A stretch of 64,000 bases of DNA from Candidatus Enterococcus testudinis (GTDB taxonomy: Bacteria > Bacillota > Bacilli > Lactobacillales > Enterococcaceae), in assembly GCF_002140915.1 (NCBI RefSeq), contig NZ_NGKU01000001.1:62001-126000 (forward strand), written 5' to 3'. The notes beneath the pieces were generated by a model that had not been told where the DNA came from, ran no database searches, and saw only the letters and a program-made list of their open reading frames with translations. Below are positions 1 to 64,000 of the stretch, piece after piece (position 1 is the stretch's first letter; each line of letters begins with the position of its first letter). Position numbers and translations under genes: made by a program.

Positions 1-315
1 AAGTACCAACTTGAGGTGATTTTCACCGAAGAAGGGGAAACGGCAGATAGCTATATTGAGCGCGTTGCCGGTGAATTAAACAACCGTTTGACGCAAGTGA
101 CAGTAGCAACGAGTGATTTGGCTGAACAATGGGTGATCTTTTCCCAAGGTGCCTTACGGACATCTGCCCGTGAACTTTATAAAAGTATCGAGAAGACCGA
201 AAAGGATATCCATCAGCATCAAACAGATCTGTCTTTTAAAGACTTTCGACGCAACTCACCTTGGACAGCGGAGCAGTTGGCAGAGCTGAATAAGAAATTG
301 CATGATTTGAGTTAG
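1..315 (+). CDS. rae1: Rae1/YacP family endoribonuclease, C-terminal part
   Basis: The frame is open from base 1 to a TAG at 313-315, so this is the 3' end of a gene that starts outside the window. The residues around FTEEGETADSYIERVAGEL and the later EQWVIFSQGALRTSAREL are the conserved C-terminal part of the NYN-domain protein YacP, renamed Rae1 in Bacillus subtilis, which cuts mRNA in the ribosomal A site. The last ~30 residues are charged and probably helical. A GTG at 16 could pass as a start but lies inside the conserved domain and has no ribosome binding site, so I reject it. Followed by sigH, as in Bacillus (rlmB-yacP-sigH). Confidence 0.85.
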   Translation, partial: KYQLEVIFTEEGETADSYIERVAGELNNRLTQVTVATSDLAEQWVIFSQGALRTSARELYKSIEKTEKDIHQHQTDLSFKDFRRNSPWTAEQLAELNKKLHDLS

Positions 316-406
316 GGACAAAATTGAACTGGCAAATGAGAAGATAGGGGAACCGTTTATGTTACGCTCTTTTTGTATTCAAACACATACAAAAGGAGTG
401 ACATGA

Positions 407-964
407 ATGGCAAGTACAGAAAGGCAATACTCGGATTATTTTGAAGAGAAGTTTCGACAATACCAGCCAGTGGTAGAAATTCTTTATAAGAAATACTACT
501 TGAGAGATTACGATTTCGATGATTGGCTGCAAGAAGGTCGCATCGTATTTGATAAGTGCCTCAAGGCGTATGATCCTGATAAAGGAACCACGATCGGTGT
601 CTTGTTCAAGCGCTCCTTCGAAAATCGTATCTGCAGTCTGTTGCGTATCCAGCAAGCACAAAAACGCAAAGCGCAAGCGGATGCATGCTCATTGGAAGAG
701 AAAATCGCCAATGAAGGTGGACACTTTTTAACAGACAATAATCGTCAAAAAGAACAGATCGAAGCGCAAATGATCATTCATGATGCATTGCCAAGTTACC
801 CGAAAGAACTTTCCCAACTTGAAGGATTGGTTATAATGAATTTCCTCAAAGGATTAGAACTTGAACAAATTGCTGCGCAAGAAAAACTTCCCTACGACAA
901 GATAAAAAGCGCTTTCAATCGTGGCAGATCAAAGATGATAACGCTTTTTATGGAAGGTTCATAA
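407..964 (+). CDS. sigH: SigH/ComX-like RNA polymerase sigma factor
   Basis: A 185-residue sigma-70 family protein. Residues ~20-95 resemble region 2 (aromatic-rich YYLRDYDFDDWLQEG, then RSFENRICSLLR) and the C-terminal ~55 residues resemble region 4 with a helix-turn-helix (LEGLVIMNFLKGLELEQIA). It probably directs core RNA polymerase to a small alternative regulon; in relatives the orthologue is SigH (sporulation and competence in Bacillus) or ComX (streptococcal competence). Its place directly after rae1 matches the Bacillus sigH position. ATG at 407 is preceded by AAAGGAGTG at 393-401. No clear terminator separates it from veg, which has its own promoter. The role in a non-sporulating coccus is inferred only. 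Confidence 0.8.
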   Translation: MASTERQYSDYFEEKFRQYQPVVEILYKKYYLRDYDFDDWLQEGRIVFDKCLKAYDPDKGTTIGVLFKRSFENRICSLLRIQQAQKRKAQADACSLEEKIANEGGHFLTDNNRQKEQIEAQMIIHDALPSYPKELSQLEGLVIMNFLKGLELEQIAAQEKLPYDKIKSAFNRGRSKMITLFMEGS

Positions 965-1000
965 AAATCTTATTGAAACGACATTTATTTTGTGGTAAAC

Positions 1001-1029
1001 TTGAAATTTTCTGCCATTCGTGGTATGAT
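1001..1029 (+). promoter_or_regulatory. veg promoter
   Basis: TTGAAA (1001-1006), a 17-base spacer and TATGAT (1024-1029). Transcription would start near 1036, only a few bases before the GAGGTG ribosome binding site, so the leader is very short. This placement also rules out the upstream in-frame start at 992. Confidence 0.8.
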
Positions 1030-1048
1030 GTTACTCGAGGTGAATGCG

Positions 1049-1294
1049 ATGCCAACAACTTTAGCAACGATCAAGAAAGATTTAGAATGCCGTATCGGTA
1101 GTGAGATTATGCTGGTTGCTCAAACTGGACGTAAGCGTCAAACCGAGCGTCGCGGTGTTTTGACAGAGACATATCCTTCTGTTTTTGTCGTAGATTTGGA
1201 TCCAAATGAAAATTCATTTGAACGCGTTTCTTACAGCTATTCCGATATCTTAACAAGAACAGTTGAAATTGAATTTTTATCAGAAGCAGTGTAA
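1049..1294 (+). CDS. veg: Veg protein (DUF1021)
   Basis: An 81-residue protein, the usual Veg length, beginning MPTTLATIKKDLE and containing the near-invariant GRKRQTERRG and YPSVFVVDL stretches. Veg is a small conserved Firmicutes protein; in B. subtilis it is highly expressed and stimulates biofilm matrix genes by countering SinR, which is not known to exist here. ATG at 1049 is chosen because the promoter ends at 1029 and GAGGTG lies at 1037-1042. A longer frame from 992 would contain the promoter. A terminator follows, so the gene is probably monocistronic. Confidence 0.88.
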   Translation: MPTTLATIKKDLECRIGSEIMLVAQTGRKRQTERRGVLTETYPSVFVVDLDPNENSFERVSYSYSDILTRTVEIEFLSEAV

Positions 1295-1300
1295 TGACAG

Positions 1301-1330
1301 AAGAGTTGACGATTGTTGACTCTTTTTTGT
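1301..1330 (+). terminator. Terminator after veg
   Basis: Ten-pair stem (1301-1310 with 1315-1324, two G-T wobbles), loop GATT, followed by a run of T. It lies 7 bases after the veg stop. Confidence 0.75.
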
Positions 1331-1355
1331 TTTTTAATGAAAGGGGGCATGACAT

Positions 1356-1799
1356 GTGTTTGTATGTAAACAATTAAGTGCAATGTCAGCTGATACTTTT
1401 TGCCGGTTGGCACAAGTACGTACCGCTGTCTTTGTAGTAGAACAAGCATGTGCTTATCAAGAAATCGATGCCATCGATCAAAGAGCCTATCATTTATGGG
1501 CCGCCGATGAGCAAGAAACGATCATCTCTTATGCCCGTATCTTTTTACAAGATGAGGTCGTCCATTTTGGGCGTGTGCTTGTTGCACCAGCGTATCGCGG
1601 TCAAGGAGAAGGCCATCGCTTGCTGCAAGCAATCTTGCACCAGATTCAGACCCTTTATCCAATGCGCGAGATCCGTATCGAAGCACAAGCGCATTTGGCG
1701 GGATATTATGGCCAGTATGGCTTTGAATCAATCAGTGCACCCTATGAAGAAGATGGTATCTTGCATATCCGCATGAAAAAAGAATCCTTCGCCAACTAG
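1356..1799 (+). CDS. GNAT family N-acetyltransferase, ElaA-like
   Basis: A 147-residue acetyltransferase of the ElaA-like GNAT subgroup. The acetyl-CoA binding motif A is visible as FGRVLVAPAYRGQGEGHRLL (about residues 71-90), and the C-terminal AGYYGQYGFES is the usual motif B ending. The substrate is unknown. Start: GTG at 1356 preceded by AAGGGGG at 1341-1347; an ATG at 1354 is out of frame and stops after a few codons. The last codons form one arm of a terminator shared with mscL, which converges on it. Confidence 0.8.
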   Translation: MFVCKQLSAMSADTFCRLAQVRTAVFVVEQACAYQEIDAIDQRAYHLWAADEQETIISYARIFLQDEVVHFGRVLVAPAYRGQGEGHRLLQAILHQIQTLYPMREIRIEAQAHLAGYYGQYGFESISAPYEEDGILHIRMKKESFAN

Positions 1800-1827
1800 A
1801 ACGCTTCTAGTGGGAAAGGATTCTTTT
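1778..1827. terminator. Bidirectional terminator between GNAT gene and mscL
   Basis: Twelve-pair stem (1778-1789 with 1816-1827) with T runs on both strands and an inner seven-pair hairpin around ACTAGAA/TTCTAGT. It overlaps the end of the GNAT gene and serves the convergent mscL. Confidence 0.75.
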
Positions 1828-1829
1828 GT

Positions 1830-2279
1830 TTATTGCTCTGTTTTGGTATCAAATAACTGATCCAATTGTTCATTTGGCAAAGTGCCAGTTGTCTGTGCTT
1901 TTAATAAGTCGCGAATTTCTTCTAAATAGTCTTCAGCAGTGATTTCTGGCGCTACTTCTTCCTCTTCTTGAGGATGCAAGTTGCGTAATTTGTTGACTGC
2001 TTTGACGATCAAGAATAAAACAAAAGCTGTAATCAAGAATGTAATAAGAGCATTAATCACTTGACCAAAGTCAAATACAACATTTTCCTTTGGTGATAAA
2101 ACAAGACCTGCAAAGGCATCTGCACTGCCAAATAGAGACAATACCCACGTCACGAGCGGTGTCAGCAATCCTTCAACTAAACTCGTCACGATAGCAGTAA
2201 AGGCACTCCCAATCACAACCCCTATCGCTAAATCGATGACATTGCCACGCAAAATAAATTCTTTAAATTCTTTGATCAT
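1830..2279 (-). CDS. mscL: Large-conductance mechanosensitive channel
   Basis: A 149-residue protein with the MscL layout: an amphipathic N-terminal helix (MIKEFKEFILRGN), TM1 with the pore motif VIDLAIGVVIGSAFTAIV at about residues 15-32, a periplasmic-type loop, TM2 around 75-95 and an acidic cytoplasmic tail. It forms a pentameric channel that releases solutes on hypo-osmotic shock. Ribosome binding site GGAGGG lies just upstream of the ATG on the minus strand. Single gene, convergent with the GNAT gene and divergent from the M16 pair. Confidence 0.95.
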   Translation of the reverse strand: MIKEFKEFILRGNVIDLAIGVVIGSAFTAIVTSLVEGLLTPLVTWVLSLFGSADAFAGLVLSPKENVVFDFGQVINALITFLITAFVLFLIVKAVNKLRNLHPQEEEEVAPEITAEDYLEEIRDLLKAQTTGTLPNEQLDQLFDTKTEQ

Positions 2280-2392
2280 AACATTTCCCTCCTAAACTCT
2301 ATACATAGTATAGCGAAAAAGCGAGGAATGTTAAAAAAAAACGCTCGCGAATCAAAGACATCCCTTGTTTCAAGGAGAAATGAGACGGGCTA

Positions 2393-2401
2393 TGCTATAA
2401 T
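2393..2401 (+). promoter_or_regulatory. Extended -10 promoter for the M16 peptidase pair
   Basis: TG (2393-2394) plus TATAAT (2396-2401) is an extended -10 element with no good -35. It lies 37 bases upstream of the first M16 gene. Confidence 0.5.
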
Positions 2402-2437
2402 TGAGAAGATAATCTTTGTTATGAGAAGGGGTGTCAT

Positions 2438-3706
2438 ATGACCATCGAACTAAAAAAAGGCGTCCGCTTGACGGTATTGCCAACACAAAAATACAAAACG
2501 ATTCGGATGTTCGTCCGTTTCACTGCGCCATTAGATGTCGCCCAGACAGCCAAGCGCACATTGTTAACGAGTCTGTTAGAAACAACGAGTTTCGCGTATC
2601 CGACCCAAACAGCCTTCAGCAGTAAATTGGCTGAATTATACGGAGCTAGCTTCGGTATGAATGTCAATAAACGAGGCAATCTTCACCAGGTCAATGCTGC
2701 GATGTCATTGGTCAACGGAAAATACGTAGCGGATACTACTCTGCTCTCAGAAGCCGTAGCGTTTCTTGAACAAGTACTGTTTCATCCCAATGCACAAGGG
2801 AATCGCTTTGATGAAAAACACTTTACCACGGAAAAAAACAATTTGATTTCCTACATGAAGAGTGTGGTGGAAGATAAACAAGCGCTGGCTTCATTGGCAC
2901 TGCAAGAATTATACTTCGCCAATGATCCCCACCAAAAGTATCCGAGTTTTGGCAGACCTGAAGATTTGACCGAGGTCACGGCAGCTGATTTATATCAAAC
3001 CTATCAGGCCATGATCAATGAGGATCAAATCGATATTTTTGTGATAGGCGATGTAGAAGAACAGGCGGTTCAGTCGCTCTTTGAACAACTGCCTTTTACC
3101 GATCGGACAAGCAAAGAAACTGCTGTCTTCTATCAACAACCAGCGGAAAATGTAATACGAGAAAAAATGATTAGAGAACCGATCACGCAAGCCAAATTAA
3201 ATTTGGCCTACCACACAGATGTGTATTACGATCAAGCGGATCGGATCGCGTTTATGGTTTTCAATGGTCTTTTTGGCGGATTTCCTCATTCTAAATTGTT
3301 TATGAATGTGCGAGAAAAAGCGAGTTTAGCCTACTATGCGTCAAGCAGCATCGATACATTCCGTGGCTATCTATCCGTCCAAACAGGCATTGATGGTCAA
3401 AACCGCGACCAAGTCTTCAAATTGATCGAGGCACAATTGCAAAGCTTGCAACAAGGGGAGGTCACTGCCGAAGAACTCGCGCAGACAAAAGCTATGCTGA
3501 AAAATCAATATTTGCTATCATTGGATAACCCGCAAGCATTGATCGAGACCGCCTACTTGAATCAATGGGTACCAGGTTCTGAGATGACCGAAGACACATT
3601 TATGCAGCGTCTGGAAAATGTCAGCATCGCTGATGTTAAACGCCTGGCACAACACGTGCACTTGCAAGGAATATTCTTTTTAGATAAGGAGGCAGCGCAT
3701 GAATAA
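2438..3706 (+). CDS. ymfF: M16 family peptidase-like protein without zinc motif (YmfF-like)
   Basis: A 422-residue relative of insulinase-type (M16) zinc peptidases, resembling B. subtilis YmfF. The inverted zinc motif HxxEH expected near the N-terminus is absent: the matching stretch reads LLTSLLETTSFAY. The C-terminal half keeps the M16 fold pattern (EKASLAYYASSS, then the long FKLIEAQLQSLQQGEVT helix). M16 proteins often work as pairs of one active and one inactive half, and the active partner follows directly. ATG at 2438 has GAAGGGG upstream. The stop overlaps the start of the next gene by 8 bases, which suggests translational coupling. Confidence 0.8.
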   Translation: MTIELKKGVRLTVLPTQKYKTIRMFVRFTAPLDVAQTAKRTLLTSLLETTSFAYPTQTAFSSKLAELYGASFGMNVNKRGNLHQVNAAMSLVNGKYVADTTLLSEAVAFLEQVLFHPNAQGNRFDEKHFTTEKNNLISYMKSVVEDKQALASLALQELYFANDPHQKYPSFGRPEDLTEVTAADLYQTYQAMINEDQIDIFVIGDVEEQAVQSLFEQLPFTDRTSKETAVFYQQPAENVIREKMIREPITQAKLNLAYHTDVYYDQADRIAFMVFNGLFGGFPHSKLFMNVREKASLAYYASSSIDTFRGYLSVQTGIDGQNRDQVFKLIEAQLQSLQQGEVTAEELAQTKAMLKNQYLLSLDNPQALIETAYLNQWVPGSEMTEDTFMQRLENVSIADVKRLAQHVHLQGIFFLDKEAAHE

Positions 3707-5009
3707 AAAAGTCTATCAACAAATCAATGAAACGCTTTATGAAGAAGTATTAGACAATGGCCTCAAGGTATTTTTATTGCCAAAAGCCGACTTTCATAAA
3801 ACATATGGGCTGTTTAGCACAAATTATGGTTCTGTTGACAATCATTTTGGGTATCAGCCAGATGAACTGACACAAGTTCCGGACGGCATTGCCCATTTCC
3901 TTGAACACAAATTGTTTGAAAAAGAAGACGGTGATGTCTTCCAAAAATTTGGTCAGCAAGGGGCCTCAGCAAATGCCTTTACCAGCTTTACCAAAACCAG
4001 TTATCTATTTTCAGCGACAGATCAAATCAAGCAGAATTTACTAACTTTGCTTGATTTCGTCCAAGCGCCTTATTTTACAGAGGAAACCGTTGAAAAGGAA
4101 AAAGGTATCATCGGACAAGAAATCCAAATGTATGATGATGATCCAAACTGGCAACAGTTCTTTGGGATCATCAAAAATCTCTATCCAAAGCATCCACTGC
4201 ATATCGATATTGCTGGTACTGTGGCAAGTATTGCGGATATCACCGCCGAGGATTTGTATCTTTGCTACAATACATTTTATCACCCGAGCAATATGGTCTT
4301 ATTTATCGTAGGCAATATCGACCCAGAAGAAACAATGGCTTGGATTAAAGAGAATCAAAAAGAGAAAGTATTTCCTGAAGCAAAAGAGATCATTCGTCAA
4401 TATCCGACAGAGACTATAGCGGATATTCGACCAGAGTCACGGATGGAGATGCCAGTCATGCGTCCAAAGGGTGTCTTGGGGATCAAAGGCGCGATGGACA
4501 AACTGCCGACTGAAGGGCGGGAGTTGTTGCGCTTCAAGAATGCATTGAATCTATTGTTCCAAATGCTCTTCGGCACTACATCAGCCAATTATTTACGTTT
4601 ATATGATGATGGCACAATCGATGATACCTTTGGCTTTGAAGTGAATTTGGATCGAGGATTTTATTTTGCAGATTTTTCTGGCGACTCAGAAACGCCGCAA
4701 GACATGTTGGCAGAAGTTGAAAAGATTTTGCTACGTGCTGCAGAAGACCCAGAGATCAACCAAGAAAATCTAGATTTACTAAAGAAAAAAATGCTAGGGA
4801 AATATTTCCAATCGTTGAATTCGTTGGAATTTATCGCCAACCAATTTACACAAAGTCTATTTGGTGATACCACACTCTTTGACTTGCCAGAAGTGATTCA
4901 ATCCATCACTTTAGCAGATGTCAAAGCAGCGGGAGCCTCTTTTATCGATCCAACTTCCTTTAGTCGTTTTTATATGTATCCATCAGAATCAAATACACCT
5001 ATCGGATAG
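3699..5009 (+). CDS. ymfH: M16 family zinc metallopeptidase (YmfH-like)
   Basis: A 436-residue M16 peptidase with the intact inverted zinc motif HFLEH at about residues 66-70 and a downstream glutamate-rich stretch (EEETVEKEKGIIGQEIQMYDDDP style, residues ~125-150) supplying the third metal ligand. It pairs with the motif-less protein upstream and is probably the catalytic subunit acting on peptides in the cytoplasm. The YmfF/YmfH pair upstream of a RodZ-like gene, pgsA, cinA and recA is conserved in Bacilli. Substrate unknown. ATG at 3699 with AGGAGG upstream inside the end of the previous gene. Confidence 0.85.
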   Translation: MNKKVYQQINETLYEEVLDNGLKVFLLPKADFHKTYGLFSTNYGSVDNHFGYQPDELTQVPDGIAHFLEHKLFEKEDGDVFQKFGQQGASANAFTSFTKTSYLFSATDQIKQNLLTLLDFVQAPYFTEETVEKEKGIIGQEIQMYDDDPNWQQFFGIIKNLYPKHPLHIDIAGTVASIADITAEDLYLCYNTFYHPSNMVLFIVGNIDPEETMAWIKENQKEKVFPEAKEIIRQYPTETIADIRPESRMEMPVMRPKGVLGIKGAMDKLPTEGRELLRFKNALNLLFQMLFGTTSANYLRLYDDGTIDDTFGFEVNLDRGFYFADFSGDSETPQDMLAEVEKILLRAAEDPEINQENLDLLKKKMLGKYFQSLNSLEFIANQFTQSLFGDTTLFDLPEVIQSITLADVKAAGASFIDPTSFSRFYMYPSESNTPIG

Positions 5010-5359
5010 AGATGGGTTGAATATGCGTTATTTTTGAATATCTTTGACCTGAAAGTTGATGGAAGGCATAAAACAGCATCAATGCCAAATCAAGTTTGGG
5101 TCAAGATATTCTTTTTATTACGAATAACCATCAATTTTTAGAAAAAGTATTAAATTTTGTTTGCGAGTTAAAGGCAGCGTGGTCTAAGGGTTTTCTTTTA
5201 TGGTATTCTTTAAGCATTGAAGTAAAAACTTTTTTTCTTGTTTTTCAAAAAAAATCTAGAAAAAAATGTTATATTTAGTAAGCAAGAAGGAAGCAAGAAT
5301 AGGATTCTATTCAACAACTTTTTTGACTAAGATGATTAAAGACTGGAGTAGATGAGCGA
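5010..5359 (+). other. 350-base intergenic region with a likely rodZ promoter
   Basis: AT-rich and without a supported gene. A 60-codon frame at 5096-5278 has no ribosome binding site and an unlikely composition. Near the right end, TG (5267-5268) with TATATT (5270-5275) forms an extended -10 element that could drive rodZ-pgsA. I find no strong terminator after the M16 pair. Confidence 0.45.
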
Positions 5360-6259
5360 GTGGCCAACGAAACAACGATTGGAACGAAATTACGGCAAGC
5401 CCGTTTAGATAAAAATATGTCATTGATTGAATTGCAGCAAATGACCAAAATCCAAAAGCGCTATTTGGAAGCAATCGAAGCAGATCAATTTGCACAATTG
5501 CCAGGTACTTTCTATGTGCGGGCATTTATCCGTCAATATGCTGCGGCGGTTGGAGAAGATGGAGATAAGTTGGTGGCTGTGTTTGACGGCAAAGAAACAT
5601 TGTCAGCGCCATTACCTAAAAGACCGCAACCGGAAACAGTCAGTGGTTCTCGCAAAGCACAACATGTAGCAGAAAAGAACAGCTCTTTTGTCATTCGTTA
5701 TTTGCCGATGATATTATTGGGTTTGGTCGCTGTGACCATTATTAGTATTGTGGGGTATATGGCTTGGCAAGACCGCAATGCGTCACCCATGATCCAAGGC
5801 AGTTCTTCTTTAGTTGTCGAGAATTCTGCATCTGATTCTTCCTCAACAGAAAATACCAGTAGTACCGCAAGCAGTTCCAGTACTGTCGAATCGACAACTG
5901 AAAGTTCTGCCGAAAAAGAGATGACTTTGACAGCCAGCAATTCTTCACAATCTGCAATCACGATCGATGTCAAAGATGCCGAAGCACCATTGACATTGAC
6001 ATTTACCGGTGTCGATGGGCGTTGCTGGATCGGTGTGCAAGTAGATGGTGCTTATGTTTACCAATACACATTGACTGCTGGTGAAACCCAAACTACCACT
6101 TTACCTGAAGGTGCCGACAATGCGGTTCTGACTCTAGGAGCCAGCCAGTATGTAACGATTGAAGCCAATGGCCAAACGGTCGATTTTACTGATCCTCAAT
6201 ATGAATCACTACAAAAAACTGTCAATATGACGATCAGTTATGCAGATACTGCAGAATAA
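5360..6259 (+). CDS. rodZ: RodZ-like membrane protein (HTH, TM, DUF4115)
   Basis: A 299-residue bitopic membrane protein. Residues ~7-70 form an N-terminal HTH_25 domain (IGTKLRQARLDKNMSLIELQQMT), followed by a basic linker, one transmembrane segment at about 113-136 (YLPMILLGLVAVTIISIVGYMAW), a Ser/Thr-rich extracellular spacer (~143-195) and a C-terminal DUF4115 beta domain (residues ~205-290). RodZ-type proteins (YmfM in Bacillus) link MreB-like elements to the cell wall machinery; this organism is probably a coccus, so the role may be in septal growth. Start is GTG at 5360 with GGAGTAG upstream. The stop lies 89 bases before pgsA. Confidence 0.85.
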   Translation: MANETTIGTKLRQARLDKNMSLIELQQMTKIQKRYLEAIEADQFAQLPGTFYVRAFIRQYAAAVGEDGDKLVAVFDGKETLSAPLPKRPQPETVSGSRKAQHVAEKNSSFVIRYLPMILLGLVAVTIISIVGYMAWQDRNASPMIQGSSSLVVENSASDSSSTENTSSTASSSSTVESTTESSAEKEMTLTASNSSQSAITIDVKDAEAPLTLTFTGVDGRCWIGVQVDGAYVYQYTLTAGETQTTTLPEGADNAVLTLGASQYVTIEANGQTVDFTDPQYESLQKTVNMTISYADTAE

Positions 6260-6347
6260 AAAAGTATATATAACCGACAATGAAGCAAAATCAGTGGCAC
6301 CTTTGGCTGATTTTACGTACAATAGTCGGGAGAGAGGAGTTTATTTC

Positions 6348-6929
6348 GTGAACTTACCCAATCAATTAACCGTCTTACGTATTTTTATGATCCCGATATT
6401 TATTCTGGTCTTGGTATTGCCCATTGATTTAGGCACTATGACCGTGGGAGATGTTGTGTTGCCTACCACCCATCTAGTCGCAGCGATTTTGTTTGCTGCC
6501 GCAAGTATCACAGATTGGTTGGATGGCAAAATTGCGCGTTCAAGAAATTTAGTGACCAATTTTGGTAAATTTGCCGATCCTTTAGCAGATAAGATGCTGG
6601 TCATGACTGCGTTCATCATGCTTGTTGAATTAGACAAAGCACCAGGATGGGTCGTATCGATCATTATTTGCCGCGAATTGGCGGTAACTGGTCTGCGCTT
6701 GCTATTAGTAGAACAAAGCGGTGAAGTGATGGCTGCTGCTTGGCCAGGTAAAATCAAAACGGCCACACAAATGGTGGCAATCATATTCTTATTCGTCAAC
6801 AATTTGCCATTCGCATTGATCGGCATTCCAGTGGATCAAATCATGTTGTATCTATGTTTGATTTTCACCATTTATTCAGGAGTCGATTATTTCATCAAAA
6901 ATACAGATGTCTTTAAAGGCTCAATGTAA
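6348..6929 (+). CDS. pgsA: CDP-diacylglycerol--glycerol-3-phosphate 3-phosphatidyltransferase
   Basis: A 193-residue membrane enzyme that makes phosphatidylglycerol phosphate, the first step towards phosphatidylglycerol and cardiolipin. The CDP-alcohol phosphotransferase motif DG-x2-AR-x8-G-x3-D-x3-D is complete at about residues 55-80 (DGKIAR, FGKFADPLAD). Several hydrophobic helices follow. Start: GTG at 6348, giving the typical VNLPNQLTVLRI N-terminus, with AGAGGAG at 6332-6338; the frame is open 108 bases further upstream, overlapping rodZ, but that part has no family resemblance. Followed by a terminator. Confidence 0.92.
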   Translation: MNLPNQLTVLRIFMIPIFILVLVLPIDLGTMTVGDVVLPTTHLVAAILFAAASITDWLDGKIARSRNLVTNFGKFADPLADKMLVMTAFIMLVELDKAPGWVVSIIICRELAVTGLRLLLVEQSGEVMAAAWPGKIKTATQMVAIIFLFVNNLPFALIGIPVDQIMLYLCLIFTIYSGVDYFIKNTDVFKGSM

Positions 6930-6935
6930 GATTGT

Positions 6936-6965
6936 AAAGTTCAGAAGTTTTCTGGACTTTTTTTG
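6936..6965 (+). terminator. Terminator after pgsA
   Basis: Eleven-pair stem (6936-6946 with 6950-6960, one wobble), loop GTT, then TTTT. Confidence 0.8.
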
Positions 6966-7012
6966 TCAGTTAAAACAATCAAGTGCGTACTTGTATATGA
7001 AGGAGCAATAAC

Positions 7013-8251
7013 ATGAAAGCAGAAATCATCGCAGTCGGAACAGAATTACTTTTAGGACAGGTGGTGAATACCAATGCGACGTTCTTATCAGAGGAATTAG
7101 CCGCACTAGGCATCGATGTCTATTACCACAGTGTAGTTGGAGATAATCCAGAGCGATTGTCAGAGTTATTGGTCACTGCCGACAAGCGCAGTGAGTTGAT
7201 TGTATTATGCGGCGGTTTAGGGCCAACAGAAGATGATTTGACCAAACAGGTCACTGCTCAACACGTAGGGCAAGAATTGGTGAGAGATCCCGCAGGTTAT
7301 GCGCAATTAGAAGCCTTCTTTAAAACGAGAAAGGGTATCATGACCGAGAACAATTTGCGGCAAACCCTCGTCTTCAAAGACGGAATCCCACTGCCGAATA
7401 ACAATGGCTTAGCTGTAGGCATTTTTTATCAAGATGAGACCCATACATACTTGCTGTTGCCTGGTCCGCCAAGCGAGTTGAAAACAATGGTATTAGAACA
7501 AGTCAATCCATTGTTGAAACGTGCCTTCCCCCAAAAAGAACAGTTGATTTCTCGTGTCTTGCGTTATTATGGGATTGGCGAATCTGCATTAGCTGCGGAG
7601 CTGGCCGATTTGATCAATGAACAAACCAATCCGACCATAGCCCCTTACGCGAAGCCCAATGAGGTCACGTTGCGTCTGACTGTGAAAACATCGGATCCAA
7701 AACAAGGCATCAAGCAGCTAGATCAATTGGAAAGTGTGATCCAAAACCGCGTCGGCAGATTCTTTTATGGGTATGGAGAACAAAACGCACTCGTAAATGT
7801 TGTGGTTGATCTATTGAAGCAAAAAGGAAAAACGGTCACAGCGGCAGAAAGCTTGACGGCTGGTTTGTTCCAATCTACCTTAGGGACGGTTCCAGGTGTG
7901 TCTGAGGTCTTTCCAGGGGGCTTTGTGACTTACTCAGCAGCAATGAAGAGTAAACTCTTAGACATCGATCCAGTGTTGCTGACGCAGCATGGCACAGTCA
8001 GCCGTGCATGTGCTGAAGCAATGGCTGTACAAGCACGGCGAGCAGCAGGGACGGACTATGCGGTTTCTTTTACAGGGGTTGCAGGTCCTGAGCCTTTAGA
8101 AGGTCAGCCAAAAGGGACTGTGTGGATCGCGTTAGCTTCCGAATCAGGGGTGACTAGTGATGTGTATACCTTTAGCCGTGACCGCGCCTACATTCGGCAT
8201 AGTGCAGTTATGGCGGGCTTAGATTTAATACGTAAGGAATTATTAAGGTAA
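7013..8251 (+). CDS. cinA: CinA-like competence/damage-inducible protein
   Basis: A 412-residue protein with the two CinA domains: an N-terminal molybdopterin-binding-like domain (residues ~1-170; [20 protein letters not shown] and [14 protein letters not shown]) and a C-terminal NMN deamidase-like domain (residues ~255-410; [43 protein letters not shown]). CinA-type proteins hydrolyse damaged pyridine nucleotides (NMN or ADP-ribose), and in streptococci CinA also binds RecA. It is directly upstream of recA, as in many Firmicutes, but a separate LexA-controlled promoter precedes recA. ATG at 7013 has AAGGAG at 7001-7006. Confidence 0.92.
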
Positions 8252-8253
8252 TG

Positions 8254-8267
8254 CGAATGTTTGTTCG
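8254..8267 (+). promoter_or_regulatory. LexA (DinR) box upstream of recA
   Basis: CGAATGTTTGTTCG fits the Gram-positive SOS box pattern CGAAC-N4-GTTCG with one change in the left arm. It ends 7 bases before the -35 element of recA and begins 3 bases after the cinA stop. Confidence 0.8.
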
Positions 8268-8274
8268 TTTTTTC

Positions 8275-8303
8275 TTGCAATTTTATGTGAGAAGGGCTAT
8301 TAT
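8275..8303 (+). promoter_or_regulatory. recA promoter
   Basis: TTGCAA (8275-8280), a 17-base spacer and TATTAT (8298-8303), just downstream of the LexA box. The expected start near 8310 leaves a ~46-base leader before the TTG start codon. Confidence 0.75.
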
Positions 8304-8355
8304 TATCTTATGAATGACACACGAAAGTGATGACTATATAAGGGGGATTATCCGT

Positions 8356-9399
8356 TTGGCAGATGATCGTAAAGCAGCCTTAGATGCTGCGCTAAAGAAG
8401 ATTGAGAAGAACTATGGTAAAGGTGCCGTGATGAAACTTGGTGAGAAAGTAGACCAGCAAATTTCTACGATCCCAAGTGGTTCATTGGCGTTGGACGTTG
8501 CATTAGGTGTAGGCGGCTTTCCAAGAGGTCGGATCATTGAAGTCTATGGTCCAGAAAGTTCAGGTAAGACAACAGTTGCTTTACATGCCATTGCGGAAGT
8601 CCAAAAAAATGGCGGAACTGCAGCCTTTATCGATGCAGAGCATGCATTAGATCCACAATATGCACAAAAACTAGGCGTGAACATCGATGATTTGCTTCTA
8701 TCACAACCTGATACAGGTGAACAAGGATTAGAAATCGCTGATGCACTGGTTTCCAGTGGCGCTGTTGATATTGTCGTGATCGACTCAGTCGCTGCGTTAG
8801 TACCACGCGCAGAGATCGATGGCGAAATGGGTGATGCCCATGTCGGCTTGCAAGCGCGTTTGATGTCACAAGCATTGCGTAAACTATCTGGATCGATCAA
8901 CAAAACCAAAACGATTGCGATTTTTATCAACCAAATTCGTGAAAAAGTCGGTATCATGTTCGGTAACCCAGAAGTAACGCCTGGTGGTCGGGCGTTGAAA
9001 TTCTACGCGACGATTCGTTTAGAAGTACGTCGTGCAGAACAATTGAAATCAGGTACTGATATCATCGGGAACCGCACAAAAATCAAAGTAGTCAAAAATA
9101 AAGTGGCGCCACCATTCAAAGTCGCTGAAGTAGATATGATGTACGGTTTAGGTATTTCTCAAGAAGGTGAATTGTTGGATATGGCAGTGGAGAAAGATAT
9201 CGTAGACAAGAGCGGTGCTTGGTATGCTTATAAAGGGGATCGTATTGGACAAGGTCGTGAAAACGCCAAAAACTATATGCGTGAACATCCAGAAATGATG
9301 CAAGAAGTTTCTACACGGGTTCGAGATGCCTATGGTATCGGTACGGGTGAAACGATTGAGATCGAAGAAGGGCAAGATGAATTGCCATTAGATGAATAA
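8356..9399 (+). CDS. recA: Recombinase RecA
   Basis: A 347-residue RecA. The Walker A motif GPESSGKTT lies near residues 65-73, followed by the Walker B region and the L2 loop [20 protein letters not shown]; the C-terminus is acidic ([13 protein letters not shown]), as usual. RecA forms filaments on single-stranded DNA, drives strand exchange and triggers LexA self-cleavage. Start: TTG at 8356 with AAGGGGG at 8340-8346 gives the normal N-terminus ([17 protein letters not shown]). An in-frame ATG at 8314 is possible but overlaps the expected transcription start and has no ribosome binding site. The SOS box upstream indicates self-limiting DNA damage control. Confidence 0.97.
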
Positions 9400-9416
9400 T
9401 CTTCAAATAAAAACGA

Positions 9417-9444
9417 GCCAAACAACTTTGTTGTTTGGCTTTTT
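9417..9444 (+). terminator. Terminator after recA
   Basis: Perfect ten-pair stem GCCAAACAAC/GTTGTTTGGC with loop TTT, then TTTTT. Confidence 0.88.
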
Positions 9445-9523
9445 GGTTATCAGTTCCTTAAAACAAACGGTTATTGTCTTTGTAAAAAGCGATGTATAAA
9501 GCACGTTGCATATCATTTAAAAG

Positions 9524-9552
9524 TTGACACTCTTGTGTTCAAACATTAGAAT
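9524..9552 (+). promoter_or_regulatory. rny promoter
   Basis: Consensus TTGACA (9524-9529), a 17-base spacer and TAGAAT (9547-9552). It leaves a leader of about 100 bases before the rny start. Confidence 0.82.
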
Positions 9553-9657
9553 AAACTTATGTGGTTTTCCACATAGCGGTAGACTATTGATAATTTTGTT
9601 ATCATTTACTTATCAAAACTACAAAATATTTAAAAAGATAGTATGGAGGTGGATTCA

Positions 9658-11217
9658 TTGGAACTACTTTACATTCTCCTCGCTATCATCGGTTTAATTG
9701 TCGGTCTTGGATTAGGAGTTTTTGTGACGAAATCTCGTCATGAGAAAGAAATCAACGGTGCACAGAATTCAGCAACTGGGATTATCGAAAGCGCTAAGAA
9801 AGAAGCAGAAACTCTAAAAAAAGAAGCATTGTTAGAAGCTAAGGAAGAAAATCAGAAGTATCGGTCAGAAATTGAAAGTGAGTTGAAAGAAAGCAAACTT
9901 GATTTAAAATCACAGGAAAATCGGATACTCCAAAGAGAACAAGTCCTTGATCGCAAGGATGATTCTTTGGAAAAACGAGAACGCTCACTTGAAGATAAAG
10001 AAGGCAGACTTAGTGAGAAACAACAATTAATTGACGAGCGAGAAAAAGAAGTAGAAAACTTAATCGATGGACAACAGCAAGAACTTGAACGAATCGCTGC
10101 TTTGTCTAGAGATGATGCAAAAGAACTGATCATGAAATCAACAGAAGAAGAACTCAATCATGAGTTGACGATCATGGTCAAAGAAGCAGAGCAACGTGCC
10201 AAAGAGGAAGCAGATCGAAAAGCGAAAAATCTGTTATCACTTGCTATCCAACGTTGTGCAGCTGATCAAGTCTCAGAAACAACCGTTTCTGTCGTTTCAT
10301 TGCCAAATGATGAAATGAAAGGGCGTATCATTGGACGAGAAGGACGGAATATCCGTACTTTGGAAACATTGACGGGGATTGACTTGATCATCGATGATAC
10401 ACCAGAAGCAGTCGTTCTTTCTGGTTTCGATCCAATTCGTCGTGAAATTGCCCGGATGACCCTTGAGAAATTGATTCAAGACGGTCGTATCCATCCGGCA
10501 CGTATCGAAGAAATGGTTGAAAAATCACGGAAAGAAATGGATGAAAATATTCGCGAATTCGGCGAACAAGCTGCATTTGAAGTTGGCGCCCACACATTGC
10601 ATCCTGATTTGATCAAGATTTTGGGTCGCTTGCGTTTCCGTACCAGTTACGGACAAAATGTTTTGAACCACTCGATTGAAGTAGCAAAACTAAGTGGTGT
10701 TTTAGCTGCTGAATTAGGTGAAGATATCCAGTTGGCCAAACGGGCCGGTTTGTTGCATGATATCGGTAAAGCACTGGATCATGAGATCGAAGGTTCCCAC
10801 GTTGAGATTGGCGCTGAGTTAGCAGCCAAATACAAAGAGAATGCAACAGTGATCAATGCGATCGCATCTCACCACGGCGATGTCGAAGCCACTTCGGTCA
10901 TTTCAGTCTTGGTAGCTGCCGCAGACGCACTATCTGCAGCTCGACCAGGTGCACGTAGCGAATCATTAGAAAATTATATCCGTCGTCTGCAAAACTTAGA
11001 AAATATCGCCAACAGTTTCAAAGGTGTTGATTCCAGCTTTGCGGTCCAAGCAGGACGTGAAGTACGGGTAATGGTCAAACCTGAACAGATTTCCGACTTA
11101 GACGCTGTTCGATTGGTACGTGATATTCGTAAGAAAATTGAAGATGATCTGGATTATCCAGGCCATATCAAAGTAACTGTTATCCGAGAAACCCGGGCAA
11201 CAGATTACGCGAAATAA
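9658..11217 (+). CDS. rny: Ribonuclease Y
   Basis: A 519-residue membrane-anchored endoribonuclease that starts mRNA decay in many Firmicutes. Visible parts: N-terminal transmembrane helix (residues ~1-24), long charged coiled coil (~30-190), KH domain (~205-270; [17 protein letters not shown]) and HD domain (~330-430) with the metal motif [12 protein letters not shown]. Start: TTG at 9658, preceded by GGAGGTG at 9645-9651; the ATG at 9643 is part of that ribosome binding site region and is a less likely start. Total length matches the ~520 residues typical of the family. Confidence 0.94.
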
Positions 11218-11220
11218 AAA

Positions 11221-11250
11221 AATGCTAGGCATCGTGCCTAGCATTTTTTT
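11221..11250 (+). terminator. Terminator after rny
   Basis: Eleven-pair perfect stem (11221-11231 with 11235-11245), loop TCG, followed by seven T. Confidence 0.9.
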
Positions 11251-11253
11251 ATG

Positions 11254-11292
11254 AAAAGAAGGAAGGTCCCTTTAAAGGATCTTCCTTCTTTT
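11254..11292. terminator. Bidirectional terminator, mainly for the treR operon
   Basis: Sixteen-pair stem (11254-11269 with 11277-11292, one wobble) with a seven-base loop. The A run on the left gives a T run on the minus strand, so it ends the trehalose operon transcript coming from the right. Confidence 0.8.
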
Positions 11293-11311
11293 ATTTGAGG
11301 GATTTGCTTGA

Positions 11312-12028
11312 TCAAATCTTTCTGCGTCGCGCGAAATCAACAAATCGGAATTTGTCTAAGCGATGAATCGATTCTGTATACTCGAAGCAACGCGTATCTT
11401 CTAAATAAACCAAGCTGCGGACTGTGACTACGTGTTGATCATCTGGATGCAGATCCATTAAATCACGCAATTCTTTATTTACTGGATCGACCGTAATTTC
11501 CTTTTGCGCATAAGCAATCTCTAACCCTAGATCATTTTCGAAATAATCGTATATCGACACTTGTGCCCGTTTCTCCGGCAAAGTTTGAATAATCGAGGCA
11601 TCTAAGTAGTCTTTATCCAAAATAACCACTTCACCATCGATTTTTCGTTGGCGCACTAGTTTCCAAGATTCAGCAGCAACTGGCCATTCTGTAATCTCAT
11701 GCAGTTTGGGTGATACTGCTATTTTCCGGATTTCCACCACTTTGGTTTCACTAGGGATGCGCTGGGTTTCTTGCAACTCTCTAAAACTCGTTAGACCAGA
11801 AATAGGGAAATCAAAACGGTTAAGGTCCAAAACAATGGAACCTTTGCCTTGTTTTTTTTGAATATAGCCGGCATTCCTCAAGAGATTTAATGCTTTACGA
11901 ACTGTTTCCCGAGATACACCATACGTTTGAATCAGTTGATTTTCACTTGGCAACAACGTATGGGGGGGATATTCTTTGGCCACGATTTTTTGTTCTAAAT
12001 CTAAAAATATTTCTTTGAACTTATTCAT
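11312..12028 (-). CDS. treR: GntR/HutC family trehalose operon repressor
   Basis: A 238-residue regulator with an N-terminal winged helix (residues ~1-70; LLPSENQLIQTYGVSRETVRKALNLLRNAGYI) and a C-terminal UTRA effector domain (~90-230; LDKDYLDASI, DTRCFEYTESIHR). Its length and overall pattern match TreR, which senses trehalose 6-phosphate and derepresses trehalose genes. The neighbours are pgmB, a GH65 phosphorylase and a trehalose PTS permease, which supports the name. GGAGG precedes the ATG. It has its own promoter besides possible read-through from pgmB. Confidence 0.88.
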   Translation of the reverse strand: MNKFKEIFLDLEQKIVAKEYPPHTLLPSENQLIQTYGVSRETVRKALNLLRNAGYIQKKQGKGSIVLDLNRFDFPISGLTSFRELQETQRIPSETKVVEIRKIAVSPKLHEITEWPVAAESWKLVRQRKIDGEVVILDKDYLDASIIQTLPEKRAQVSIYDYFENDLGLEIAYAQKEITVDPVNKELRDLMDLHPDDQHVVTVRSLVYLEDTRCFEYTESIHRLDKFRFVDFARRRKI

Positions 12029-12049
12029 TCGACAGCCTCCTCACAAGTT

Positions 12050-12078
12050 ATTATAGCGAGGCATTTTTGGAAAAGCAA
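12050..12078 (-). promoter_or_regulatory. treR promoter
   Basis: On the minus strand TTGCTT (12073-12078), a 17-base spacer and TATAAT (12050-12055) lie between pgmB and treR, so the repressor can be made independently of the operon. Confidence 0.72.
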
Positions 12079-12082
12079 TCTG

Positions 12083-12733
12083 CTATTTTGATAGCAATTC
12101 GTCAATGTTCAACTCTGTCAGTTTTTCGACAATGATATCAGCTCCGTGAAGTTCTTCTCCAGAGTACACACCTACTGCATACATCCCAGCAGCTTTGATT
12201 CCATCAATACCCGCTTGCGCATCCTCAAAACCAATTGCTTCAGCAGGATCAATACCTAATGCAAGCGCTGCTTGAACAAAAATCTCTGGATCTGGTTTGC
12301 CTTTTTTTAGTGTGGCTGGATCTACGATCGCATCAAAATCTGACATCACGCCAAGCTTATCAAGAATAAATGGTGCATTTTTAGATGCTGAAGCAATCCC
12401 GCAAGGAATGTTTTTTTCTTTCGCTTGGTCTAAGAATTCTTTGACACCAGGCAATAGATCATCTGGCGTTAGACTTTGCAGCAGTTGTACATATTGGGTA
12501 TTTTTTTTGGTTGCCAATGCTTCTTTTTCGATTTCAGTATAAGCATCATTTTTGTTTCCTAGAGATAGAATACGTTCTAAAGAATCCATGCGGCTGATTC
12601 CTTTGAGTTGTTCATTAAACTTTAAGTCGATGTCGATGCCGATTTCAGCAGCCAATTCTTTCCAAGCAATATAGTGATATTTGGCCGTATCGGTGATGAC
12701 ACCATCTAAATCAAATACAAAACCTTTTTTCAT
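12083..12733 (-). CDS. pgmB: Beta-phosphoglucomutase
   Basis: A 216-residue HAD-superfamily mutase that converts beta-glucose 1-phosphate to glucose 6-phosphate through beta-glucose 1,6-bisphosphate. The HAD motif I is FDLDGVITDTAKYHY (residues ~6-20), where the first Asp is the nucleophile; motif II is GIASASKN and the late motif is GFEDAQAGIDGIKAAGM. It directly follows the GH65 phosphorylase, whose product is its substrate. I use the ATG at 12733 because AAAGGAG sits 8 bases upstream; a GTG 9 bases earlier overlaps the ribosome binding site. Confidence 0.93.
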   Translation of the reverse strand: MKKGFVFDLDGVITDTAKYHYIAWKELAAEIGIDIDLKFNEQLKGISRMDSLERILSLGNKNDAYTEIEKEALATKKNTQYVQLLQSLTPDDLLPGVKEFLDQAKEKNIPCGIASASKNAPFILDKLGVMSDFDAIVDPATLKKGKPDPEIFVQAALALGIDPAEAIGFEDAQAGIDGIKAAGMYAVGVYSGEELHGADIIVEKLTELNIDELLSK

Positions 12734-12747
12734 CTGTAGCACTCCTT

Positions 12748-15375
12748 TTAGTAAGTAATTGTTTGTGGTTCATTTGGTACTAAATGATATTCAATACCTT
12801 TGATAAGAATCGTTTCAGGGCGATCCACTGTAATTGTCAATGTTTCATGTGTAACATTGATCTGGTAATGTACATTTCGGACGCGCAATGAGAAAGCCAA
12901 TGCTTCCCAAGCTTTTGGCAAGTTAGGTGTGATTTGGACCAATTGTTCTCTGATATCGATACCAGCAAATGTCGTTAAAGGAATAAACAATGTTGCAGCC
13001 ATCACACCAGCATGGATGCCCTCTGCTGTCGTTCCACCTTGTATGTCACGATAGTCGGAAGATAGCGCTTCTTGGTACAATGACCAAGCCAATTCTTGAT
13101 TGTCTACCATAGCAGCCAATTGGGCATGGACGATGCGAGAAAGTGTAGAACCATGAGAAGTTCGTTGTAAATAATAGTTGAGATTTTTTTCCACATAATC
13201 AGTTGGTAATTCATAATCCAAATCAGTCAAAATTTGATTGACTTGTTGTTTAGAGAAATTATAAAAAATCATCAAACTATCTGCTTGTTTGGCTACTTTA
13301 TAAGAATCTGCACTCTTGCCTTCCGCATTTAAAATACGGTCCATCCGATAAATATTGCCGTATGTTTCTTTATAATGGTCCCAATCTAGATCTTCCAGTT
13401 GGAAATAGCCTTCGAATTGAGCGATAATCCCTTCAGAATCAATCTCTAAACCTAGTTTCGTACGGATAGCAGCCATTGTGTCTAAATCTGTTGCAGTCAT
13501 TTCAGTTTTTTGTAGAATCGTCTGAAAGGTTTCGGCATCGATCGCTGCTTGCAAATGATCGATTTCTTCAAACAACCATACAACCATCATATTGGTATAT
13601 GCATTGTTTTTCAAGCCACCGGTTTCGCTATCGGGGTAATTTTCGTGGAATTCATCAGGTCCCATGACTTTATCGATGAAATAGCGCTGTGCTTGGCTAT
13701 CCCACGTTGCTGCACTTTGCCAGAAATGCGCAATTTCTAACATCAATTCTAAGCCGTAATCCGCCATAAATTGTTTGTCTTTGGTATTGTGCCAATATTG
13801 CCAGACGTTGTAAGCGATAGCCAACGAAACATGACGCTGCAAACGGCTATGGTCTTCTTTCCATTCACCACTGATTGGATTCAAATGTAATTCTTGAGAT
13901 TGTTCACTGCCGTCTAGACCTGATTGCCATGGGAACATTGCACCTTGATAACCGGCTTTTTTGGCATCTGCTTTGGCTGCTGCTAGGCGACGATAGCGAT
14001 AACGTAAGATTTCTTTCGCTGTATCTGGGAAATGCACAATGTAAAATGGCAGAATAAACAACTCGTCCCAAAAAATATGACCACGGTAAGCTTCACCATG
14101 CAGGCCCCGTGCGGTGATGCTGGCATCAAGTGACTCTTGATAGGCATTTGGTGAAGCAGAAACCAACACATGATACGTGTGCAGATTCAGCATTTTTTGC
14201 GACATCAAATCTCCTGAAACCTCAATTGCTGCGTCTTGCCATAATGTGCGCCACGCTTGTTGCGATTCTTGATACATTGCATCAAAGCGTGGAAGTTGCA
14301 ACTCATTCCATGTGGTCGCGGGTTGTTCTTCGTCTGGGCGATAAGCTGCAACTGTGACAGTTTTTTCAAATTGATACGTATGTCCTTCTTCAACAGACAG
14401 GAGCAAGGACTGTTTTACAGACGATTCTGATACGTCAGACGTCATCTCTGATAGGGAAATATCGTCTGCAAATAGTTCAGAAGACTGGACGACTGTGATA
14501 CGTGAGTTTGTGGTTTCTGCGACCAGATGAGCTTTTGTTGCCTCAGCATCTGTCGTAATCACTTGCAAGTGCTGATTGGTCAAACTGCGGTAACGCGCCA
14601 CGTTATAGTTGTAGACAGCGCCATCTGCTTCACTGATCAATGTGATAGCGCCAGAAAAATTCAACGGCGTAAAGGTGTACATGATACTATACTGATGCAC
14701 ATCCTGCATGTTTGCGATTTTTTTTGTTTCGATTCTGATCCGCTTTTGTTTGCTGGTCTCGATATCAACGGTTGATTGGAATAAACCCGTCCGCAAATCC
14801 AATGTTCGTTTGAAAGAGTCGATTTGATTATGGGCAATATCAATCACTTCGCCATCGATTGCAATATACATTTTTTGGAGATTCGGCGCATTGACAAAAT
14901 CTTCATTGTGGATCGTATGACCAGCAACTTCTGAAGCTGCAGTATTATACAAGCTAGCAATATATAAACCAGGGTAATTTTCTTCGCTGATCGCCATTTC
15001 AGGTGTAGTACCGCGCAACCCAATATAACCATTTCCAACAGTGAGCAATGATTCAACAGAATACTCGTCTTTGCCCGGTGTATACCCGTAATACTCTAGT
15101 GTCCAAGGAATGGCAGCACTTTTCTCCTCAAATGTCTCTTTTGTACCACAGACAAAAGGCTGATTTAATTTTTCGGTCAACCATTGATCAAGGGAAAACG
15201 TGCCTTCTTCATTGGTAAATACAACTGTTTCTGATAGAATGCCGCCAGATTGTGTGTCCTTTAAATAGGATGTAAGTGCCTGTACTCTTTCTAATAACGG
15301 TCCTGCAAAAGAAGTTGCTTTGTCATCAGCCTCTTGCAGCAACCACTGCGCATCGGACAATGTAATGATATTCAC
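12748..15375 (-). CDS. trePP: GH65 disaccharide phosphorylase, probably trehalose 6-phosphate phosphorylase
   Basis: An 875-residue GH65 enzyme. The catalytic-acid motif GPDEFHE places the general acid at Glu575, and the phosphate-site stretch HGSTLS occurs near residue 750. GH65 phosphorylases split alpha-linked disaccharides with inorganic phosphate, giving beta-glucose 1-phosphate. Linkage to pgmB, treR and a trehalose PTS permease argues for trehalose 6-phosphate as substrate, as in Lactococcus lactis TrePP; maltose phosphorylase is the alternative. Relative to typical maltose phosphorylases there is an N-terminal addition of about 90 residues before IPWTLEYYGY. GTG start with GGAGG upstream; 14 bases separate it from pgmB. 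Confidence 0.85.
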   Translation of the reverse strand: MNIITLSDAQWLLQEADDKATSFAGPLLERVQALTSYLKDTQSGGILSETVVFTNEEGTFSLDQWLTEKLNQPFVCGTKETFEEKSAAIPWTLEYYGYTPGKDEYSVESLLTVGNGYIGLRGTTPEMAISEENYPGLYIASLYNTAASEVAGHTIHNEDFVNAPNLQKMYIAIDGEVIDIAHNQIDSFKRTLDLRTGLFQSTVDIETSKQKRIRIETKKIANMQDVHQYSIMYTFTPLNFSGAITLISEADGAVYNYNVARYRSLTNQHLQVITTDAEATKAHLVAETTNSRITVVQSSELFADDISLSEMTSDVSESSVKQSLLLSVEEGHTYQFEKTVTVAAYRPDEEQPATTWNELQLPRFDAMYQESQQAWRTLWQDAAIEVSGDLMSQKMLNLHTYHVLVSASPNAYQESLDASITARGLHGEAYRGHIFWDELFILPFYIVHFPDTAKEILRYRYRRLAAAKADAKKAGYQGAMFPWQSGLDGSEQSQELHLNPISGEWKEDHSRLQRHVSLAIAYNVWQYWHNTKDKQFMADYGLELMLEIAHFWQSAATWDSQAQRYFIDKVMGPDEFHENYPDSETGGLKNNAYTNMMVVWLFEEIDHLQAAIDAETFQTILQKTEMTATDLDTMAAIRTKLGLEIDSEGIIAQFEGYFQLEDLDWDHYKETYGNIYRMDRILNAEGKSADSYKVAKQADSLMIFYNFSKQQVNQILTDLDYELPTDYVEKNLNYYLQRTSHGSTLSRIVHAQLAAMVDNQELAWSLYQEALSSDYRDIQGGTTAEGIHAGVMAATLFIPLTTFAGIDIREQLVQITPNLPKAWEALAFSLRVRNVHYQINVTHETLTITVDRPETILIKGIEYHLVPNEPQTITY

Positions 15376-15395
15376 AGTAGATATCCTCCTTTAAA

Positions 15396-15410
15396 CTTGT
15401 CTATACATGC
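15396..15410 (-). promoter_or_regulatory. Putative TreR operator at the phosphorylase start site
   Basis: CTTGTCTATACATGC resembles the TTGTATATACAA-type TreR operators known from Bacillus and lies at the expected transcription start of the minus-strand operon. Assignment rests on similarity and position only. Confidence 0.45.
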
Positions 15411-15416
15411 AAAATG

Positions 15417-15445
15417 ATTATATCTTATTTTGTAAGCTTTTACAA
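15417..15445 (-). promoter_or_regulatory. trePP-pgmB promoter with overlapping cre-like site
   Basis: On the minus strand TTGTAA (15440-15445), a 17-base spacer and TATAAT (15417-15422). A near-consensus CcpA site, TGTAAGCTTTTACA on the plus strand (15431-15444), covers the -35 region with one change at the central CG. This predicts repression by CcpA when glucose is present. Confidence 0.72.
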
Positions 15446-15581
15446 TTTATCTTGACTGTTTTTTTATTTTTTTTCTGTTCATTTTAAATAAATAATAAAA
15501 TGAATAGTATTATTTAGGCTTTATTATGCTGAATATAGGGAGTAGTTCATCTATTCTATTTTTTATTTTAAAAAAAACGGC

Positions 15582-15656
15582 GTGAAACGCTTGCAAAATA
15601 TAAAATATCCAGTTATGATTATCTCGATATTAAAACATATATATACAAGTGTATAT
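15582..15656 (+). promoter_or_regulatory. treB promoter with cre-like site and TreR-like operator
   Basis: TTGCAA (15591-15596), a 17-base spacer and TATGAT (15614-15619) form the promoter. A partial cre (15582-15596, right half good) overlaps the -35. Downstream, ATATAC-AAGT-GTATAT (15641-15656) is a perfect dyad between the start site and the ribosome binding site, a likely TreR operator. Confidence 0.65.
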
Positions 15657-15673
15657 GAAAGGGGTTTATTAGG

Positions 15674-17650
15674 ATGGGTAAGTATCACGATGATGCTGAA
15701 AAGCTATTAACGTATGTCGGCGGTAAAGAAAATATCGCGGCAGTCACACACTGTGCCACTCGGATGCGTTTTGTCTTGAATGATCAGTCAAAAGCAGATG
15801 AAAAGGCAATCGATGACATTGCAAGTGTAAAGGGAATGTTTACCAATGCTGGGCAGTTTCAAGTAATCATAGGCAACGATGTGTCCTCTTTTTACAATGA
15901 TTTCACAGCTGTTTCTGGAATTGAAGGCGTTTCAAAAGAGCAAAGCAAGTCAATCGCAAAGAACAACCAAAATCTCGTTCAACGTGCTATCGGTACATTA
16001 GCAGAGATTTTCACGCCACTATTGCCAGCAATCATTGTTGGGGGGCTCATGCTTGGTTTGCGGAACTTTTTAGAAGGCGTACCATTAGGCTTTTTAGGTG
16101 ACCAAACCATCACACAAGCATCTACATTTTGGAATGGCGTCAATGGATTTTTATGGTTGCCTTGTGAAGCAATCTTCCACTTCTTACCAGTAGGGATTAC
16201 TTGGAGTATCACACGGAAAATGGGTACCACACAAATATTAGGTATTGTTTTAGGTATTACATTGGTTTCACCGCAATTATTAAATGCTTACTCTGTTAGT
16301 TCAACAAGTGCTGCAGACATTCTCCAAAATTATACGTGGGACTTCGGATTCTTTACAATTGAAAAAATAGGTTACCAAGCACAAGTTATACCAGCTATGT
16401 TGGCCGGTTTCTTATTGGTTTATCTTGAACGATTCTTCCGTAAATGGATTCCAGAAGCTGTATCAATGATTTTTGTTCCTTTGTTCTCTTTATTACCAAC
16501 TATTTTAGCGGCTCATATGGTCTTAGGTCCGATCGGTTGGCAAATTGGATCAGGCATTTCTTGGGTCGTGAATGCCGGATTAACATCACCGCTTAACTGG
16601 TTGTTTGGCTTTATTTTCGGCGGCTTATATGCGCCGTTAGTAATCACTGGTTTACATCATACAACCTTAGCTATTGATTCCCAATTGGTTGCTGATTTCG
16701 GGTCAACCAACTTATGGCCGATGATCATGCTATCAAACATTGCACAAGGAACAGCTGTTTTTGCGATTTGGTTCTTACATCGCGGCAATAAAAAAGAGGA
16801 ACAAGTATCTGTTCCAGCAACAATCTCAGCATATATGGGGGTAACAGAACCTGCAATGTTCGGGATCAACCTGAAGTATGTGTATCCTTTCGTTGCAGCA
16901 ATGATTGGTTCAGCTTTTGGTGGTATGCTGATCACAGCAACGAATACCCGTGCATTAGGTATTGGGGTAGGCGGTCTACCTGGATTCTTATCATTTAAAA
17001 TCGAAAATTATCCAATGGTCTTCTTATCAATGGCGTTAACGATTGTCATTACCTTTGTCTTTACACTTATTTTGAGAAAAGTGAAGTTTTTGAATAAATT
17101 AGAACCAGATTTGGCGCTTGTAGATGCTGGTAATGTATCTGAAACAGCAACTACTGAAGCAACTGTTGCAACACCATCAGCTGTTTCTGCAACTGAAGAA
17201 ACACTCTATGCACCAGCAGACGGTCAAGTGATCGCAATCACTGAAGTATCAGATCCAGTTTTTTCACAAAAAATGATGGGTGATGGCTTTGCTGTTCAAC
17301 CAACAGATGGCACGGTTTATGCACCGGTAGCCGGAACAATCTCCAGTATTTTTGAAACCAAGCATGCGATTGGTATTCTAACGCCTGGCGGCGCTGAAGT
17401 ACTCGTTCACATGGGCTTAGATACAGTGGAATTAAAAGGCGCGCCTTTTGAGATCACAGTAGCTGAAGGCGACACAGTGACACCTGACACAAAAATAGCT
17501 GTCATGAATCTAGATGCAGTCACAGCAGCTGGTAAACAGACGGATATTTTAACAGTCTTCACCAATGCAGAGAAGGTCAATCAACTTTCACTCGCAAAAA
17601 CCGGTACTGTTCAAGCAAAAGATCAAATTGGGTCTGCTACATTAAATTAA
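15674..17650 (+). CDS. treB: Trehalose-specific PTS permease EIIBCA
   Basis: A 658-residue glucose-superfamily PTS permease with three domains: EIIB (residues ~1-85, phospho-acceptor Cys27 in AAVTHCATRMRF), membrane EIIC (~105-475, about ten hydrophobic helices) and EIIA (~510-650, with VLVHMGLDTVELKG placing the active His near residue 579). It imports trehalose and phosphorylates it to trehalose 6-phosphate. The fused EIIA makes it independent of a separate EIIA. Divergent from the GH65-pgmB-treR operon; AAAGGGG precedes the ATG. Specificity is inferred from context; sucrose- or maltose-type permeases share this layout. Confidence 0.88.
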   Translation: MGKYHDDAEKLLTYVGGKENIAAVTHCATRMRFVLNDQSKADEKAIDDIASVKGMFTNAGQFQVIIGNDVSSFYNDFTAVSGIEGVSKEQSKSIAKNNQNLVQRAIGTLAEIFTPLLPAIIVGGLMLGLRNFLEGVPLGFLGDQTITQASTFWNGVNGFLWLPCEAIFHFLPVGITWSITRKMGTTQILGIVLGITLVSPQLLNAYSVSSTSAADILQNYTWDFGFFTIEKIGYQAQVIPAMLAGFLLVYLERFFRKWIPEAVSMIFVPLFSLLPTILAAHMVLGPIGWQIGSGISWVVNAGLTSPLNWLFGFIFGGLYAPLVITGLHHTTLAIDSQLVADFGSTNLWPMIMLSNIAQGTAVFAIWFLHRGNKKEEQVSVPATISAYMGVTEPAMFGINLKYVYPFVAAMIGSAFGGMLITATNTRALGIGVGGLPGFLSFKIENYPMVFLSMALTIVITFVFTLILRKVKFLNKLEPDLALVDAGNVSETATTEATVATPSAVSATEETLYAPADGQVIAITEVSDPVFSQKMMGDGFAVQPTDGTVYAPVAGTISSIFETKHAIGILTPGGAEVLVHMGLDTVELKGAPFEITVAEGDTVTPDTKIAVMNLDAVTAAGKQTDILTVFTNAEKVNQLSLAKTGTVQAKDQIGSATLN

Positions 17651-17658
17651 ATGGATAC

Positions 17659-17710
17659 AAAAAAGTGCGTCGTTGGCTTCTTCCTATTGAAGCCAGCGAC
17701 ACACTTTTTT
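17659..17710. terminator. Bidirectional terminator between treB and the MFS gene
   Basis: A 22-base inverted repeat (17659-17680 with 17689-17710; one mismatch, one wobble) with six T on either strand. It overlaps the stop of the convergent MFS gene. Confidence 0.88.
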
Positions 17711-19073
17711 ATTTTGTCATGGTTTTTGGTCGAAAGAAGTAGTGAAGCATAAAGAAAAGAATGAGTAAGACCAATGCCCAAAGCACAAACATAGCGATTT
17801 GAGAACCAATGATCGTACCTTGCAAATAACCAGCGTTGCTTTGTGCTAGATTAATGATCGTCGCAACAATGGCCGTGGCAACTGCACCAGAAAATTGTTG
17901 CAGTGTATTGAAAATCGCATTGCCATCCGCATACGATTCCGGTGTTAATTTATTTAACCCAGTCGTCATCATATTGCTATAGGATAAGCCGATGCCAATC
18001 ATGTAAAATATGTGACCGGCTACTAATCCCCAAATAAATATACTGCGGAGTAAAAGTGCCAAAGCCAACCAACCGATGACGATGAGTACCATACCCAGTA
18101 AAATCGGTTTTTTAGGACCAACTTTGTCCAATAAACGTCCGGCAATTGGCGCCAATATTGCACCGATCGCAGCCCCTGGCAGCATAATCAAACCAGCTGT
18201 AAAGGCATCTTTACCTAAAACGATTTGAACAAAATTCGGCAAGACGAAAGATACGCCTAAGAGCAGAAACTGACACACAAGAAACCCAAATAAAAAGAGG
18301 CAGAAGCTTCGATTTTTTAAGACGTCTAAGCGAATCAAAGGATGCGGTCCTTTGGCCCGTTGCCAGAACAATCCCAGTCCCATGAAGCCCACAACCAGCG
18401 GTACCAGACTAGCGATTGTGCCCAATTGATTCAGGAAAAGCAAGAATCCGCTGAAGAGCATCACGATGGACAGCACACTGAGTACATCTAAGGTGGCATT
18501 TTTCGGTGCCGTATTTTTGGGGATCGATGATAATCCAAGAAACAGCGAAATCACTATCACCGGAATCAAAAATAAAAATATGGCATTCCAAGACCAATGG
18601 GCTGTCAGCAACCCGCCATACGTCGGCCCAATCGCAGGAGCGATCGATGTGGTCAAGTTGCCCAATCCAATCGTTGCACCTCGTTTTTCATACGGGGAGT
18701 AAGTCAAAATGATGTGAAACATCAAGGGCAGCGCAATACCGGTACTGGCACCTTGGAACAAACGGCCCAGCAATAAAATGGCAAAAGTCGGCGACAAAAA
18801 GTCAATCACCAATCCTGCCAGAAAGAACATATTGGCGGCTAAGAATAAGGTTCTTAATTGAAACCTCTTCAGAAGAAAAGTCGAAATAGGGACGATGATC
18901 GAAATCACCAATAAATAAATCGTTGTGACCCACTGGACGTCCGAAGTCGTGATGCCAAATTGTTGAATCAAGGTAGGAAAGGTCACGTTCATAGCTGTTT
19001 CTATCAAAACACCAGCAAATGACATCAATCCGGTTGCGAGGATAGCCCCCACGAGTTTTTTGTTGTTTTCCAT
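17709..19073 (-). CDS. MFS multidrug exporter, DHA2 family (EmrB/QacA type)
   Basis: A 454-residue transporter with about 14 hydrophobic helices. The DHA2 pattern is visible: motif A-like GRLFQGASTGIALPL, motif C-like GLGNLTTSIAPAIGPTYGGLL (about residues 130-150), and a second cytoplasmic-loop motif GRLLDKVGPKK. Such proteins export drugs, dyes or bile salts using the proton gradient; LmrB-like lincomycin exporters are the nearest known group. Substrate unknown. ATG preceded by AGAGGTGAATGT. Its ~105-base leader contains two stem-loops, one ending in a T run, which suggests regulation by premature termination. Confidence 0.88.
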   Translation of the reverse strand: MENNKKLVGAILATGLMSFAGVLIETAMNVTFPTLIQQFGITTSDVQWVTTIYLLVISIIVPISTFLLKRFQLRTLFLAANMFFLAGLVIDFLSPTFAILLLGRLFQGASTGIALPLMFHIILTYSPYEKRGATIGLGNLTTSIAPAIGPTYGGLLTAHWSWNAIFLFLIPVIVISLFLGLSSIPKNTAPKNATLDVLSVLSIVMLFSGFLLFLNQLGTIASLVPLVVGFMGLGLFWQRAKGPHPLIRLDVLKNRSFCLFLFGFLVCQFLLLGVSFVLPNFVQIVLGKDAFTAGLIMLPGAAIGAILAPIAGRLLDKVGPKKPILLGMVLIVIGWLALALLLRSIFIWGLVAGHIFYMIGIGLSYSNMMTTGLNKLTPESYADGNAIFNTLQQFSGAVATAIVATIINLAQSNAGYLQGTIIGSQIAMFVLWALVLLILFFMLHYFFRPKTMTK

Positions 19074-19096
19074 ACATTCACCTCTAAAAATTCGCA

Positions 19097-19159
19097 GAAA
19101 AAGAGACCGTTTCTATTTACATAGAAACCGCCTCTCTCTCGACAAGCGTGACCGCTTGT
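19097..19159 (-). promoter_or_regulatory. Structured leader of the MFS exporter: putative attenuator
   Basis: Read on the minus strand, the leader first forms ACAAGCG/CGCTTGT (19142-19159, four-base loop). A second stem follows, with perfect core GTTTCTAT/ATAGAAAC (19109-19128), outer GAGA/TCTC pairs and an immediate TTTTT, which looks like an intrinsic terminator placed before the exporter start. The core dyad could instead be a protein operator. Confidence 0.55.
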
Positions 19160-19185
19160 TATCTGTACGATTTAATCTAATAGCT

Positions 19186-19214
19186 ATTTTACTGATTCAG
19201 AGGAACAGTGTCAA
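19186..19214 (-). promoter_or_regulatory. MFS exporter promoter
   Basis: On the minus strand consensus TTGACA (19209-19214), a 17-base spacer and TAAAAT (19186-19191). Transcription would start near 19179, about 105 bases before the start codon. Confidence 0.8.
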
Positions 19215-19288
19215 GGGGTACGCTTGAAAAGCGATGAAAAACTTCTTTGAAAATTTACAATTTTTTGCTTACACGAAAATTTTTATTC

Positions 19289-19297
19289 TGCTAGAAT
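19289..19297 (+). promoter_or_regulatory. Extended -10 promoter of the DUF2798 gene
   Basis: TG (19289-19290) one base before TAGAAT (19292-19297); the -35 region is poor. It lies 33 bases upstream of the start codon. Confidence 0.55.
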
Positions 19298-19330
19298 GAT
19301 CGAGTAACACAAAAAGAAAGGAAGTTTTTT

Positions 19331-19816
19331 ATGCCCATCAACAAAAAAGAAAGTTTGATTTATACCACCTTGATGTGTTTTTTCATGGTGTACTTTATGA
19401 GTGTTTATAATCTCATGTTCCAAGTAGGTGTATCCATAGAAGCGTTCCAATTGGCTTGGAATGAGTTGCCATTGGCACTTTGTATTGCATTTATTCTTGA
19501 TTGGTTCATCGTATCAGGACCAGCAAAAGGTTTTGCGTTTAAATATTTGACCCCTGATTCTGCCACTTGGAAGAAAATCGGTTTGATCTCTTCACTGATG
19601 ATTGCAGGGATGGTCTTCTTTATGTCATTATTTGGTGCCATCATGCATGGCAATCCAAGTCATTCACTCGTAATCAATTGGCTGATCAATATCGGAAAAA
19701 ATGTGATAGTTGCATTGCCATTGCAACTTTTTGTCGCAGGACCAATCATTCGCGGGATTTTCCGTGGACTATTTCCAATCGGGACTATCCAAGAAGCGCA
19801 ACCTGTGCAAGACTAG
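19331..19816 (+). CDS. DUF2798 membrane protein
   Basis: A 161-residue integral membrane protein with four hydrophobic stretches at about residues 10-30, 45-63, 84-106 and 118-138. The repeated pattern (LMCFFMVYFMSVYN ... NELPLALCIAFILDWFIVSGPAK) is that of the DUF2798 family, which carries two related two-helix units. Function unknown. ATG has AAAGGAAG upstream. It stands alone, bounded by its own promoter and terminator. Confidence 0.75.
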   Translation: MPINKKESLIYTTLMCFFMVYFMSVYNLMFQVGVSIEAFQLAWNELPLALCIAFILDWFIVSGPAKGFAFKYLTPDSATWKKIGLISSLMIAGMVFFMSLFGAIMHGNPSHSLVINWLINIGKNVIVALPLQLFVAGPIIRGIFRGLFPIGTIQEAQPVQD

Positions 19817-19874
19817 TAATGAGATGAAAGTATGCGCTGATTGCGTCTGTTCATGTTGTTCAAAGATACACAAA

Positions 19875-19905
19875 AAAAACCCATAGGATGGTATGGGTTT
19901 TTTCG
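19875..19905 (+). terminator. Terminator after the DUF2798 gene
   Basis: Stem AACCCATA/TATGGGTT (19878-19885 with 19892-19899), extended by A/T pairs, then a run of T. Confidence 0.82.
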
Positions 19906-19963
19906 GTTACCCTATGAAATAGGATACAGGATGTACATTTATAATAATATGCAGCACAAAAAA

Positions 19964-20011
19964 AGAAAAGTTCAACTATTTCACAACCTGGTGAAATAGT
20001 TGAACTTTTCT
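19964..20011 (-). terminator. 21-pair perfect hairpin ending the PadR operon
   Basis: Arms 19964-19984 and 19991-20011 pair perfectly over 21 bases with a six-base loop. On the minus strand it is followed by a T run and begins 3 bases after the stop of the small membrane protein, so it is the operon terminator. Confidence 0.82.
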
Positions 20012-20013
20012 GC

Positions 20014-20178
20014 TTATTCTGTATAGAAACTTACCAATTGATACCAGCGCCGTTCATCTAAATGATAGGATTGAACCGAATAACCGCTCATGGCAAAACC
20101 AATCAAGCCTACGACTAAACCAAGAAACATAAACGCAAGACTGACGGAGACTAGAAACTTTTTGTTAATGGTTATCAT
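20014..20178 (-). CDS. Small single-pass membrane protein (54 residues)
   Basis: A 54-codon frame beginning MITINKKFLVSVSLAFMFLG. It has a short basic N-terminus, one or two closely spaced hydrophobic segments (residues ~8-31) and a polar C-terminus ending SFYTE. The ATG follows the stop codon of the DUF1700 gene without a gap, and the frame fills exactly the space up to the operon terminator, which is why I accept it. No family recognised. In many bacteria a DUF4097 or other envelope protein occupies this place in PadR-DUF1700 operons, so this may be a reduced partner. Confidence 0.7.
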   Translation of the reverse strand: MITINKKFLVSVSLAFMFLGLVVGLIGFAMSGYSVQSYHLDERRWYQLVSFYTE

Positions 20179-20766
20179 TTATATGCCCTTCTTTCTGTAA
20201 TTGGTCAATAATTGTTTAGGCCATAGCAGACAAGCCATTGATAAGCGTGAAAATAAATGGCTCATTCGATAAGTTGCTAACAAACATAGTAGCCCAAAAC
20301 CAAACAAGAAGAGCCCTGCACCTAATTGTGAGAATAGAAGGAAGAGGCCATCTGCAGTTAATAAAGGACTTAAAACAACACTAGCAATCCCCCCTAGTAG
20401 TGTTGCTATGCCCATGAGTCCGGTGGTTAGTGGACCACACCATAATACTAGCAGTACACTTAGCATCAACAAAATAGCAGCCAGTAATAAGCTTCCCCAC
20501 AATGGAAACCCCAAAATCAGTATCACATATAGCAGGGGATGGAAACGCCGAGGGATCTCGACCACGATTTCTTCTTCTGTTTGCAGCGCTTTGATTAAAT
20601 CTTTTGGGTTACCTAATCGCGTCACAGCTTCTTCTTCCGATAATCCTTCTTCTATCAAATCATCGATCATTTCATCGTAGTAATCGATCAGCTGATGTAT
20701 TTCACTAGGCTTGGTTTTGTAAGATAGCTCCGCAGCCAATTCTTTAATAAATTGCACTCTCTCCAT
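20179..20766 (-). CDS. DUF1700 (HAAS domain) membrane protein
   Basis: A 195-residue protein with a helical N-terminal HAAS/DUF1700 domain (residues ~1-65; KPSEIHQLIDYYDEMIDDLIEEGLSEEEAVTRLGNPKDL) followed by four to five hydrophobic helices (~75-170) and a basic tail. Family members are encoded next to PadR regulators and are thought to take part in envelope or stress signalling; the mechanism is not established. The gene begins directly after the padR stop and ends directly before the small membrane protein, so the three are translationally linked. Confidence 0.82.
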   Translation of the reverse strand: MERVQFIKELAAELSYKTKPSEIHQLIDYYDEMIDDLIEEGLSEEEAVTRLGNPKDLIKALQTEEEIVVEIPRRFHPLLYVILILGFPLWGSLLLAAILLMLSVLLVLWCGPLTTGLMGIATLLGGIASVVLSPLLTADGLFLLFSQLGAGLFLFGFGLLCLLATYRMSHLFSRLSMACLLWPKQLLTNYRKKGI

Positions 20767-21078
20767 TTAAACGCCTCCTTTGATAAACCGTTGAATCATT
20801 GTCAATTGCGGCCAGTCTGTGGTTAGAAATTCAGTGATTCGTTCGTTGCCTTGCGGTGTGATTTGATAATACTTTCTTGTGCGACCTTGATGATTTTTTG
20901 TATAAGTGTGAACCGACTGGCTTGTTTCCAAACGCTTCAGAATAGGATAGAGGGTTGATTCAGAAATAGGCAATAAGGGAGAGATATTTTTGACCATCTC
21001 GTACCCATACGAATCACCTCTTTGTAAAAAAGCCAACACACAGATCTCCAACAACCCTTTTTTTAATTGTGCATCCAC
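20767..21078 (-). CDS. PadR family transcriptional regulator
   Basis: A 103-residue winged-helix repressor. The PadR core is clear: LKKGLLEICVLAFLQRGDSYGYEM (residues ~5-28), ISESTLYPILKRLE (recognition helix region ~37-50) and RTRKYYQITPQGNERI (wing, ~66-81). The short form lacks the long C-terminal dimerisation helix bundle of PadR-s2 proteins. First gene of a three-gene operon with the HAAS protein. GTG start with GGAGGG upstream. A perfect dyad overlapping its promoter suggests autorepression. Confidence 0.88.
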   Translation of the reverse strand: MDAQLKKGLLEICVLAFLQRGDSYGYEMVKNISPLLPISESTLYPILKRLETSQSVHTYTKNHQGRTRKYYQITPQGNERITEFLTTDWPQLTMIQRFIKGGV

Positions 21079-21101
21079 AGCTTTCCCTCCGTTTCATACC
21101 C

Positions 21102-21122
21102 ATACTATACAATACATAGTAT
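21102..21122 (-). promoter_or_regulatory. PadR-type operator over the padR promoter
   Basis: Perfect inverted repeat ATACTAT (21102-21108) and ATAGTAT (21116-21122) with seven bases between. On the minus strand it covers a candidate -10 TATAGT (21104-21109), with TTGTTC 17 bases upstream as -35. Position and symmetry fit autorepression by the adjacent PadR protein. Confidence 0.65.
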
Positions 21123-21159
21123 CGAGGAACAACCCATTGTGCCAAAAATCAGTCTTAGG

Positions 21160-21395
21160 AATGAGAACCGACTAGATTTTTGTTTTAAGTTAAAATTAAT
21201 TCATGATAATTAAAATATTTTATTTTAAATGACATTTTTATATAGGATACTGTTCCCTTTTTTGATAAAGTAGTAGTAACGAATCATTGTGTTAGATAAA
21301 AACAGATAGATGTCCCTTAAGGTCAAGTGAGGAAGAGGCGGAAGAAAACAGTATAGTCAGTCGACTCGATTTGTATGAGGAGGTGAGAAAGAATC
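21160..21395 (+). other. AT-rich intergenic region
   Basis: Between the padR promoter and the TetR-like gene. It is very AT-rich from 21180 to 21260. I see no gene, no good consensus promoter and no strong hairpin. Confidence 0.4.
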
Positions 21396-21428
21396 GTGTC
21401 CATGACTGTAAAGAAAGGAAGTAAATAA
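21396..21428 (+). CDS. Possible 10-codon leader ORF before the TetR-like gene
   Basis: GTG at 21396 is preceded by a strong AGGAGGTGAG about 9 bases away and opens a frame of ten codons (VSMTVKKGSK) that stops 2 bases before the regulator's ATG. The regulator's own ribosome binding site AAAGGAAG lies inside this frame, so translation of the two could be coupled. It may equally be chance. Confidence 0.3.
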   Translation: MSMTVKKGSK

Positions 21429-21430
21429 CA

Positions 21431-22045
21431 ATGAGAAAAGCAAATATTACAAAAAACTACTTGATTTTGTGCCTTAAAAAATATATTTCCGAGCATTATA
21501 CCAAAAAAATTACAGTTAGAGGAATCGCTGCATACGCGGGTACATCGACGCAACCCATTTATTTGAACTTTTCAAGTATGCAACAATTTAAAGAAGCGAT
21601 GGTGGCTGATGTCTTCTTGGATATCCATAAAACAACCAATCCCGCTATGGGGAATGTCGATGCTTTGTATAGTTATTGGTTTAACTATTATGCATTTGCT
21701 TGTCGGAATCAATATTTGTTTTACGCATTATTTTTGGAAAATATCGGTTGTGGACACTGTGTCCAAGACCATTCGTATCATTATTTTGTTGAATCGATCA
21801 ATCAATCTGAGGTGTTTGCAAACGCATCATGCAAGGATATACGTAAAATCCATGATGAAGCATTGATTTTTTTTGTGGGACTTATTTTGACGTATCCAAA
21901 AAAAGTCGACATGATGGATCTGCCGTCATTTATGCAAGACACTCAGGACTATTGGTACCGCAGAATCGTGGATCCCAAAACAGCGTATAAAGATATTATC
22001 CCACAGTCATTGATTGATGCTGGATTGATTATGTGGGATGAGTAG
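21431..22045 (+). CDS. TetR/AcrR-like transcriptional regulator
   Basis: A 204-residue protein whose first ~55 residues look like a TetR DNA-binding domain (KKITVRGIAAYAGTSTQPIYLNFSSMQQFKEAM; the motif VRGIAAYAG-TSTQPIYLNF matches the helix-turn-helix). The C-terminal part has no recognised ligand domain and carries several Cys and His residues around 97-115 (IGCGHCVQDHSYHYF), which might bind metal. The target is unknown; neighbours are a convergent sensor kinase operon and the PadR operon. ATG at 21431 has AAAGGAAG. Confidence 0.7.
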   Translation: MRKANITKNYLILCLKKYISEHYTKKITVRGIAAYAGTSTQPIYLNFSSMQQFKEAMVADVFLDIHKTTNPAMGNVDALYSYWFNYYAFACRNQYLFYALFLENIGCGHCVQDHSYHYFVESINQSEVFANASCKDIRKIHDEALIFFVGLILTYPKKVDMMDLPSFMQDTQDYWYRRIVDPKTAYKDIIPQSLIDAGLIMWDE

Positions 22046-22102
22046 TAGAGTAATTGCGGGTGTAAGGTTCAGAATATTTCGATAACGTTTGTTTGCTTTG
22101 CT

Positions 22103-23815
22103 TCATTTTGGAAACTGATCATTTGGTACCTTTGGTAAATAAAAGGGCAGTTTCAGTCGGACCCGTGTTCCATTTTCGGGTGATGAGGTGATTTTTAATG
22201 CATTTTCAACACCATAATACAAAGCAATTCTCTGACACACATTATGGATCCCATAATGTGTGTTCGTTTTTTCTGTGATCGATTTCAGCTGTTCTGGCGA
22301 CATCCCTGGACCATTATCATGAACTTCAAATAGCAAATGGTGATCTGAGCAGTAGCTGCGGATGGTCAAAACACCACGTCGGTCATCTTCTATATGGTCG
22401 ATTCCATGGAAAATTGCATTTTCAACAAAGGGCTGCAGTAATAAATTGATCATGTCATACTCCTTGGTTCGTTCATCAATAGATACTTGCAGATCAAAAG
22501 AGTGATGATGCATCTTTTGTTGAATTTTGGCATACGTGATTGTAAGCGCCAATTCTTTCTGGACCGTTAAGCGGCTATTCCCTTGATTTAAGCTAAGTCG
22601 ATAGAAATGGGAGAGGAGATGGGCCATCTCACTAATTTCTGGTTGTCGATGAATCATTGCAGTATTACTGATCAAAGCCAATGAATTATAAAAAAAATGT
22701 GGATTGATCTGTGCCTGTAAAGCACGTAGCTCGTATTTCCTTTGCTTGATTTCAGCTTGATAAACTTCATTGATCAATTTGTGAATCTGATCAAGCATTT
22801 GCTGAAAGTTTGTATAAAGTTGACCAATTTCATCTGTTGATTCATAAAAATCTTTAATTTTTAAATGTTCCATAGAGAATGAGGCCATTTGTTTGGTTAG
22901 CGCGTTCACCGGATGAACAACGGTTTTAGCTAACCACCAACTGGATATGATGAGAAAAATCAATACAATCAAAAAAAGCACGCTTGCAGCAGTGATCAAA
23001 TAAAATGTACTGCTAAAAACTGTTTGTGCGGTTTTTACAAACACAACCCGCCACTGGTTATTCAGGATAATCGGGTCGGTGTCTAATGCCGCAGGTTTAA
23101 TCAACTGGTTGCTCTGTCGTGCTTCTTGTTGAGTCAGACGTTCAAATTGATAAACTAGATGATCGGACTCAGAATAGATCAACAAGTCATAGGGTTCATT
23201 TGATATTGCATTCAGATGAGTGAAAAGCGTGCTTGGTTCAATCGTTAAAACGAGAAAATTTTGTGTATCAATGGAATTGCCTTTCAAAAAGATAGTTGTA
23301 TAAAAATATAACAACTGATTATCTTCATCAAAATAACTACGTACATCAGTTGTTTTCTGCTGATCAAATAAATGTACAATACTTTCTTCATTGATTTGTT
23401 TCACATACTCTCCATGGTCGTATAAATCAAGCGATGTAAATAGCGTAATCTTTTGGATATCATTTTTTTGGAACGTGACACTTTGAAATAAAGGTACCAC
23501 TGTATTTTTGTATAAATCATATTGACTATAATTTGAAAAACGTTGCTTCGACAGTTCTTGAATCAGACTTGCATTATTTGCTAAAAACAGCAAACTATCT
23601 TGATAACTGTTAATCTTTGTTTCTAATTGATACCGAATACTTGTTACATTATCTTCATAAGCACTTTTTTCCTGCTGTTGTATAAAAAACTGGATGACAA
23701 ATACGCCTATGATAGTCAAGAGAATCAATGGAATAATACTGGAAAGAAGAGAAATCAAAATGATTTTCTTTTGAAAGTGCACATTTTTGAAGAGTTGCTT
23801 TGTTTTGAATAGCAT
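22103..23815 (-). CDS. Sensor histidine kinase, YesM/LytS type
   Basis: A 570-residue membrane kinase: TM1 at about 19-45, an extracellular sensor region (~46-265), TM2 (~268-296), HAMP (~297-350), the His_kinase domain with phospho-acceptor His373 in AQINPHFFYNSL, and an ATPase domain (N-box LLQPFVENAIFHGI, G-box DNGPGM). This class senses sugars or their transport through extracellular contacts and signals to AraC-type response regulators. It follows its regulator without a gap. The adjacent ABC operon and pullulanase are its probable targets. Its C-terminus faces the convergent TetR-like gene. Confidence 0.9.
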   Translation of the reverse strand: MLFKTKQLFKNVHFQKKIILISLLSSIIPLILLTIIGVFVIQFFIQQQEKSAYEDNVTSIRYQLETKINSYQDSLLFLANNASLIQELSKQRFSNYSQYDLYKNTVVPLFQSVTFQKNDIQKITLFTSLDLYDHGEYVKQINEESIVHLFDQQKTTDVRSYFDEDNQLLYFYTTIFLKGNSIDTQNFLVLTIEPSTLFTHLNAISNEPYDLLIYSESDHLVYQFERLTQQEARQSNQLIKPAALDTDPIILNNQWRVVFVKTAQTVFSSTFYLITAASVLFLIVLIFLIISSWWLAKTVVHPVNALTKQMASFSMEHLKIKDFYESTDEIGQLYTNFQQMLDQIHKLINEVYQAEIKQRKYELRALQAQINPHFFYNSLALISNTAMIHRQPEISEMAHLLSHFYRLSLNQGNSRLTVQKELALTITYAKIQQKMHHHSFDLQVSIDERTKEYDMINLLLQPFVENAIFHGIDHIEDDRRGVLTIRSYCSDHHLLFEVHDNGPGMSPEQLKSITEKTNTHYGIHNVCQRIALYYGVENALKITSSPENGTRVRLKLPFYLPKVPNDQFPK

Positions 23816-25312
23816 TTAAAGTCCTTTCTTCCGATAAGCATCAGGGGTCATCCCAACGATTTCCCGAAAAGTTTTACAAAAATAAGAGTAGTGATTAAAT
23901 CCTACTTGTTTTGAAATTGACTGGATACTGTATGAACTGTTTTTTAGTTTTTTCTGGGCTTGCATAATTCGGTAGGATTTAATGTACTTTGTGAGCCCCA
24001 TCCCCTCATATTTACTAAAAAGTGCACTTAAATAATTGGGGTTGATATTAACCTCTTTCGCCAAAATTTCCAAGCTAAGCTCTTGATGGAAATTGGAGAA
24101 AATAAAATGTTTGACTTGGCGGATATAGCCGCTTGAGTGACCATCCTCGGTCAGATTGACATTTTCTTTGATAAATTGCAAAAGTTCTTCAACAACTATC
24201 ATAGCTGCTTCTAAACTATCTGCTTCCAAAATCCGATTTAATTCCTGGCTTAGAGAAGTAACTTCCACCAAGCCATGTGCATCTTCAACGAGTGTTTGAT
24301 AAAGTGTAGCAAAATAAAATTTGGCAGTTGTGGGGGATTCACTGCTGCTTGCTTCAAAGGACGCATAGACCATTCGAATCAGTTGAGTCATTTTGTTTAT
24401 ATCACCTTGCTGCATATAGGTCCTGATTTTCAAGGGAATACCAGTTTTGACAATATAGTGATGGTCTGGCAGCAATAAACAGGTTTGTTTCTTTTCGTTA
24501 GGGTAAAAAGAATGTTTGTAAGACGACAATAATGATTGATAAATAGAATAAACCGCGAATGGATGCTGAATAGGTGCACTCGTCACAAATGTAGGGTGCA
24601 TCTGAAAATGGTTCCAAAAAAGCGTATGGATCTTTTTTTTGAGAAGCGACTCTTTGATTGAACGTGTTGAATCAAAAAATATGAGATGAGTCGGATGTAT
24701 GGGTATGAAACCAATATCTGGTTCTTCATGAATCAAGGACGCCAAAAAATGGACTTGATTGTTCGTATCCTTGGGCAGAGGAAGAATCGTAAACTGATCA
24801 TTGTCATTTAAAAAAAATTGCGCAATCGATTGCTCTTCAGCTGATAAATTACCCCAAGGAAGGCCCAAAAAAATCTTTGTCAACGTTTCTTTTAAGTATC
24901 GACGATCATGTAACTGGTTTTGTTCTTGTTGGCTTTTTTGTGTGTGGACAATGGACAATATTTTCTCTATTTGGACTTTAAATGTATCTGGATCGAGTGG
25001 TTTTAGTAGATAATCGACTGCTTGCAGCTGCAAAGCTTTTTTGACGAAATGAAAGTCCTCATAGCCGCTAATAAACAACAGTGGCGTTTCTGGCTTGTTG
25101 TTTTTTATTAAGTGGGCGAGTTCATGGCCATCCATAAAAGGCATTTTTACATCCGTAATGACGAGGTCATATGGTTCTTTTTGAAACATCAGCCACCCTT
25201 CTCGACCATGTTTGGCTTCATGAATCAGCCATTTTTCAGCCCTCTGTGCGACAAAGAATTTAATCACCTCTCTTTGATCAAAGCTGTCATCTACGATAAG
25301 TAAGCGATACAT
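23816..25312 (-). CDS. AraC-type response regulator, YesN family
   Basis: A 498-residue two-component regulator. Receiver domain at residues ~1-120 with acidic pocket D8-D9, phospho-acceptor Asp54 (LVITDVKMPFMDG) and Lys in LLKPLDP; a middle region of ~260 residues with no clear domain; C-terminal AraC helix-turn-helix pair (~395-495; LSLEILAKEVNINPNYLSALF, then YSIQSISKQVGFNHYSYFCKTFREIVGMTP). It probably activates the divergent ABC sugar operon that starts 200 bases away. AAAAGGAGG precedes the ATG. The partner kinase gene follows immediately. Confidence 0.92.
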   Translation of the reverse strand: MYRLLIVDDSFDQREVIKFFVAQRAEKWLIHEAKHGREGWLMFQKEPYDLVITDVKMPFMDGHELAHLIKNNKPETPLLFISGYEDFHFVKKALQLQAVDYLLKPLDPDTFKVQIEKILSIVHTQKSQQEQNQLHDRRYLKETLTKIFLGLPWGNLSAEEQSIAQFFLNDNDQFTILPLPKDTNNQVHFLASLIHEEPDIGFIPIHPTHLIFFDSTRSIKESLLKKKIHTLFWNHFQMHPTFVTSAPIQHPFAVYSIYQSLLSSYKHSFYPNEKKQTCLLLPDHHYIVKTGIPLKIRTYMQQGDINKMTQLIRMVYASFEASSSESPTTAKFYFATLYQTLVEDAHGLVEVTSLSQELNRILEADSLEAAMIVVEELLQFIKENVNLTEDGHSSGYIRQVKHFIFSNFHQELSLEILAKEVNINPNYLSALFSKYEGMGLTKYIKSYRIMQAQKKLKNSSYSIQSISKQVGFNHYSYFCKTFREIVGMTPDAYRKKGL

Positions 25313-25402
25313 GCATATGTCCTCCTTTTCTTCATCTTAACGGATAGATTGATTTCTTTATTTCATAATAATGGATAAATCAGAGAAAATACACAGTATA
25401 TT

Positions 25403-25485
25403 TGTAAACGGTTTATTCTTTCTCGATATTGTGCTATAAATCTGAAAATCGTGCTATATCATCAATGAAATCGTTTGCGTATAAT
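25403..25485 (+). promoter_or_regulatory. Control region of the first ABC sugar operon
   Basis: Contains a -10 TATAAT (25480-25485) without a good -35, which suggests an activator. Two direct repeats AT(T/C)GTGCTATA at 25428-25438 and 25448-25458, 20 bases apart, are a candidate site for the adjacent AraC-type regulator. Two cre-like elements (25403-25416 and 25466-25479, each two changes from consensus) flank them. Confidence 0.55.
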
Positions 25486-25518
25486 AATGAAGAATCAAAA
25501 AAACAAGGAGGGAAAATA

Positions 25519-27180
25519 ATGAAAAGAAGAATTGCAACTTTTGCTGCTTTATGTTCTTCAGCACTGCTATTAGCTGGGTGCGGATCAGAAGAAGCCAAAA
25601 CGAATGAAGACGGGGACATCATCATCACTATTGGTCGGCAAACGGCACCAAATGCTAAGCTTCCAGAGGGAGATACTTATGGAGACAACGCCTATACACG
25701 ATTAATCAAAGAACGGTTAGGGATTGAAATGGAAAGTGCCTTTGAAGCACATGGAGAAGATTACGATCGGCAAGTGTCTTTAGCCATCGCTTCGGGTGAG
25801 TTACCAGATACCATGATTGTTGGAAGCCGGGATGAATTAGAAGAATTAGTCAATAATGATTTAGTAGAGGATTTAACTGAAGTATTTGATGAATATGCGG
25901 ATGATTTTTTGAAAGATATTTATGATTCTTTTGATGGTATTCAATTAGAAGCAGCAACTTTTGATGATCGATTAATGGCAATTCCTTCAACCAGCGATGA
26001 CTTTGGACCGAATTTAGTTTGGTTGCGACAAGACTGGTTGGATCAGCTAGGAATCGAATTAGACAAAGATGGCAATCAAGCAATTACTTTAGATGAAATC
26101 AAAGAGGTAGCGATTGCGTTTCAGGAAAATGATCCTGGAAATACGGGTAAAGCATTAGGTTTACCACTCGCATTTTGGCTGTCTTCACCAGGTCATGGCG
26201 GGACAGCATATACAGGAACAGCGATTATGAATGCTTTTGGGGCTTATCCAAAATCATACTTGCAAGATGAGCAAGGACAGATGTTCTATGGGTCAAATAC
26301 GCCAGAAATGAAACAAGCTTTGACATTGCTAAAAGAATGGCAAGATGAAGGTTTCATGGATCCACAATTTGGTACACGTACCTATGACGATATACATGCA
26401 ATGATGGTCAACGGTGAATCTGGTGTGATTTTCGGTCCTTGGCATATGCCTGATTGGGGCTTGGTACAAGCCAAACAAAATGATCCTAATGCAGAGTTTG
26501 TTCCATATGCTGTTGAAAATGAAAATGGAGACGGTAGGGTCAATGCAATCGCCAACCGAGGAACGGGGCAATATATCGTAGTACGCAAAGGATTCTCTGA
26601 ACCAGAAAAAATTATGGAAATGATCAACTTGATATACGGGGAAGTACCGAATTCAGATGATATTGAAGCTGATTTCCCAGAAATTTATGAGTATGCCAAA
26701 ATCGATGTTGATGGCACAGCTCGCCCTTGGAATGTCGTATTTTTGAATGCGTATAGTGAAATCGATGATGCAGTAGAGGCCTCTAATGCAGCTTTGGGAA
26801 AAACAGATATAGAGGATATTTCTAATTTCTTTATCAAAGACAATGCAGAAAAAATCAAGCAGACATTAGAGTCACCGGAGGATACAGATCCAGTTGATTG
26901 GACTCGATTTGCTTCTAGGTATTTGGCAGTTAACAATGTGATGGGGGGCGTGAGGGAACAAGGTCTCTTGAATGAAGTAAAACCGCCGCGCTTTGATACC
27001 ATTGAGGCCAATGAGAGAAACGGGGCCCAAGTGGGGAAACTTGAAGAAGAAACCTTTATCAAGTTTATTACTGGCGAAGAATCACTGGACAATTTTGAAA
27101 CCTATGTCGACACTTGGAACAACCAAGGGGGAGCCGCGATTCTAGCAGAAATGCAAGAGGTTGTAGATGCCCGTGATTAG
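25519..27180 (+). CDS. ABC transporter sugar-binding lipoprotein (LplA-like)
   Basis: A 553-residue extracellular solute-binding protein. The signal peptide carries the lipobox LLAGC (Cys at about residue 20), so it is lipid-anchored outside the membrane. Size and pattern match the LplA/YtcQ group of family 1 binding proteins used with two-permease importers for complex oligosaccharides. ATG at 25519 is chosen for its AAGGAGGG site at 25504-25511; an upstream in-frame ATG at 25429 would destroy the signal peptide. A terminator follows before the permease genes, so this gene is probably transcribed most. Substrate is probably an alpha-glucan fragment, judging only from the pullulanase downstream. 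Confidence 0.88.
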   Translation: MKRRIATFAALCSSALLLAGCGSEEAKTNEDGDIIITIGRQTAPNAKLPEGDTYGDNAYTRLIKERLGIEMESAFEAHGEDYDRQVSLAIASGELPDTMIVGSRDELEELVNNDLVEDLTEVFDEYADDFLKDIYDSFDGIQLEAATFDDRLMAIPSTSDDFGPNLVWLRQDWLDQLGIELDKDGNQAITLDEIKEVAIAFQENDPGNTGKALGLPLAFWLSSPGHGGTAYTGTAIMNAFGAYPKSYLQDEQGQMFYGSNTPEMKQALTLLKEWQDEGFMDPQFGTRTYDDIHAMMVNGESGVIFGPWHMPDWGLVQAKQNDPNAEFVPYAVENENGDGRVNAIANRGTGQYIVVRKGFSEPEKIMEMINLIYGEVPNSDDIEADFPEIYEYAKIDVDGTARPWNVVFLNAYSEIDDAVEASNAALGKTDIEDISNFFIKDNAEKIKQTLESPEDTDPVDWTRFASRYLAVNNVMGGVREQGLLNEVKPPRFDTIEANERNGAQVGKLEEETFIKFITGEESLDNFETYVDTWNNQGGAAILAEMQEVVDARD

Positions 27181-27218
27181 GGCATTCATGTAACGTCAAC
27201 TAATCTGGTGCCAAACTT

Positions 27219-27280
27219 CCGATCAAAGAAATCGATAGAACGCGCTGTGCGACTGATTTCCAGTATTTGATCGGTTTTTT
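27219..27280 (+). terminator. Internal terminator between binding protein and permeases
   Basis: Stem CCGATCAAA/TTTGATCGG (27219-27227 with 27266-27274) with an inner AAATC/GATTT helix, followed by six T. Lies inside the operon and probably terminates only part of the transcripts. Confidence 0.7.
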
Positions 27281-27318
27281 GGTTCCAATCATTTCGTCAA
27301 AGTCAAAGGAGTGAAGAA

Positions 27319-28251
27319 ATGGAACTTTCAGCGAAGAAAGTCGCTAGACAGAAAAAGAAACATATATTTGCCAAAGACCAGTTGTTCTTTCTAGGAATGA
27401 TTATTCCCGGAATTCTATTTATTTTGATTTTTTCCTATGGGCCGATGTTCGGTTTATTGATGGCATTTCAAGACTATGTACCGGCCAAAGGTGTGTTGGG
27501 GTCTGAATTTGTGGGGTTGGAACATTTTCGTTACTTGTTTAGTCTGCCTGATATTTTTCTAGTGACAAAAAATACGATTTTTATCGCTTTTTGGAAAATT
27601 ATTTTTAATACCATTGTTCCGATTATATTTGCGATATTATTGAATGAAGTACGTATAAAGTGGCTAAAGAGTTCCATTCAAACGATTGTTTATCTCCCGC
27701 ATTTTTTATCTTGGGTAATTTTAGCTTCAGTCGTTGTCAATTTGTTTAGTCTAGATGGAACGGTCAATCAAATCTTACAAAATTTCGGAATGGAGCCTTT
27801 GAATTTTCTAGGAAGTAATCAATTGTTTCCTCAGTTACTGATAGGTACAGATGTCTGGAAGAGTTTTGGCTATAGTTCAATTGTCTATTTGGCGGCAATT
27901 ACAGCGATTGATCCTGGTTTATATGAAGCCGCCACAATGGATGGTGCGCGTTGGTCAAAAAAAGTCTGGCATGTGACTTTGCCAGGGATGCTGCCATTTA
28001 TCCTTTTGATGACTATTTTATCCTTGCCGAATATTCTGAATGCTGGATTCGATCAAATCTACAATTTATATTCTCCAGTCGTCTACCAAAGTGGGGATAT
28101 TATCGATACCTATGTTTATCGGATTGGGTTGATTGGTCGAGATTATAGTCTGGGTACTGCAGTTGGATTGGTCAAGTCTGTTATTGGTCTGATATTGATT
28201 TATACCTCAAACAAGATTGCTGAAAAGAAAACCGATCGAGTGATGTTCTAG
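27319..28251 (+). CDS. ABC sugar transporter permease (LplB-like)
   Basis: A 310-residue inner-membrane permease with six hydrophobic helices and the ATPase-contact (EAA) loop EAATMDGARWSKKVWHVTLPGM at about residues 208-229. It belongs to the LplB/YtcP-type binding-protein-dependent permeases. It forms a heterodimer with the next gene product. No ATPase gene is present nearby, so a shared MsmX-like ATPase encoded elsewhere is expected. ATG with AAAGGAG upstream; 16 bases separate it from the second permease. Confidence 0.9.
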   Translation: MELSAKKVARQKKKHIFAKDQLFFLGMIIPGILFILIFSYGPMFGLLMAFQDYVPAKGVLGSEFVGLEHFRYLFSLPDIFLVTKNTIFIAFWKIIFNTIVPIIFAILLNEVRIKWLKSSIQTIVYLPHFLSWVILASVVVNLFSLDGTVNQILQNFGMEPLNFLGSNQLFPQLLIGTDVWKSFGYSSIVYLAAITAIDPGLYEAATMDGARWSKKVWHVTLPGMLPFILLMTILSLPNILNAGFDQIYNLYSPVVYQSGDIIDTYVYRIGLIGRDYSLGTAVGLVKSVIGLILIYTSNKIAEKKTDRVMF

Positions 28252-28267
28252 GAAAGGAAAAAAACAA

Positions 28268-29155
28268 ATGAAAGAAAAATTCAGTTTACGTCACGGTATC
28301 ATATACGTGATTGTCATTTTATTGGCGCTCTCATGCTTGATTCCGATGATGAATGTGGTGGCAATATCTCTGAGCAGTAGTCAAGCTGTAGCAGCCAACA
28401 AAGTTGGTTTGTGGCCAATCGATTTGACATTTGCGGCGTATGAACGGATTATGGGTGATCAGCAATTTTGGCGTTCTTTTAACATTTCTGTGTTTCGGGT
28501 AGTTGTTTCGCTGTTGCTAAATATAGTGATGATCGTTACCATGGCTTATCCACTATCTAAAACAAAAAAAGTGTTTCGTCTGCGTCGCGTGTTGATGGGC
28601 TTCATGGTATTTGCAATGTTGTTTAGCGGTGGCATGATACCTACCTATCTGGTTGTGCGGAATTTAGGTTTGCTAAATACGATATGGGCTTTGATTTTGC
28701 CAAGTGCGGTACCAATCGGCAGTGTGATTTTAGTCATGAATTTTTTTCGCGGTATTCCAAAATCGTTGGAGGAGTCTGCCCGCATTGATGGGGCCAATCC
28801 GTTGCAAATTTTAACACGTATTTATATTCCTATGTCGTTACCATGTTTGGCTACAGTATCTTTGTTTAGTATCGTAGGGAGTTGGAATGATTTTTTCAGC
28901 GGTTTGATATATATGACAAAAACCGAAAATTATCCTTTGATGACCTACATTCAATCGCTGTCAGTCAATATCGCTGAAACGATGCAACGAGCAGGAAATC
29001 TAACTTCCGAACAATTGCAAAGCTTACTTGCTGTATCGGATCGGAATTTAAATGCTGCAAAAATAGTTGTTGCTGTTGTGCCGTTGTTGATTATTTATCC
29101 ACTGTTGCAAAAATACTTTGTTCAAGGGATTGTTGTTGGTTCAGTAAAGGAGTAA
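28268..29155 (+). CDS. ABC sugar transporter permease (LplC-like)
   Basis: A 295-residue permease, the partner of the preceding gene. Six hydrophobic helices; the EAA loop is EESARIDGANPLQILTRIYIPM (about residues 170-191). Such LplC/CarB-like subunits lie on the other half of the translocation path. GGAAAGG precedes the ATG. It ends just before the DUF624 gene, with which it is surely co-transcribed. Confidence 0.9.
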   Translation: MKEKFSLRHGIIYVIVILLALSCLIPMMNVVAISLSSSQAVAANKVGLWPIDLTFAAYERIMGDQQFWRSFNISVFRVVVSLLLNIVMIVTMAYPLSKTKKVFRLRRVLMGFMVFAMLFSGGMIPTYLVVRNLGLLNTIWALILPSAVPIGSVILVMNFFRGIPKSLEESARIDGANPLQILTRIYIPMSLPCLATVSLFSIVGSWNDFFSGLIYMTKTENYPLMTYIQSLSVNIAETMQRAGNLTSEQLQSLLAVSDRNLNAAKIVVAVVPLLIIYPLLQKYFVQGIVVGSVKE

Positions 29156-29161
29156 ATGACA

Positions 29162-29788
29162 ATGATTTATTTTTTTCATTCTGATCGGTGGTTCGCGCGA
29201 ATATTGGGTAAATTTGGGCAATTGCTTATTTTAAATGCGCTGCTTTTGCTGAGTAGTATACCAATCGTCACGATTGGTGCCGCTCAAACTGCCGGATTTC
29301 ATGTCCTTATTCAATTGATTCAAGGAAAAGAAGTAGCAATTGTGCCTAGTTTTTTTCATGTATTTCGACAGTCATTTGTCAAAAGCAACTTGGTATGGAT
29401 CGGGTTGGTATTATTTGTTTGGCTATTAGGCGTGAATTGGCTGTATTATATACAAATGGATCAATTGTTCAATGGTTGGATCATTGGATTAAGTATCAGT
29501 ACCCTTATTTGTGCGCATCTTTTCCAATGTACATTTTTTTCTTTCGCGCGGTATAACAATCGTTTGCGATTGATCTTAATCAATGATATCAAGCTATTGA
29601 TCATGCATCCTTTTAGGTCAATTTTGCTGCATAGTGTCACATTACTGCCGCTTTTATTGATGTTATTATCACCCAATCTATTTGTTTTTGGATTATATAG
29701 TGCTTGTTTTTTCGGCATAAGTGGTTGGATGTACGTGCGGTGTGGTTTACTGTTGGCTTTTTTTAGGAAATATGAGAAGGTAGAATAA
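29162..29788 (+). CDS. DUF624 (YesL-like) membrane protein
   Basis: A 208-residue integral membrane protein with about five hydrophobic helices and the DUF624 N-terminal pattern (FGQLLILNALLLLSSIPIVTIGAAQTAGFHV). YesL-type proteins accompany LplABC-like importers and YesMN-like two-component systems in Firmicutes; their role in the system is not known, though a link to transport or sensing is plausible. I use the ATG at 29162 (AAAGGAG 9 bases upstream); an ATG at 29156 is too close to that site. Confidence 0.8.
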   Translation: MIYFFHSDRWFARILGKFGQLLILNALLLLSSIPIVTIGAAQTAGFHVLIQLIQGKEVAIVPSFFHVFRQSFVKSNLVWIGLVLFVWLLGVNWLYYIQMDQLFNGWIIGLSISTLICAHLFQCTFFSFARYNNRLRLILINDIKLLIMHPFRSILLHSVTLLPLLLMLLSPNLFVFGLYSACFFGISGWMYVRCGLLLAFFRKYEKVE

Positions 29789-29832
29789 GGAAAGATCTAA
29801 GATATGAATAGAGGCAGGATGGAGAGAATATA

Positions 29833-31851
29833 TTGGCACATACAGGTATTTATGGAGTAAAGAAAATTCAAATTGATAAACGAATCGGTTTTTTAGAAGA
29901 ACATACGTATCAAGGCAATGATTTAGGCATTACGTTTCAAAAGGATCAGACAACCTTCAAATGTTGGTCACCTGAAGCGGATGCGATGGAAGTGAAGATT
30001 TATCAAAGCGGTGAGGCAGGTAATGCTGACCAAATAATGACATTACCGATGACACAAGCAGATAATTGTTGGTCTGTAACGACGAACGAAGATGTCGAAG
30101 GGTTATTTTATACATATGGAATCACCCGAGGCGATGAAACGGTGGAATCTGTTGACTTATATGCAAAAGCAGTCGGAGTCAACGGAAATCGCGGTGCGAT
30201 TCTTGATGTAAGTAAGATTCATCCGGAGGGATGGCAAGATACAAGCTATACAGTGCCTGCTGCATCCACAGATGCCTACATTTGGGAATTACATGTAGAA
30301 GATTTCAGCAGTGATCCGGATAGTGGTATTTCAAGCGAGAATCGTGGCAAATATTTGGCATTTACTGAGAAGCACACGCATCTTGTCAATGATACACAAC
30401 AACCTACGGGCATGGCTTATCTGAAAGAATTGGGCATTAATTATGTACACTTATTACCAATATTTGATTATGACAATGACGAAACCGCCGAAACCTATAA
30501 CTGGGGCTATGATCCCAAAAATTATAACGTCCCTGAAGGCAAATATGCTTCTGACCCGTTTGATCCCGCTGCGCGTATTCGTGAATGCAAACAAATGATT
30601 CAAGCACTGCATCAAGAAAATATCGGCGTTGTGATGGATGTTGTTTTTAACCATACAGCGATTACGGAGCAATCGTGGTTTAATTTGACAGTGCCTGACT
30701 ATTATTACCGACAAAATAACGCAGGAGATTTCGCAGATGGTTCGGCGTGTGGCAATGAAACTGCTTCTGAACGCAAAATGATGCGTAAGTTTATCCATGA
30801 TTCTGTTCTATTTTGGGCCAAAGAGTACCATATCGATGGCTTTCGTTTTGATTTGATGGGTCTTCATGATGTAGATACCATGAATCAACTACGCCAGCGT
30901 TTGGATGAGGAAGGATTTGAACATGTGATTCTATATGGCGAACCTTGGGATGCTGGCAGCAATCAAATCATGGCCCCAAATATTCCCGCCAATAAAAGTA
31001 ATGTTTGGGCATTAGATGAACGTATTGCTGTATTTAGCGATGATTTGCGAGACAGTATCAAAGGGGATGTGTTTGAAGAAACGGATGGTGCCTTCATTCA
31101 AGGAATGAACGGTCGTCCTCAAGCAAAAGAAACCTTCTATCTTCATGATTTAGCGACTGCAATTCAAGGCAGCCCGCGTTATGATGACCATCATGCAGAC
31201 AATCGTTGGGCCAAATCACCGCAGCAAGTGATCGCCTATGCATCAGTTCATGACAATTTGACACTTTGGGATAAATTGGTGGCGACAATGACCCCTGAAA
31301 ATAAACAACGTGTTTATGGGAAAGACGACATGCTTCTTGCCCGTAACAAATTAGCCGCAGCCCTACTATTTACAAGTCAAGGAGCGGTCTTAACACAAGC
31401 AGGTGAAGAATTTGGCCGTACCAAAGAAGGCGATGAAAATTCTTTCCGTTCGTCGCTTCGAATCAATCAATTGGATTGGCAACGGGCAAAAGAATTCAAA
31501 GAATTGCGAGCTATCTATCGCGGATTATGGCAAATACGCCAAAACTATGCGCCATTGCGTGATCAGACCACAGCTTCTGCAATGAGAATGACCTTTTTGA
31601 CTACGAATGCTGAGAATGTGATTGCTTATGAAATCCCGAATGATGATTCAACGCATCCATGGCAATCAATGATAGTGGCTGCAAATAGCAGTGAACAAGC
31701 GTGGCAATTGAATTTACCTGAGACGAACGAGAATGATCACTGGTGTCTTGTTGCAGATACAACTGCGGCAGGGCCTGAAGCACGTATGGCAGAAGAGACG
31801 CTTCTTGCACCGCTGCATTTTATGATATGGGTGAAAATGCGTCGGAAGTAG
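29833..31851 (+). CDS. pulA: Type I pullulanase (GH13), cytoplasmic
   Basis: A 672-residue debranching enzyme that hydrolyses alpha-1,6 bonds in pullulan and branched maltodextrins. Residues ~30-130 form a CBM48-like beta domain. The type I pullulanase signature YNWGYDPKNYNVPEG is at about residue 217. The GH13 catalytic residues are in FRFDLMGLHD (nucleophile Asp), LYGEPWDAG (acid/base Glu) and SVHDNLTLWD (transition-state Asp). There is no signal peptide, so it works on imported oligosaccharides, and it closes the ABC operon. Start: TTG at 29833 with GGAGAG at 29821-29826; no ATG fits better. A strong terminator follows. Confidence 0.9.
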   Translation: MAHTGIYGVKKIQIDKRIGFLEEHTYQGNDLGITFQKDQTTFKCWSPEADAMEVKIYQSGEAGNADQIMTLPMTQADNCWSVTTNEDVEGLFYTYGITRGDETVESVDLYAKAVGVNGNRGAILDVSKIHPEGWQDTSYTVPAASTDAYIWELHVEDFSSDPDSGISSENRGKYLAFTEKHTHLVNDTQQPTGMAYLKELGINYVHLLPIFDYDNDETAETYNWGYDPKNYNVPEGKYASDPFDPAARIRECKQMIQALHQENIGVVMDVVFNHTAITEQSWFNLTVPDYYYRQNNAGDFADGSACGNETASERKMMRKFIHDSVLFWAKEYHIDGFRFDLMGLHDVDTMNQLRQRLDEEGFEHVILYGEPWDAGSNQIMAPNIPANKSNVWALDERIAVFSDDLRDSIKGDVFEETDGAFIQGMNGRPQAKETFYLHDLATAIQGSPRYDDHHADNRWAKSPQQVIAYASVHDNLTLWDKLVATMTPENKQRVYGKDDMLLARNKLAAALLFTSQGAVLTQAGEEFGRTKEGDENSFRSSLRINQLDWQRAKEFKELRAIYRGLWQIRQNYAPLRDQTTASAMRMTFLTTNAENVIAYEIPNDDSTHPWQSMIVAANSSEQAWQLNLPETNENDHWCLVADTTAAGPEARMAEETLLAPLHFMIWVKMRRK

Positions 31852-31865
31852 AAGGCTAAGATAGC

Positions 31866-31910
31866 AAAAGCTAAAACAAGCTAAATTATTTAGTTTGTTT
31901 TAGCTTTTTT
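31866..31910 (+). terminator. Terminator after pulA
   Basis: Twenty-pair stem (31866-31885 with 31889-31908; one wobble), three-base loop, T run. Confidence 0.88.
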
Positions 31911-31931
31911 GTAGTAAAAAAGGGTTTACTT

Positions 31932-31940
31932 TGCTATAAT
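31932..31940 (+). promoter_or_regulatory. Extended -10 promoter of the LacI gene
   Basis: TG (31932-31933) and TATAAT (31935-31940), 34 bases before the regulator start codon; no good -35. Confidence 0.55.
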
Positions 31941-31973
31941 TTATGTGAACTGACATGAGAAAGTGGTGGATAT

Positions 31974-32993
31974 ATGAAGGTTGTTATCTCCGATATCGCC
32001 CGTCAAGCTGGTGTATCTAGTGGTACAGTTTCCAATGCTATCAATAATCGCAAAGGAATCAGCGAACAAAAACGGCAAGCAATATTGAAAATTGCGAGAG
32101 ACATGGGCTATTTTGATCAACGGGAAATCAAGAAAACTGAGAATCAAAAAATAAAGTTTGTCATTATGAATAAGCAAGGGAATGTAGTAGGGGATACACC
32201 GTTCTTTTCTGAATTGATTCGTGGAATCGAAATGGAATGCAGTACCTTAGGATATGAGTTGGTGATTTCCCATACAACATTGGCATTGAATGAAGAACCC
32301 ATGGATACGATTCGCCCAGAAATGGCAGATGGATTGCTGCTTTTAGGGACGGAATTGGAAAAAGCAGATTTAGATGCGTTTCGAGATATTGGTGTTCCTC
32401 TTGTTATTTTAGATACGGTGTTTAATGCACAAGACTTTGATTTTGTTGCAATCAATAATCGAGACAGTGCCTATCAAATCGTAGAAAAAATGATTGCCAA
32501 AGGTCATCGCGATATTGGGATTATCAATTCGACATTTCAAATCAATAATTTTCGAGAACGTAAGCAAGGATTTCTTCAGGCCATCCAAGATCATGACTTG
32601 ATCCACTATGAAGAAACTGAAGCACTCGTTGAACCGACGTTAGAAGGTTCATACCAAGATATGAAAATATACTTGGAATCAATGGTTGCAGACAATCGCC
32701 CATTGCCTAGCGCTTTTTTTGCGGTCAATGACAACATTGCCATTGGTGCGATGAAAGCAATCAAAGAAATCCAGAGTTCTAATCAAGTGACCATTGTTGG
32801 CTTTGATGATATTCCACTGGCTGAGTTTTGCAGCCCGCCTTTAACGACTGTCAAAGTAGACAAAGTGTATCTTGGCAGGCAAGCGGTTCGGCGGTTAATA
32901 GAGAAAATCACAACGGAAGACACCAATCATATCAAAATGCTTTTGGGTACAACTATCGTTGAACGAGAGAGCATTCAAATAAAAAAAGACTAA
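31974..32993 (+). CDS. LacI family regulator, likely controls the apioside operon
   Basis: A 339-residue LacI/GalR regulator: N-terminal helix-turn-helix and hinge (residues ~1-55; ISDIARQAGVSSGTVSNAINNRKGISEQ) and a periplasmic-binding-protein-like sensor domain (~60-335; VIMNKQGN, GIINSTFQINNFRERKQGF, AFFAVNDNIAIGAMKAIKE, VGFDDIPLAEFCSPPLTTV). It is probably the local repressor of the PTS-isomerase-transketolase operon that begins 130 bases downstream. The gene has its own promoter and a terminator that overlaps its stop, so it is transcribed separately. The effector is unknown. Confidence 0.9.
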   Translation: MKVVISDIARQAGVSSGTVSNAINNRKGISEQKRQAILKIARDMGYFDQREIKKTENQKIKFVIMNKQGNVVGDTPFFSELIRGIEMECSTLGYELVISHTTLALNEEPMDTIRPEMADGLLLLGTELEKADLDAFRDIGVPLVILDTVFNAQDFDFVAINNRDSAYQIVEKMIAKGHRDIGIINSTFQINNFRERKQGFLQAIQDHDLIHYEETEALVEPTLEGSYQDMKIYLESMVADNRPLPSAFFAVNDNIAIGAMKAIKEIQSSNQVTIVGFDDIPLAEFCSPPLTTVKVDKVYLGRQAVRRLIEKITTEDTNHIKMLLGTTIVERESIQIKKD

Positions 32994-33021
32994 ACATGTA
33001 AAAAGTGTTTAGTCTTTTTTA
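32982..33021 (+). terminator. Terminator after the LacI gene
   Basis: Fifteen-pair stem (32982-32996 with 33007-33021), ten-base loop and T run; the left arm includes the stop codon. Confidence 0.85.
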
Positions 33022-33035
33022 GTTTTTAAACAAAA

Positions 33036-33081
33036 ATATTTATCTAAAAGTCTTGCAAAATATTTAGCTTGTGATATAGTA
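33036..33081 (+). promoter_or_regulatory. Promoter and operator-like repeats of the apioside operon
   Basis: TTGCAA (33054-33059), a 16-base spacer and TATAGT (33076-33081) with an extended TG. AATATTTATCT (33036-33046) and AATATTTAGCT (33060-33070) flank the -35, 24 bases apart; the second sits in the spacer. A third copy inside a perfect palindrome lies at 33403-33413. These are candidate sites for the LacI regulator. Confidence 0.6.
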
Positions 33082-33123
33082 AGTGTGTAAAAAGTAAGGG
33101 ATTACATTTTAAGGAGTGTCTGG

Positions 33124-33411
33124 ATGACAACGATTGGTCTTTTTTGTACAACTGGATTATCTACTGCGCTTCTTATACAAGCATTAAAAGAGCAGGTAGG
33201 TGATCAGAAGGCGGTAGCGATTCATTCCGCCCCGTTTTCAGAAATCTTCATGTCGGGAAAAGGATGCGATTATTTACTGTTGGCGCCTCATACCCGATTC
33301 AATCTGGAAAAAGTAACCGCCGCTTTTCCAGATAAAAAAATTGTGTTATTGACAGAAGAAGAATTCAGATTTCGACACTTAGAACGAATTGTAAAAGAAA
33401 TAAATATTTAG
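33124..33411 (+). CDS. PTS EIIB component, lactose/cellobiose family
   Basis: A 95-residue cytoplasmic phosphocarrier. The active-site loop FCTTGLSTALL puts the phospho-acceptor at Cys8, matching the C-x2-G-x-S-T pattern of cellobiose-type EIIB proteins, and the LLLAPHTRF stretch (about residues 57-65) is the family's second conserved loop. It passes phosphate from an EIIA to the incoming sugar in complex with the EIIC encoded seven genes downstream. No EIIA gene is in the window, so one must be shared. First gene of the operon; AAGGAG precedes the ATG. Confidence 0.85.
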   Translation: MTTIGLFCTTGLSTALLIQALKEQVGDQKAVAIHSAPFSEIFMSGKGCDYLLLAPHTRFNLEKVTAAFPDKKIVLLTEEEFRFRHLERIVKEINI

Positions 33412-33418
33412 CTAAATA
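33405..33418 (+). repeat. Perfect 14-bp palindrome at the EIIB stop codon
   Basis: TATTTAGCTAAATA spans the end of the EIIB gene and the gap before the isomerase. Its left part repeats the motif found twice at the operon promoter (33036 and 33060), so it may be a downstream operator. Confidence 0.5.
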
Positions 33419-33439
33419 AATAAAAATAGGAGAGGTTTT

Positions 33440-34846
33440 ATGGATAAAGTAAAAATTGGTTTCGCCCCTACACGCAGAAATCTTTTTAGTGCAGAAGCAG
33501 CCATTGAATATGCGAATTTAACTCGTGAAAAAATGGATGAATTAGCGATTGATTATGTTGATATTTTGAACATCAATGAGGATGGTCTGCTTTATGATGA
33601 TGAGGGCGTTGAACAAATCGCTGAAAAGTTCAAAGCCGCAAAAATAGATGGTTTGTTTATTGCCAATGAAAATTTCGGCACCGAATATGCCTGCGCCCGT
33701 CTAGCCAAAAAGTTGGATGTCCCTGTTTTATTGTGGGGGCCAAAAGATGAAACGCCAGCAGCAGATGGATCCCGTTTGCGAGATACCCAATGTGGACTAT
33801 TCGCGATTGGTAAAGTGTTACGTCGATTCAAAGTACCATTTACCTACGTAAAAAATTCTGATATTGATTCACCAGAATTTGCTCGTGGCTTGCAAGATTT
33901 CATTAAAGTCTGCAATGTTGTCAAAACCTTTAAACAAACCCGTATTTTGCAAGTCGGACCACGACCATTTGATTTTTGGACAGTGATTTGCAATGAAGGA
34001 GAATTGTTGGAAAGATTCAATATTTCTTTATCGCCAGTCCCAATCAAAGAATTGGTCCAAGAAATTGAAAAGATCAAAGAGACACGAGCAGAAGACGTAC
34101 AAGCGGTCATCAACTATTTTGAAGCCAATACGGAAGTGCAAATTTCTGCAAAAGACCTAGAGATGGTTGCAGCCTTAAAGGTTGCTTTGCAAAGTTTGTG
34201 TCAGACTTATGGCTGTAATGCCGGTGTCATTCAATGTTGGACAGCGTTGCAAGATGAGATTGGTATTTTGCCCTATGCTTCATTGTCTTTATTGCAAGAA
34301 GAAGGACTCCCATTTGTTTGTGAAACCGATGTCCATGGTGCAATTTCAGAGTTATTGATCGAAGCGGCTTCATTAGGGGAGCATCGAGCGATTTTCGCAG
34401 ATGTGAATTGCCGGCATCCTGAAAATGAAAACGGTGAATTGCTGCAGCACTTAGGTGTCTTTGCTTATTCAACAGCAGAAACGAAGCCGATTTTACCACA
34501 ACGCCATTTTGTGTTTGATTATCCTGGTTCGGTGGCGTTTCGTGCCATTAAGGATGAATATACGTTGTGTCGATTTGATGGGGACAATGGGGAATATTCA
34601 TTACTAATGGGTACCGGAAAAGGGATTGATGGGCCTTATAACCAAGGAACGTATTTGTACCTGGAATTTGATAATTTAAATCGCTTAGAGTTCAAATTAG
34701 TTGAAGGACCTTATATCCATCATGTGGCTGCAGTTAGAAAAAATGTTGTACCAATTTTATATGAAGCATGTAAATATTTGGGCGTTCAACCTGACTTCTA
34801 TGATCCAATCGAAGAGGATGTTAAAGCGTATTTGAGAGGGGATTAA
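33440..34846 (+). CDS. FucI/AraA-fold sugar isomerase, candidate D-apiose isomerase
   Basis: A 468-residue protein with the overall pattern of L-fucose/L-arabinose isomerase-like enzymes: an N-terminal Rossmann-like domain (KIGFAPTRRNLFSAE; DGLFIANENFGTE near residue 72), a middle part RPFDFWTVICNEGELLERFN (about 175-195) and a metal-site C-terminal half (CETDVHGAISELL, ADVNCRHPENENGELLQH). Members interconvert aldoses and ketoses using a divalent metal. Next to an FGGY kinase, a two-subunit transketolase and an apiosidase-like glycosidase, the likely reaction is D-apiose to D-apulose, but another pentose or deoxyhexose cannot be excluded. AGGAGAGG precedes the ATG. Confidence 0.75.
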   Translation: MDKVKIGFAPTRRNLFSAEAAIEYANLTREKMDELAIDYVDILNINEDGLLYDDEGVEQIAEKFKAAKIDGLFIANENFGTEYACARLAKKLDVPVLLWGPKDETPAADGSRLRDTQCGLFAIGKVLRRFKVPFTYVKNSDIDSPEFARGLQDFIKVCNVVKTFKQTRILQVGPRPFDFWTVICNEGELLERFNISLSPVPIKELVQEIEKIKETRAEDVQAVINYFEANTEVQISAKDLEMVAALKVALQSLCQTYGCNAGVIQCWTALQDEIGILPYASLSLLQEEGLPFVCETDVHGAISELLIEAASLGEHRAIFADVNCRHPENENGELLQHLGVFAYSTAETKPILPQRHFVFDYPGSVAFRAIKDEYTLCRFDGDNGEYSLLMGTGKGIDGPYNQGTYLYLEFDNLNRLEFKLVEGPYIHHVAAVRKNVVPILYEACKYLGVQPDFYDPIEEDVKAYLRGD

Positions 34847-34848
34847 CT

Positions 34849-35685
34849 ATGGAAATCACTGCGTTAAAATTAAAAGCATTGGAGATTCGTAAAGAAGTTT
34901 TGTCATTGATCTATCATGCCAAAACAGGGCATACCGGTTCTGACTTGTCTTGTACAGATATCCTCGTTGCGTTGTATTATCAAGTGATGCACATTGATGC
35001 AACAAAACCTGATATGATCGATCGTGACCAATACATTCAAAGCAAAGGACATGCGGCTGAAGTATTGTGGACTGTTTTGGCAGACAAAGGTTTTTTGACA
35101 AAAGAAGAACTTCAGACATTTTCTCAACTCAATTCACGCTTGATTGGTCACCCCAACAATAAAGTTGCGGGCGTTGAAATGAATACCGGTTCTTTAGGAC
35201 ATGGGTTGCCAGTTTCTGTTGGGATTGCGTTAGCTGGGAAGCTTGATCAGCGTCCTTATCACACGTATACGTTATTGGGAGATGGAGAACTCGCTGAAGG
35301 GTCTGTATGGGAAGGTGCAATGGCAGCTGCGAATTACAAACTTGATAATTTGACGGCAATCATTGACCGTAATGGGCTGCAAATTACTGGCGCATCGGAG
35401 GATGTGATGTCGGTAGAACCATTAGATGACAAATGGCGGTCGTTTGGCTGGGATGTACATGTGGTTGACGGCAATGACATGATTGCTTTGGTCGAGGTTT
35501 TGTCGCAACCCAATAAAAAAGATACACCCAAAATGGTGATTGCAAAAACAATTAAAGGCAAAGGCTACTCGGAAGCGGAGAATCAAGCCCATTGGCATCA
35601 TAAAGTACCGACGGCAGAACAACTGGCGCAAGCACTATCAGAAATTGAGGCGCAGATGGAGGTCTTACGTAATGGGGAAGAATAA
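34849..35685 (+). CDS. Transketolase, N-terminal (TPP-binding) subunit; AptA-like
   Basis: A 278-residue protein equal to the N-terminal third of transketolase. The thiamine diphosphate motif GDGELAEGSVWEGAMAAANY begins at about residue 145 and ends with NLTAIIDRNGLQ; TGSLGHGLPVSVGIALAG precedes it. With the next gene it makes a two-subunit transketolase. In the known D-apiose pathway, subunits AptA and AptB split D-apulose 4-phosphate with glyceraldehyde 3-phosphate into dihydroxyacetone phosphate and xylulose 5-phosphate; that assignment here is inferred from neighbours. The start lies 2 bases after the isomerase stop; the end overlaps the next gene by 14 bases. Confidence 0.85.
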   Translation: MEITALKLKALEIRKEVLSLIYHAKTGHTGSDLSCTDILVALYYQVMHIDATKPDMIDRDQYIQSKGHAAEVLWTVLADKGFLTKEELQTFSQLNSRLIGHPNNKVAGVEMNTGSLGHGLPVSVGIALAGKLDQRPYHTYTLLGDGELAEGSVWEGAMAAANYKLDNLTAIIDRNGLQITGASEDVMSVEPLDDKWRSFGWDVHVVDGNDMIALVEVLSQPNKKDTPKMVIAKTIKGKGYSEAENQAHWHHKVPTAEQLAQALSEIEAQMEVLRNGEE

Positions 35686-36613
35686 TGTAGCAAACCGTCA
35701 AGCAATGTGTGAGATACTCATTGAAGAAGGTACAAAAAATCAAGCGATTACTGTGTTGACCAGCGATTCTCGAGGTTCAGCTTCATTGGCTGATTTTGCT
35801 CGTACATTGCCCAAACAAATCGTTGAGGTAGGCATTGCGGAACAAAATATTGTCAGTATTGCTGCTGGTTTGGCACATATGGGCAAGCGTCCATTTGTGG
35901 CATCTCCTGCTTGTTTCTTAAGTATGCGGAGCATTGAACAAATCAAAGTCGACGTTGCGTATTCAAACAAAAACGTTAAATTGGTTGGTATCAGCGGTGG
36001 TGTTAGTTATGGCGCATTAGGGATGAGTCATCATTCCTTGCAAGATATCGCAGTTGCCCGTGCTATTCCTAATTTACAGGTTTTGCTGCCAGCTGATCGC
36101 TTTGAAACCATCCAAATGTTCAAAGCACTGGCACAATCAGACGTACCCGCCTACATCCGTTTGGGGAGAAATCCTGTAGAAGACTGCTATGCTTCTGCTG
36201 ATTATCCATTTGAAATTGGAAAAGCTGTGGAAATGCGGTCTGGCGAGGATATCACTTTGATTGCAACGGGAGAAACTGTCAGACAAGCACTGGATGCCGC
36301 TGAGATACTTGCTGAGGAAGGAATCAAAGCAACAGTACTGAACGTTCATTCTTTGAAACCTTTCGACAGTGAAGCCGTATTACGTGTCGCTAAGAAGACA
36401 GGTATTGTGGTCACAGTAGAAGAACACAGTCTGTATAATGGGCTAGGCGCCGCAGTTGCGGAAGTGTTGGCAGCAGAAACAGGAATCCGCCAAAAAATCG
36501 TGGCCTTTCCTGATGAAGCATTGATTACAGGTTCTGGTCCGGAATTATTTGCCCACTATGGCTTAGATGGTGCGTCGATTGCCAAAACAGCAAAAACGTT
36601 TATTGGAGGGTGA
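35672..36613 (+). CDS. Transketolase, C-terminal subunit; AptB-like
   Basis: A 313-residue protein equal to the C-terminal two thirds of transketolase. The pyrimidine-binding domain carries the catalytic Glu in EVGIAEQNIVSIAAGLAHMGK (about residues 49-69), and the C-terminal domain reads DITLIATGETVRQALDAAEIL. Start ATG at 35672, preceded by GGAGG at 35658-35662; a longer frame from 35540 would overlap the N-terminal subunit by 146 bases with basic, low-complexity residues and is rejected. The separate N and C subunits are a natural arrangement, not a frameshift: each has its own start and ribosome binding site. Confidence 0.85.
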   Translation: MGKNNVANRQAMCEILIEEGTKNQAITVLTSDSRGSASLADFARTLPKQIVEVGIAEQNIVSIAAGLAHMGKRPFVASPACFLSMRSIEQIKVDVAYSNKNVKLVGISGGVSYGALGMSHHSLQDIAVARAIPNLQVLLPADRFETIQMFKALAQSDVPAYIRLGRNPVEDCYASADYPFEIGKAVEMRSGEDITLIATGETVRQALDAAEILAEEGIKATVLNVHSLKPFDSEAVLRVAKKTGIVVTVEEHSLYNGLGAAVAEVLAAETGIRQKIVAFPDEALITGSGPELFAHYGLDGASIAKTAKTFIGG

Positions 36614-36614
36614 G

Positions 36615-38063
36615 ATGGATAAACCTTACCACATTGTTTTAGATCAAAGTACGTCTGGTACCAAATTGCTTTTATTTGAAAATGGCAAAATACGTTATCG
36701 AAAAGACAAGAAACATCAGCAGATTTATCCAAAAGTCGGGTGGGTCGAACATGACCCCCTTGATATTTGGCATAATGTGCAAGCGCTTTTAGCGGATGTT
36801 TTTTCAGAACAAGCGATTACACCAGCTGAGGTTGCTGCACTATCGATCACCAATCAAAGAGAAACGATTATAGCATGGGACCGCACTACGGGGAAACCGC
36901 TATACAATGCGATTGTTTGGCAATGTAATCGCAGTGCTGCGATTTGTGAATCAATGCTTGCCAAGGGGCTTGAACCAATGATCAATCAAAAAACAGGTTT
37001 GAAAATTGATCCCTATTTTTCAGGCACCAAAATAAAATGGTTAGTCAACGAGATTACAGCAATCAAAGAAAAATCTGGGAGTGGTGATTTGGCGATCGGC
37101 ACCATGGATAGTTGGCTCTTGTGGCATTTGACTGAAGGCAAAGTGTTCGCGACAGAAGCAAGCAATGCTTGCCGTACATTGTTGTATAATATTTCAACAT
37201 TGGATTGGGATATGGAGTTGATTGACTTATTCGGCATTGATTTGGCTGATTTGCCTATGCTGAATCCAGCAGATGCCAGTTTTGGGTATTACCGAGGCAT
37301 ACCAATCAAAGGAGTTATGGCTGATTCGCAAGCTGCGTTATTTGGGGAAGAATGCACCGATATCGGTGATGTCAAAATCACGATGGGCACAGGTTGTTCG
37401 ATCATGATGCAAGTGCAACAGCAGAATCAGTTGCGAGATCAACGTATCTTGACCACCACGGCTTGGCAAACAGCACATGACCAAGCTTTTGCATTAGAAG
37501 GAATCATCCGCTCTTGCGGCGATGCTATCAACTGGTTTAGTGAACATATTGCACCATTGCAGGATGTGACAGCTATTTGCGACCAAATATTGGATCAAGA
37601 CAGTGATGAAGCCATTTATTTCATTCCTGCATTACAAGGGATGGGGGCACCATTTTGGAACAATCAAATGACAGCCAGTTTTTTGGGAATGAAGCGAACG
37701 TCAACTCAAAACGATTTATTGCGGGCAGTTCTAGAAAGCACAATTTTCCAAATCAAAGCCGTGATCGATGTGATGGAAGAAGTATCTGGACGTATGATCA
37801 ATCAGGTCATGATTGACGGCGGCATGTCAAAGAATACTGGATTAATGACGTTATTGGCCACCTTGCTGCACAAAGAAGTCGTCGTTAGCGAAGTGGAAGA
37901 ATTTTCGGCGATTGGGACTATGTCAATGGCTAAACCACAGCAACAAGCGCATCATTGGCAACAAAAACGGATCCAACCGAAAGCCGATCAGGCGACGATT
38001 CGTTTGAAATATGAAAAATGGAAACGGTTAATTGATTTGTCGATAGCTTTGGAAGGTGAGTAA
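36615..38063 (+). CDS. FGGY family carbohydrate kinase, candidate D-apulose kinase
   Basis: A 482-residue kinase of the FGGY family, close in pattern to glycerol and xylulose kinases. Visible: phosphate-1 loop VLDQSTSGTKLLLFE (about residues 7-21), SITNQRETIIAWDRTTGKPLYNAIVWQ (85-111), MGTGCSIMMQV (~258-268) and the adenosine motif VMIDGGMSKNTGLM (~398-411). It phosphorylates a ketose or polyol with ATP. Between the transketolase and the apiosidase-like gene, D-apulose is the best guess (product D-apulose 4-phosphate). ATG at 36615 with GGAGGG; the upstream in-frame ATG at 36567 overlaps the previous gene without a ribosome site. Confidence 0.82.
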   Translation: MDKPYHIVLDQSTSGTKLLLFENGKIRYRKDKKHQQIYPKVGWVEHDPLDIWHNVQALLADVFSEQAITPAEVAALSITNQRETIIAWDRTTGKPLYNAIVWQCNRSAAICESMLAKGLEPMINQKTGLKIDPYFSGTKIKWLVNEITAIKEKSGSGDLAIGTMDSWLLWHLTEGKVFATEASNACRTLLYNISTLDWDMELIDLFGIDLADLPMLNPADASFGYYRGIPIKGVMADSQAALFGEECTDIGDVKITMGTGCSIMMQVQQQNQLRDQRILTTTAWQTAHDQAFALEGIIRSCGDAINWFSEHIAPLQDVTAICDQILDQDSDEAIYFIPALQGMGAPFWNNQMTASFLGMKRTSTQNDLLRAVLESTIFQIKAVIDVMEEVSGRMINQVMIDGGMSKNTGLMTLLATLLHKEVVVSEVEEFSAIGTMSMAKPQQQAHHWQQKRIQPKADQATIRLKYEKWKRLIDLSIALEGE

Positions 38064-38074
38064 GGAGGGGGATC

Positions 38075-38941
38075 ATGGATACAACAGGATTTCGGATCAA
38101 TGATACGGCATATGTCGATACGTATCTGCTACATCAATCGAAAGAGTTCAACGTGGGAAAGAAAAGACCGATAGTCATTGTTTGCCCAGGAGGAGGTTAT
38201 GCGTTCACAAGCGATCGTGAAGCAGAAGCTATTGCGCTAAAATTCAACAGTATAGGGCTAAATAGTGTTGTTCTCTGGTATACAACTGGGGACCAGGTAA
38301 AGAATGTGCCGCAGCATGCATTAGTAGAGGCAGCACAAACTGTTCAATACATTCGCGCACACGCGAATGAATGGCTTGTTGATGAAACGAAGATCATTGT
38401 TTGCGGGTTTTCTGCAGGAGGTCATTTGGCCTTGCAACTGGCGACTAGATGGCATGATCCTTTACTTGCTTCAAAGTTAGGCATAAAGAGTGAAGACATT
38501 AAAGTTGATTTAGCGATTGCAGGGTACCCACTTGTCTATCAAGAAAAAGCTTTTGCACCCGACGAGTTAGGATTTGCCGCATCGGTGATTGCGCATCCGT
38601 TGACAGCAAATGAACGGTTCTTCGGGGCTAAAGAGCCTACAGATACAATGATTCAGCAAATGAATGTTTTGCACTATGTAGATGAATGGACGCCCCCGAT
38701 GTTCATTTGGCACACCACAGAAGATGTATTGGTCGATGTTGACCATTCCTTGAAACTTGGGGTTAAATTAAGAGAAAAAAAACGCCCTTTTGAAATGCAT
38801 ATCTTTGAAAAAGGAGAGCATGGATTGGCACTAGGGGATCGTACGACTGCCAGAAAGGCAAGCCACTTGGATCCACACGTAGCACAATGGTTTACATTAT
38901 GTGAAGGCTGGCTTCGTACGTATATTGATTCGCCTGAGTAA
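38075..38941 (+). CDS. Alpha/beta hydrolase, carbohydrate esterase-like
   Basis: A 288-residue cytoplasmic alpha/beta hydrolase of the BD-FAE/acetyl-xylan-esterase-like group. The oxyanion loop CPGGGYAFTS is at ~37-46, the nucleophile Ser113 lies in CGFSAGGH, and the remaining triad members are probably Asp in HTTEDVLVDVD and His in KGEHGLALGD. No signal peptide. It probably removes acyl groups (acetyl, malonyl or phenolic acids) from an imported glycoside, which would fit acylated plant apiosides; the substrate is inference. GGAGGGGG precedes the ATG, 11 bases after the kinase stop. Confidence 0.8.
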   Translation: MDTTGFRINDTAYVDTYLLHQSKEFNVGKKRPIVIVCPGGGYAFTSDREAEAIALKFNSIGLNSVVLWYTTGDQVKNVPQHALVEAAQTVQYIRAHANEWLVDETKIIVCGFSAGGHLALQLATRWHDPLLASKLGIKSEDIKVDLAIAGYPLVYQEKAFAPDELGFAASVIAHPLTANERFFGAKEPTDTMIQQMNVLHYVDEWTPPMFIWHTTEDVLVDVDHSLKLGVKLREKKRPFEMHIFEKGEHGLALGDRTTARKASHLDPHVAQWFTLCEGWLRTYIDSPE

Positions 38942-38971
38942 GGCGTAATCATAAGAAAGGGGAACTATCAA

Positions 38972-40249
38972 TTGAAATTAACCGTTAGTCAAAATAAGCG
39001 CACCTTATTAAGAGATGGCCGCCATTTCTTCTATCTTGCAGATACCTGTTGGAGTACATTTACGAGTATCCAAGAAAACGAGTGGATCACGTATTTGGAT
39101 AAGCGTAAAGAGCAGGGGTTTAATACCATTCAAATTAATATTCTTCCACAATGGGATCGCAGTAAAGGGGCATTCGATTTATTGCCTTACCCGGTTGAAG
39201 GAAAGAAATTTGATTTTGGTCAGACAAATAATGACTATTTTGAAAGAGCACAACGGCTTTGCCGCATAGCAGATGAAAAAGGATTCACATTGGCACTTGT
39301 TGTATTATGGTCTAATTATGTTGCGGGCACATGGGCAAGTGAGCTTGATGGCAGTATCAATGTCATTCCGCAAGCGAAACGACAAATTTATTATCAACAA
39401 GTTATTGATACATTTGATGTATTTCAGCCATTATATTTTATTGGAGGGGATACAGATTTCCCAACCCAAGAAACAATCGATACTTATTTGGAAGCGTTTG
39501 ATTATTTTGAAAAAAACTCACCAGAGACATTAAAAACGATTCATATCAAAGGAAGATTCAAGGAGATTCCAACATTGATCTTACCGCATTTAGATGTATT
39601 CTTATATCAATCAGGGCACAATAGTTCATTCTTAGATATGCCTTATACATTAGCAGAACATTTTTATCAGTTGGAGCCACAACTACCGATCATCAATTCA
39701 GAGCCTTGTTATGAGCAAATGGGTTTTGCTAGACAAGTATATGGCCGTTTTGGGCAAAAGGATGTTCGAAAAGCGGCGTGGCAATCGATCTTATCAGGCG
39801 GATCAGCCGGGATTACTTATGGCGCTCATGGCATTTGGAGTTGGCAAACACAAGAAGCGGCTTTTGCTGAAGATATTGGAGAAGCATTCGACAGCCCGAT
39901 GATATGGTCAGAAGCATTACAATTTCCTGGGGCCAATGATTATGGTTTTATCAAGCAGTTATTTGAATTATTAGCAATTGAACAATTGATCCCATGTCAG
40001 CAACATTTGGTTGATGCAAATGACCACATTCGTATGGCACAAACAGTAGATCAAGTGTATACATTGCTTTATCTACCTAGTAATACCACCATTCGTTTGC
40101 GTAATATACCAATAAGCAACGTGACACTCATTGATTTAAAAGAAAGAAGATTCTTTAAACCAAATTATAGTGTTACAGAAACAACCACTGTATTTAAACC
40201 ACATACATGCCAAGAAGATGTCCTGTTGATCATAGAAAATAAGGAGTGA
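38972..40249 (+). CDS. DUF4038 glycoside hydrolase, GH140 apiosidase-like
   Basis: A 425-residue TIM-barrel protein with the DUF4038 pattern: FYLADTCWSTF (residues ~20-30), YLDKRKEQGFNTIQINILPQW (41-61), FIGGDTD with Asp160 (156-162), INSEPCYE with Glu244 (241-248), and AWQSILSGGSAGITYGAHGIWSW (269-291); a small C-terminal beta domain follows. The founding enzyme of GH140 is an endo-apiosidase that releases apiose-linked chains of rhamnogalacturonan II; other DUF4038 proteins are uncharacterised. No signal peptide, so it acts on imported material. Start TTG at 38972 with AAGGGGA upstream. Asp160 and Glu244 are the obvious catalytic candidates. Confidence 0.8.
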   Translation: MKLTVSQNKRTLLRDGRHFFYLADTCWSTFTSIQENEWITYLDKRKEQGFNTIQINILPQWDRSKGAFDLLPYPVEGKKFDFGQTNNDYFERAQRLCRIADEKGFTLALVVLWSNYVAGTWASELDGSINVIPQAKRQIYYQQVIDTFDVFQPLYFIGGDTDFPTQETIDTYLEAFDYFEKNSPETLKTIHIKGRFKEIPTLILPHLDVFLYQSGHNSSFLDMPYTLAEHFYQLEPQLPIINSEPCYEQMGFARQVYGRFGQKDVRKAAWQSILSGGSAGITYGAHGIWSWQTQEAAFAEDIGEAFDSPMIWSEALQFPGANDYGFIKQLFELLAIEQLIPCQQHLVDANDHIRMAQTVDQVYTLLYLPSNTTIRLRNIPISNVTLIDLKERRFFKPNYSVTETTTVFKPHTCQEDVLLIIENKE

Positions 40250-40254
40250 AAAAA

Positions 40255-41574
40255 ATGGAAAAATATATGGATAATGTCTTAGTTTTTGCAGATAAAATCT
40301 CTAATAATCGCTATTTAAAAGCAATCTCAAACGGATTGATGGCAACATTGCCAATCAATATCATTGGTTCAATTGCTTTGCTGCTGGCAGTATTGCCTAT
40401 ACAGGGATGGACCAACTTTATTACATCTATCAATATTGGTGGCTATTTTTCAGTAGGTTATAGTATGACTGTTGGTGTCATTTCAGTCTATGCTGCCTTT
40501 TTAGTAGGGCACCGATTGGCAACAGAGTTTAAACAATCCGCTGTGCCAGCAGGAATTGTTTCGTTGTTTGCCTTTTTGATGATGACACCTTTAGTGACTT
40601 TAGAAGAAACCACAACTTTAGACATGAGTAAGTTGGGTGCACAAGGATTATTTACGGCCATGATTTGCGGGTTGGTATTTGCAAGAATTTATTGCTTGAT
40701 TCTAGAAAAGAATATTGCAATCAAAATGCCTGCCGGTGTTCCGCAATTTGTAACGGATACGTTTGCTGGTTTGATTCCAGCTATTATCACAGGATTTATC
40801 GCAATTATTGTTAGCTGGGCATTTAGTTTTACGGCTTATGGCTCATTTTCTGATTTTATTTATCAAATTTTAGCTTTACCGTTGCAAAGTTTATCTTCAA
40901 GTGTTGGTTCCCTATTGTTCATTATCTTGATTCAAATGGTTCTTTGGTTCTTCGGGATTCATGGCTCATTAGTTGTAGGTAGTTTTATCACAGCATTATA
41001 CTTGCCAATGGACGTTGAAAACATGGACGCGTTGGCGTCTGGAGTGGCACGTTCGGAGTTGCCAAATATCTTGAGCAAATCTTTCTATGATTTATTCGCT
41101 GGAATTGGCGGTGCGGGCGGAACTTTATCATTGGTAATTGTTATTCTGTTGATTGCCAAATCTAAACAATCCAGAACTGTGGCAAATCTAAGCGCTGTAC
41201 CAGGTCTATTCACAATCAATGAGCCAATGATCTTTGGTCTGCCTTTGATTTTGAACCCAATTATGGCCATTCCATTTATTTTAACACCATTGGTTCAAGC
41301 GTTTATTGCTTATCTCGCTATTTGGAGTGGAATCGCACCTCGCTTGAGCGGTGTACAAGTACCATTTGGCACACCAATCTTCTTGAATGGATTTTTGGCG
41401 GGCGGCTGGCAAATCGCTGTCTTGCAAGTAGTATGTGTCTTAGCAGGTTGTGTATTATATATACCGTTTGTTAAAATCTTAGACAAAGAAAAATTGAAAT
41501 CAGAAGCAGCCGCTGAAGCAGAAGCACAATCTGATCGAGCTGAAACAATCAAAGCATCAGCAGAGACTATTTGA
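40255..41574 (+). CDS. PTS EIIC component, lactose/cellobiose family
   Basis: A 439-residue membrane permease of the cellobiose EIIC family, with 8-10 hydrophobic helices and the family stretches LMATLPINIIGSIALL (~25-40), FFGIHGSLVVGSF (~230-242) and FTINEPMIFGLPLILNP (~320-336), where the Glu lies in the sugar site. The C-terminal tail is acidic and alanine-rich. It pairs with the EIIB at the head of the same operon and imports with phosphorylation a beta-glucoside-like disaccharide. I start at the ATG at 40255 (AAGGAG 8 bases upstream); a GTG at 40246 overlaps that site and the previous stop. Last gene before the antiterminator leader. Confidence 0.88.
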   Translation: MEKYMDNVLVFADKISNNRYLKAISNGLMATLPINIIGSIALLLAVLPIQGWTNFITSINIGGYFSVGYSMTVGVISVYAAFLVGHRLATEFKQSAVPAGIVSLFAFLMMTPLVTLEETTTLDMSKLGAQGLFTAMICGLVFARIYCLILEKNIAIKMPAGVPQFVTDTFAGLIPAIITGFIAIIVSWAFSFTAYGSFSDFIYQILALPLQSLSSSVGSLLFIILIQMVLWFFGIHGSLVVGSFITALYLPMDVENMDALASGVARSELPNILSKSFYDLFAGIGGAGGTLSLVIVILLIAKSKQSRTVANLSAVPGLFTINEPMIFGLPLILNPIMAIPFILTPLVQAFIAYLAIWSGIAPRLSGVQVPFGTPIFLNGFLAGGWQIAVLQVVCVLAGCVLYIPFVKILDKEKLKSEAAAEAEAQSDRAETIKASAETI

Positions 41575-41644
41575 TTCTGGCATAATTTCAGTTAAAGTCT
41601 AAACAAAAAGCGTCAGAATTCTAAGGAAAGTAAGCGATTTTAAG

Positions 41645-41673
41645 ATGACAATCCACCCACATCATGGTATAGT
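41645..41673 (+). promoter_or_regulatory. Promoter of the 6-phospho-beta-glucosidase leader
   Basis: ATGACA (41645-41650), a 17-base spacer and TATAGT (41668-41673) with an extended TG one base before. Transcription would begin near 41680, giving a leader of about 185 bases that contains the antiterminator site. Confidence 0.7.
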
Positions 41674-41694
41674 TAACCCAAGAAAACCCACGTT

Positions 41695-41724
41695 GGATTG
41701 TTACTGACTCGATCAGGCAAAACC
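41695..41724 (+). promoter_or_regulatory. LicT/BglG-type ribonucleic antiterminator (RAT)
   Basis: The 30 bases begin GGATTGTTACTG and end CAGGCAAAACC, the well-known conserved ends of RAT elements bound by BglG/LicT/SacY proteins, around a short variable centre. Its last six bases are shared with the left arm of the following terminator, so forming one excludes the other. The antiterminator gene itself is not in this window. Confidence 0.85.
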
Positions 41725-41769
41725 TAAATAAGATAACGCTCTTGGTAGCGGCTCTTATTTAGGTTTTTT
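41719..41769 (+). terminator. Conditional terminator controlled by the RAT element
   Basis: Stem 41719-41733 with 41753-41767 (AAACCTAAATAAGA against TCTTATTTAGGTTT) followed by T. Located between the promoter and the GH1 gene; read-through requires an active BglG-type protein. Confidence 0.85.
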
Positions 41770-41805
41770 ATTTTTTTCTGGGTGTTTCTGCGGTTGAAAT
41801 GATAG

Positions 41806-43308
<1,503 letters not shown>

Positions 43309-43382
43309 TTATAGATGCAAAAGATGGCACTATTTGTTCTTGGGTAGATAAGATTGATCTGGATATAATCTATTCAAAAATG

Positions 43383-43427
43383 AAACAGGACCCAGTTAAA
43401 CAATTTGTTTAACTGGGTCCTGTTTTT
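43383..43427 (+). terminator. Terminator after the GH1 gene
   Basis: Perfect 19-pair stem (43383-43401 with 43407-43425), five-base loop, T run. The following ~165 bases up to the convergent ABC gene hold no recognisable feature. Confidence 0.9.
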
Positions 43428-43594
43428 ACTGTAGAAATGAATGCTTGCATGGAAAAACTTTCGATATTTCATTCAATAGGGTTAGAAATGTCGTTTTTTC
43501 CACTGGTCGTTCTATAGACAAAAAAATATTGAGATAAAAATGAAAGTTTGAATGCAGTTCAAATGCAGTTATGCGCATATAACTTACCCCACAC

Positions 43595-44353
43595 TTATCC
43601 TCTACGCACCCTACGTTGATAGGCAGCAGTTGCCATGAACCAGCTGGCCAATGTGATAACGGCGCACCATAAGAAAGCTTGCAGTAATGGGGCGGGCGGT
43701 TGTTGCAGCATCAATGCACGGATAGAGTGGATGATTGGCGACATTGGTTGATATTCAGCAAAAAGAGCCAATGCGTTGGGCATGCTGTCAGTAGGGACAA
43801 AACCCGAACTTAGATAGGGCAACAACGTCGTCAGAACTGTGAACATAGCGGCTGTTTCAGGACTTTTGGCAATCATACCGAATAATACAGACAGCCAAGT
43901 AAACGCAATTGTGAAGCAAAAAATCAACAAGAGGGCGATACACCATTCAATCACGCTGGCTTGCGGTCGAAAGCCGATCACTAATGCAACGAGTAAAACC
44001 ACCAATGTACTCAAGAAACTGCGTAAGGCAGCAGCCAAAACATGCCCATTCAAGTAGGCTGATTTGGCGATATTCAAGGTAATCAAACGGGTGACCATTC
44101 CGGTCTGTAAATCTTGATTGACCATGACACCCACAGCGGATGCGCTTTGCGCGATGCATTGGACCAAGACCCCAGGTACGACAAAGTCCACATAATCGGT
44201 ATTGCCGACATCCATAGCACCACCAAAGACATAAACGAACAGAATCATCAAAATAGCCGGGGTCAAAATGCCGCTGAATAACGCCTCCATATTACGAATA
44301 GACAGGAGTAGGTTGCGTTTGAACAATGTGTTGGTTTCGCTAAGTGTTTTCAT
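43595..44353 (-). CDS. ABC-2 type transporter permease
   Basis: A 252-residue ABC-2 membrane protein with six hydrophobic helices (first at about 22-45) and the daunorubicin-exporter (DrrB-like) pattern VDFVVPGVLVQCIAQSASAVGV and PYLSSGFVPTDSMPNALALFAEYQPMSPI-type ending near residue 200. It forms the membrane part of an exporter with the ATPase encoded upstream, overlapping it by 4 bases (ATGA). Cargo is unknown; drugs, lipids or peptides are all possible. Confidence 0.87.
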   Translation of the reverse strand: MKTLSETNTLFKRNLLLSIRNMEALFSGILTPAILMILFVYVFGGAMDVGNTDYVDFVVPGVLVQCIAQSASAVGVMVNQDLQTGMVTRLITLNIAKSAYLNGHVLAAALRSFLSTLVVLLVALVIGFRPQASVIEWCIALLLIFCFTIAFTWLSVLFGMIAKSPETAAMFTVLTTLLPYLSSGFVPTDSMPNALALFAEYQPMSPIIHSIRALMLQQPPAPLLQAFLWCAVITLASWFMATAAYQRRVRRG

Positions 44354-45291
44354 GAGGTTCCTCCTTTTACAAGGGATAAGAAGATATCTTCTAAAGTTGC
44401 ACTCGTTTGATTAAAACTTGTGATGGTGACGGGCAATTGATCGATTTGCTGCAGGAGCATAAATGCTTCTTTGAAGCTGGCATTGATGGGAAAGCTGATT
44501 GCAAGATTGGCTTCATCAATGGACACAGCATGATCCTTCAGATAATTGGTCACCACATCAAGGGATTGTTTATCCAAGAGAGTGACGGTCATCTGATTGG
44601 TTGGCGACAATGCTTTGATTTGTTGCGGTGTCCCTTCTACGATAATTCTGCCTTCGTGTAAAATCGCGATTTTGTCTGCTAGAAATTCGGCTTCTTCAAG
44701 ATATTGGGTGGTCAAAAAAATCGTGCGTCCTTGATTGGCCAATTCTTTGATCATTTCCCACGTAGCCAACCGATTTTGCGGGTCCAATCCGGTGGTGGGC
44801 TCATCTAGGAATAAGAGGGTGGGGCTGCCAATAAAGCTCATGGCGATATCTAGTCGACGACGCATGCCGCCAGAGTATTGTTTCACTAGTCGTGAACTGG
44901 CTTCTTCCAGATCAAACCGGCGCAAGAGGTCATCAATCGTGGCTTTTTTATGGTCGATATGACGCAGGTCTGCGATCATTTGTAAATTTTCTCTGCCTGT
45001 TAATTCTGCGTCCACGGCCGAGAACTGCCCGGTCAAACTGATTTGTTCTCGGATCGCTGCAGTATCCTTTTTTGGGTCGCAACCATTGATCCAAACAGTG
45101 CCGTTGTCGAAAGGTGTAATCGTGGTCAGTATGTTGACTAAGGTCGTTTTGCCGGCCCCATTTGCACCCAAGAGAACAAAAATTTTCCCGGCGTGGATCG
45201 TTACATTGACATCTAGTAAGACTTCTTTGTCTTTATATGCTTTTTTTAGATGTTTCACGTGAAGCATTTCTTGCTTTTTGTTGATAACCAT
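44350..45291 (-). CDS. ABC-2 exporter ATPase subunit (DrrA-like)
   Basis: A 313-residue ATPase. Walker A GANGAGKTT at about residues 38-46, signature VKQYSGGMRRRLDIAMS at ~138-154, Walker B LLFLDEPTTGLDP at ~160-172 and the H-loop Thr/Gln-containing FLTTQYLEEAE; the long C-terminal domain (~230-313) is typical of DrrA-type subunits. It powers the permease encoded next. The operon is divergent from an rgg-type regulator gene 96 bases away, which may control it. GAGGAAG precedes the ATG. Confidence 0.92.
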   Translation of the reverse strand: MVINKKQEMLHVKHLKKAYKDKEVLLDVNVTIHAGKIFVLLGANGAGKTTLVNILTTITPFDNGTVWINGCDPKKDTAAIREQISLTGQFSAVDAELTGRENLQMIADLRHIDHKKATIDDLLRRFDLEEASSRLVKQYSGGMRRRLDIAMSFIGSPTLLFLDEPTTGLDPQNRLATWEMIKELANQGRTIFLTTQYLEEAEFLADKIAILHEGRIIVEGTPQQIKALSPTNQMTVTLLDKQSLDVVTNYLKDHAVSIDEANLAISFPINASFKEAFMLLQQIDQLPVTITSFNQTSATLEDIFLSLVKGGTS

Positions 45292-45356
45292 AGCGTCTTC
45301 CTCGTTTCTATAAGATAATTAGAGCATACCGCTGAATTGGATAGAGGATGTTCAAA

Positions 45357-45372
45357 TTTCAATATATTGAAA
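45357..45372. promoter_or_regulatory. 16-bp perfect palindrome between the exporter and rgg
   Basis: TTTCAATATATTGAAA lies in the divergent intergenic region, ending 15 bases before the Rgg start. Its perfect symmetry suggests an operator, possibly for Rgg itself. Confidence 0.45.
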
Positions 45373-45387
45373 AAGAAGGTGGATCAG

Positions 45388-46326
45388 ATGAAAAGTTATG
45401 GTGCAACGATCAAAGCAATCCGTAAGAGTAAAGGATTATTATTGAAGGAACTAGTGGATGAACAGTTGTCTTTGTCCTTGCTGTCGCAATTTGAGAATGA
45501 GAAAACCACGATATCTTGCGAGCGGTTTCATTTGTTATTAGACAAATTAGAAGTTAGATTTGATGAATTTCAATTGTTGCAAACGGGACAAACACATTCG
45601 ATAAAACAGGCAGAAATCCGCTCGTATGTCGTTGCAATGGGACCAGTTAGTCGTTTAGAGGAATTAGAAGCATTAGAAGCAAAGTATCAAAAATTACTAC
45701 TATATCATCAACAACACTACTCTTTAGAACTGGATCATTTATTGCAGTTGTTCCGTTTTGACTTTTTGATGAAGCAAGATATCTTAAGTGGATTGCCGAC
45801 GTTGGCAGCATATGAAAAGTATAGTGATTGTTTATTTGGCGCCAGACAATATCTACTCAATACCGATACGTGGGGTGTGTATGAATTACGATTATTTGCA
45901 AGAGTATCAGTTTCTATGGAAGCACCCTTACTGTGGCGGTGCTTACAATTGGCAATGAAAAAGAGTGATCAATTTTCCAAACTATCAGGCAATCAAGACA
46001 TTCTATATGAAACATTCGCGACGGTATTTTCAGTTTTTTGCTTCTTCAAAAAAACCGACTACGCGGAAAAAACATTGCGTCTTTGGCGTAAGCGAGTGTC
46101 AAGGGAGGAACATATTCAAGAGGCAGTCTTTTTGCCCTTTTATGAAGGATGGGTGGCTTGGTTAAAGAAAGAGGACCGCGCAGAAGCTTGTATGGATCAA
46201 ACATTGAACTTTTTGGAAATGTTGGGCCTGACAGGCAAGTTGGCAGAATACCAAGAATTGAAGCAATTGGTACTGAATGATAATTTCCCTGGAATTTTAT
46301 TAAATGACCCGTTGCTTTCTGAGTAA
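45388..46326 (+). CDS. Rgg/MutR family transcriptional regulator
   Basis: A 312-residue regulator with an N-terminal Cro/C1-type helix-turn-helix (residues ~5-62; YGATIKAIRKSKGLLLKELVDEQLSLSLLSQFENEKTTISC region) and an all-helical C-terminal Rgg domain of TPR-like repeats. Rgg proteins are often receptors for short secreted peptides, but I find no adjacent peptide gene. The divergent ABC-2 exporter is the closest likely target. Start ATG at 45388 with GAAGGTGG upstream gives the standard MKSYGATIKAIR N-terminus; a frame from 45337 adds 17 unrelated residues that span the palindrome. Confidence 0.85.
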   Translation: MKSYGATIKAIRKSKGLLLKELVDEQLSLSLLSQFENEKTTISCERFHLLLDKLEVRFDEFQLLQTGQTHSIKQAEIRSYVVAMGPVSRLEELEALEAKYQKLLLYHQQHYSLELDHLLQLFRFDFLMKQDILSGLPTLAAYEKYSDCLFGARQYLLNTDTWGVYELRLFARVSVSMEAPLLWRCLQLAMKKSDQFSKLSGNQDILYETFATVFSVFCFFKKTDYAEKTLRLWRKRVSREEHIQEAVFLPFYEGWVAWLKKEDRAEACMDQTLNFLEMLGLTGKLAEYQELKQLVLNDNFPGILLNDPLLSE

Positions 46327-46360
46327 AAAGAGTGTTAAATAGGGTAGAAGTGACAAAGTG

Positions 46361-46397
46361 TCAATAATTGGTATTTACCAATTATTGATGCTAAAAT
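46361..46397 (+). promoter_or_regulatory. cyd upstream promoter with a 28-bp dyad operator
   Basis: TCAATAATTGGTA (46361-46373), TT, TACCAATTATTGA (46376-46388) is a perfect inverted repeat without a following T run. It covers a promoter formed by TTGGTA (46368-46373), 18 bases and extended TG-C-TAAAAT (46389-46397). A dimeric regulator binding here would block or recruit polymerase for cydABCD. Confidence 0.65.
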
Positions 46398-46434
46398 AGA
46401 AACATAAATAGTAGGTTTTTTTGTGAGAAAACGA

Positions 46435-46463
46435 TTGACATGCCTATGAAACCGCCTTATGTT
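46435..46463 (+). promoter_or_regulatory. cyd second promoter
   Basis: Consensus TTGACA (46435-46440), 17 bases and TATGTT (46458-46463). TTGTGA at 46421 just upstream is half of a Rex-type site but the other half is missing. The leader from here to cydA is ~140 bases and includes a small hairpin followed by seven T near 46500-46525. Confidence 0.65.
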
Positions 46464-46609
46464 TAAGAATCAGAAAGGAAGTGATTAAAAATCAATAATA
46501 GCAAGCAAGTTGCTTCTTTTTTTAGCATGGGAGGAGTATATTCGTAATTGGAATTTTTCTTTCATTGGAATTATTATTATTTGTTTGGTTAGAAATAGGA
46601 GGATGTAAA

Positions 46610-48028
46610 ATGGATATTGTGACATTAGCACGGATCCAGTTCGCAATGACGACGATTTTTCACTACTTTTTTGTGCCGTTCTCAATTGGAACGGGCGTCG
46701 TTGTGGCAATTATGGAAACATTATATGTAATCAAAAAAGATGAAAAATATAAACGCATGACGAAGTTTTGGGGCAATATTTTTCTCTTGAGTTTTGCTGT
46801 CGGTGTAGTGACCGGGATCATCCAAGAGTTCCAATTTGGAATGAATTGGTCAGATTATTCACGATTTGTTGGGGATATTTTCGGGGCCCCCCTGGCATTG
46901 GAAGCATTGTTGGCGTTCTTTTTGGAGTCAACTTTCTTGGGATTATGGATCTTTACGTGGGATCGTGTCAGTCCGAAGCTGCATGCGACTTTCTTTTGGC
47001 TGGTTACCTTAGGATCGATGCTTTCTGCATTTTGGATTTTAGCGGCCAATAGCTTTATGCAGCATCCAGTTGGCTACACGCTGAACAATGGTCGGGCAGA
47101 AATGACCGATTTCGGTGCGTTATTGGCCAATCCGCAAGTTTGGTATGAATTTCTCCACGTAATCACTGCGGCGATCGCTATGGGCGGAATCATTGTGGCT
47201 GGATTATCCGCGTTTCGTTTATTGAAAAAAGAGGAGGATATCGATCGTGATTTCTTCAAGAAATCTATGCGTATCGGTTTTGCCGTTGCCTTATTCGGCT
47301 CATTCACTGTGTTGCTTGCAGGGGATGAACAAATGAAATATTTAGTAGAAGAACAACCAATGAAATTTGCGGCGATGGAAGGTGCCTATGAAGATACTGG
47401 CAGTCCAGCTGCATGGACCGTGGTTGCTTGGGCAAATGAAGCGGAACACTATCAAGTATTTGGCGTGTCGATTCCATATATGTTGAGTATCTTGGCTTTT
47501 AATGAACCATTTGGATCCATCGATGGGATGGATACCGTTAATCAAGATTTGATTACCCGGTACGGGGAACGTAATTATTACCCACCGGTCAATACCTTAT
47601 TCTGGAGTTTCCGTGTGATGGCTGGATTCGGTGCGTTGATGCTGCTGGTTTCTGGCTTGGGTCTTTTCTTCACCCGCAAGAAAAAACCGTGGCTCTTTGA
47701 CAAACGTTGGATGCTTTGGGTGACAGGTCTTACCTTATTCACACCATTTATGGCCAATACGGCTGGTTGGTTGATTACTGAATTGGGTCGTTATCCTTGG
47801 ACTGTATATGGCTTGTTCACGATTGAGGATAGTGTGTCACCAAATGTTTCTGCTACGTCATTGATGATCTCAAACACCGTATACTTCTTACTGTTTAGTG
47901 TGATGGGTGCAGCTATGATCTACTTAGTCAGACGTGAGATGAACCATGGTCCTGAAAAAGACGCCTTTGGCGAAATCAGCCAGAATGATTATGAAGATCC
48001 ATTTGACAAGGAGGCGTTCCAAGAATGA
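46610..48028 (+). CDS. cydA: Cytochrome bd ubiquinol/menaquinol oxidase subunit I
   Basis: A 472-residue membrane subunit with about nine helices. His18 in TTIFHYFFVPFSIG is the heme b595 ligand; further family landmarks are GMNWSDYSRFVGDIFGAPLA (about residues 78-97), the heme b558 His in the Q-loop-flanking helices, and GRYPWTVYGLF near the C-terminus. The quinol loop is short, as in Gram-positive CydA. It reduces oxygen to water with electrons from (demethyl)menaquinol and needs heme. ATG at 46610 with AGGAGG. The stop overlaps cydB by 4 bases. Confidence 0.97.
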   Translation: MDIVTLARIQFAMTTIFHYFFVPFSIGTGVVVAIMETLYVIKKDEKYKRMTKFWGNIFLLSFAVGVVTGIIQEFQFGMNWSDYSRFVGDIFGAPLALEALLAFFLESTFLGLWIFTWDRVSPKLHATFFWLVTLGSMLSAFWILAANSFMQHPVGYTLNNGRAEMTDFGALLANPQVWYEFLHVITAAIAMGGIIVAGLSAFRLLKKEEDIDRDFFKKSMRIGFAVALFGSFTVLLAGDEQMKYLVEEQPMKFAAMEGAYEDTGSPAAWTVVAWANEAEHYQVFGVSIPYMLSILAFNEPFGSIDGMDTVNQDLITRYGERNYYPPVNTLFWSFRVMAGFGALMLLVSGLGLFFTRKKKPWLFDKRWMLWVTGLTLFTPFMANTAGWLITELGRYPWTVYGLFTIEDSVSPNVSATSLMISNTVYFLLFSVMGAAMIYLVRREMNHGPEKDAFGEISQNDYEDPFDKEAFQE

Positions 48029-49044
48029 CCGGTTTACAATTATTGTGGTTTACGTTGATTGGGATTTTATTCTCAGGTTTCTTTTTCTTAGAGGGATTTG
48101 ACTTTGGTGTCGGGATGTCTGTACAAACGTTGGCGCACAATGAAGACGAGAAAGATCAAATCGTTCAAACGATTGGGCCAGTCTGGGATGGCAATGAAGT
48201 GTGGTTACTGACAGCTGGTGGGGCGATGTTCGCCTCGTTTCCGTATTGGTATGCCTCTTTGTTTAGTGGTTTCTACTTGATTTTATTGTTGATTCTAGTG
48301 GGTCTGATCATTCGTGGTGTGTCTTTCGAGTTTCGGGCCAACTTCCCGAAAGAGCGGAAGAATATCTGGAATTGGACGTTGACGATTGGCAGTACGATGG
48401 TGCCGTTTTTCTTCGGATTGATGTTTGTTGCGTTGATCCAAGGAATGCCATTAGATGCGGACGGCAATATGATGGCGACCTTTACTGATTATGTCAATCC
48501 GTTTTCTGTCGTTGGCGGTATTGCGATGACGTTACTGTGCTATTTGCATGGCTTGAACTACATTGCCTTGAAAACAGAAGGACCAATTCGCGCACGGGCG
48601 CGTAATTATGCAAGCATTTTTTATGGTATTTTGTATGTCGGCTTGGTGGTATTTGCGGTTATGTTATATTACCAAACAGATTTCTTTGACCTTCACTTTG
48701 CGACGACATTGGGTTTGTTGATCGTTATCGTCTTATTGACGGTCTTAGCGAATGTCGGTGTTTTTAAAGGCATGGAAATGACCGCCTTTTTAGCCAGCGG
48801 CTTCACATTGATTGCATTGGTGGTCTTGATTTTCACGGGACTGTTCCCAAGGGTGCTGATCAGTTCATTGGATTCAAGTTATGATTTGCTGATTGCTGAT
48901 GCATCATCCAGTCGATATACCTTGAAGATCATGAGTTATTTATCATTAACGATTTTGCCTTTTGTCTTGGCGTATACCGCTTGGAGTTATTATGTTTTCC
49001 GGAAACGGATCAAGCATACGGGGGCGTTGGAGGGATATAAATGA
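48025..49044 (+). CDS. cydB: Cytochrome bd oxidase subunit II
   Basis: A 339-residue membrane subunit with eight to nine helices and the CydB N-terminal signature FFLEGFDFGVGM (about residues 21-32) followed by IGPVWDGNEVWLLTAGGAMFASFP (51-74). It partners CydA. ATGA overlaps couple it to cydA on one side and cydD on the other, so the four cyd genes form one tight operon. Confidence 0.96.
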   Translation: MTGLQLLWFTLIGILFSGFFFLEGFDFGVGMSVQTLAHNEDEKDQIVQTIGPVWDGNEVWLLTAGGAMFASFPYWYASLFSGFYLILLLILVGLIIRGVSFEFRANFPKERKNIWNWTLTIGSTMVPFFFGLMFVALIQGMPLDADGNMMATFTDYVNPFSVVGGIAMTLLCYLHGLNYIALKTEGPIRARARNYASIFYGILYVGLVVFAVMLYYQTDFFDLHFATTLGLLIVIVLLTVLANVGVFKGMEMTAFLASGFTLIALVVLIFTGLFPRVLISSLDSSYDLLIADASSSRYTLKIMSYLSLTILPFVLAYTAWSYYVFRKRIKHTGALEGYK

Positions 49045-50762
49045 TTGACAAACAGATCATGAAACTCCCTGGAATGAAACAATTATTGGGATTGCTCGCA
49101 GGATTATCTTTCCTGCAAGCTCTCTTTATTATCGGACAGGCCTATGGATTGGCAAGTGCCATTACTGGCTTATGGGAAGGACATCCTTTAAAGGAACAGT
49201 GGGGCTGGATTCTACTGTTCTTTTGTTCGTTTATTGCACGACAAGGTGTGATCTATGTGCGGGCACAAAAATTGGATACCTATAGTTACCAACAAGCGGC
49301 GGCTTTGCGAGATCAACTCCTTGAGAAGCTCTTTCGTGTAGGACCACAAATTGCGCAACAGCAAGGAACAGGAAATATCACCACCATGCTTTTGGAAGGA
49401 ATCAACCAAGTAGAGAATTATCTGCAATTGATTCTGGCAAAAATCATGAATATGTCAATCATTCCATGGGTGATTTTGGCGTTGGTATTCTATCTTGATT
49501 GGGCATCCGGCGTGGTTTTGCTCTTAGTCTTTCCATTGATCATTATTTTTATGATCATTCTGGGTTATGCAGCCCAAAGCAAAGCCGAAAAACAGTATCG
49601 CACGTTTCAGCTGTTGTCCAATCACTTCATTGATACCTTGAGAGGCATCGATACATTGAAGTTGTTTGGGGTCAGCCAGAAATATGGGAAGAGCATTTTT
49701 GCTTCTAGTGAACGGTTCCGAAAAGCGACGATGGCTTCGTTGAAAGTTGGGATTTTATCAACCTTTGCGTTGGATTTCTTTACCACATTATCGATTGCAG
49801 TCGTTGCTGTTTTGCTGGGACTTCGGTTGATCAATGAAGGGATTTTCTTGTTTCCTTCGTTGACGATTTTGATTCTGGCACCTGAGTATTTCTTGCCGAT
49901 CCGTGACTTTTCAAGTGACTACCATGCAACGTTAGATGGTAAAAATGCGATGACAGCAGTCACTGAGATTTTGAACCAACCAGAAGCAGCTATTGAAGCA
50001 GCTTCTGTTCCTCGTTGGCAAGAGCAAACCAATTTGACTTTATCTGGGGTTTCTTTTGATTATGAAGAGAAAACAGCCCTCGCGGACATCGATTTGTCCG
50101 TGACTGGTTTTAAAAAAATCGGCATCATCGGACTGAGTGGTTCAGGGAAATCGACGTTGATCAATCTATTGAGCGGCTTTTTTGTACCGAAGTCTGGTGA
50201 GATCGCGATTGATGGGACAGAGATAACAGCATTGCGCCAAGCGCAGTGGCAAGAACAATTGATTTATATTCCGCAAAATCCGTATATTTATCGGATGACG
50301 CTGCAAGAAAATGTGGCCTTCTATCAGCCGACTGCAACGAAAGAACAGGTTTTAGCCGCTATTGAAGTGGCAGGATTGACGGCCTTGGTGGATGAATTAC
50401 CGCAAGGGTTGGCTACGATGCTTGGTGAAGGAGAGCGGCATTTGAGTGGCGGTCAAGCGCAGCGGATTGCATTGGCTCGGGCCTTTTTGGATCAAGAGCG
50501 GAAAATTTTGCTCTTTGATGAACCTACAGCGCATTTAGATATTGAAACAGAAGTGGCGTTGAAAGCGCGGATGTTGCCGCTGATGGAGAATCACTTGGTC
50601 TTCTTTGCTACGCACCGCTTGCATTGGATGGAAGAGATGGATGAGATTATTGTCATGGATCAAGGACAAATCGTGGAACGTGGTACATTGGCAGAATTAC
50701 AAGCGAAACAAGGCGCGTTTACTGACTTGGTTCGTGGGATGAGGAGGGAACAAATTGAATAA
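49041..50762 (+). CDS. cydD: ABC exporter CydD, cytochrome bd assembly
   Basis: A 573-residue fused ABC exporter half: six-helix membrane domain (residues ~15-310) and ATPase domain (~330-565) with Walker A IGLSGSGKST, signature HLSGGQAQRIALARA and Walker B ILLFDEPTAHLD. CydDC exports cysteine/glutathione or handles heme in other bacteria and is required for cytochrome bd assembly. It forms a heterodimer with CydC. GGAGGG precedes the ATG; it starts in the last codons of cydB. Confidence 0.94.
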   Translation: MIDKQIMKLPGMKQLLGLLAGLSFLQALFIIGQAYGLASAITGLWEGHPLKEQWGWILLFFCSFIARQGVIYVRAQKLDTYSYQQAAALRDQLLEKLFRVGPQIAQQQGTGNITTMLLEGINQVENYLQLILAKIMNMSIIPWVILALVFYLDWASGVVLLLVFPLIIIFMIILGYAAQSKAEKQYRTFQLLSNHFIDTLRGIDTLKLFGVSQKYGKSIFASSERFRKATMASLKVGILSTFALDFFTTLSIAVVAVLLGLRLINEGIFLFPSLTILILAPEYFLPIRDFSSDYHATLDGKNAMTAVTEILNQPEAAIEAASVPRWQEQTNLTLSGVSFDYEEKTALADIDLSVTGFKKIGIIGLSGSGKSTLINLLSGFFVPKSGEIAIDGTEITALRQAQWQEQLIYIPQNPYIYRMTLQENVAFYQPTATKEQVLAAIEVAGLTALVDELPQGLATMLGEGERHLSGGQAQRIALARAFLDQERKILLFDEPTAHLDIETEVALKARMLPLMENHLVFFATHRLHWMEEMDEIIVMDQGQIVERGTLAELQAKQGAFTDLVRGMRREQIE

Positions 50763-52506
50763 AATTGGTTTATTCCAGTCATTAAAAACCGATGCATGGG
50801 TCAAACCGTTTTTAACGAAATACAAAAATGTATTGGCTTTGGCGTTGTTCCTAGGCTTTCTGACCTTTTTCTGTGGTGGCGCCTTAATGTTCAATTCTGG
50901 TTTTTTGATCAGTCGTTCCGCTTCTATTCCTGAAAATATCTTGTTGGTCTATATCCCTATCGTATTGACACGGGCTTTTGGGATTGGGCGTCCGGTCTTC
51001 CGCTATTTAGAACGATTGACGAGTCACAGCTGGGTCTTGCGTATGACTTCAAATTTGCGCTTAAAGCTCTACAATGTTGTGGAAAAGGATGCGATATTCT
51101 TTAAACAAGCGCATCGTACCGGAGACATTTTAGGATTATTGGCTGAGGACATCAACCATATCCAAAATCTATACTTGCGGACGATTTTTCCGACGGTGAT
51201 TGCATGGATCCTTTATGTCTTTTTGATCATCGGATTGGGGTATTTTTCTTGGTGGTTTGCGATAGTGATGCTGCTATTACTAGGTATCGTGGTCGTTGTG
51301 CTGCCATTGTGGTCTGTTGTGGTCAATGGGGCACGACAAGAAAAGCAGAAACAAATGAAAAACCATTTATATACCACACTGACAGACAATGTCTTGGGTG
51401 TCTCCGACTGGGTCTTTTCCCAACGAGGGACAGAATATGTGGCGGGGCATAAAGCATTAGAAGCTGACTTGCGTACAATAGACGAGAAAATCAAACAGTT
51501 TGACCGCCGTCGCGACTTTCTTTTACAAGGCACCTTTGGCGTGATTGCTGTGGCATTGCTTGTTTGGGCAAGCAGCCGTTTCCCAGGTGTGTATGGCGGA
51601 TTGGCCAACTGGATTGCGGCCTTTGTGTTGTGTGTCTTTCCATTGATCGATGCCTTTGCACCCCTGCCGAGTGCGGCGCAGGAAACCAATGTCTATAAAG
51701 ATTCCATCGATCGTTTCAATGCACTGCCCGAAGAACAAGCTGCGATTCTTGCAGCAAATGCTGTGAAGCCAGAAGGCCCAGTGGAATTGACCGTCAAAGA
51801 TGTGCATTTCCATTATCCTGAGGGAAAAGAAGTGCTTCATGGGCTAGACTTGACGATTGCTGGCCATCAAAAATTAGCGATTCTGGGTCGCAGTGGCTCG
51901 GGGAAAAGTACCTTTGCCTCATTGCTGCGGGGGGATTTGATACCGACAGAAGGCAGCATTTTGATCAATGGGCAGCCTGTTGCTGATTTTGGTGATGGTA
52001 TCAGTGAGGTAATCGGCGTCATCAATCAAAGCCCATACTTATTCCATACTACGATTTTGAATAATTTGCGGATCGGGAATGAGGCTGCTTCTGAAGAAGA
52101 TGTGTGGCAAGTGTTAGATCAAGTAGGATTGAAGGACATGGTATCTTCTTTGCCGGATGGATTGGCAACAATGGTCGATGAAGCGGGGTTGCGTTTTTCT
52201 GGTGGCGAACGGCATCGATTGGCTCTGGCGCGTATCTTATTAAAAGATACACCAATTATTTTATTGGATGAACCAACAGTTGGCTTGGATCCTATTACCG
52301 AACAAGGGGTATTAGAAACCTTCTTTCAAGTTTTGGATCACAAAACAATTATTTGGATCACGCATCATTTACAAGGGATTTCGATGATGGATCGGGTCAT
52401 TTTCATTGAAGATGGCCAGCTGACCATGAGCGGATCACCCGCGAAACTTGCCGCTGAAAATGCCCATTTCCAACAATTACTAGCGATTGATCAAGGTCGG
52501 ATCTAA
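50755..52506 (+). CDS. cydC: ABC exporter CydC, cytochrome bd assembly
   Basis: A 583-residue ABC exporter half, partner of CydD: membrane domain (~20-315) and ATPase domain (~340-575) with Walker A LGRSGSGKSTF, signature FSGGERHRLALARI and Walker B IILLDEPTVGLD. The start is TTG at 50755 inside the end of cydD, with GAGGAGGG 7 bases upstream. Last gene of the cyd operon. The hairpin just after it has its T run on the minus strand, so cydC has no obvious terminator of its own. Confidence 0.94.
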   Translation: MNKIGLFQSLKTDAWVKPFLTKYKNVLALALFLGFLTFFCGGALMFNSGFLISRSASIPENILLVYIPIVLTRAFGIGRPVFRYLERLTSHSWVLRMTSNLRLKLYNVVEKDAIFFKQAHRTGDILGLLAEDINHIQNLYLRTIFPTVIAWILYVFLIIGLGYFSWWFAIVMLLLLGIVVVVLPLWSVVVNGARQEKQKQMKNHLYTTLTDNVLGVSDWVFSQRGTEYVAGHKALEADLRTIDEKIKQFDRRRDFLLQGTFGVIAVALLVWASSRFPGVYGGLANWIAAFVLCVFPLIDAFAPLPSAAQETNVYKDSIDRFNALPEEQAAILAANAVKPEGPVELTVKDVHFHYPEGKEVLHGLDLTIAGHQKLAILGRSGSGKSTFASLLRGDLIPTEGSILINGQPVADFGDGISEVIGVINQSPYLFHTTILNNLRIGNEAASEEDVWQVLDQVGLKDMVSSLPDGLATMVDEAGLRFSGGERHRLALARILLKDTPIILLDEPTVGLDPITEQGVLETFFQVLDHKTIIWITHHLQGISMMDRVIFIEDGQLTMSGSPAKLAAENAHFQQLLAIDQGRI

Positions 52507-52512
52507 AAAAAA

Positions 52513-52537
52513 TAGCGTCCATCGTGAAGATGGACGC
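52513..52537 (-). terminator. Terminator after the polyprenyl synthase gene
   Basis: Nine-pair stem GCGTCCATC/GATGGACGC (52515-52523 with 52529-52537), five-base loop; on the minus strand it is followed by a run of T. Confidence 0.75.
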
Positions 52538-52545
52538 ATCCTTGA

Positions 52546-53526
52546 TCAGTAGTCGCGCTGCAATAGCAATTCTGTTAATGAGCGGATTTTTTTTCTACTA
52601 GGTGTATCTGGGAGTTGATCGATTGCAGCAAGCGCTTCTTGCGTGTAGCCAATCGCAAAATCGGTAGCCTTTTGGACGCCGTCATAGGTGTGAACGAGGG
52701 CAGCAACTTCTTTGGCCTCTTCAACAGATAATGTGTCTTTTTTGTTGAGATAAGGGGCAAAAGCTTCTGGTGCTTGCGCTTTGGCAAACAACAAAGGCAA
52801 CGTGTAAACACCCTGTGCAAGGTCTTCCAATACTGGCTTCTTCAATGTCCCGCTATCAGATGTATAGTCTAAGATATCATCAAAGACTTGAAACGCAATC
52901 CCGATGTCACGGCCAATCTCGCCAGCAAGCTGTTGATCTGCTTCGGAGAGACCGCCAAAATGGGCGCCTTCCAGACAAGCGAGCCAAAACAATTCGGCTG
53001 TCTTGCCGTTGATACTTTGTAAATACTCTTCAACGGTTTCATTGACGTTGTAGCGGGTATGCATTTGATCCAGTTCTCCTAAAAGCAGGCGCTTCATGGC
53101 TTGCGCATTGGTCATAAGGAACGGTGATCCGTTCATGCTGTCAATCAGTAACTCAAAAAATTGGGTGAACAAAAGGTCACCCGTGTAGACAGCAATGTCT
53201 TTTCCATATTTTGCTTGGACAGTGGTGCGACCGCGCCGCAATGGGGAGTCGTCAATGATGTCGTCATGGATCAAAGTGGCCATATGCAAAATTTCTAAAG
53301 AGGCAGCAATTTTCGTTAGTTGGTCGGTTTTTTTATAATGGGGATCGCCTAAGTCAGCAAACAATAAAAAGAGTGCGGGCCGTAGCATTTTTCCACCTGA
53401 ATAAGTAAAGTCGATCAAAACATCTTGTATTTCTTTGTTACGTACAGTGACACGTTCTTCAATGATCGAACAAACGGTTTTCAATCGTTCATCGATCGTC
53501 GGATAATCGATCCAAAAGTCAAACAT
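52546..53526 (-). CDS. Polyprenyl diphosphate synthase (menaquinone side chain)
   Basis: A 326-residue trans-isoprenyl diphosphate synthase. First aspartate-rich motif LIHDDIIDDSPLRRG (about residues 83-97) and second motif VFDDILDYTSD (~210-220) bind magnesium-diphosphate; GGKMLRPALF is the upstream conserved segment. Long-chain synthases of this kind make the C35-C45 tail of menaquinone. Its neighbour menA, divergent, attaches such a tail, so that is the probable role. ATG at 53526 with AAAGGG upstream; an in-frame start 24 bases earlier is rejected as it contains that site. Confidence 0.88.
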   Translation of the reverse strand: MFDFWIDYPTIDERLKTVCSIIEERVTVRNKEIQDVLIDFTYSGGKMLRPALFLLFADLGDPHYKKTDQLTKIAASLEILHMATLIHDDIIDDSPLRRGRTTVQAKYGKDIAVYTGDLLFTQFFELLIDSMNGSPFLMTNAQAMKRLLLGELDQMHTRYNVNETVEEYLQSINGKTAELFWLACLEGAHFGGLSEADQQLAGEIGRDIGIAFQVFDDILDYTSDSGTLKKPVLEDLAQGVYTLPLLFAKAQAPEAFAPYLNKKDTLSVEEAKEVAALVHTYDGVQKATDFAIGYTQEALAAIDQLPDTPSRKKIRSLTELLLQRDY

Positions 53527-53619
53527 AGTATAACCCTTTCTAACAGTCATTCAGCCCTTATTCTAGCTTAAAGCGCGACGGTTGACTAGTTTAATGCACT
53601 TTTTAAAGGAGGTGAATTT

Positions 53620-54522
53620 GTGACTCTCTCAGTATTTTTAGAACTTGTAGAATTTAAAGCAAAAACGGCGAGTATTTTGCCCTTTTTTATCGGTATTTGC
53701 TATAGCTGGTATAATTATCAGTCGATTCATTTAGGGTATGTCTTGTTGTACTTTGCGGCGATGCTGATTTTCAATATGGCAGTCGATATTTTAGACAATT
53801 ACAATGATTATCACCATGCAACAGAAGTCCATGACTATAAAGAAAAAACCAATATCATTGGTCGGGAACAATTATCCGTCAAACTGGTTTTTTGGTTGAT
53901 GGTAACGATGATCACTGTTTCAGCGTTGATGGGGATCGGCTTAGCGATCGTTGTTGGCTGGCCGTTGTTTTGGATGGGGTTGTATTGTTACTTGGTTGGT
54001 ATCTTTTACTCCTCAGGTCCACGGCCATTGTCAAGTTTGCCATTAGGTGAATTCTTCTCAGGCTTTACCATGGGCTTTATGATTTCTTTGATCTGTGTGT
54101 ATTTAAACGCTTATCAGGTCTTCGAATGGAATACCGCTACCATCGGCAGTATTTTCTTGGTCTCTTTACCCAATACATTGTGGATCGCCAATCTGATGTT
54201 GGCCAACAATATCTGTGATTTGGATGAAGATGAAAAGAACAATCGCTATACATTGGTACATTATCTTGGTAAACCTCTGGCATTACGGCTGTTTGCGGCG
54301 ATGAATATCCTTGCTTTTGTCGCTATTGCTGTCTCTGCTATTTTGGCTATTGCCCCCTGGTCAATGGTTTTGACCTTCTTGGTGGCACCTTTTGTCTGGA
54401 AACAGACAAAACGATTAATGGAAAAACAAATCAAAAGAGAAACCTTCATTTGTGCGGTTCGGATCTTAGCGGTCGGTGCCTCAGTGCAAGTGATCACGTT
54501 TGCTCTAGGTTTGATTTTATAA
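53620..54522 (+). CDS. menA: 1,4-dihydroxy-2-naphthoate polyprenyltransferase (UbiA family)
   Basis: A 300-residue membrane prenyltransferase with eight to nine helices. The first metal-diphosphate motif is NMAVDILDNYNDYH (about residues 49-62) and the second NNICDLDEDEKNNRYTL (~196-212). It joins the polyprenyl tail to 1,4-dihydroxy-2-naphthoate to give demethylmenaquinone. No other men genes are in the window. GTG start with AAAGGAGG upstream. ndh follows after 32 bases and is probably co-transcribed. Confidence 0.92.
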   Translation: MTLSVFLELVEFKAKTASILPFFIGICYSWYNYQSIHLGYVLLYFAAMLIFNMAVDILDNYNDYHHATEVHDYKEKTNIIGREQLSVKLVFWLMVTMITVSALMGIGLAIVVGWPLFWMGLYCYLVGIFYSSGPRPLSSLPLGEFFSGFTMGFMISLICVYLNAYQVFEWNTATIGSIFLVSLPNTLWIANLMLANNICDLDEDEKNNRYTLVHYLGKPLALRLFAAMNILAFVAIAVSAILAIAPWSMVLTFLVAPFVWKQTKRLMEKQIKRETFICAVRILAVGASVQVITFALGLIL

Positions 54523-54554
54523 TTTTGTGATAGAAAGAAAGGAAGTAAAGAAAC

Positions 54555-55763
54555 ATGAAGGAAGTTGTCATTTTAGGCGCAGGATACGCTGGTTTGCGTG
54601 CCTTACACGTACTACAAGGAGCAAAAGGAGATTTTCATATCACACTGATCGACAAAAACGATTATCATTATGAAGCAACGGATCTCCATGAAGTCGCAGC
54701 GGGCACGCAACCCCGCGATCGTATCAGTTATCCTATTATGGATGTTGTGAAGACAAATAAAACGACATTTGTCCAAAAAGAAGTCGCAACGATTGACCGT
54801 GACCAACAAGTGATCACCTTCAAAGACCAAACAACAAGTACCTATGATTATTTGATCGTAGCTTTAGGCTTTGAATCAGAATCTTTCGGCATCCCAGGTG
54901 TTGAAGAACATGCATTAGAAATGGTGGATGTTGATTCAGCAGAAGCAATCTATCATCATTTATTGAAACAAATGCAAGACTACAAACAAACCAAAAATCC
55001 AGACTTACTAAAAATCGTAGTCTGTGGCGCAGGTTTTACCGGCATTGAGTTACTGGGTTCATTGGTCGAAAACCGCAAAACCTTTGCGAAAGCAGCAGGT
55101 GTTAAACCAGAAGAAATCAAACTATATTGTGTAGAAGCCGTGACACGCTTGTTGCCGATGTTTGAAGAAAAATTATCTGATTATGGTATCAGCAACTTGG
55201 TGAAGTGGGGCGTCAACTTCTTGACGGGCAAACCAATCAAAGAAATCAAACCAGGCGTAGTGATTTACCAAACAGATGTAGAATCTGGTGCGACAGAAGC
55301 CTTAAGTGCCAAAACGATTATTTGGACGACAGGGGTTAGCGGCAGTCATGTGATGGCGGACTCAGCATTCTCTGCACGAAGAGGTCGTGTAATGGTCAAC
55401 CAAACATTGACAGATCCAGAACATGATCATGTGTACGTTGTTGGCGATGTGTCTGCTGTCTTAGATCCAGCAACCAATCGTCCCTATCCTACCACTGCTC
55501 AGATTGCCTTAAAGATGGGACAACATGCGGCGAAAAATATCTTACGCCAAATGAACGGAGAACAACCCATTGATTTCCACTTTGAATCACTAGGCTCTGT
55601 GGCATCGATCGGCAACACCCATGCCTTTGGACTCGTTGGAAAAATGGCTGTCAAAGGTTATCCAGCTTCATTTGTCAAAAAAGCCATTATGGATCGCTCA
55701 TTATATCAAACTGGCGGCGTCAAAGAAGTATTGGCGAAAGGTCGATTTGATTTTTACCATTGA
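54555..55763 (+). CDS. ndh: Type II NADH:quinone oxidoreductase
   Basis: A 402-residue flavoprotein of the NDH-2 group. FAD motif VILGAGYAGLRALHVL (residues 5-20), NAD motif VVCGAGFTGIELLGSL (~155-170), and the late FAD motif YVVGDVSAV (~294-302) are present; the C-terminal part is the membrane-anchoring helix region. It passes electrons from NADH to demethylmenaquinone without pumping protons. With menA, the polyprenyl synthase and cydABCD it makes a full short respiratory chain. AAAGGAAG precedes the ATG; a terminator follows. Confidence 0.93.
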   Translation: MKEVVILGAGYAGLRALHVLQGAKGDFHITLIDKNDYHYEATDLHEVAAGTQPRDRISYPIMDVVKTNKTTFVQKEVATIDRDQQVITFKDQTTSTYDYLIVALGFESESFGIPGVEEHALEMVDVDSAEAIYHHLLKQMQDYKQTKNPDLLKIVVCGAGFTGIELLGSLVENRKTFAKAAGVKPEEIKLYCVEAVTRLLPMFEEKLSDYGISNLVKWGVNFLTGKPIKEIKPGVVIYQTDVESGATEALSAKTIIWTTGVSGSHVMADSAFSARRGRVMVNQTLTDPEHDHVYVVGDVSAVLDPATNRPYPTTAQIALKMGQHAAKNILRQMNGEQPIDFHFESLGSVASIGNTHAFGLVGKMAVKGYPASFVKKAIMDRSLYQTGGVKEVLAKGRFDFYH

Positions 55764-55771
55764 GTTGAAAG

Positions 55772-55808
55772 AAGGACCCGTACGAATCACGTACAGGTCC
55801 TTTTTTTT
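55772..55808 (+). terminator. Terminator after ndh
   Basis: Stem AAGGACC/GGTCCTT extended by GTAC/GTAC across one mismatch (55772-55802), then a run of eight T. Confidence 0.85.
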
Positions 55809-55893
55809 GAATGTAAAAATGGCTGTTCTATGAGAATGTATTACAATTGGTTCATTATTTGTTCGTATTAATCCCCCCTTTTTTAATAATTCA

Positions 55894-55902
55894 TGTTACA
55901 AT
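55894..55902 (+). promoter_or_regulatory. Extended -10 promoter of the glucosaminidase gene
   Basis: TG (55894-55895) and TACAAT (55897-55902), 37 bases upstream of the start codon; no good -35. Confidence 0.5.
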
Positions 55903-55938
55903 AAAAAAGATTAAAAAGTGGATTTTCGGAGGGATTAA

Positions 55939-58053
55939 ATGACATTACGTAAAGAACGGCGCCGGCTAGAGCAACGCCTTAAACGCACACAATATACCCA
56001 AAAAAGTATCACGATGGCGACTACGCTCGTTGCGGGGTCAACATTAATCCCGGCATTAGGACATGCAGCCGAAACGTCCATAACGGAAACGACGGATACT
56101 CAAGCAGAAATCGCTGCACAAAGTACAGCAGCGACAACGGATGATTCAACAACTGATTCAACGGCAGTTGCTGAAACAAATGTGCAATCAGATACGACAG
56201 CAACGATTGGAACTGAAGCGGAGACCAGTGTGTCTGAGACAGTAGAATCAACTGAAACCAGTGAATCGACAATCACAGAAGATACGGCAACTAGTGAGAC
56301 AGCAGACACGACGGAAACAACGTCTATCCCAACGATCAGTCGCGCATTACTAGCAAGAACAGCGATTGATACTACAGGCTTTATCAATCAAATCAGTAGT
56401 CATGCAACCGAAGTAGCTGCCGCTAATGATTTGTATGCCTCTGTGATGATGGCACAAGCGATCTTAGAATCGGGGTGGGGTACCTCGACACTGACAACTA
56501 CGGCCAATAATATGTTTGGCATCAAAGGTAGTTACAACGGTGAATCAGTGACGATGAACACATATGAAGATGATGGTTCAGGCAATTATTATGTCATCAG
56601 TGCAAAATTCCGCAAGTATCCTTCATTGAAGGAGTCTTTCCAAGACAATGCATATGTATTGAGAACCACAAGTTTTTCTAGTGGCAATTATTATTACAGC
56701 GGTGCGTGGAAAAGCAATACGACTTCTTATACGCAAGCAACTGCATGGCTACAAGGTCGGTATGCTACGGATACATCATACGCAAGCAAATTAAATAATT
56801 TGATCTCTACGTATAATCTGACGCAATATGACACAAGCAGCAATAACGATAGTAATGAAAGCAACGATAGTGTATCTTCAGATGAAACAGCAATCAGTCA
56901 ACAAATGAAGACGACGGCTGCGATGAATATACGTCAAGATGCATCAACGAGTGCAACGATTACTGGGTCTGTGGCGGCAAATACAACCGTCAGTGTCACA
57001 GCTTCCAAGACAGGAACTGCAGTGAATGGCAATACGACTTGGTATAAAATTTCAGGCAAAGGCTGGGTCAGCGGTGCATATGTCACCAAGATCAGCAGCG
57101 ATACCTCAAGTAGTAATAGCGGCTCGAGCACTAATACGAGCAGTGGGACAACGATCAATAAACAGATGAAGACTACAGCTGCAATGAATATTCGTTCGGA
57201 TGCCTCAACCAGCAGTACGGTGGTTGGGTCACTATCTTCAGGGACGACAGTGACGGCAACAGCGACCAAAACGGGTACATCAGTCAATGGCAACAAAAAT
57301 TGGTACTATGTATCTGGCAAAGGCTGGGTCAGTGGCGCTTATCTGACAGAAGTCACAACGAATACGTCAAATAACAGCTCAAGTAATAGTTCAAGTAATA
57401 ATTCAAGCAGCAATACAACAATCAATCAAAAAATGAAAACCACAGCTGCATTGAATGTTCGCTCGGATGCCTCAACGAGCAGTAGTGTTGTTGCGGCAGT
57501 AACGAAGGGTGCGACGGTGACTGTTACAGCAACCAAAACAGGGACGTCAGTCAATGGCAGTAAGACATGGTATTACGTGTCAGGCAAAGGGTGGATCAGT
57601 GGCGCGTATGTCACGAGTGTCAGTTCCTCTTCAAATGCGTCTAGCTCATCGAGTGCATCATCAACAATCAATCAAAAAATGAAAACCACTGATACGCTGA
57701 ATATTCGTTCGGATGCGTCAACGAGCAGTTCGATTACCGGTTCTTTGAGTAAAGGGACAACAGTGACTGCCACAGCCACTAAGACCGGTACAACAGTCAA
57801 TGGAACAAATAAATGGTATTATGTGTCAGGCAAAGGCTGGGTCAGCGGTGCGTATCTTTCGACTGTATCAAGTTCTACAAACACATCAAGTACCTCCAGT
57901 AGTTCAAATACGACTTATCACACAGTAAAATCTGGCGATAGTTTATGGGCATTGGCACAAAAATATGGCACCAGTATCAGCACGATCACTTCTTGGAATA
58001 AATTAAGCAGCAATGTCATTTATGTAGGACAGAAATTGGTCGTAGCGAAATAA
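55939..58053 (+). CDS. Secreted GH73 N-acetylglucosaminidase with SH3b repeats and LysM
   Basis: A 704-residue autolysin. Residues ~1-44 are a long basic signal peptide (cleavage likely after ALGHA). A Thr/Ser/Glu-rich spacer (~45-135) leads to a GH73 glucosaminidase domain (~145-295; [13 protein letters not shown] with the catalytic Glu, [24 protein letters not shown]). Four SH3b-like repeats start at residues 323, 410, 499 and 581, each opening MKTT(A/D)-x-(M/L)N(I/V)R and ending KGW(V/I)SGAY, separated by Ser/Asn linkers. One LysM (~660-703; [18 protein letters not shown]) closes the protein. It cuts glycan strands, probably in daughter-cell separation, as AtlA does in E. faecalis. GGAGGG precedes the ATG. 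Confidence 0.9.
56905..57870 (+). repeat. Four tandem SH3b-like coding repeats
   Basis: Direct repeats of about 250-270 bases starting at 56905, 57166, 57433 and 57679, sharing the coding pattern ATGAA(G/A)AC-ACNGCN at the front and the KGWVSGAY segment near the end. They are separated by AGC/AAT/TCA-rich linkers of variable length. Copy-number change by recombination is plausible. Confidence 0.85.
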
Positions 58054-58101
58054 GCGATGCGTTTTACAAAAAGAGTGAGAACACACTATACAATAGAGCC
58101 A

Positions 58102-58138
58102 AAAGAGCGTATTAGTCATTGACTAAGCGCTTTTTTTT
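58102..58138 (+). terminator. Terminator after the glucosaminidase gene
   Basis: Stem TTAGTC/GACTAA with outer AGCG/CGCT pairs (58106-58131), three-base loop, eight T. Confidence 0.8.
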
Positions 58139-58175
58139 CGTCAAACTATAGAAAAAGTGTAAGGGGTGAAGACTA

Positions 58176-59057
58176 TTGAAGAAAATCATTTATCGAGGCA
58201 TGATGGATGGGCTGGCTACGGATCGGGCTGTTCGTGCACACAAGTATGACATGATCCATCATTGGCATCCTGAGTGCGAAATACAATATTATATTGAAGG
58301 GCATCGGTCGTTCTTCATAGATGAGGAAGAGTACCATGCGCAAGCCGGGTCTTTGGTATTGATCAAGCCCCAAAGTATTCATCATACCTATTCACATAAG
58401 CATCTTTATCACGATCGGATACTTCTGCTTTTAGAAGCTGATAAATTTAAAGCGGTTTCCAATTATTTAGGCAATGATTTGGTTGCTTTTTTCGAAGACT
58501 ATCATGGATTGATACAAATACCATTCGATCAACAAGAAACGATGCATCAACTATTCAAGAATATAGCAGAGGAAGTAATAGAAAAAAAACAAGGTTATCA
58601 ACAGTTCGTTGGTGTAAAATTGATAGAATTATGTTTAATGATCCAACGTATGCAAGAGCGCAAGCTCGTTGTTGGGCCGCTGAAAACAGCGGGTCAAGTA
58701 TCAGATATACGAATCGATCAAATCAAACAATATATTCGCGGCCATCTGGCCACACGTCTATCCGTCCAGCAGATAGCAGAAGATTTTCATATTGATCAGT
58801 CTCATCTTTGCAGGTTATTCAAGAATGCAACAGGATATACGATCACAGAGTATGCCAATATCTATCGTGTCAAGGAAGCACAGCGTTTACTAGAAGATAC
58901 CGACATAAGTTTGACCAATATTGCTATCTTGACGGGCTTTCATCATATTACTTATTTTAATCGTGTGTTTAATAAATATACAGAAACCTCTCCTTTACAA
59001 TATCGCAAAAAGAAAAGCAATTATAAGAAAAGTTTACGAGAAAAGAACAATCTTTGA
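58176..59057 (+). CDS. AraC family regulator with N-terminal cupin domain
   Basis: A 293-residue regulator. Residues ~15-120 are a cupin-type sugar-sensing domain (MIHHWHPECEIQYYIEGHRSFFI, GSLVLIKPQSIHHTY) and ~185-285 are the AraC double helix-turn-helix (LSVQQIAEDFHIDQSHLCRLF; ISLTNIAILTGFHHITYFNRVFNKYTETSPLQYR). It lies directly upstream of the second ABC sugar operon on the same strand and is its probable activator. Start TTG at 58176 with AAGGGGTG; no ATG fits better. Confidence 0.88.
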   Translation: MKKIIYRGMMDGLATDRAVRAHKYDMIHHWHPECEIQYYIEGHRSFFIDEEEYHAQAGSLVLIKPQSIHHTYSHKHLYHDRILLLLEADKFKAVSNYLGNDLVAFFEDYHGLIQIPFDQQETMHQLFKNIAEEVIEKKQGYQQFVGVKLIELCLMIQRMQERKLVVGPLKTAGQVSDIRIDQIKQYIRGHLATRLSVQQIAEDFHIDQSHLCRLFKNATGYTITEYANIYRVKEAQRLLEDTDISLTNIAILTGFHHITYFNRVFNKYTETSPLQYRKKKSNYKKSLREKNNL

Positions 59058-59138
59058 CTTGTGAAAAAAAGCACTTTTGCTGTGGATTTAAAATCAAAAT
59101 AGTATAAAAATGGCCGAAAACTATCACATATTTGTGCA

Positions 59139-59182
59139 AATATTTCTCACCTATTGTTGGGAGAAATATTATTCGTTAGAAT
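59139..59182 (+). promoter_or_regulatory. Promoter and dyad of the second ABC sugar operon
   Basis: TTGTTG (59154-59159), a 17-base spacer and TAGAAT (59177-59182). The inverted repeat AATATTTCTC (59139-59148) and GAGAAATATT (59161-59170) frames the -35. A cre-like element TGATAACGTGTGCA (59211-59224, two changes from consensus) follows. Confidence 0.55.
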
Positions 59183-59246
59183 CAAGTAAGCGAATACATT
59201 TCGTTAAAAATGATAACGTGTGCATAAAGTGAAGGAGGAAACAAAA

Positions 59247-60596
59247 GTGAAGAAAAAGCATCTTAAAGTAATCGTTGTCGGTCTTTTCAGCACGGTGTTG
59301 TTTGCAGGCTGCGGGTCTGGCAATGACACAACAAGTGGCACAAGGGAAAGTGATACAGCGAGTGATCCATTGGAAGAGGAGGTGACCATCAAGTTTTCAT
59401 GGTGGGGGGCTGACAACCGGCATGATGCAATGCAAGACGTGGTCGATCTTTTCCAAGAGGAACACCCGAATATCACGGTTCAAGTTGAATACGGTGCATG
59501 GGATGGTTGGCAAGAAAAAACGTTGACGCAACTATCTGGGAAAACAGAAGCTGATGTGATGCAGGTCAACTATAATTGGTTGTTTTCTTTTGGGAAAGGG
59601 AAAAATATCTTTTTGGATCTTAACGAAGTAAACGACTATCTTACGTTGGGCAATTGGGAGCGTTCATACCTAGAATCCATGCAAGTGGACGGAGAGCAAG
59701 CCGCAGTTCCTCACGGGATGACAGGTCGTGTACCCCTAATGAACCAGGAGTTGTATCAGTCAAATGGGTTAGATTTGCCGTTGACCTATGACGACTTGCT
59801 GGCAGCAGCTGAAGTGATCGCAAAAGACAACACTGCGACTGGAGAGGACAATCAATATGCCTATATGAACGTTGGCGAGTTCTCATTAGATTTGTTTATT
59901 GCTCAAATGCTATACAACTATACCGGAAAAATCATGCAAACGGAGGGTACTGTCAACTATACCGTTGATGAAGTCAAAGCTGTCTTAGAAAAATATAAAG
60001 CATTGGAAGATGCCGGGGCATTGCCTAACTTTGCGCAAACAAGCCCAATCGATACTGAATCAAATCCGCAATGGGTCGAAGGCAATGCAGGTTCCGTCTA
60101 TGAATGGGCGAACTCACTTGCTAAATGGACTGCTTCTTATAAGGGCGGGGATGCAATGGATGAAATGGTCGTTGGCGATTTCTTACAAATAGATGCAGAT
60201 ACCCAACCGAACATTTATGTGAAACCGAATTTTGGCTACGCCATCTCTCGCAATACCAAGCATCCGGAAGCTGCAGCAACATTTATTGAATTCCTTTTTA
60301 CCAATGAAGCAGCTGTGAAAGCTTCAGGTGATGCACTAGGTATTTCAAGCAATAGTGTCACTTACGACTATCAAGTAGACAATGAGTTGGTTGAAGGCGC
60401 AGTTGCGCAAGGGTATGAAAAATTGGATCAGTATGAGCAGACTGTATTAGATCCTTATTTTGAAGATGAAAATGTTCGTGGTGAACGGTATACAGTTTAT
60501 GAAGCATACCGTACAGGCAAGTTTGACGCAGATGAAGCGGCCCAACAATTTATTGATAAACAACAGGCGGCGCTTGATAAATATTATCAAGAGTAG
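59247..60596 (+). CDS. ABC transporter sugar-binding lipoprotein
   Basis: A 449-residue family 1 extracellular solute-binding protein. Signal peptide with lipobox LFAGC (Cys at about residue 21), then a mature domain opening VTIKFSWWGADNRHDAMQ and the typical ADVMQVNYNWL and NEAAVKASGDALGISSN segments. It feeds the two permeases downstream. The GH105 gene in the same operon suggests unsaturated galacturonate-rhamnose or related pectin fragments as cargo. GTG at 59247 with AAGGAGG upstream is chosen; the frame begins at an ATG at 59220, which lies before that ribosome site. Confidence 0.88.
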   Translation: MKKKHLKVIVVGLFSTVLFAGCGSGNDTTSGTRESDTASDPLEEEVTIKFSWWGADNRHDAMQDVVDLFQEEHPNITVQVEYGAWDGWQEKTLTQLSGKTEADVMQVNYNWLFSFGKGKNIFLDLNEVNDYLTLGNWERSYLESMQVDGEQAAVPHGMTGRVPLMNQELYQSNGLDLPLTYDDLLAAAEVIAKDNTATGEDNQYAYMNVGEFSLDLFIAQMLYNYTGKIMQTEGTVNYTVDEVKAVLEKYKALEDAGALPNFAQTSPIDTESNPQWVEGNAGSVYEWANSLAKWTASYKGGDAMDEMVVGDFLQIDADTQPNIYVKPNFGYAISRNTKHPEAAATFIEFLFTNEAAVKASGDALGISSNSVTYDYQVDNELVEGAVAQGYEKLDQYEQTVLDPYFEDENVRGERYTVYEAYRTGKFDADEAAQQFIDKQQAALDKYYQE

Positions 60597-60601
60597 GCAC
60601 A

Positions 60602-60643
60602 AAAAAGGAACGAAGACGTTTTCCTGAAGTCGTTCCTTTTTTT
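60602..60643 (+). terminator. Internal terminator between binding protein and permeases
   Basis: Twelve-pair stem (60602-60613 with 60630-60641), 16-base loop that can pair further, then T. As in the first ABC operon, it lies right after the binding-protein gene. Confidence 0.78.
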
Positions 60644-60656
60644 ATTCTATGGATCC

Positions 60657-60671
60657 TTGTGAGAATCACAA
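60657..60671 (+). promoter_or_regulatory. Dyad TTGTGA-N3-TCACAA before the permease genes
   Basis: A perfect six-base inverted repeat between the internal terminator and the permease ribosome binding site. It could be an operator or an mRNA hairpin; I see no clear promoter with it. Confidence 0.35.
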
Positions 60672-60715
60672 AGTGCGTGATTTTGAACGAACAAAAATGA
60701 AAAGAGGGAAGGAAC

Positions 60716-61606
60716 ATGTTGAAGTCACTAAAGAAAACAAACTGGACGATCTATTTGATGCTATTGCCATGGATCTTTGGCTTTTTAGTGTTTAAAGTCT
60801 ATCCGATCATAGTGTCCTTTTATTATAGTTTGTTGGAGTATCCTATATTAGGTGATCCAACATTCATTGGCTTACAAAATTATATTGAGATATTTACCAA
60901 AGATGATACCTTTACAGCCAGTTTTTTTGCAACGATCAAATATGTATTGATTGGCACACCAGCTGTTGTACTTGTTTCCTTTGCCGTTGCAGCCATTTTG
61001 AATTTTAAACTAAAAGGCGTTAATTTTTTTCGTACCGCTTATTATATTCCCTCGATTCTGGGGGGAAATGTTGCAGTATCCATTTTATGGTCGATGCTGT
61101 TTGATGTGAATGGTCCTGTCAATACTGTTTTAAGTGTATTCACGTTCGGTGGTGATGTCGCAATCAATTGGACCAAAGATCCGCAGTTTGCTATTTTTAC
61201 ATTGATTATTTTGAAAACATGGCAATTTGGTTCAACGATGTTGATCTTTTTATCTGCTTTGCAAGGGGTATCCAAAACAGTATATGAAGCAGCTGAAATG
61301 GATGGGGCGTCCAAAATTCGCCAATTGTTCAGTATTACTGTGCCAATTATTACACCTGTGATTCTATTTAATGCGGTCAATGTATTGGTTAAGGCCTTTC
61401 AAGAGTTCAATTCCGCCTATCTGATCACCAAAGGCGGACCAAACAAAACCACTTACTTTTTAAACCTGTATATTTATGATCAAGCATTCCAAAATGGGAA
61501 TTACGGGTATGCGAGTGCGTTGACTTGGATATTGCTTGTTATTATCGGTATCTTCACGGTGATTATTTTTAAATCATCCAACCGATGGGTATTCTACAAT
61601 GATTAG
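60716..61606 (+). CDS. ABC sugar transporter permease (UgpA/LplB-like)
   Basis: A 296-residue permease with six hydrophobic helices and the EAA loop EAAEMDGASKIRQLFSITVPII at about residues 195-216. First membrane subunit of the importer fed by the upstream lipoprotein. As in the first ABC operon, no ATPase is encoded here. GGAAGGAAC precedes the ATG. Confidence 0.9.
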   Translation: MLKSLKKTNWTIYLMLLPWIFGFLVFKVYPIIVSFYYSLLEYPILGDPTFIGLQNYIEIFTKDDTFTASFFATIKYVLIGTPAVVLVSFAVAAILNFKLKGVNFFRTAYYIPSILGGNVAVSILWSMLFDVNGPVNTVLSVFTFGGDVAINWTKDPQFAIFTLIILKTWQFGSTMLIFLSALQGVSKTVYEAAEMDGASKIRQLFSITVPIITPVILFNAVNVLVKAFQEFNSAYLITKGGPNKTTYFLNLYIYDQAFQNGNYGYASALTWILLVIIGIFTVIIFKSSNRWVFYND

Positions 61607-61617
61607 GGGGAATAGAG

Positions 61618-62475
61618 ATGGAGATGAGTAAATCCCGCAGGCGTGTCAATGAAATCATTCGGTATGGTTTGTTAGTGTTGGTAGGGATCATCTTGATTTA
61701 TCCATTGCTATGGATGATTGGCTCTGCATTTAAAGAAAATAGAGATATTTTTGGCAGTTTAAGTATCTTCCCGCCCAAAGATCGGGTCGTCACTTCGAAT
61801 TTTGCCGATGCGTGGCAACTGACACGAGATCGCTCAATCTGGTTCTTTTTTGGTAATACGTTAAAGTTTCTGATTCCCAAAACAATTTTTACCGTTCTTT
61901 CTTGTGTGATCACAGCCTACGTGATTGCCCGCAAATCATTTAAAGGGAAAAAGTTTGTTTTTGGCGCGGTCATTGTGACATTGTTGATGCCGGAACTGGC
62001 CTTTAGGATTCCGTTGTATCTGTTGTATCGTGAGGTAGGGCTCCTTGATACCTTTGCTAGTTTATATGTTGCGGATATTTTTGCGAGTTCTTCCTTCTTT
62101 GTCTTCATGATCATTCAGTTCATGCGGACGATTCCGAAAGAATTGGATGAAGCAGCGGTCATGGATGGCTGTAATGAATTACAAATTCTTTTTAAGATCA
62201 TTATTCCTGTGATCAAGCCAATCCTGATTACAGTCGCATTGCTTAGTTTCATGTGGGGGATGAATGATTTTCAAGGACCGTTGATCTATCTGAATAGTTC
62301 CGACAAGACCGTTCTTTCCGTCGCCCTTAAACAGTTGTTGGATGGTGAAGCGATGGTATCCTATGGACGCGTATTTGCTGCATCTTGTTTGGGTCTGTTG
62401 CCAATGATTGCAATTTTCTTTATGGGTTCACGCTATTTTGTGGATGGTGTCGCATCGACAGGCAGTAAAGAATAG
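61618..62475 (+). CDS. ABC sugar transporter permease (UgpE/AraQ-like)
   Basis: A 285-residue permease, partner of the preceding subunit, with six hydrophobic helices and the EAA loop DEAAVMDGCNELQILFKIIIPVI at about residues 178-199 (split by a Cys in place of the usual Ala). It ends at the beginning of the RDD gene, which is thus in the same transcript. AGGGGGAA precedes the ATG. Confidence 0.9.
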   Translation: MEMSKSRRRVNEIIRYGLLVLVGIILIYPLLWMIGSAFKENRDIFGSLSIFPPKDRVVTSNFADAWQLTRDRSIWFFFGNTLKFLIPKTIFTVLSCVITAYVIARKSFKGKKFVFGAVIVTLLMPELAFRIPLYLLYREVGLLDTFASLYVADIFASSSFFVFMIIQFMRTIPKELDEAAVMDGCNELQILFKIIIPVIKPILITVALLSFMWGMNDFQGPLIYLNSSDKTVLSVALKQLLDGEAMVSYGRVFAASCLGLLPMIAIFFMGSRYFVDGVASTGSKE

Positions 62476-62489
62476 TGAGGGAAAAGAGG

Positions 62490-62882
62490 ATGATGTTCAA
62501 ACGGATTTGTGCGCAGTTGATTGATTTTGTGATGGGTATCATCACGATTTATTTGATATTTGTTTTTGTGCTGCCCCTCTATAGTCATCTTGTACCGAAT
62601 GATTTTGCGGCAGTATGCATCGCGATTGTTCTGATGGGCGCATTGTATTTTGGCTTACAGTATCCCTTTATGCAAAATCACCAAACACTGGGGAAAGCAT
62701 TCTTTCATTTAGCCATCGTGTCGACGGATCCTTACCGAAAAGATGTGTCCGTGGCGGTGATCATCCAACGAGAAATTTTATGTAAAGTGATGAGTTGTTT
62801 CTTTATTTGTGTTCCGTTATTTTTTGGGAAAGCAGGCGGACATGAAGAATCAACCCACACCAAACTTGTTCAGCTTTCCTAG
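62490..62882 (+). CDS. RDD family membrane protein
   Basis: A 130-residue membrane protein with three to four hydrophobic segments. The N-terminal RICAQLIDFVMG is the RDD motif region (Arg and Asp in the first helix), and HQTLGKAFFHLAIVS is the second conserved part. RDD proteins may exchange ions or solutes; the role in a sugar operon is unknown. I start at ATG 62490, with GAGGGAAAAGAGG upstream; a GTG at 62475 that overlaps the permease stop is possible. Confidence 0.78.
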   Translation: MMFKRICAQLIDFVMGIITIYLIFVFVLPLYSHLVPNDFAAVCIAIVLMGALYFGLQYPFMQNHQTLGKAFFHLAIVSTDPYRKDVSVAVIIQREILCKVMSCFFICVPLFFGKAGGHEESTHTKLVQLS

Positions 62883-62897
62883 AAAAGGAGAATCCGC

Positions 62898-64000
62898 TTG
62901 GAAAAAATAGCACTTTATTTCGATCAGTTGTTAGACCAGTCGTCACCACAGGCACCCATTTGGAATCAAGAGGCACTACTGGAAGATCAACCATTGTCAT
63001 GGAGTTATATCGATGGCTGTATGATGTTGGCTGTACAGAAAATGTATCAAGTGACTAAGGATGAAAAATATCTGAATTTTATGGAACACTTTATTGATTT
63101 TTATATTGATGAAGCAGGTCATCCGCTAGGGTTTAAAGAAAGTACGTACAATAGCGATGCCATCAATGAAGGCAAAGTCTTGTTTCAACTGTATGACATC
63201 ACCAAAAAGGAGAAGTATCGTAAGGCCATCGAGAATCTCTATCGACAAGTTCAATTACAGCCTAGGACATCAGAAGGCAGTTTGTGGCATAAATTGATTT
63301 ATCCGCAACAAGTTTGGCTAGATGGTTTATATATGGTCCAGCCTTTCTCCGTGATGTATGAAGTACGCTATCAAAAGCAGCCAGCGATCGGTGAAGCGAT
63401 GCTGCAATTCGAAACGGTGGCAGCAAGAATGAGAGATAGCGCGACGGGGCTTTACTATCATGGATATGATTGCAGCAAGTTGGCTTTTTGGGCGGATGAT
63501 CGAACAGGTTGCAGTCCGCACTTTTGGACAAGGTCGATAGGCTGGTTTGCGATGGCTTTAGTCGATACAGCCGCTTTCCTTAAACAGACTGGGACATGGA
63601 AAAAGGAACAAGAGCAATTACAAGTATATTTACGTTCATTATTAGAAGCATTGCTTCCTTTTCAAGACCAAGCATCTCACTTATTCTTTCAAGTGACCGA
63701 TGCCGGCAAGCGGCCGGGGAATTATTTGGAAACAAGTGGTTCAGCAGCACTGGCGTATGTGATGATGAAAGGCTATCGGACGGGCTTACTGTCAAAAGAA
63801 TATGGGGTACGCGGAGAACAAATCCTGACTAGCTTGCATGCGCGGAAACTAATTGAAACACATGAAGGTTTTTCTCTAAAGGACATCTGTTTGGTTGCAG
63901 GATTGGGTGGCATGCCAGGAAAAGGAGCCTACAAGGAAAGGGATGGCTCTTTCGCTTATTATATTTCCGAGCCAGCTGTTGAAAATGATGCCAAAGGAAT
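62898..64000 (+). CDS. GH105 unsaturated rhamnogalacturonyl hydrolase, 3' end outside window
   Basis: A frame of 367 codons open to the window end. TTG at 62898 has AAAAGGAG 7 bases upstream. The (alpha/alpha)6-barrel pattern of YteR/YesR is clear: WSYIDGCMMLAVQKMYQVT, PQQVWLDGLYMVQPF with the likely catalytic Asp (about residue 141), FWTRSIGWFAMALVD and YLETSGSAALAYVMMKG, then GSFAYYISEPAVENDAKG. The enzyme removes the 4,5-unsaturated galacturonic acid left by rhamnogalacturonan lyases from the non-reducing end. No signal peptide, so it works on imported fragments, consistent with the ABC importer upstream. Confidence 0.9.
   Translation, partial: MEKIALYFDQLLDQSSPQAPIWNQEALLEDQPLSWSYIDGCMMLAVQKMYQVTKDEKYLNFMEHFIDFYIDEAGHPLGFKESTYNSDAINEGKVLFQLYDITKKEKYRKAIENLYRQVQLQPRTSEGSLWHKLIYPQQVWLDGLYMVQPFSVMYEVRYQKQPAIGEAMLQFETVAARMRDSATGLYYHGYDCSKLAFWADDRTGCSPHFWTRSIGWFAMALVDTAAFLKQTGTWKKEQEQLQVYLRSLLEALLPFQDQASHLFFQVTDAGKRPGNYLETSGSAALAYVMMKGYRTGLLSKEYGVRGEQILTSLHARKLIETHEGFSLKDICLVAGLGGMPGKGAYKERDGSFAYYISEPAVENDAKG

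Follow-up and report, generated by a model that had tools for sequence, protein, structure and literature searches.

A non-oxidative D-apiose pathway, ApsI-AplK-AptAB, is said to have been described by Carter et al. in 2018. The apiose cluster of E. coli and Pectobacterium has been described, and E. coli strains that carry it are reported to grow on apiose (PMC13001218). Apiose, a rare branched sugar, is a component of plant cell walls and of more than 1,200 plant metabolites (PMC10602602, PMC10602597). The locus analyzed here, in a 64-kb stretch of an Enterococcus genome (the window), resembles ApsI-AplK-AptAB clusters in having an isomerase, a GlpK-like kinase with the same substrate-site residues and a two-subunit transketolase of the same clade. 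However, it has PTS EIIB and EIIC genes where those clusters have a sugar ABC importer, its isomerase is of another subfamily (28% identity), and a linked intracellular-type glycosidase and an esterase are added. The glycosidase resembles GH140 beta-apiosidases (BT_1012, PDB 3kzs/5msy; PDB 8t9w) in fold, catalytic Asp/Glu and aromatic residues, but differs in lacking a signal-peptide-like start, in its linkage to PTS and apiose-type genes, and in sequence (19-22% identity). Like PTS/6-phospho-beta-glucosidase operons for cellobiose and beta-glucosides, the region has a lactose/cellobiose EIIC, an adjoining GH1 gene and a LicT/BglG-type leader; unlike them, it has an extra glycosidase that would act before GH1, and a complete route for the pentose set free.

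It is quite probable that the locus is a LacI-controlled operon for a PTS-imported beta-apiosyl-glucoside, from which apiose would be released inside the cell and passed to central metabolism. Known enzyme families and known chemistry stand here in a new wiring, as the combination with a PTS importer was not found described. The sequence-only reading had known of no PTS route for apiosides, and none was found in the open-licence literature searched, where one query was too broad to weigh much. The genes are as follows; the activities named are predictions, based on which genes are present, on modelled folds, on clade membership and on conserved residues.

31974-32993, + strand, LacI-family regulator gene upstream of the operon (PF00356 and PF13377 over cut-off)
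33124-33411, + strand, PTS EIIB of the lactose/cellobiose family (PF02302 and TIGR00853, both below cut-off)
33440-34846, + strand, isomerase, predicted D-apiose to D-apulose (fold model, Foldseek, identity)
34849-35685, + strand, AptA-like transketolase N-terminal subunit (PF00456, identity, tree)
35672 (ATG)-36613, + strand, AptB-like transketolase C-terminal subunit (PF02779, PF02780, identity, tree)
36615 (ATG)-38063, + strand, GlpK-like FGGY kinase, predicted D-apulose kinase (NF000756, Ser-Ser signature)
38075-38941, + strand, alpha/beta-hydrolase esterase, predicted glycoside deacylation (PF20434 BD-FAE)
38972-40249 (TTG start), + strand, PF13204/GH140-like glycosidase, predicted intracellular beta-apiosidase (PF13204, fold model)
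40246-41574 (GTG start), + strand, PTS EIIC of the lactose/cellobiose family (TIGR00410, PF02378)

The eight-gene run behind a LacI gene proposed at the outset is intact. All eight reading frames are open and lie on a single strand, with spacing from 30-bp gaps down to 14-bp overlaps. Relatives have the genes in the same order, so the operon is not a chance grouping. Pfam scores of the proteins include 147 bits for Transketolase_N, 105 for Transketolase_C, 198 for FGGY_N and 79 for BD-FAE. In the family searches the kinase and GH1 sequences started two residues, and transketolase C one residue, ahead of the ATG, with no effect on any result. EIIC is clearly recognized (TIGR00410, 354.5 bits, cut-off 236; PF02378 PTS_EIIC, 168 bits). 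EIIB falls just short of PF02302 (23.5 bits against 23.6) and far short of TIGR00853 (30 against 110), and read from its sequence it keeps the active-site Cys near the N-terminus, followed by TTGLST. Pfam found no EIIA among the operon proteins; three lactose-type EIIA genes (PF02255) are present elsewhere in the same genome.

The isomerase matches sequence libraries weakly (PF02952, 20 bits, cut-off 29.3). Its AlphaFold2 model (pLDDT 90.9) was placed by Foldseek nearest to L-arabinose isomerases (TM 0.84), then to D-arabinose and L-fucose isomerases, so that the FucI-type fold first suggested is right on structure, though the PF02952 match is below cut-off. Rahnella and Klebsiella carry apiose-type clusters whose isomerase, a reference assigned as ApsI from synteny alone, is 28% identical to it, and hhalign relates the two with an E-value of 1.3e-37 over 442 columns. 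By sequence, it is a distant relative that forms a separate subfamily within the superfamily of the presumed ApsI (alignment of 31 of 80 loci and the window). The suspicion that it belonged to a different family from the studied enzymes holds insofar as the subfamily is distinct, but the two are not unrelated. Its sole NCBIfam match is the sulfoquinovose isomerase model SftI (102 bits, cut-off 700). Sulfo-transketolase pathways likewise couple an isomerase to a split transketolase and need no kinase, and on that pattern the isomerase would act on sulfoquinovose and the transketolase on sulfofructose. This assignment was rejected as highly improbable: the SftI score is far below 700 and close to that of the presumed ApsI proteins (114-117 bits), the operon contains a kinase that would be superfluous, none of the operon genes resembles a sulfoquinovosidase in Pfam, and the linked glycosidase is GH140-like. 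A literature search on sulfoquinovose gave no papers.

The transketolase N and C subunits are 45% and 40% identical to AptA and AptB of E. coli SE15, respectively. Raw identity was discarded as a criterion, split transketolases of other loci reaching 47% against 45% for AptA, and since identity was indecisive a tree with outgroup pairs was used. It comprised 22 isomerase loci and seven of 11 non-isomerase matches, drawn from eight stretches of which one, with a short C subunit, was excluded. The AptAB references were E. coli SE15, whose gene names and link to growth are given in PMC13001218, and two syntenic clusters. The window pair and the E. coli, Rahnella and Klebsiella AptAB form one clade (100% SH-aLRT), with all seven pairs from non-isomerase loci outside it. 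The comparison with AptAB urged by the sequence-only reading thus points to a two-subunit transketolase of the AptAB type.

The kinase has higher BLAST scores with true GlpK (343-346 bits) and lower ones with apiose-cluster kinases (285-300 bits), and a tree with 32 locus kinases did not confidently separate AplK, GlpK and locus kinases. Phylogeny alone was therefore dropped as evidence and active-site residues were used instead. At the substrate positions of GlpK Q247 and F271, Ser/Ser is found in the window kinase, in all 69 locus kinases compared (of 72 cluster kinases, those longer than 400 aa) and in three enterobacterial apiose-cluster kinases. The same positions hold Gln/Phe in the GlpK of this genome and of E. 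coli, Asn/Gly in XylB and Thr/Ile in FucK. By this signature the window kinase is a relative of the predicted D-apulose kinases. Lys at GlpK position 18 is common to the window and apiose-cluster kinases, but also to xylulokinase. Against the GlpK model NF000756 (cut-off 498) the window kinase scores 457.7 bits and the E. coli apiose-cluster kinase 490.4 bits.

The glycosidase scores 260.5 bits against PF13204 'Apiosidase' (cut-off 26.5). The best solved match of its AlphaFold2 model (pLDDT 86.2) is the GH140 apiosidase 8t9w (TM 0.82), and 5msy (BT_1012) is also among the nearest folds. In the alignment (19 of 23 loci and the window), D160, E244, W27, W113 and Y247 correspond to D187, E284, W63, W149 and Y287 of BT_1012, so that the catalytic Asp/Glu and three aromatics of GH140 are kept. 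The DUF4038 protein is accordingly placed, as predicted from its model, with the GH140-like apiosidases. The esterase belongs to PF20434 BD-FAE and reaches 184.6 bits against the lp_1002 arylesterase model (cut-off 300). PF13204 takes in more than the few enzymes of tested activity, to which the window protein is about 19-22% identical, and the isomerase subfamily has no assayed member known here. The glycosidase could then release an aldose other than apiose, from another furanoside or as another branched pentose, and the specificities of isomerase, kinase and transketolase would differ too. This is improbable: ordinary ketose phosphates would presumably need no dedicated transketolase, and the transketolase clade and kinase signature are common to clusters linked with growth on apiose.

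Distribution across genomes also favors apiose. Among 395 genomes of the order, PF13204 exceeds cut-off in 23 and the isomerase occurs in 25, with both in 22; in 20 of these the two genes are on the same contig, at most 5.9 kb apart, and in two on different contigs (shared-genome and gap counts taken by eye from result tables). Co-occurrence is strong by genome (Fisher 8e-32) and by genus (4e-10), both uncorrected for kinship. Of 63 isomerase loci flanked by 4.5 kb or more on each side, 62 have the isomerase, both transketolase subunits and the kinase as a set. The co-occurrence of PF13204 and isomerase, the AptAB clade, the kinase signature and the GH140 fold agree in suggesting apiose and an apioside, as the sequence-only reading had it.

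Linkage to the PTS was counted in the 60 of 80 loci with flanks of at least 8 kb. The glycosidase subfamily is present in 22, all with PTS sequence (doubtful at L078), against PTS genes in three of the 38 loci without it (L019, L020, L023). The association is significant (Fisher 1.6e-13; 5e-12 if the PTS of L078 is discounted), with the PTS of L009 scored by hand and not all PTS families sought at other loci. On the isomerase tree (56 of the 60), only five independent pairs were informative, too few for a firm test though in the expected direction (p 0.06; L019 and L023 not yet PTS-scored). A signal-peptide-like hydrophobic stretch was absent from the 23 homologues of the glycosidase by a crude test. 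Together with the linkage, this is consistent with the proposed import of an apioside by the PTS. The esterase gene occurs at 14 of the 60 loci, each also with the glycosidase. The PTS-apioside reading would extend to loci of Enterococcus, Vagococcus, Streptococcus, Lactococcus and Lactobacillus relatives, and to one locus of Listeria.

An RbsABC-type importer is found at 12 of the 60 loci, including L032, which has glycosidase and PTS as well; L030, outside the 60, has such an importer and a short PF13204 fragment. PF13204 of other architecture, without the glycosidase subfamily, occurs at L060 and, in a DUF5060 form, at 11 loci; MFS or ABC genes adjoin it in at least some of these 11. Twelve of the 80 loci lack PF13204 and have nucleoside-hydrolase-like or GH78 genes. 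Lactose, beta-glucoside and mannose PTS families all occur at related loci. It seems likely, somewhat less so than the reading of the window itself, that a PTS-coupled, wholly intracellular apioside pathway extends across lactic-acid-type Firmicutes, assembled more than once around one conserved core of isomerase, transketolase and kinase, and drawing on three PTS families (lactose, beta-glucoside and the unrelated mannose type) and a second apiose-isomerase subfamily.

This variety bears on the cargo. The apiose pathway could be right while the PTS carries, for instance, free apiose, a rhamno-apioside or an apioside of another sugar; the substrate of the glycosidase would then be unphosphorylated. 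GH78 alpha-L-rhamnosidase, GH127 or GH1 genes at some related loci, the three PTS types, the additional importer at L032 and the separateness of GH1 from the window operon all fit such a cargo. Yet apiose arriving phosphorylated by the PTS would make a separate kinase needless, beta-glucosides suit lactose/cellobiose and beta-glucoside PTS, and a GH1 6-phospho-beta-glucosidase gene directly follows the kinase gene at the Lactobacillaceae loci L020, L023, L026 and L028. Another cargo is thus rather unlikely.

In the preferred reading, with a beta-apiosyl-glucoside as cargo, EIIB/EIIC and a shared EIIA encoded elsewhere would import the glycoside and phosphorylate its glucose, which would require that the 6-OH of this glucose be free, as it is in 1->2 apiosides of the apiin type. 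The esterase may strip an acyl substituent (malonyl, acetyl or hydroxycinnamoyl, for instance), the weakest step of the scheme. The cytoplasmic GH140-like enzyme would free D-apiose and the isomerase convert it to D-apulose. The kinase would phosphorylate one CH2OH of the glycerol-like end of apulose, giving D-apulose 4-phosphate; that glycerol-like end would explain the recruitment of a glycerol-kinase-like enzyme. The transketolase would then transfer the C1-C2 glycolaldehyde unit to glyceraldehyde 3-phosphate, yielding dihydroxyacetone phosphate and xylulose 5-phosphate. Opening the leftover phosphoglucoside would take a 6-phospho-beta-glucosidase, and the neighbouring GH1, which is under its own regulation, is the probable one.

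Apioside use by Gram-positive gut, food and plant-associated bacteria was not found described in the literature searched. If correct, the pathway would offer a function that can be tested for widespread genes now annotated as transketolase, glycerol kinase, fucose isomerase and DUF4038. Orphan operons would gain a function too, among them lmo1031-lmo1035, as the Listeria region is listed, and a vaginal L. jensenii cluster, amylase-like in its published reading. The pathway would also predict which bacteria free flavonoids, for example apigenin from apiin, and would suggest a transporter swap on a fixed metabolic core, with ABC importers at many loci and PTS with intracellular apiosidase at others.

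The downstream GH1 region contains the following.

41645-41673, + strand, candidate promoter preceding the GH1 gene, ATGACA-17-TATAGT with TG
41695-41724, + strand, LicT/BglG-type RAT-like antiterminator site that overlaps an intrinsic terminator
41866 (ATG)-43308, + strand, GH1 6-phospho-beta-glucosidase gene directly downstream of the operon (NF007158)

The GH1 gene was absent from the sequence-only reading; its protein scores 646 bits against NF007158 (cut-off 639). The RAT-like site follows the RAT consensus, a pattern with one match here and none in 100 shuffles, and the leader (41690-41775) has a folding energy of -26.4 kcal/mol (z -4.5). GH1 was rejected as an operon member because a promoter-like site, a RAT-like site and a terminator of its own precede it; it forms a unit under separate control, with an antiterminator leader of the LicT/BglG type. 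The nearest relative, L002, has no GH1 beside its operon.

Candidate control elements of the operon itself lie on both sides of the lacI gene.

31876-31886, + strand, candidate half-operator preceding the lacI gene, ACAAGCTAAAT (copy count; putative function)
33053-33080, + strand, candidate promoter TTGCAA-16-TATAGT with TG, overlapping the near-palindrome GCAAAATATTTAGC
33062-33072, - strand, second ACAAGCTAAAT copy, at the near-palindrome GCAAAATATTTAGC

Promoter-like matches around the operon are no more frequent than in shuffled sequence. The 64-kb window has no Rfam match at the gathering threshold and no tRNAs. The operator half has just two copies in the window against 0.07 expected, and the near-palindrome is exact at L002, L004 and L005 and varied at L003.

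The eight-gene run behind a LacI gene, proposed in the sequence-only reading as a PTS-linked D-apiose/apioside operon, is confirmed: the reading frames are open, lie on one strand and encode, by Pfam and NCBIfam assignments, PTS EIIB, an isomerase, transketolase N and C subunits, an FGGY kinase, an esterase, a PF13204 (DUF4038) glycosidase and PTS EIIC. The apioside interpretation is supported with two amendments, one to the isomerase subfamily and one separating a GH1 gene.

31974-32993, plus strand: LacI gene, upstream of the operon
32982-33020: terminator-like hairpin, 3' of the lacI gene
33053-33080, plus strand: promoter-like site overlapping a near-palindrome
33124-41574, plus strand: eight-gene operon, with gaps up to 30 bp and overlaps up to 14 bp
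41690-41775, plus strand: LicT/BglG-type antitermination leader, a RAT-like site overlapping a terminator, before GH1
41866-43308, plus strand: GH1 6-phospho-beta-glucosidase, downstream of the operon, with a promoter-like site ahead

The isomerase loci L002, L004 and L005 share the near-palindrome, and L003 has a slightly different form of it. Because an 11-base word of this site has its only other copy in the window upstream of lacI, the word would fit as a candidate operator for the LacI protein.

A search of 84,980 species genomes gave 108 relatives of the isomerase, the best 80 of which were kept; the window protein is 97% identical to that of Enterococcus sp. RIT-PI-f and 95% to those of E. 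gallinarum and E. casseliflavus NBRC strains, close relatives that mark the host as an Enterococcus. Of the 63 loci among these best 80 that have 4.5 kb or more on both sides, 62 contain the kinase and both transketolase subunits, the kinase lying ~7 kb from the core in L053 and L062. The sole exception, L076, is among the most distant (isomerase identity 52%).

E. coli SE15 carries an apiose-type cluster, whose genes are named aplK, aptA and aptB in PMC13001218; there, growth on D-apiose is reported for E. coli strains with this cluster, SE15 not being one of the strains grown. In a transketolase tree of 22 isomerase-locus pairs, the window, Monoglobus, enterobacterial AptAB and seven split transketolases from isomerase-free loci, all but the last fall into one clade with 100% SH-aLRT, which bears out the likeness of the window pair to AptA/AptB. 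Around the outgroup pairs lie different sets of genes, which in one type include a GAT-family PTS permease, so that a split transketolase alone is no sign of apiose. Other split pairs of the order stand in L113-L120, some adjoining such a permease.

Rahnella and Klebsiella plasmid records carry a cluster syntenic with that of SE15 plus a 'fucose isomerase', which we presume to be ApsI because of its position and because PMC13001218 places apsI in Pectobacterium and not in Escherichia; the same paper includes gut Clostridia in the 2018 apiose work. The earlier doubt about the isomerase family is resolved: the window protein belongs to the same superfamily as the presumed ApsI (hhalign E 1.3e-37) and to another subfamily (28% identity). 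A PDB sequence search returned no relative of it; its AlphaFold2 model (pLDDT 90.9) matches L-arabinose isomerases best (TM 0.84), followed by D-arabinose and L-fucose isomerases. E295, D321, H337 and H428 are invariant in 32 aligned sequences, and the Rahnella protein has the same four amino acids (E, D, H, H) at the aligned positions; these positions probably match those of the metal ligands in arabinose and fucose isomerases.

The kinases of the window and of the E. coli cluster are both glycerol-kinase-like (457.7 and 490.4 bits with the same GlpK model). E. coli GlpK contacts glycerol through R84, E85, Y136, D246, Q247 and F271. The R, E and D contacts are kept by the window kinase, by 69 kinases of the isomerase loci and by every GlpK- or AplK-type protein examined, and Q247 and F271 are both replaced by Ser in the window kinase, 69 of 69 locus kinases and all three enterobacterial kinases. 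At these two positions, GlpK of E. coli and of the host genome and five solved glycerol kinases (three near-identical) have Q/F, xylulokinase N/G and fuculokinase T/I. As apulose ends in a C2-substituted glycerol unit, a glycerol kinase with an altered pocket would be a natural origin for an apulose kinase, and the chemistry fits. The kinase tree places the window protein confidently with neither GlpK nor AplK, and BLAST scores bring it nearer GlpK.

The glycosidase (260 bits) is the only PF13204 protein of its genome. Among solved structures, its model matches best 8t9w, whose title names a GH140 apiosidase, and 5msy/3kzs, the apiosidase BT_1012. The residues D187, E284, W63, W149 and Y287 of BT_1012, listed in PMC4032388, align with D160, E244, W27, W113 and Y247, which are invariant in 20 aligned sequences. 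By a crude test, none of 23 homologues has a signal-peptide-like hydrophobic stretch. In 395 genomes of the order, not selected on the isomerase, PF13204 scores above cut-off in 23, the isomerase (E up to 1e-40) in 25 and both in 22 (Fisher 8e-32 by genomes and 4e-10 by genera, kinship ignored). The two genes lie on one contig, at most 5.9 kb apart, in 20 of these 22 and on separate contigs in G023 and G217; G342 has PF13204 alone, G206, G212 and G294 the isomerase alone, and G124 is a 24th PF13204 genome below cut-off.

PTS linkage was counted in the 60 loci, from the best 80 of 108, that have flanks of 8 kb or more on both sides, using a profile score >150 bits for the glycosidase subfamily and PTS queries of the lac, bgl, mannose, mannitol and GAT types, which other PTS families could escape. 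All 22 loci with the subfamily have a PTS sequence, L009 being counted by hand once mannose-type genes were identified and L078 solely for an EIIA domain that is part of the glycosidase ORF; PTS genes occur in three of the 38 loci without it, namely L019 (GAT type) and L020 and L023 (beta-glucoside or mannose type, both with the DUF5060 form of PF13204). Fisher's test gives 1.6e-13, or 5e-12 with L078 not counted as PTS. On the isomerase tree, with L019 and L023 not yet scored PTS, five of five informative independent pairs run in the expected direction (p 0.06). The glycosidase is accompanied by lactose/cellobiose EIIC or beta-glucoside EIIABC, which share PF02378, or, in Vagococcus elongatus, by the unrelated mannose type. 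An RbsABC-type importer is found in 12 of the 60 loci, one of which (L032) also has the subfamily and a PTS. The esterase, which may deacylate the glycoside, occurs in 14, each with the glycosidase. In L017 a phosphoketolase gene, whose product would consume xylulose 5-phosphate, follows the glycosidase gene, and L020 has a gene of the same sequence cluster ~5 kb upstream of its isomerase. The EIIC gene is broken into two ORFs in L005 (15778-16970) and L006 (15812-17080), possibly by a frameshift or sequencing error.

The most economical reading of these gene sets is that the PTS would import and phosphorylate an apiosyl-glucoside, that apiose would be cleaved off inside the cell and that it would then pass through the isomerase, kinase and transketolase. 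The pentose would be freed unphosphorylated, because the operon has a separate kinase. Lactose/cellobiose-type EIIs phosphorylate the glucose 6-OH, which would favour 1->2 apiosides such as apiin over 1->6. No PTS route for apiosides was found in the open-licence literature searched.

Two published gene sets may belong here. For a conserved Lactobacillus jensenii cluster with isomerase, DUF4038 and DUF5060 genes, PMC10711310 proposes amylase-like GH13/GH14 functions; our comparisons point to apiosides instead. The same paper describes some strains whose DUF4038 gene has a large deletion, and in L. jensenii DSM 20557 (L078, 10443-11789) the PF13204 ORF lacks its own C-terminal part and runs into PTS_EIIA_1 (145.7 bits). 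In Listeria monocytogenes (L098, 10710-19782) the isomerase, transketolase N and C, a GlpK-like kinase, beta-glucoside EIIABC and PF13204 form one run, with a LacI gene on the opposite strand ahead of it. PMC2996996 gives lmo1031-lmo1035 as hypothetical, transketolase, transketolase, glycerol kinase and beta-glucoside PTS; as the genes of L098 follow this order up to a final PF13204 gene, this region and its neighbours, matched by gene order and not locus tag, are probably the same system.

Other loci are built differently. L060 of Catenibacillus scindens has near its isomerase core a protein of BT_1012-like architecture, PF13204 with the C-terminal PF12904 (16435-17898, 321.7 bits), and no PTS gene was found there with the queries used. 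Eleven isomerase loci carry the DUF5060 form of PF13204 without the short subfamily, L020 and L023 being those with a PTS; the DUF5060-PF13204-DUF5605 protein (e.g., L024, L034, L068) is a distinct PF13204 architecture. In the Enterococcus loci L007, L011 and L075 (~13645), the core is followed by an Sde182 nucleoside-hydrolase-like protein and an MFS transporter, replacing PF13204 and the PTS, and profile matches place nucleoside-hydrolase-like genes in Clostridia loci also. These nucleoside-hydrolase-like proteins may be another type of furanosidase that acts on apiosides.

GH1 was rejected as an operon member and is a separate beta-glucoside-type unit, because it is preceded by its own promoter-like site, a RAT-like match and an overlapping terminator. 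The leader matches perfectly the pattern that we take to be the antiterminator-target (RAT) consensus (0 in 100 shuffles), and the overlapping hairpin has a z of -4.5; Rfam gave no hit to the leader at its gathering threshold. Seven antiterminator RNA-binding domains are encoded in the host genome. GH1 could finish the degradation of the glycoside. No GH1 adjoins the operon in L002, and the exact pattern recurs in one of 122 loci, L003, again ahead of GH1.
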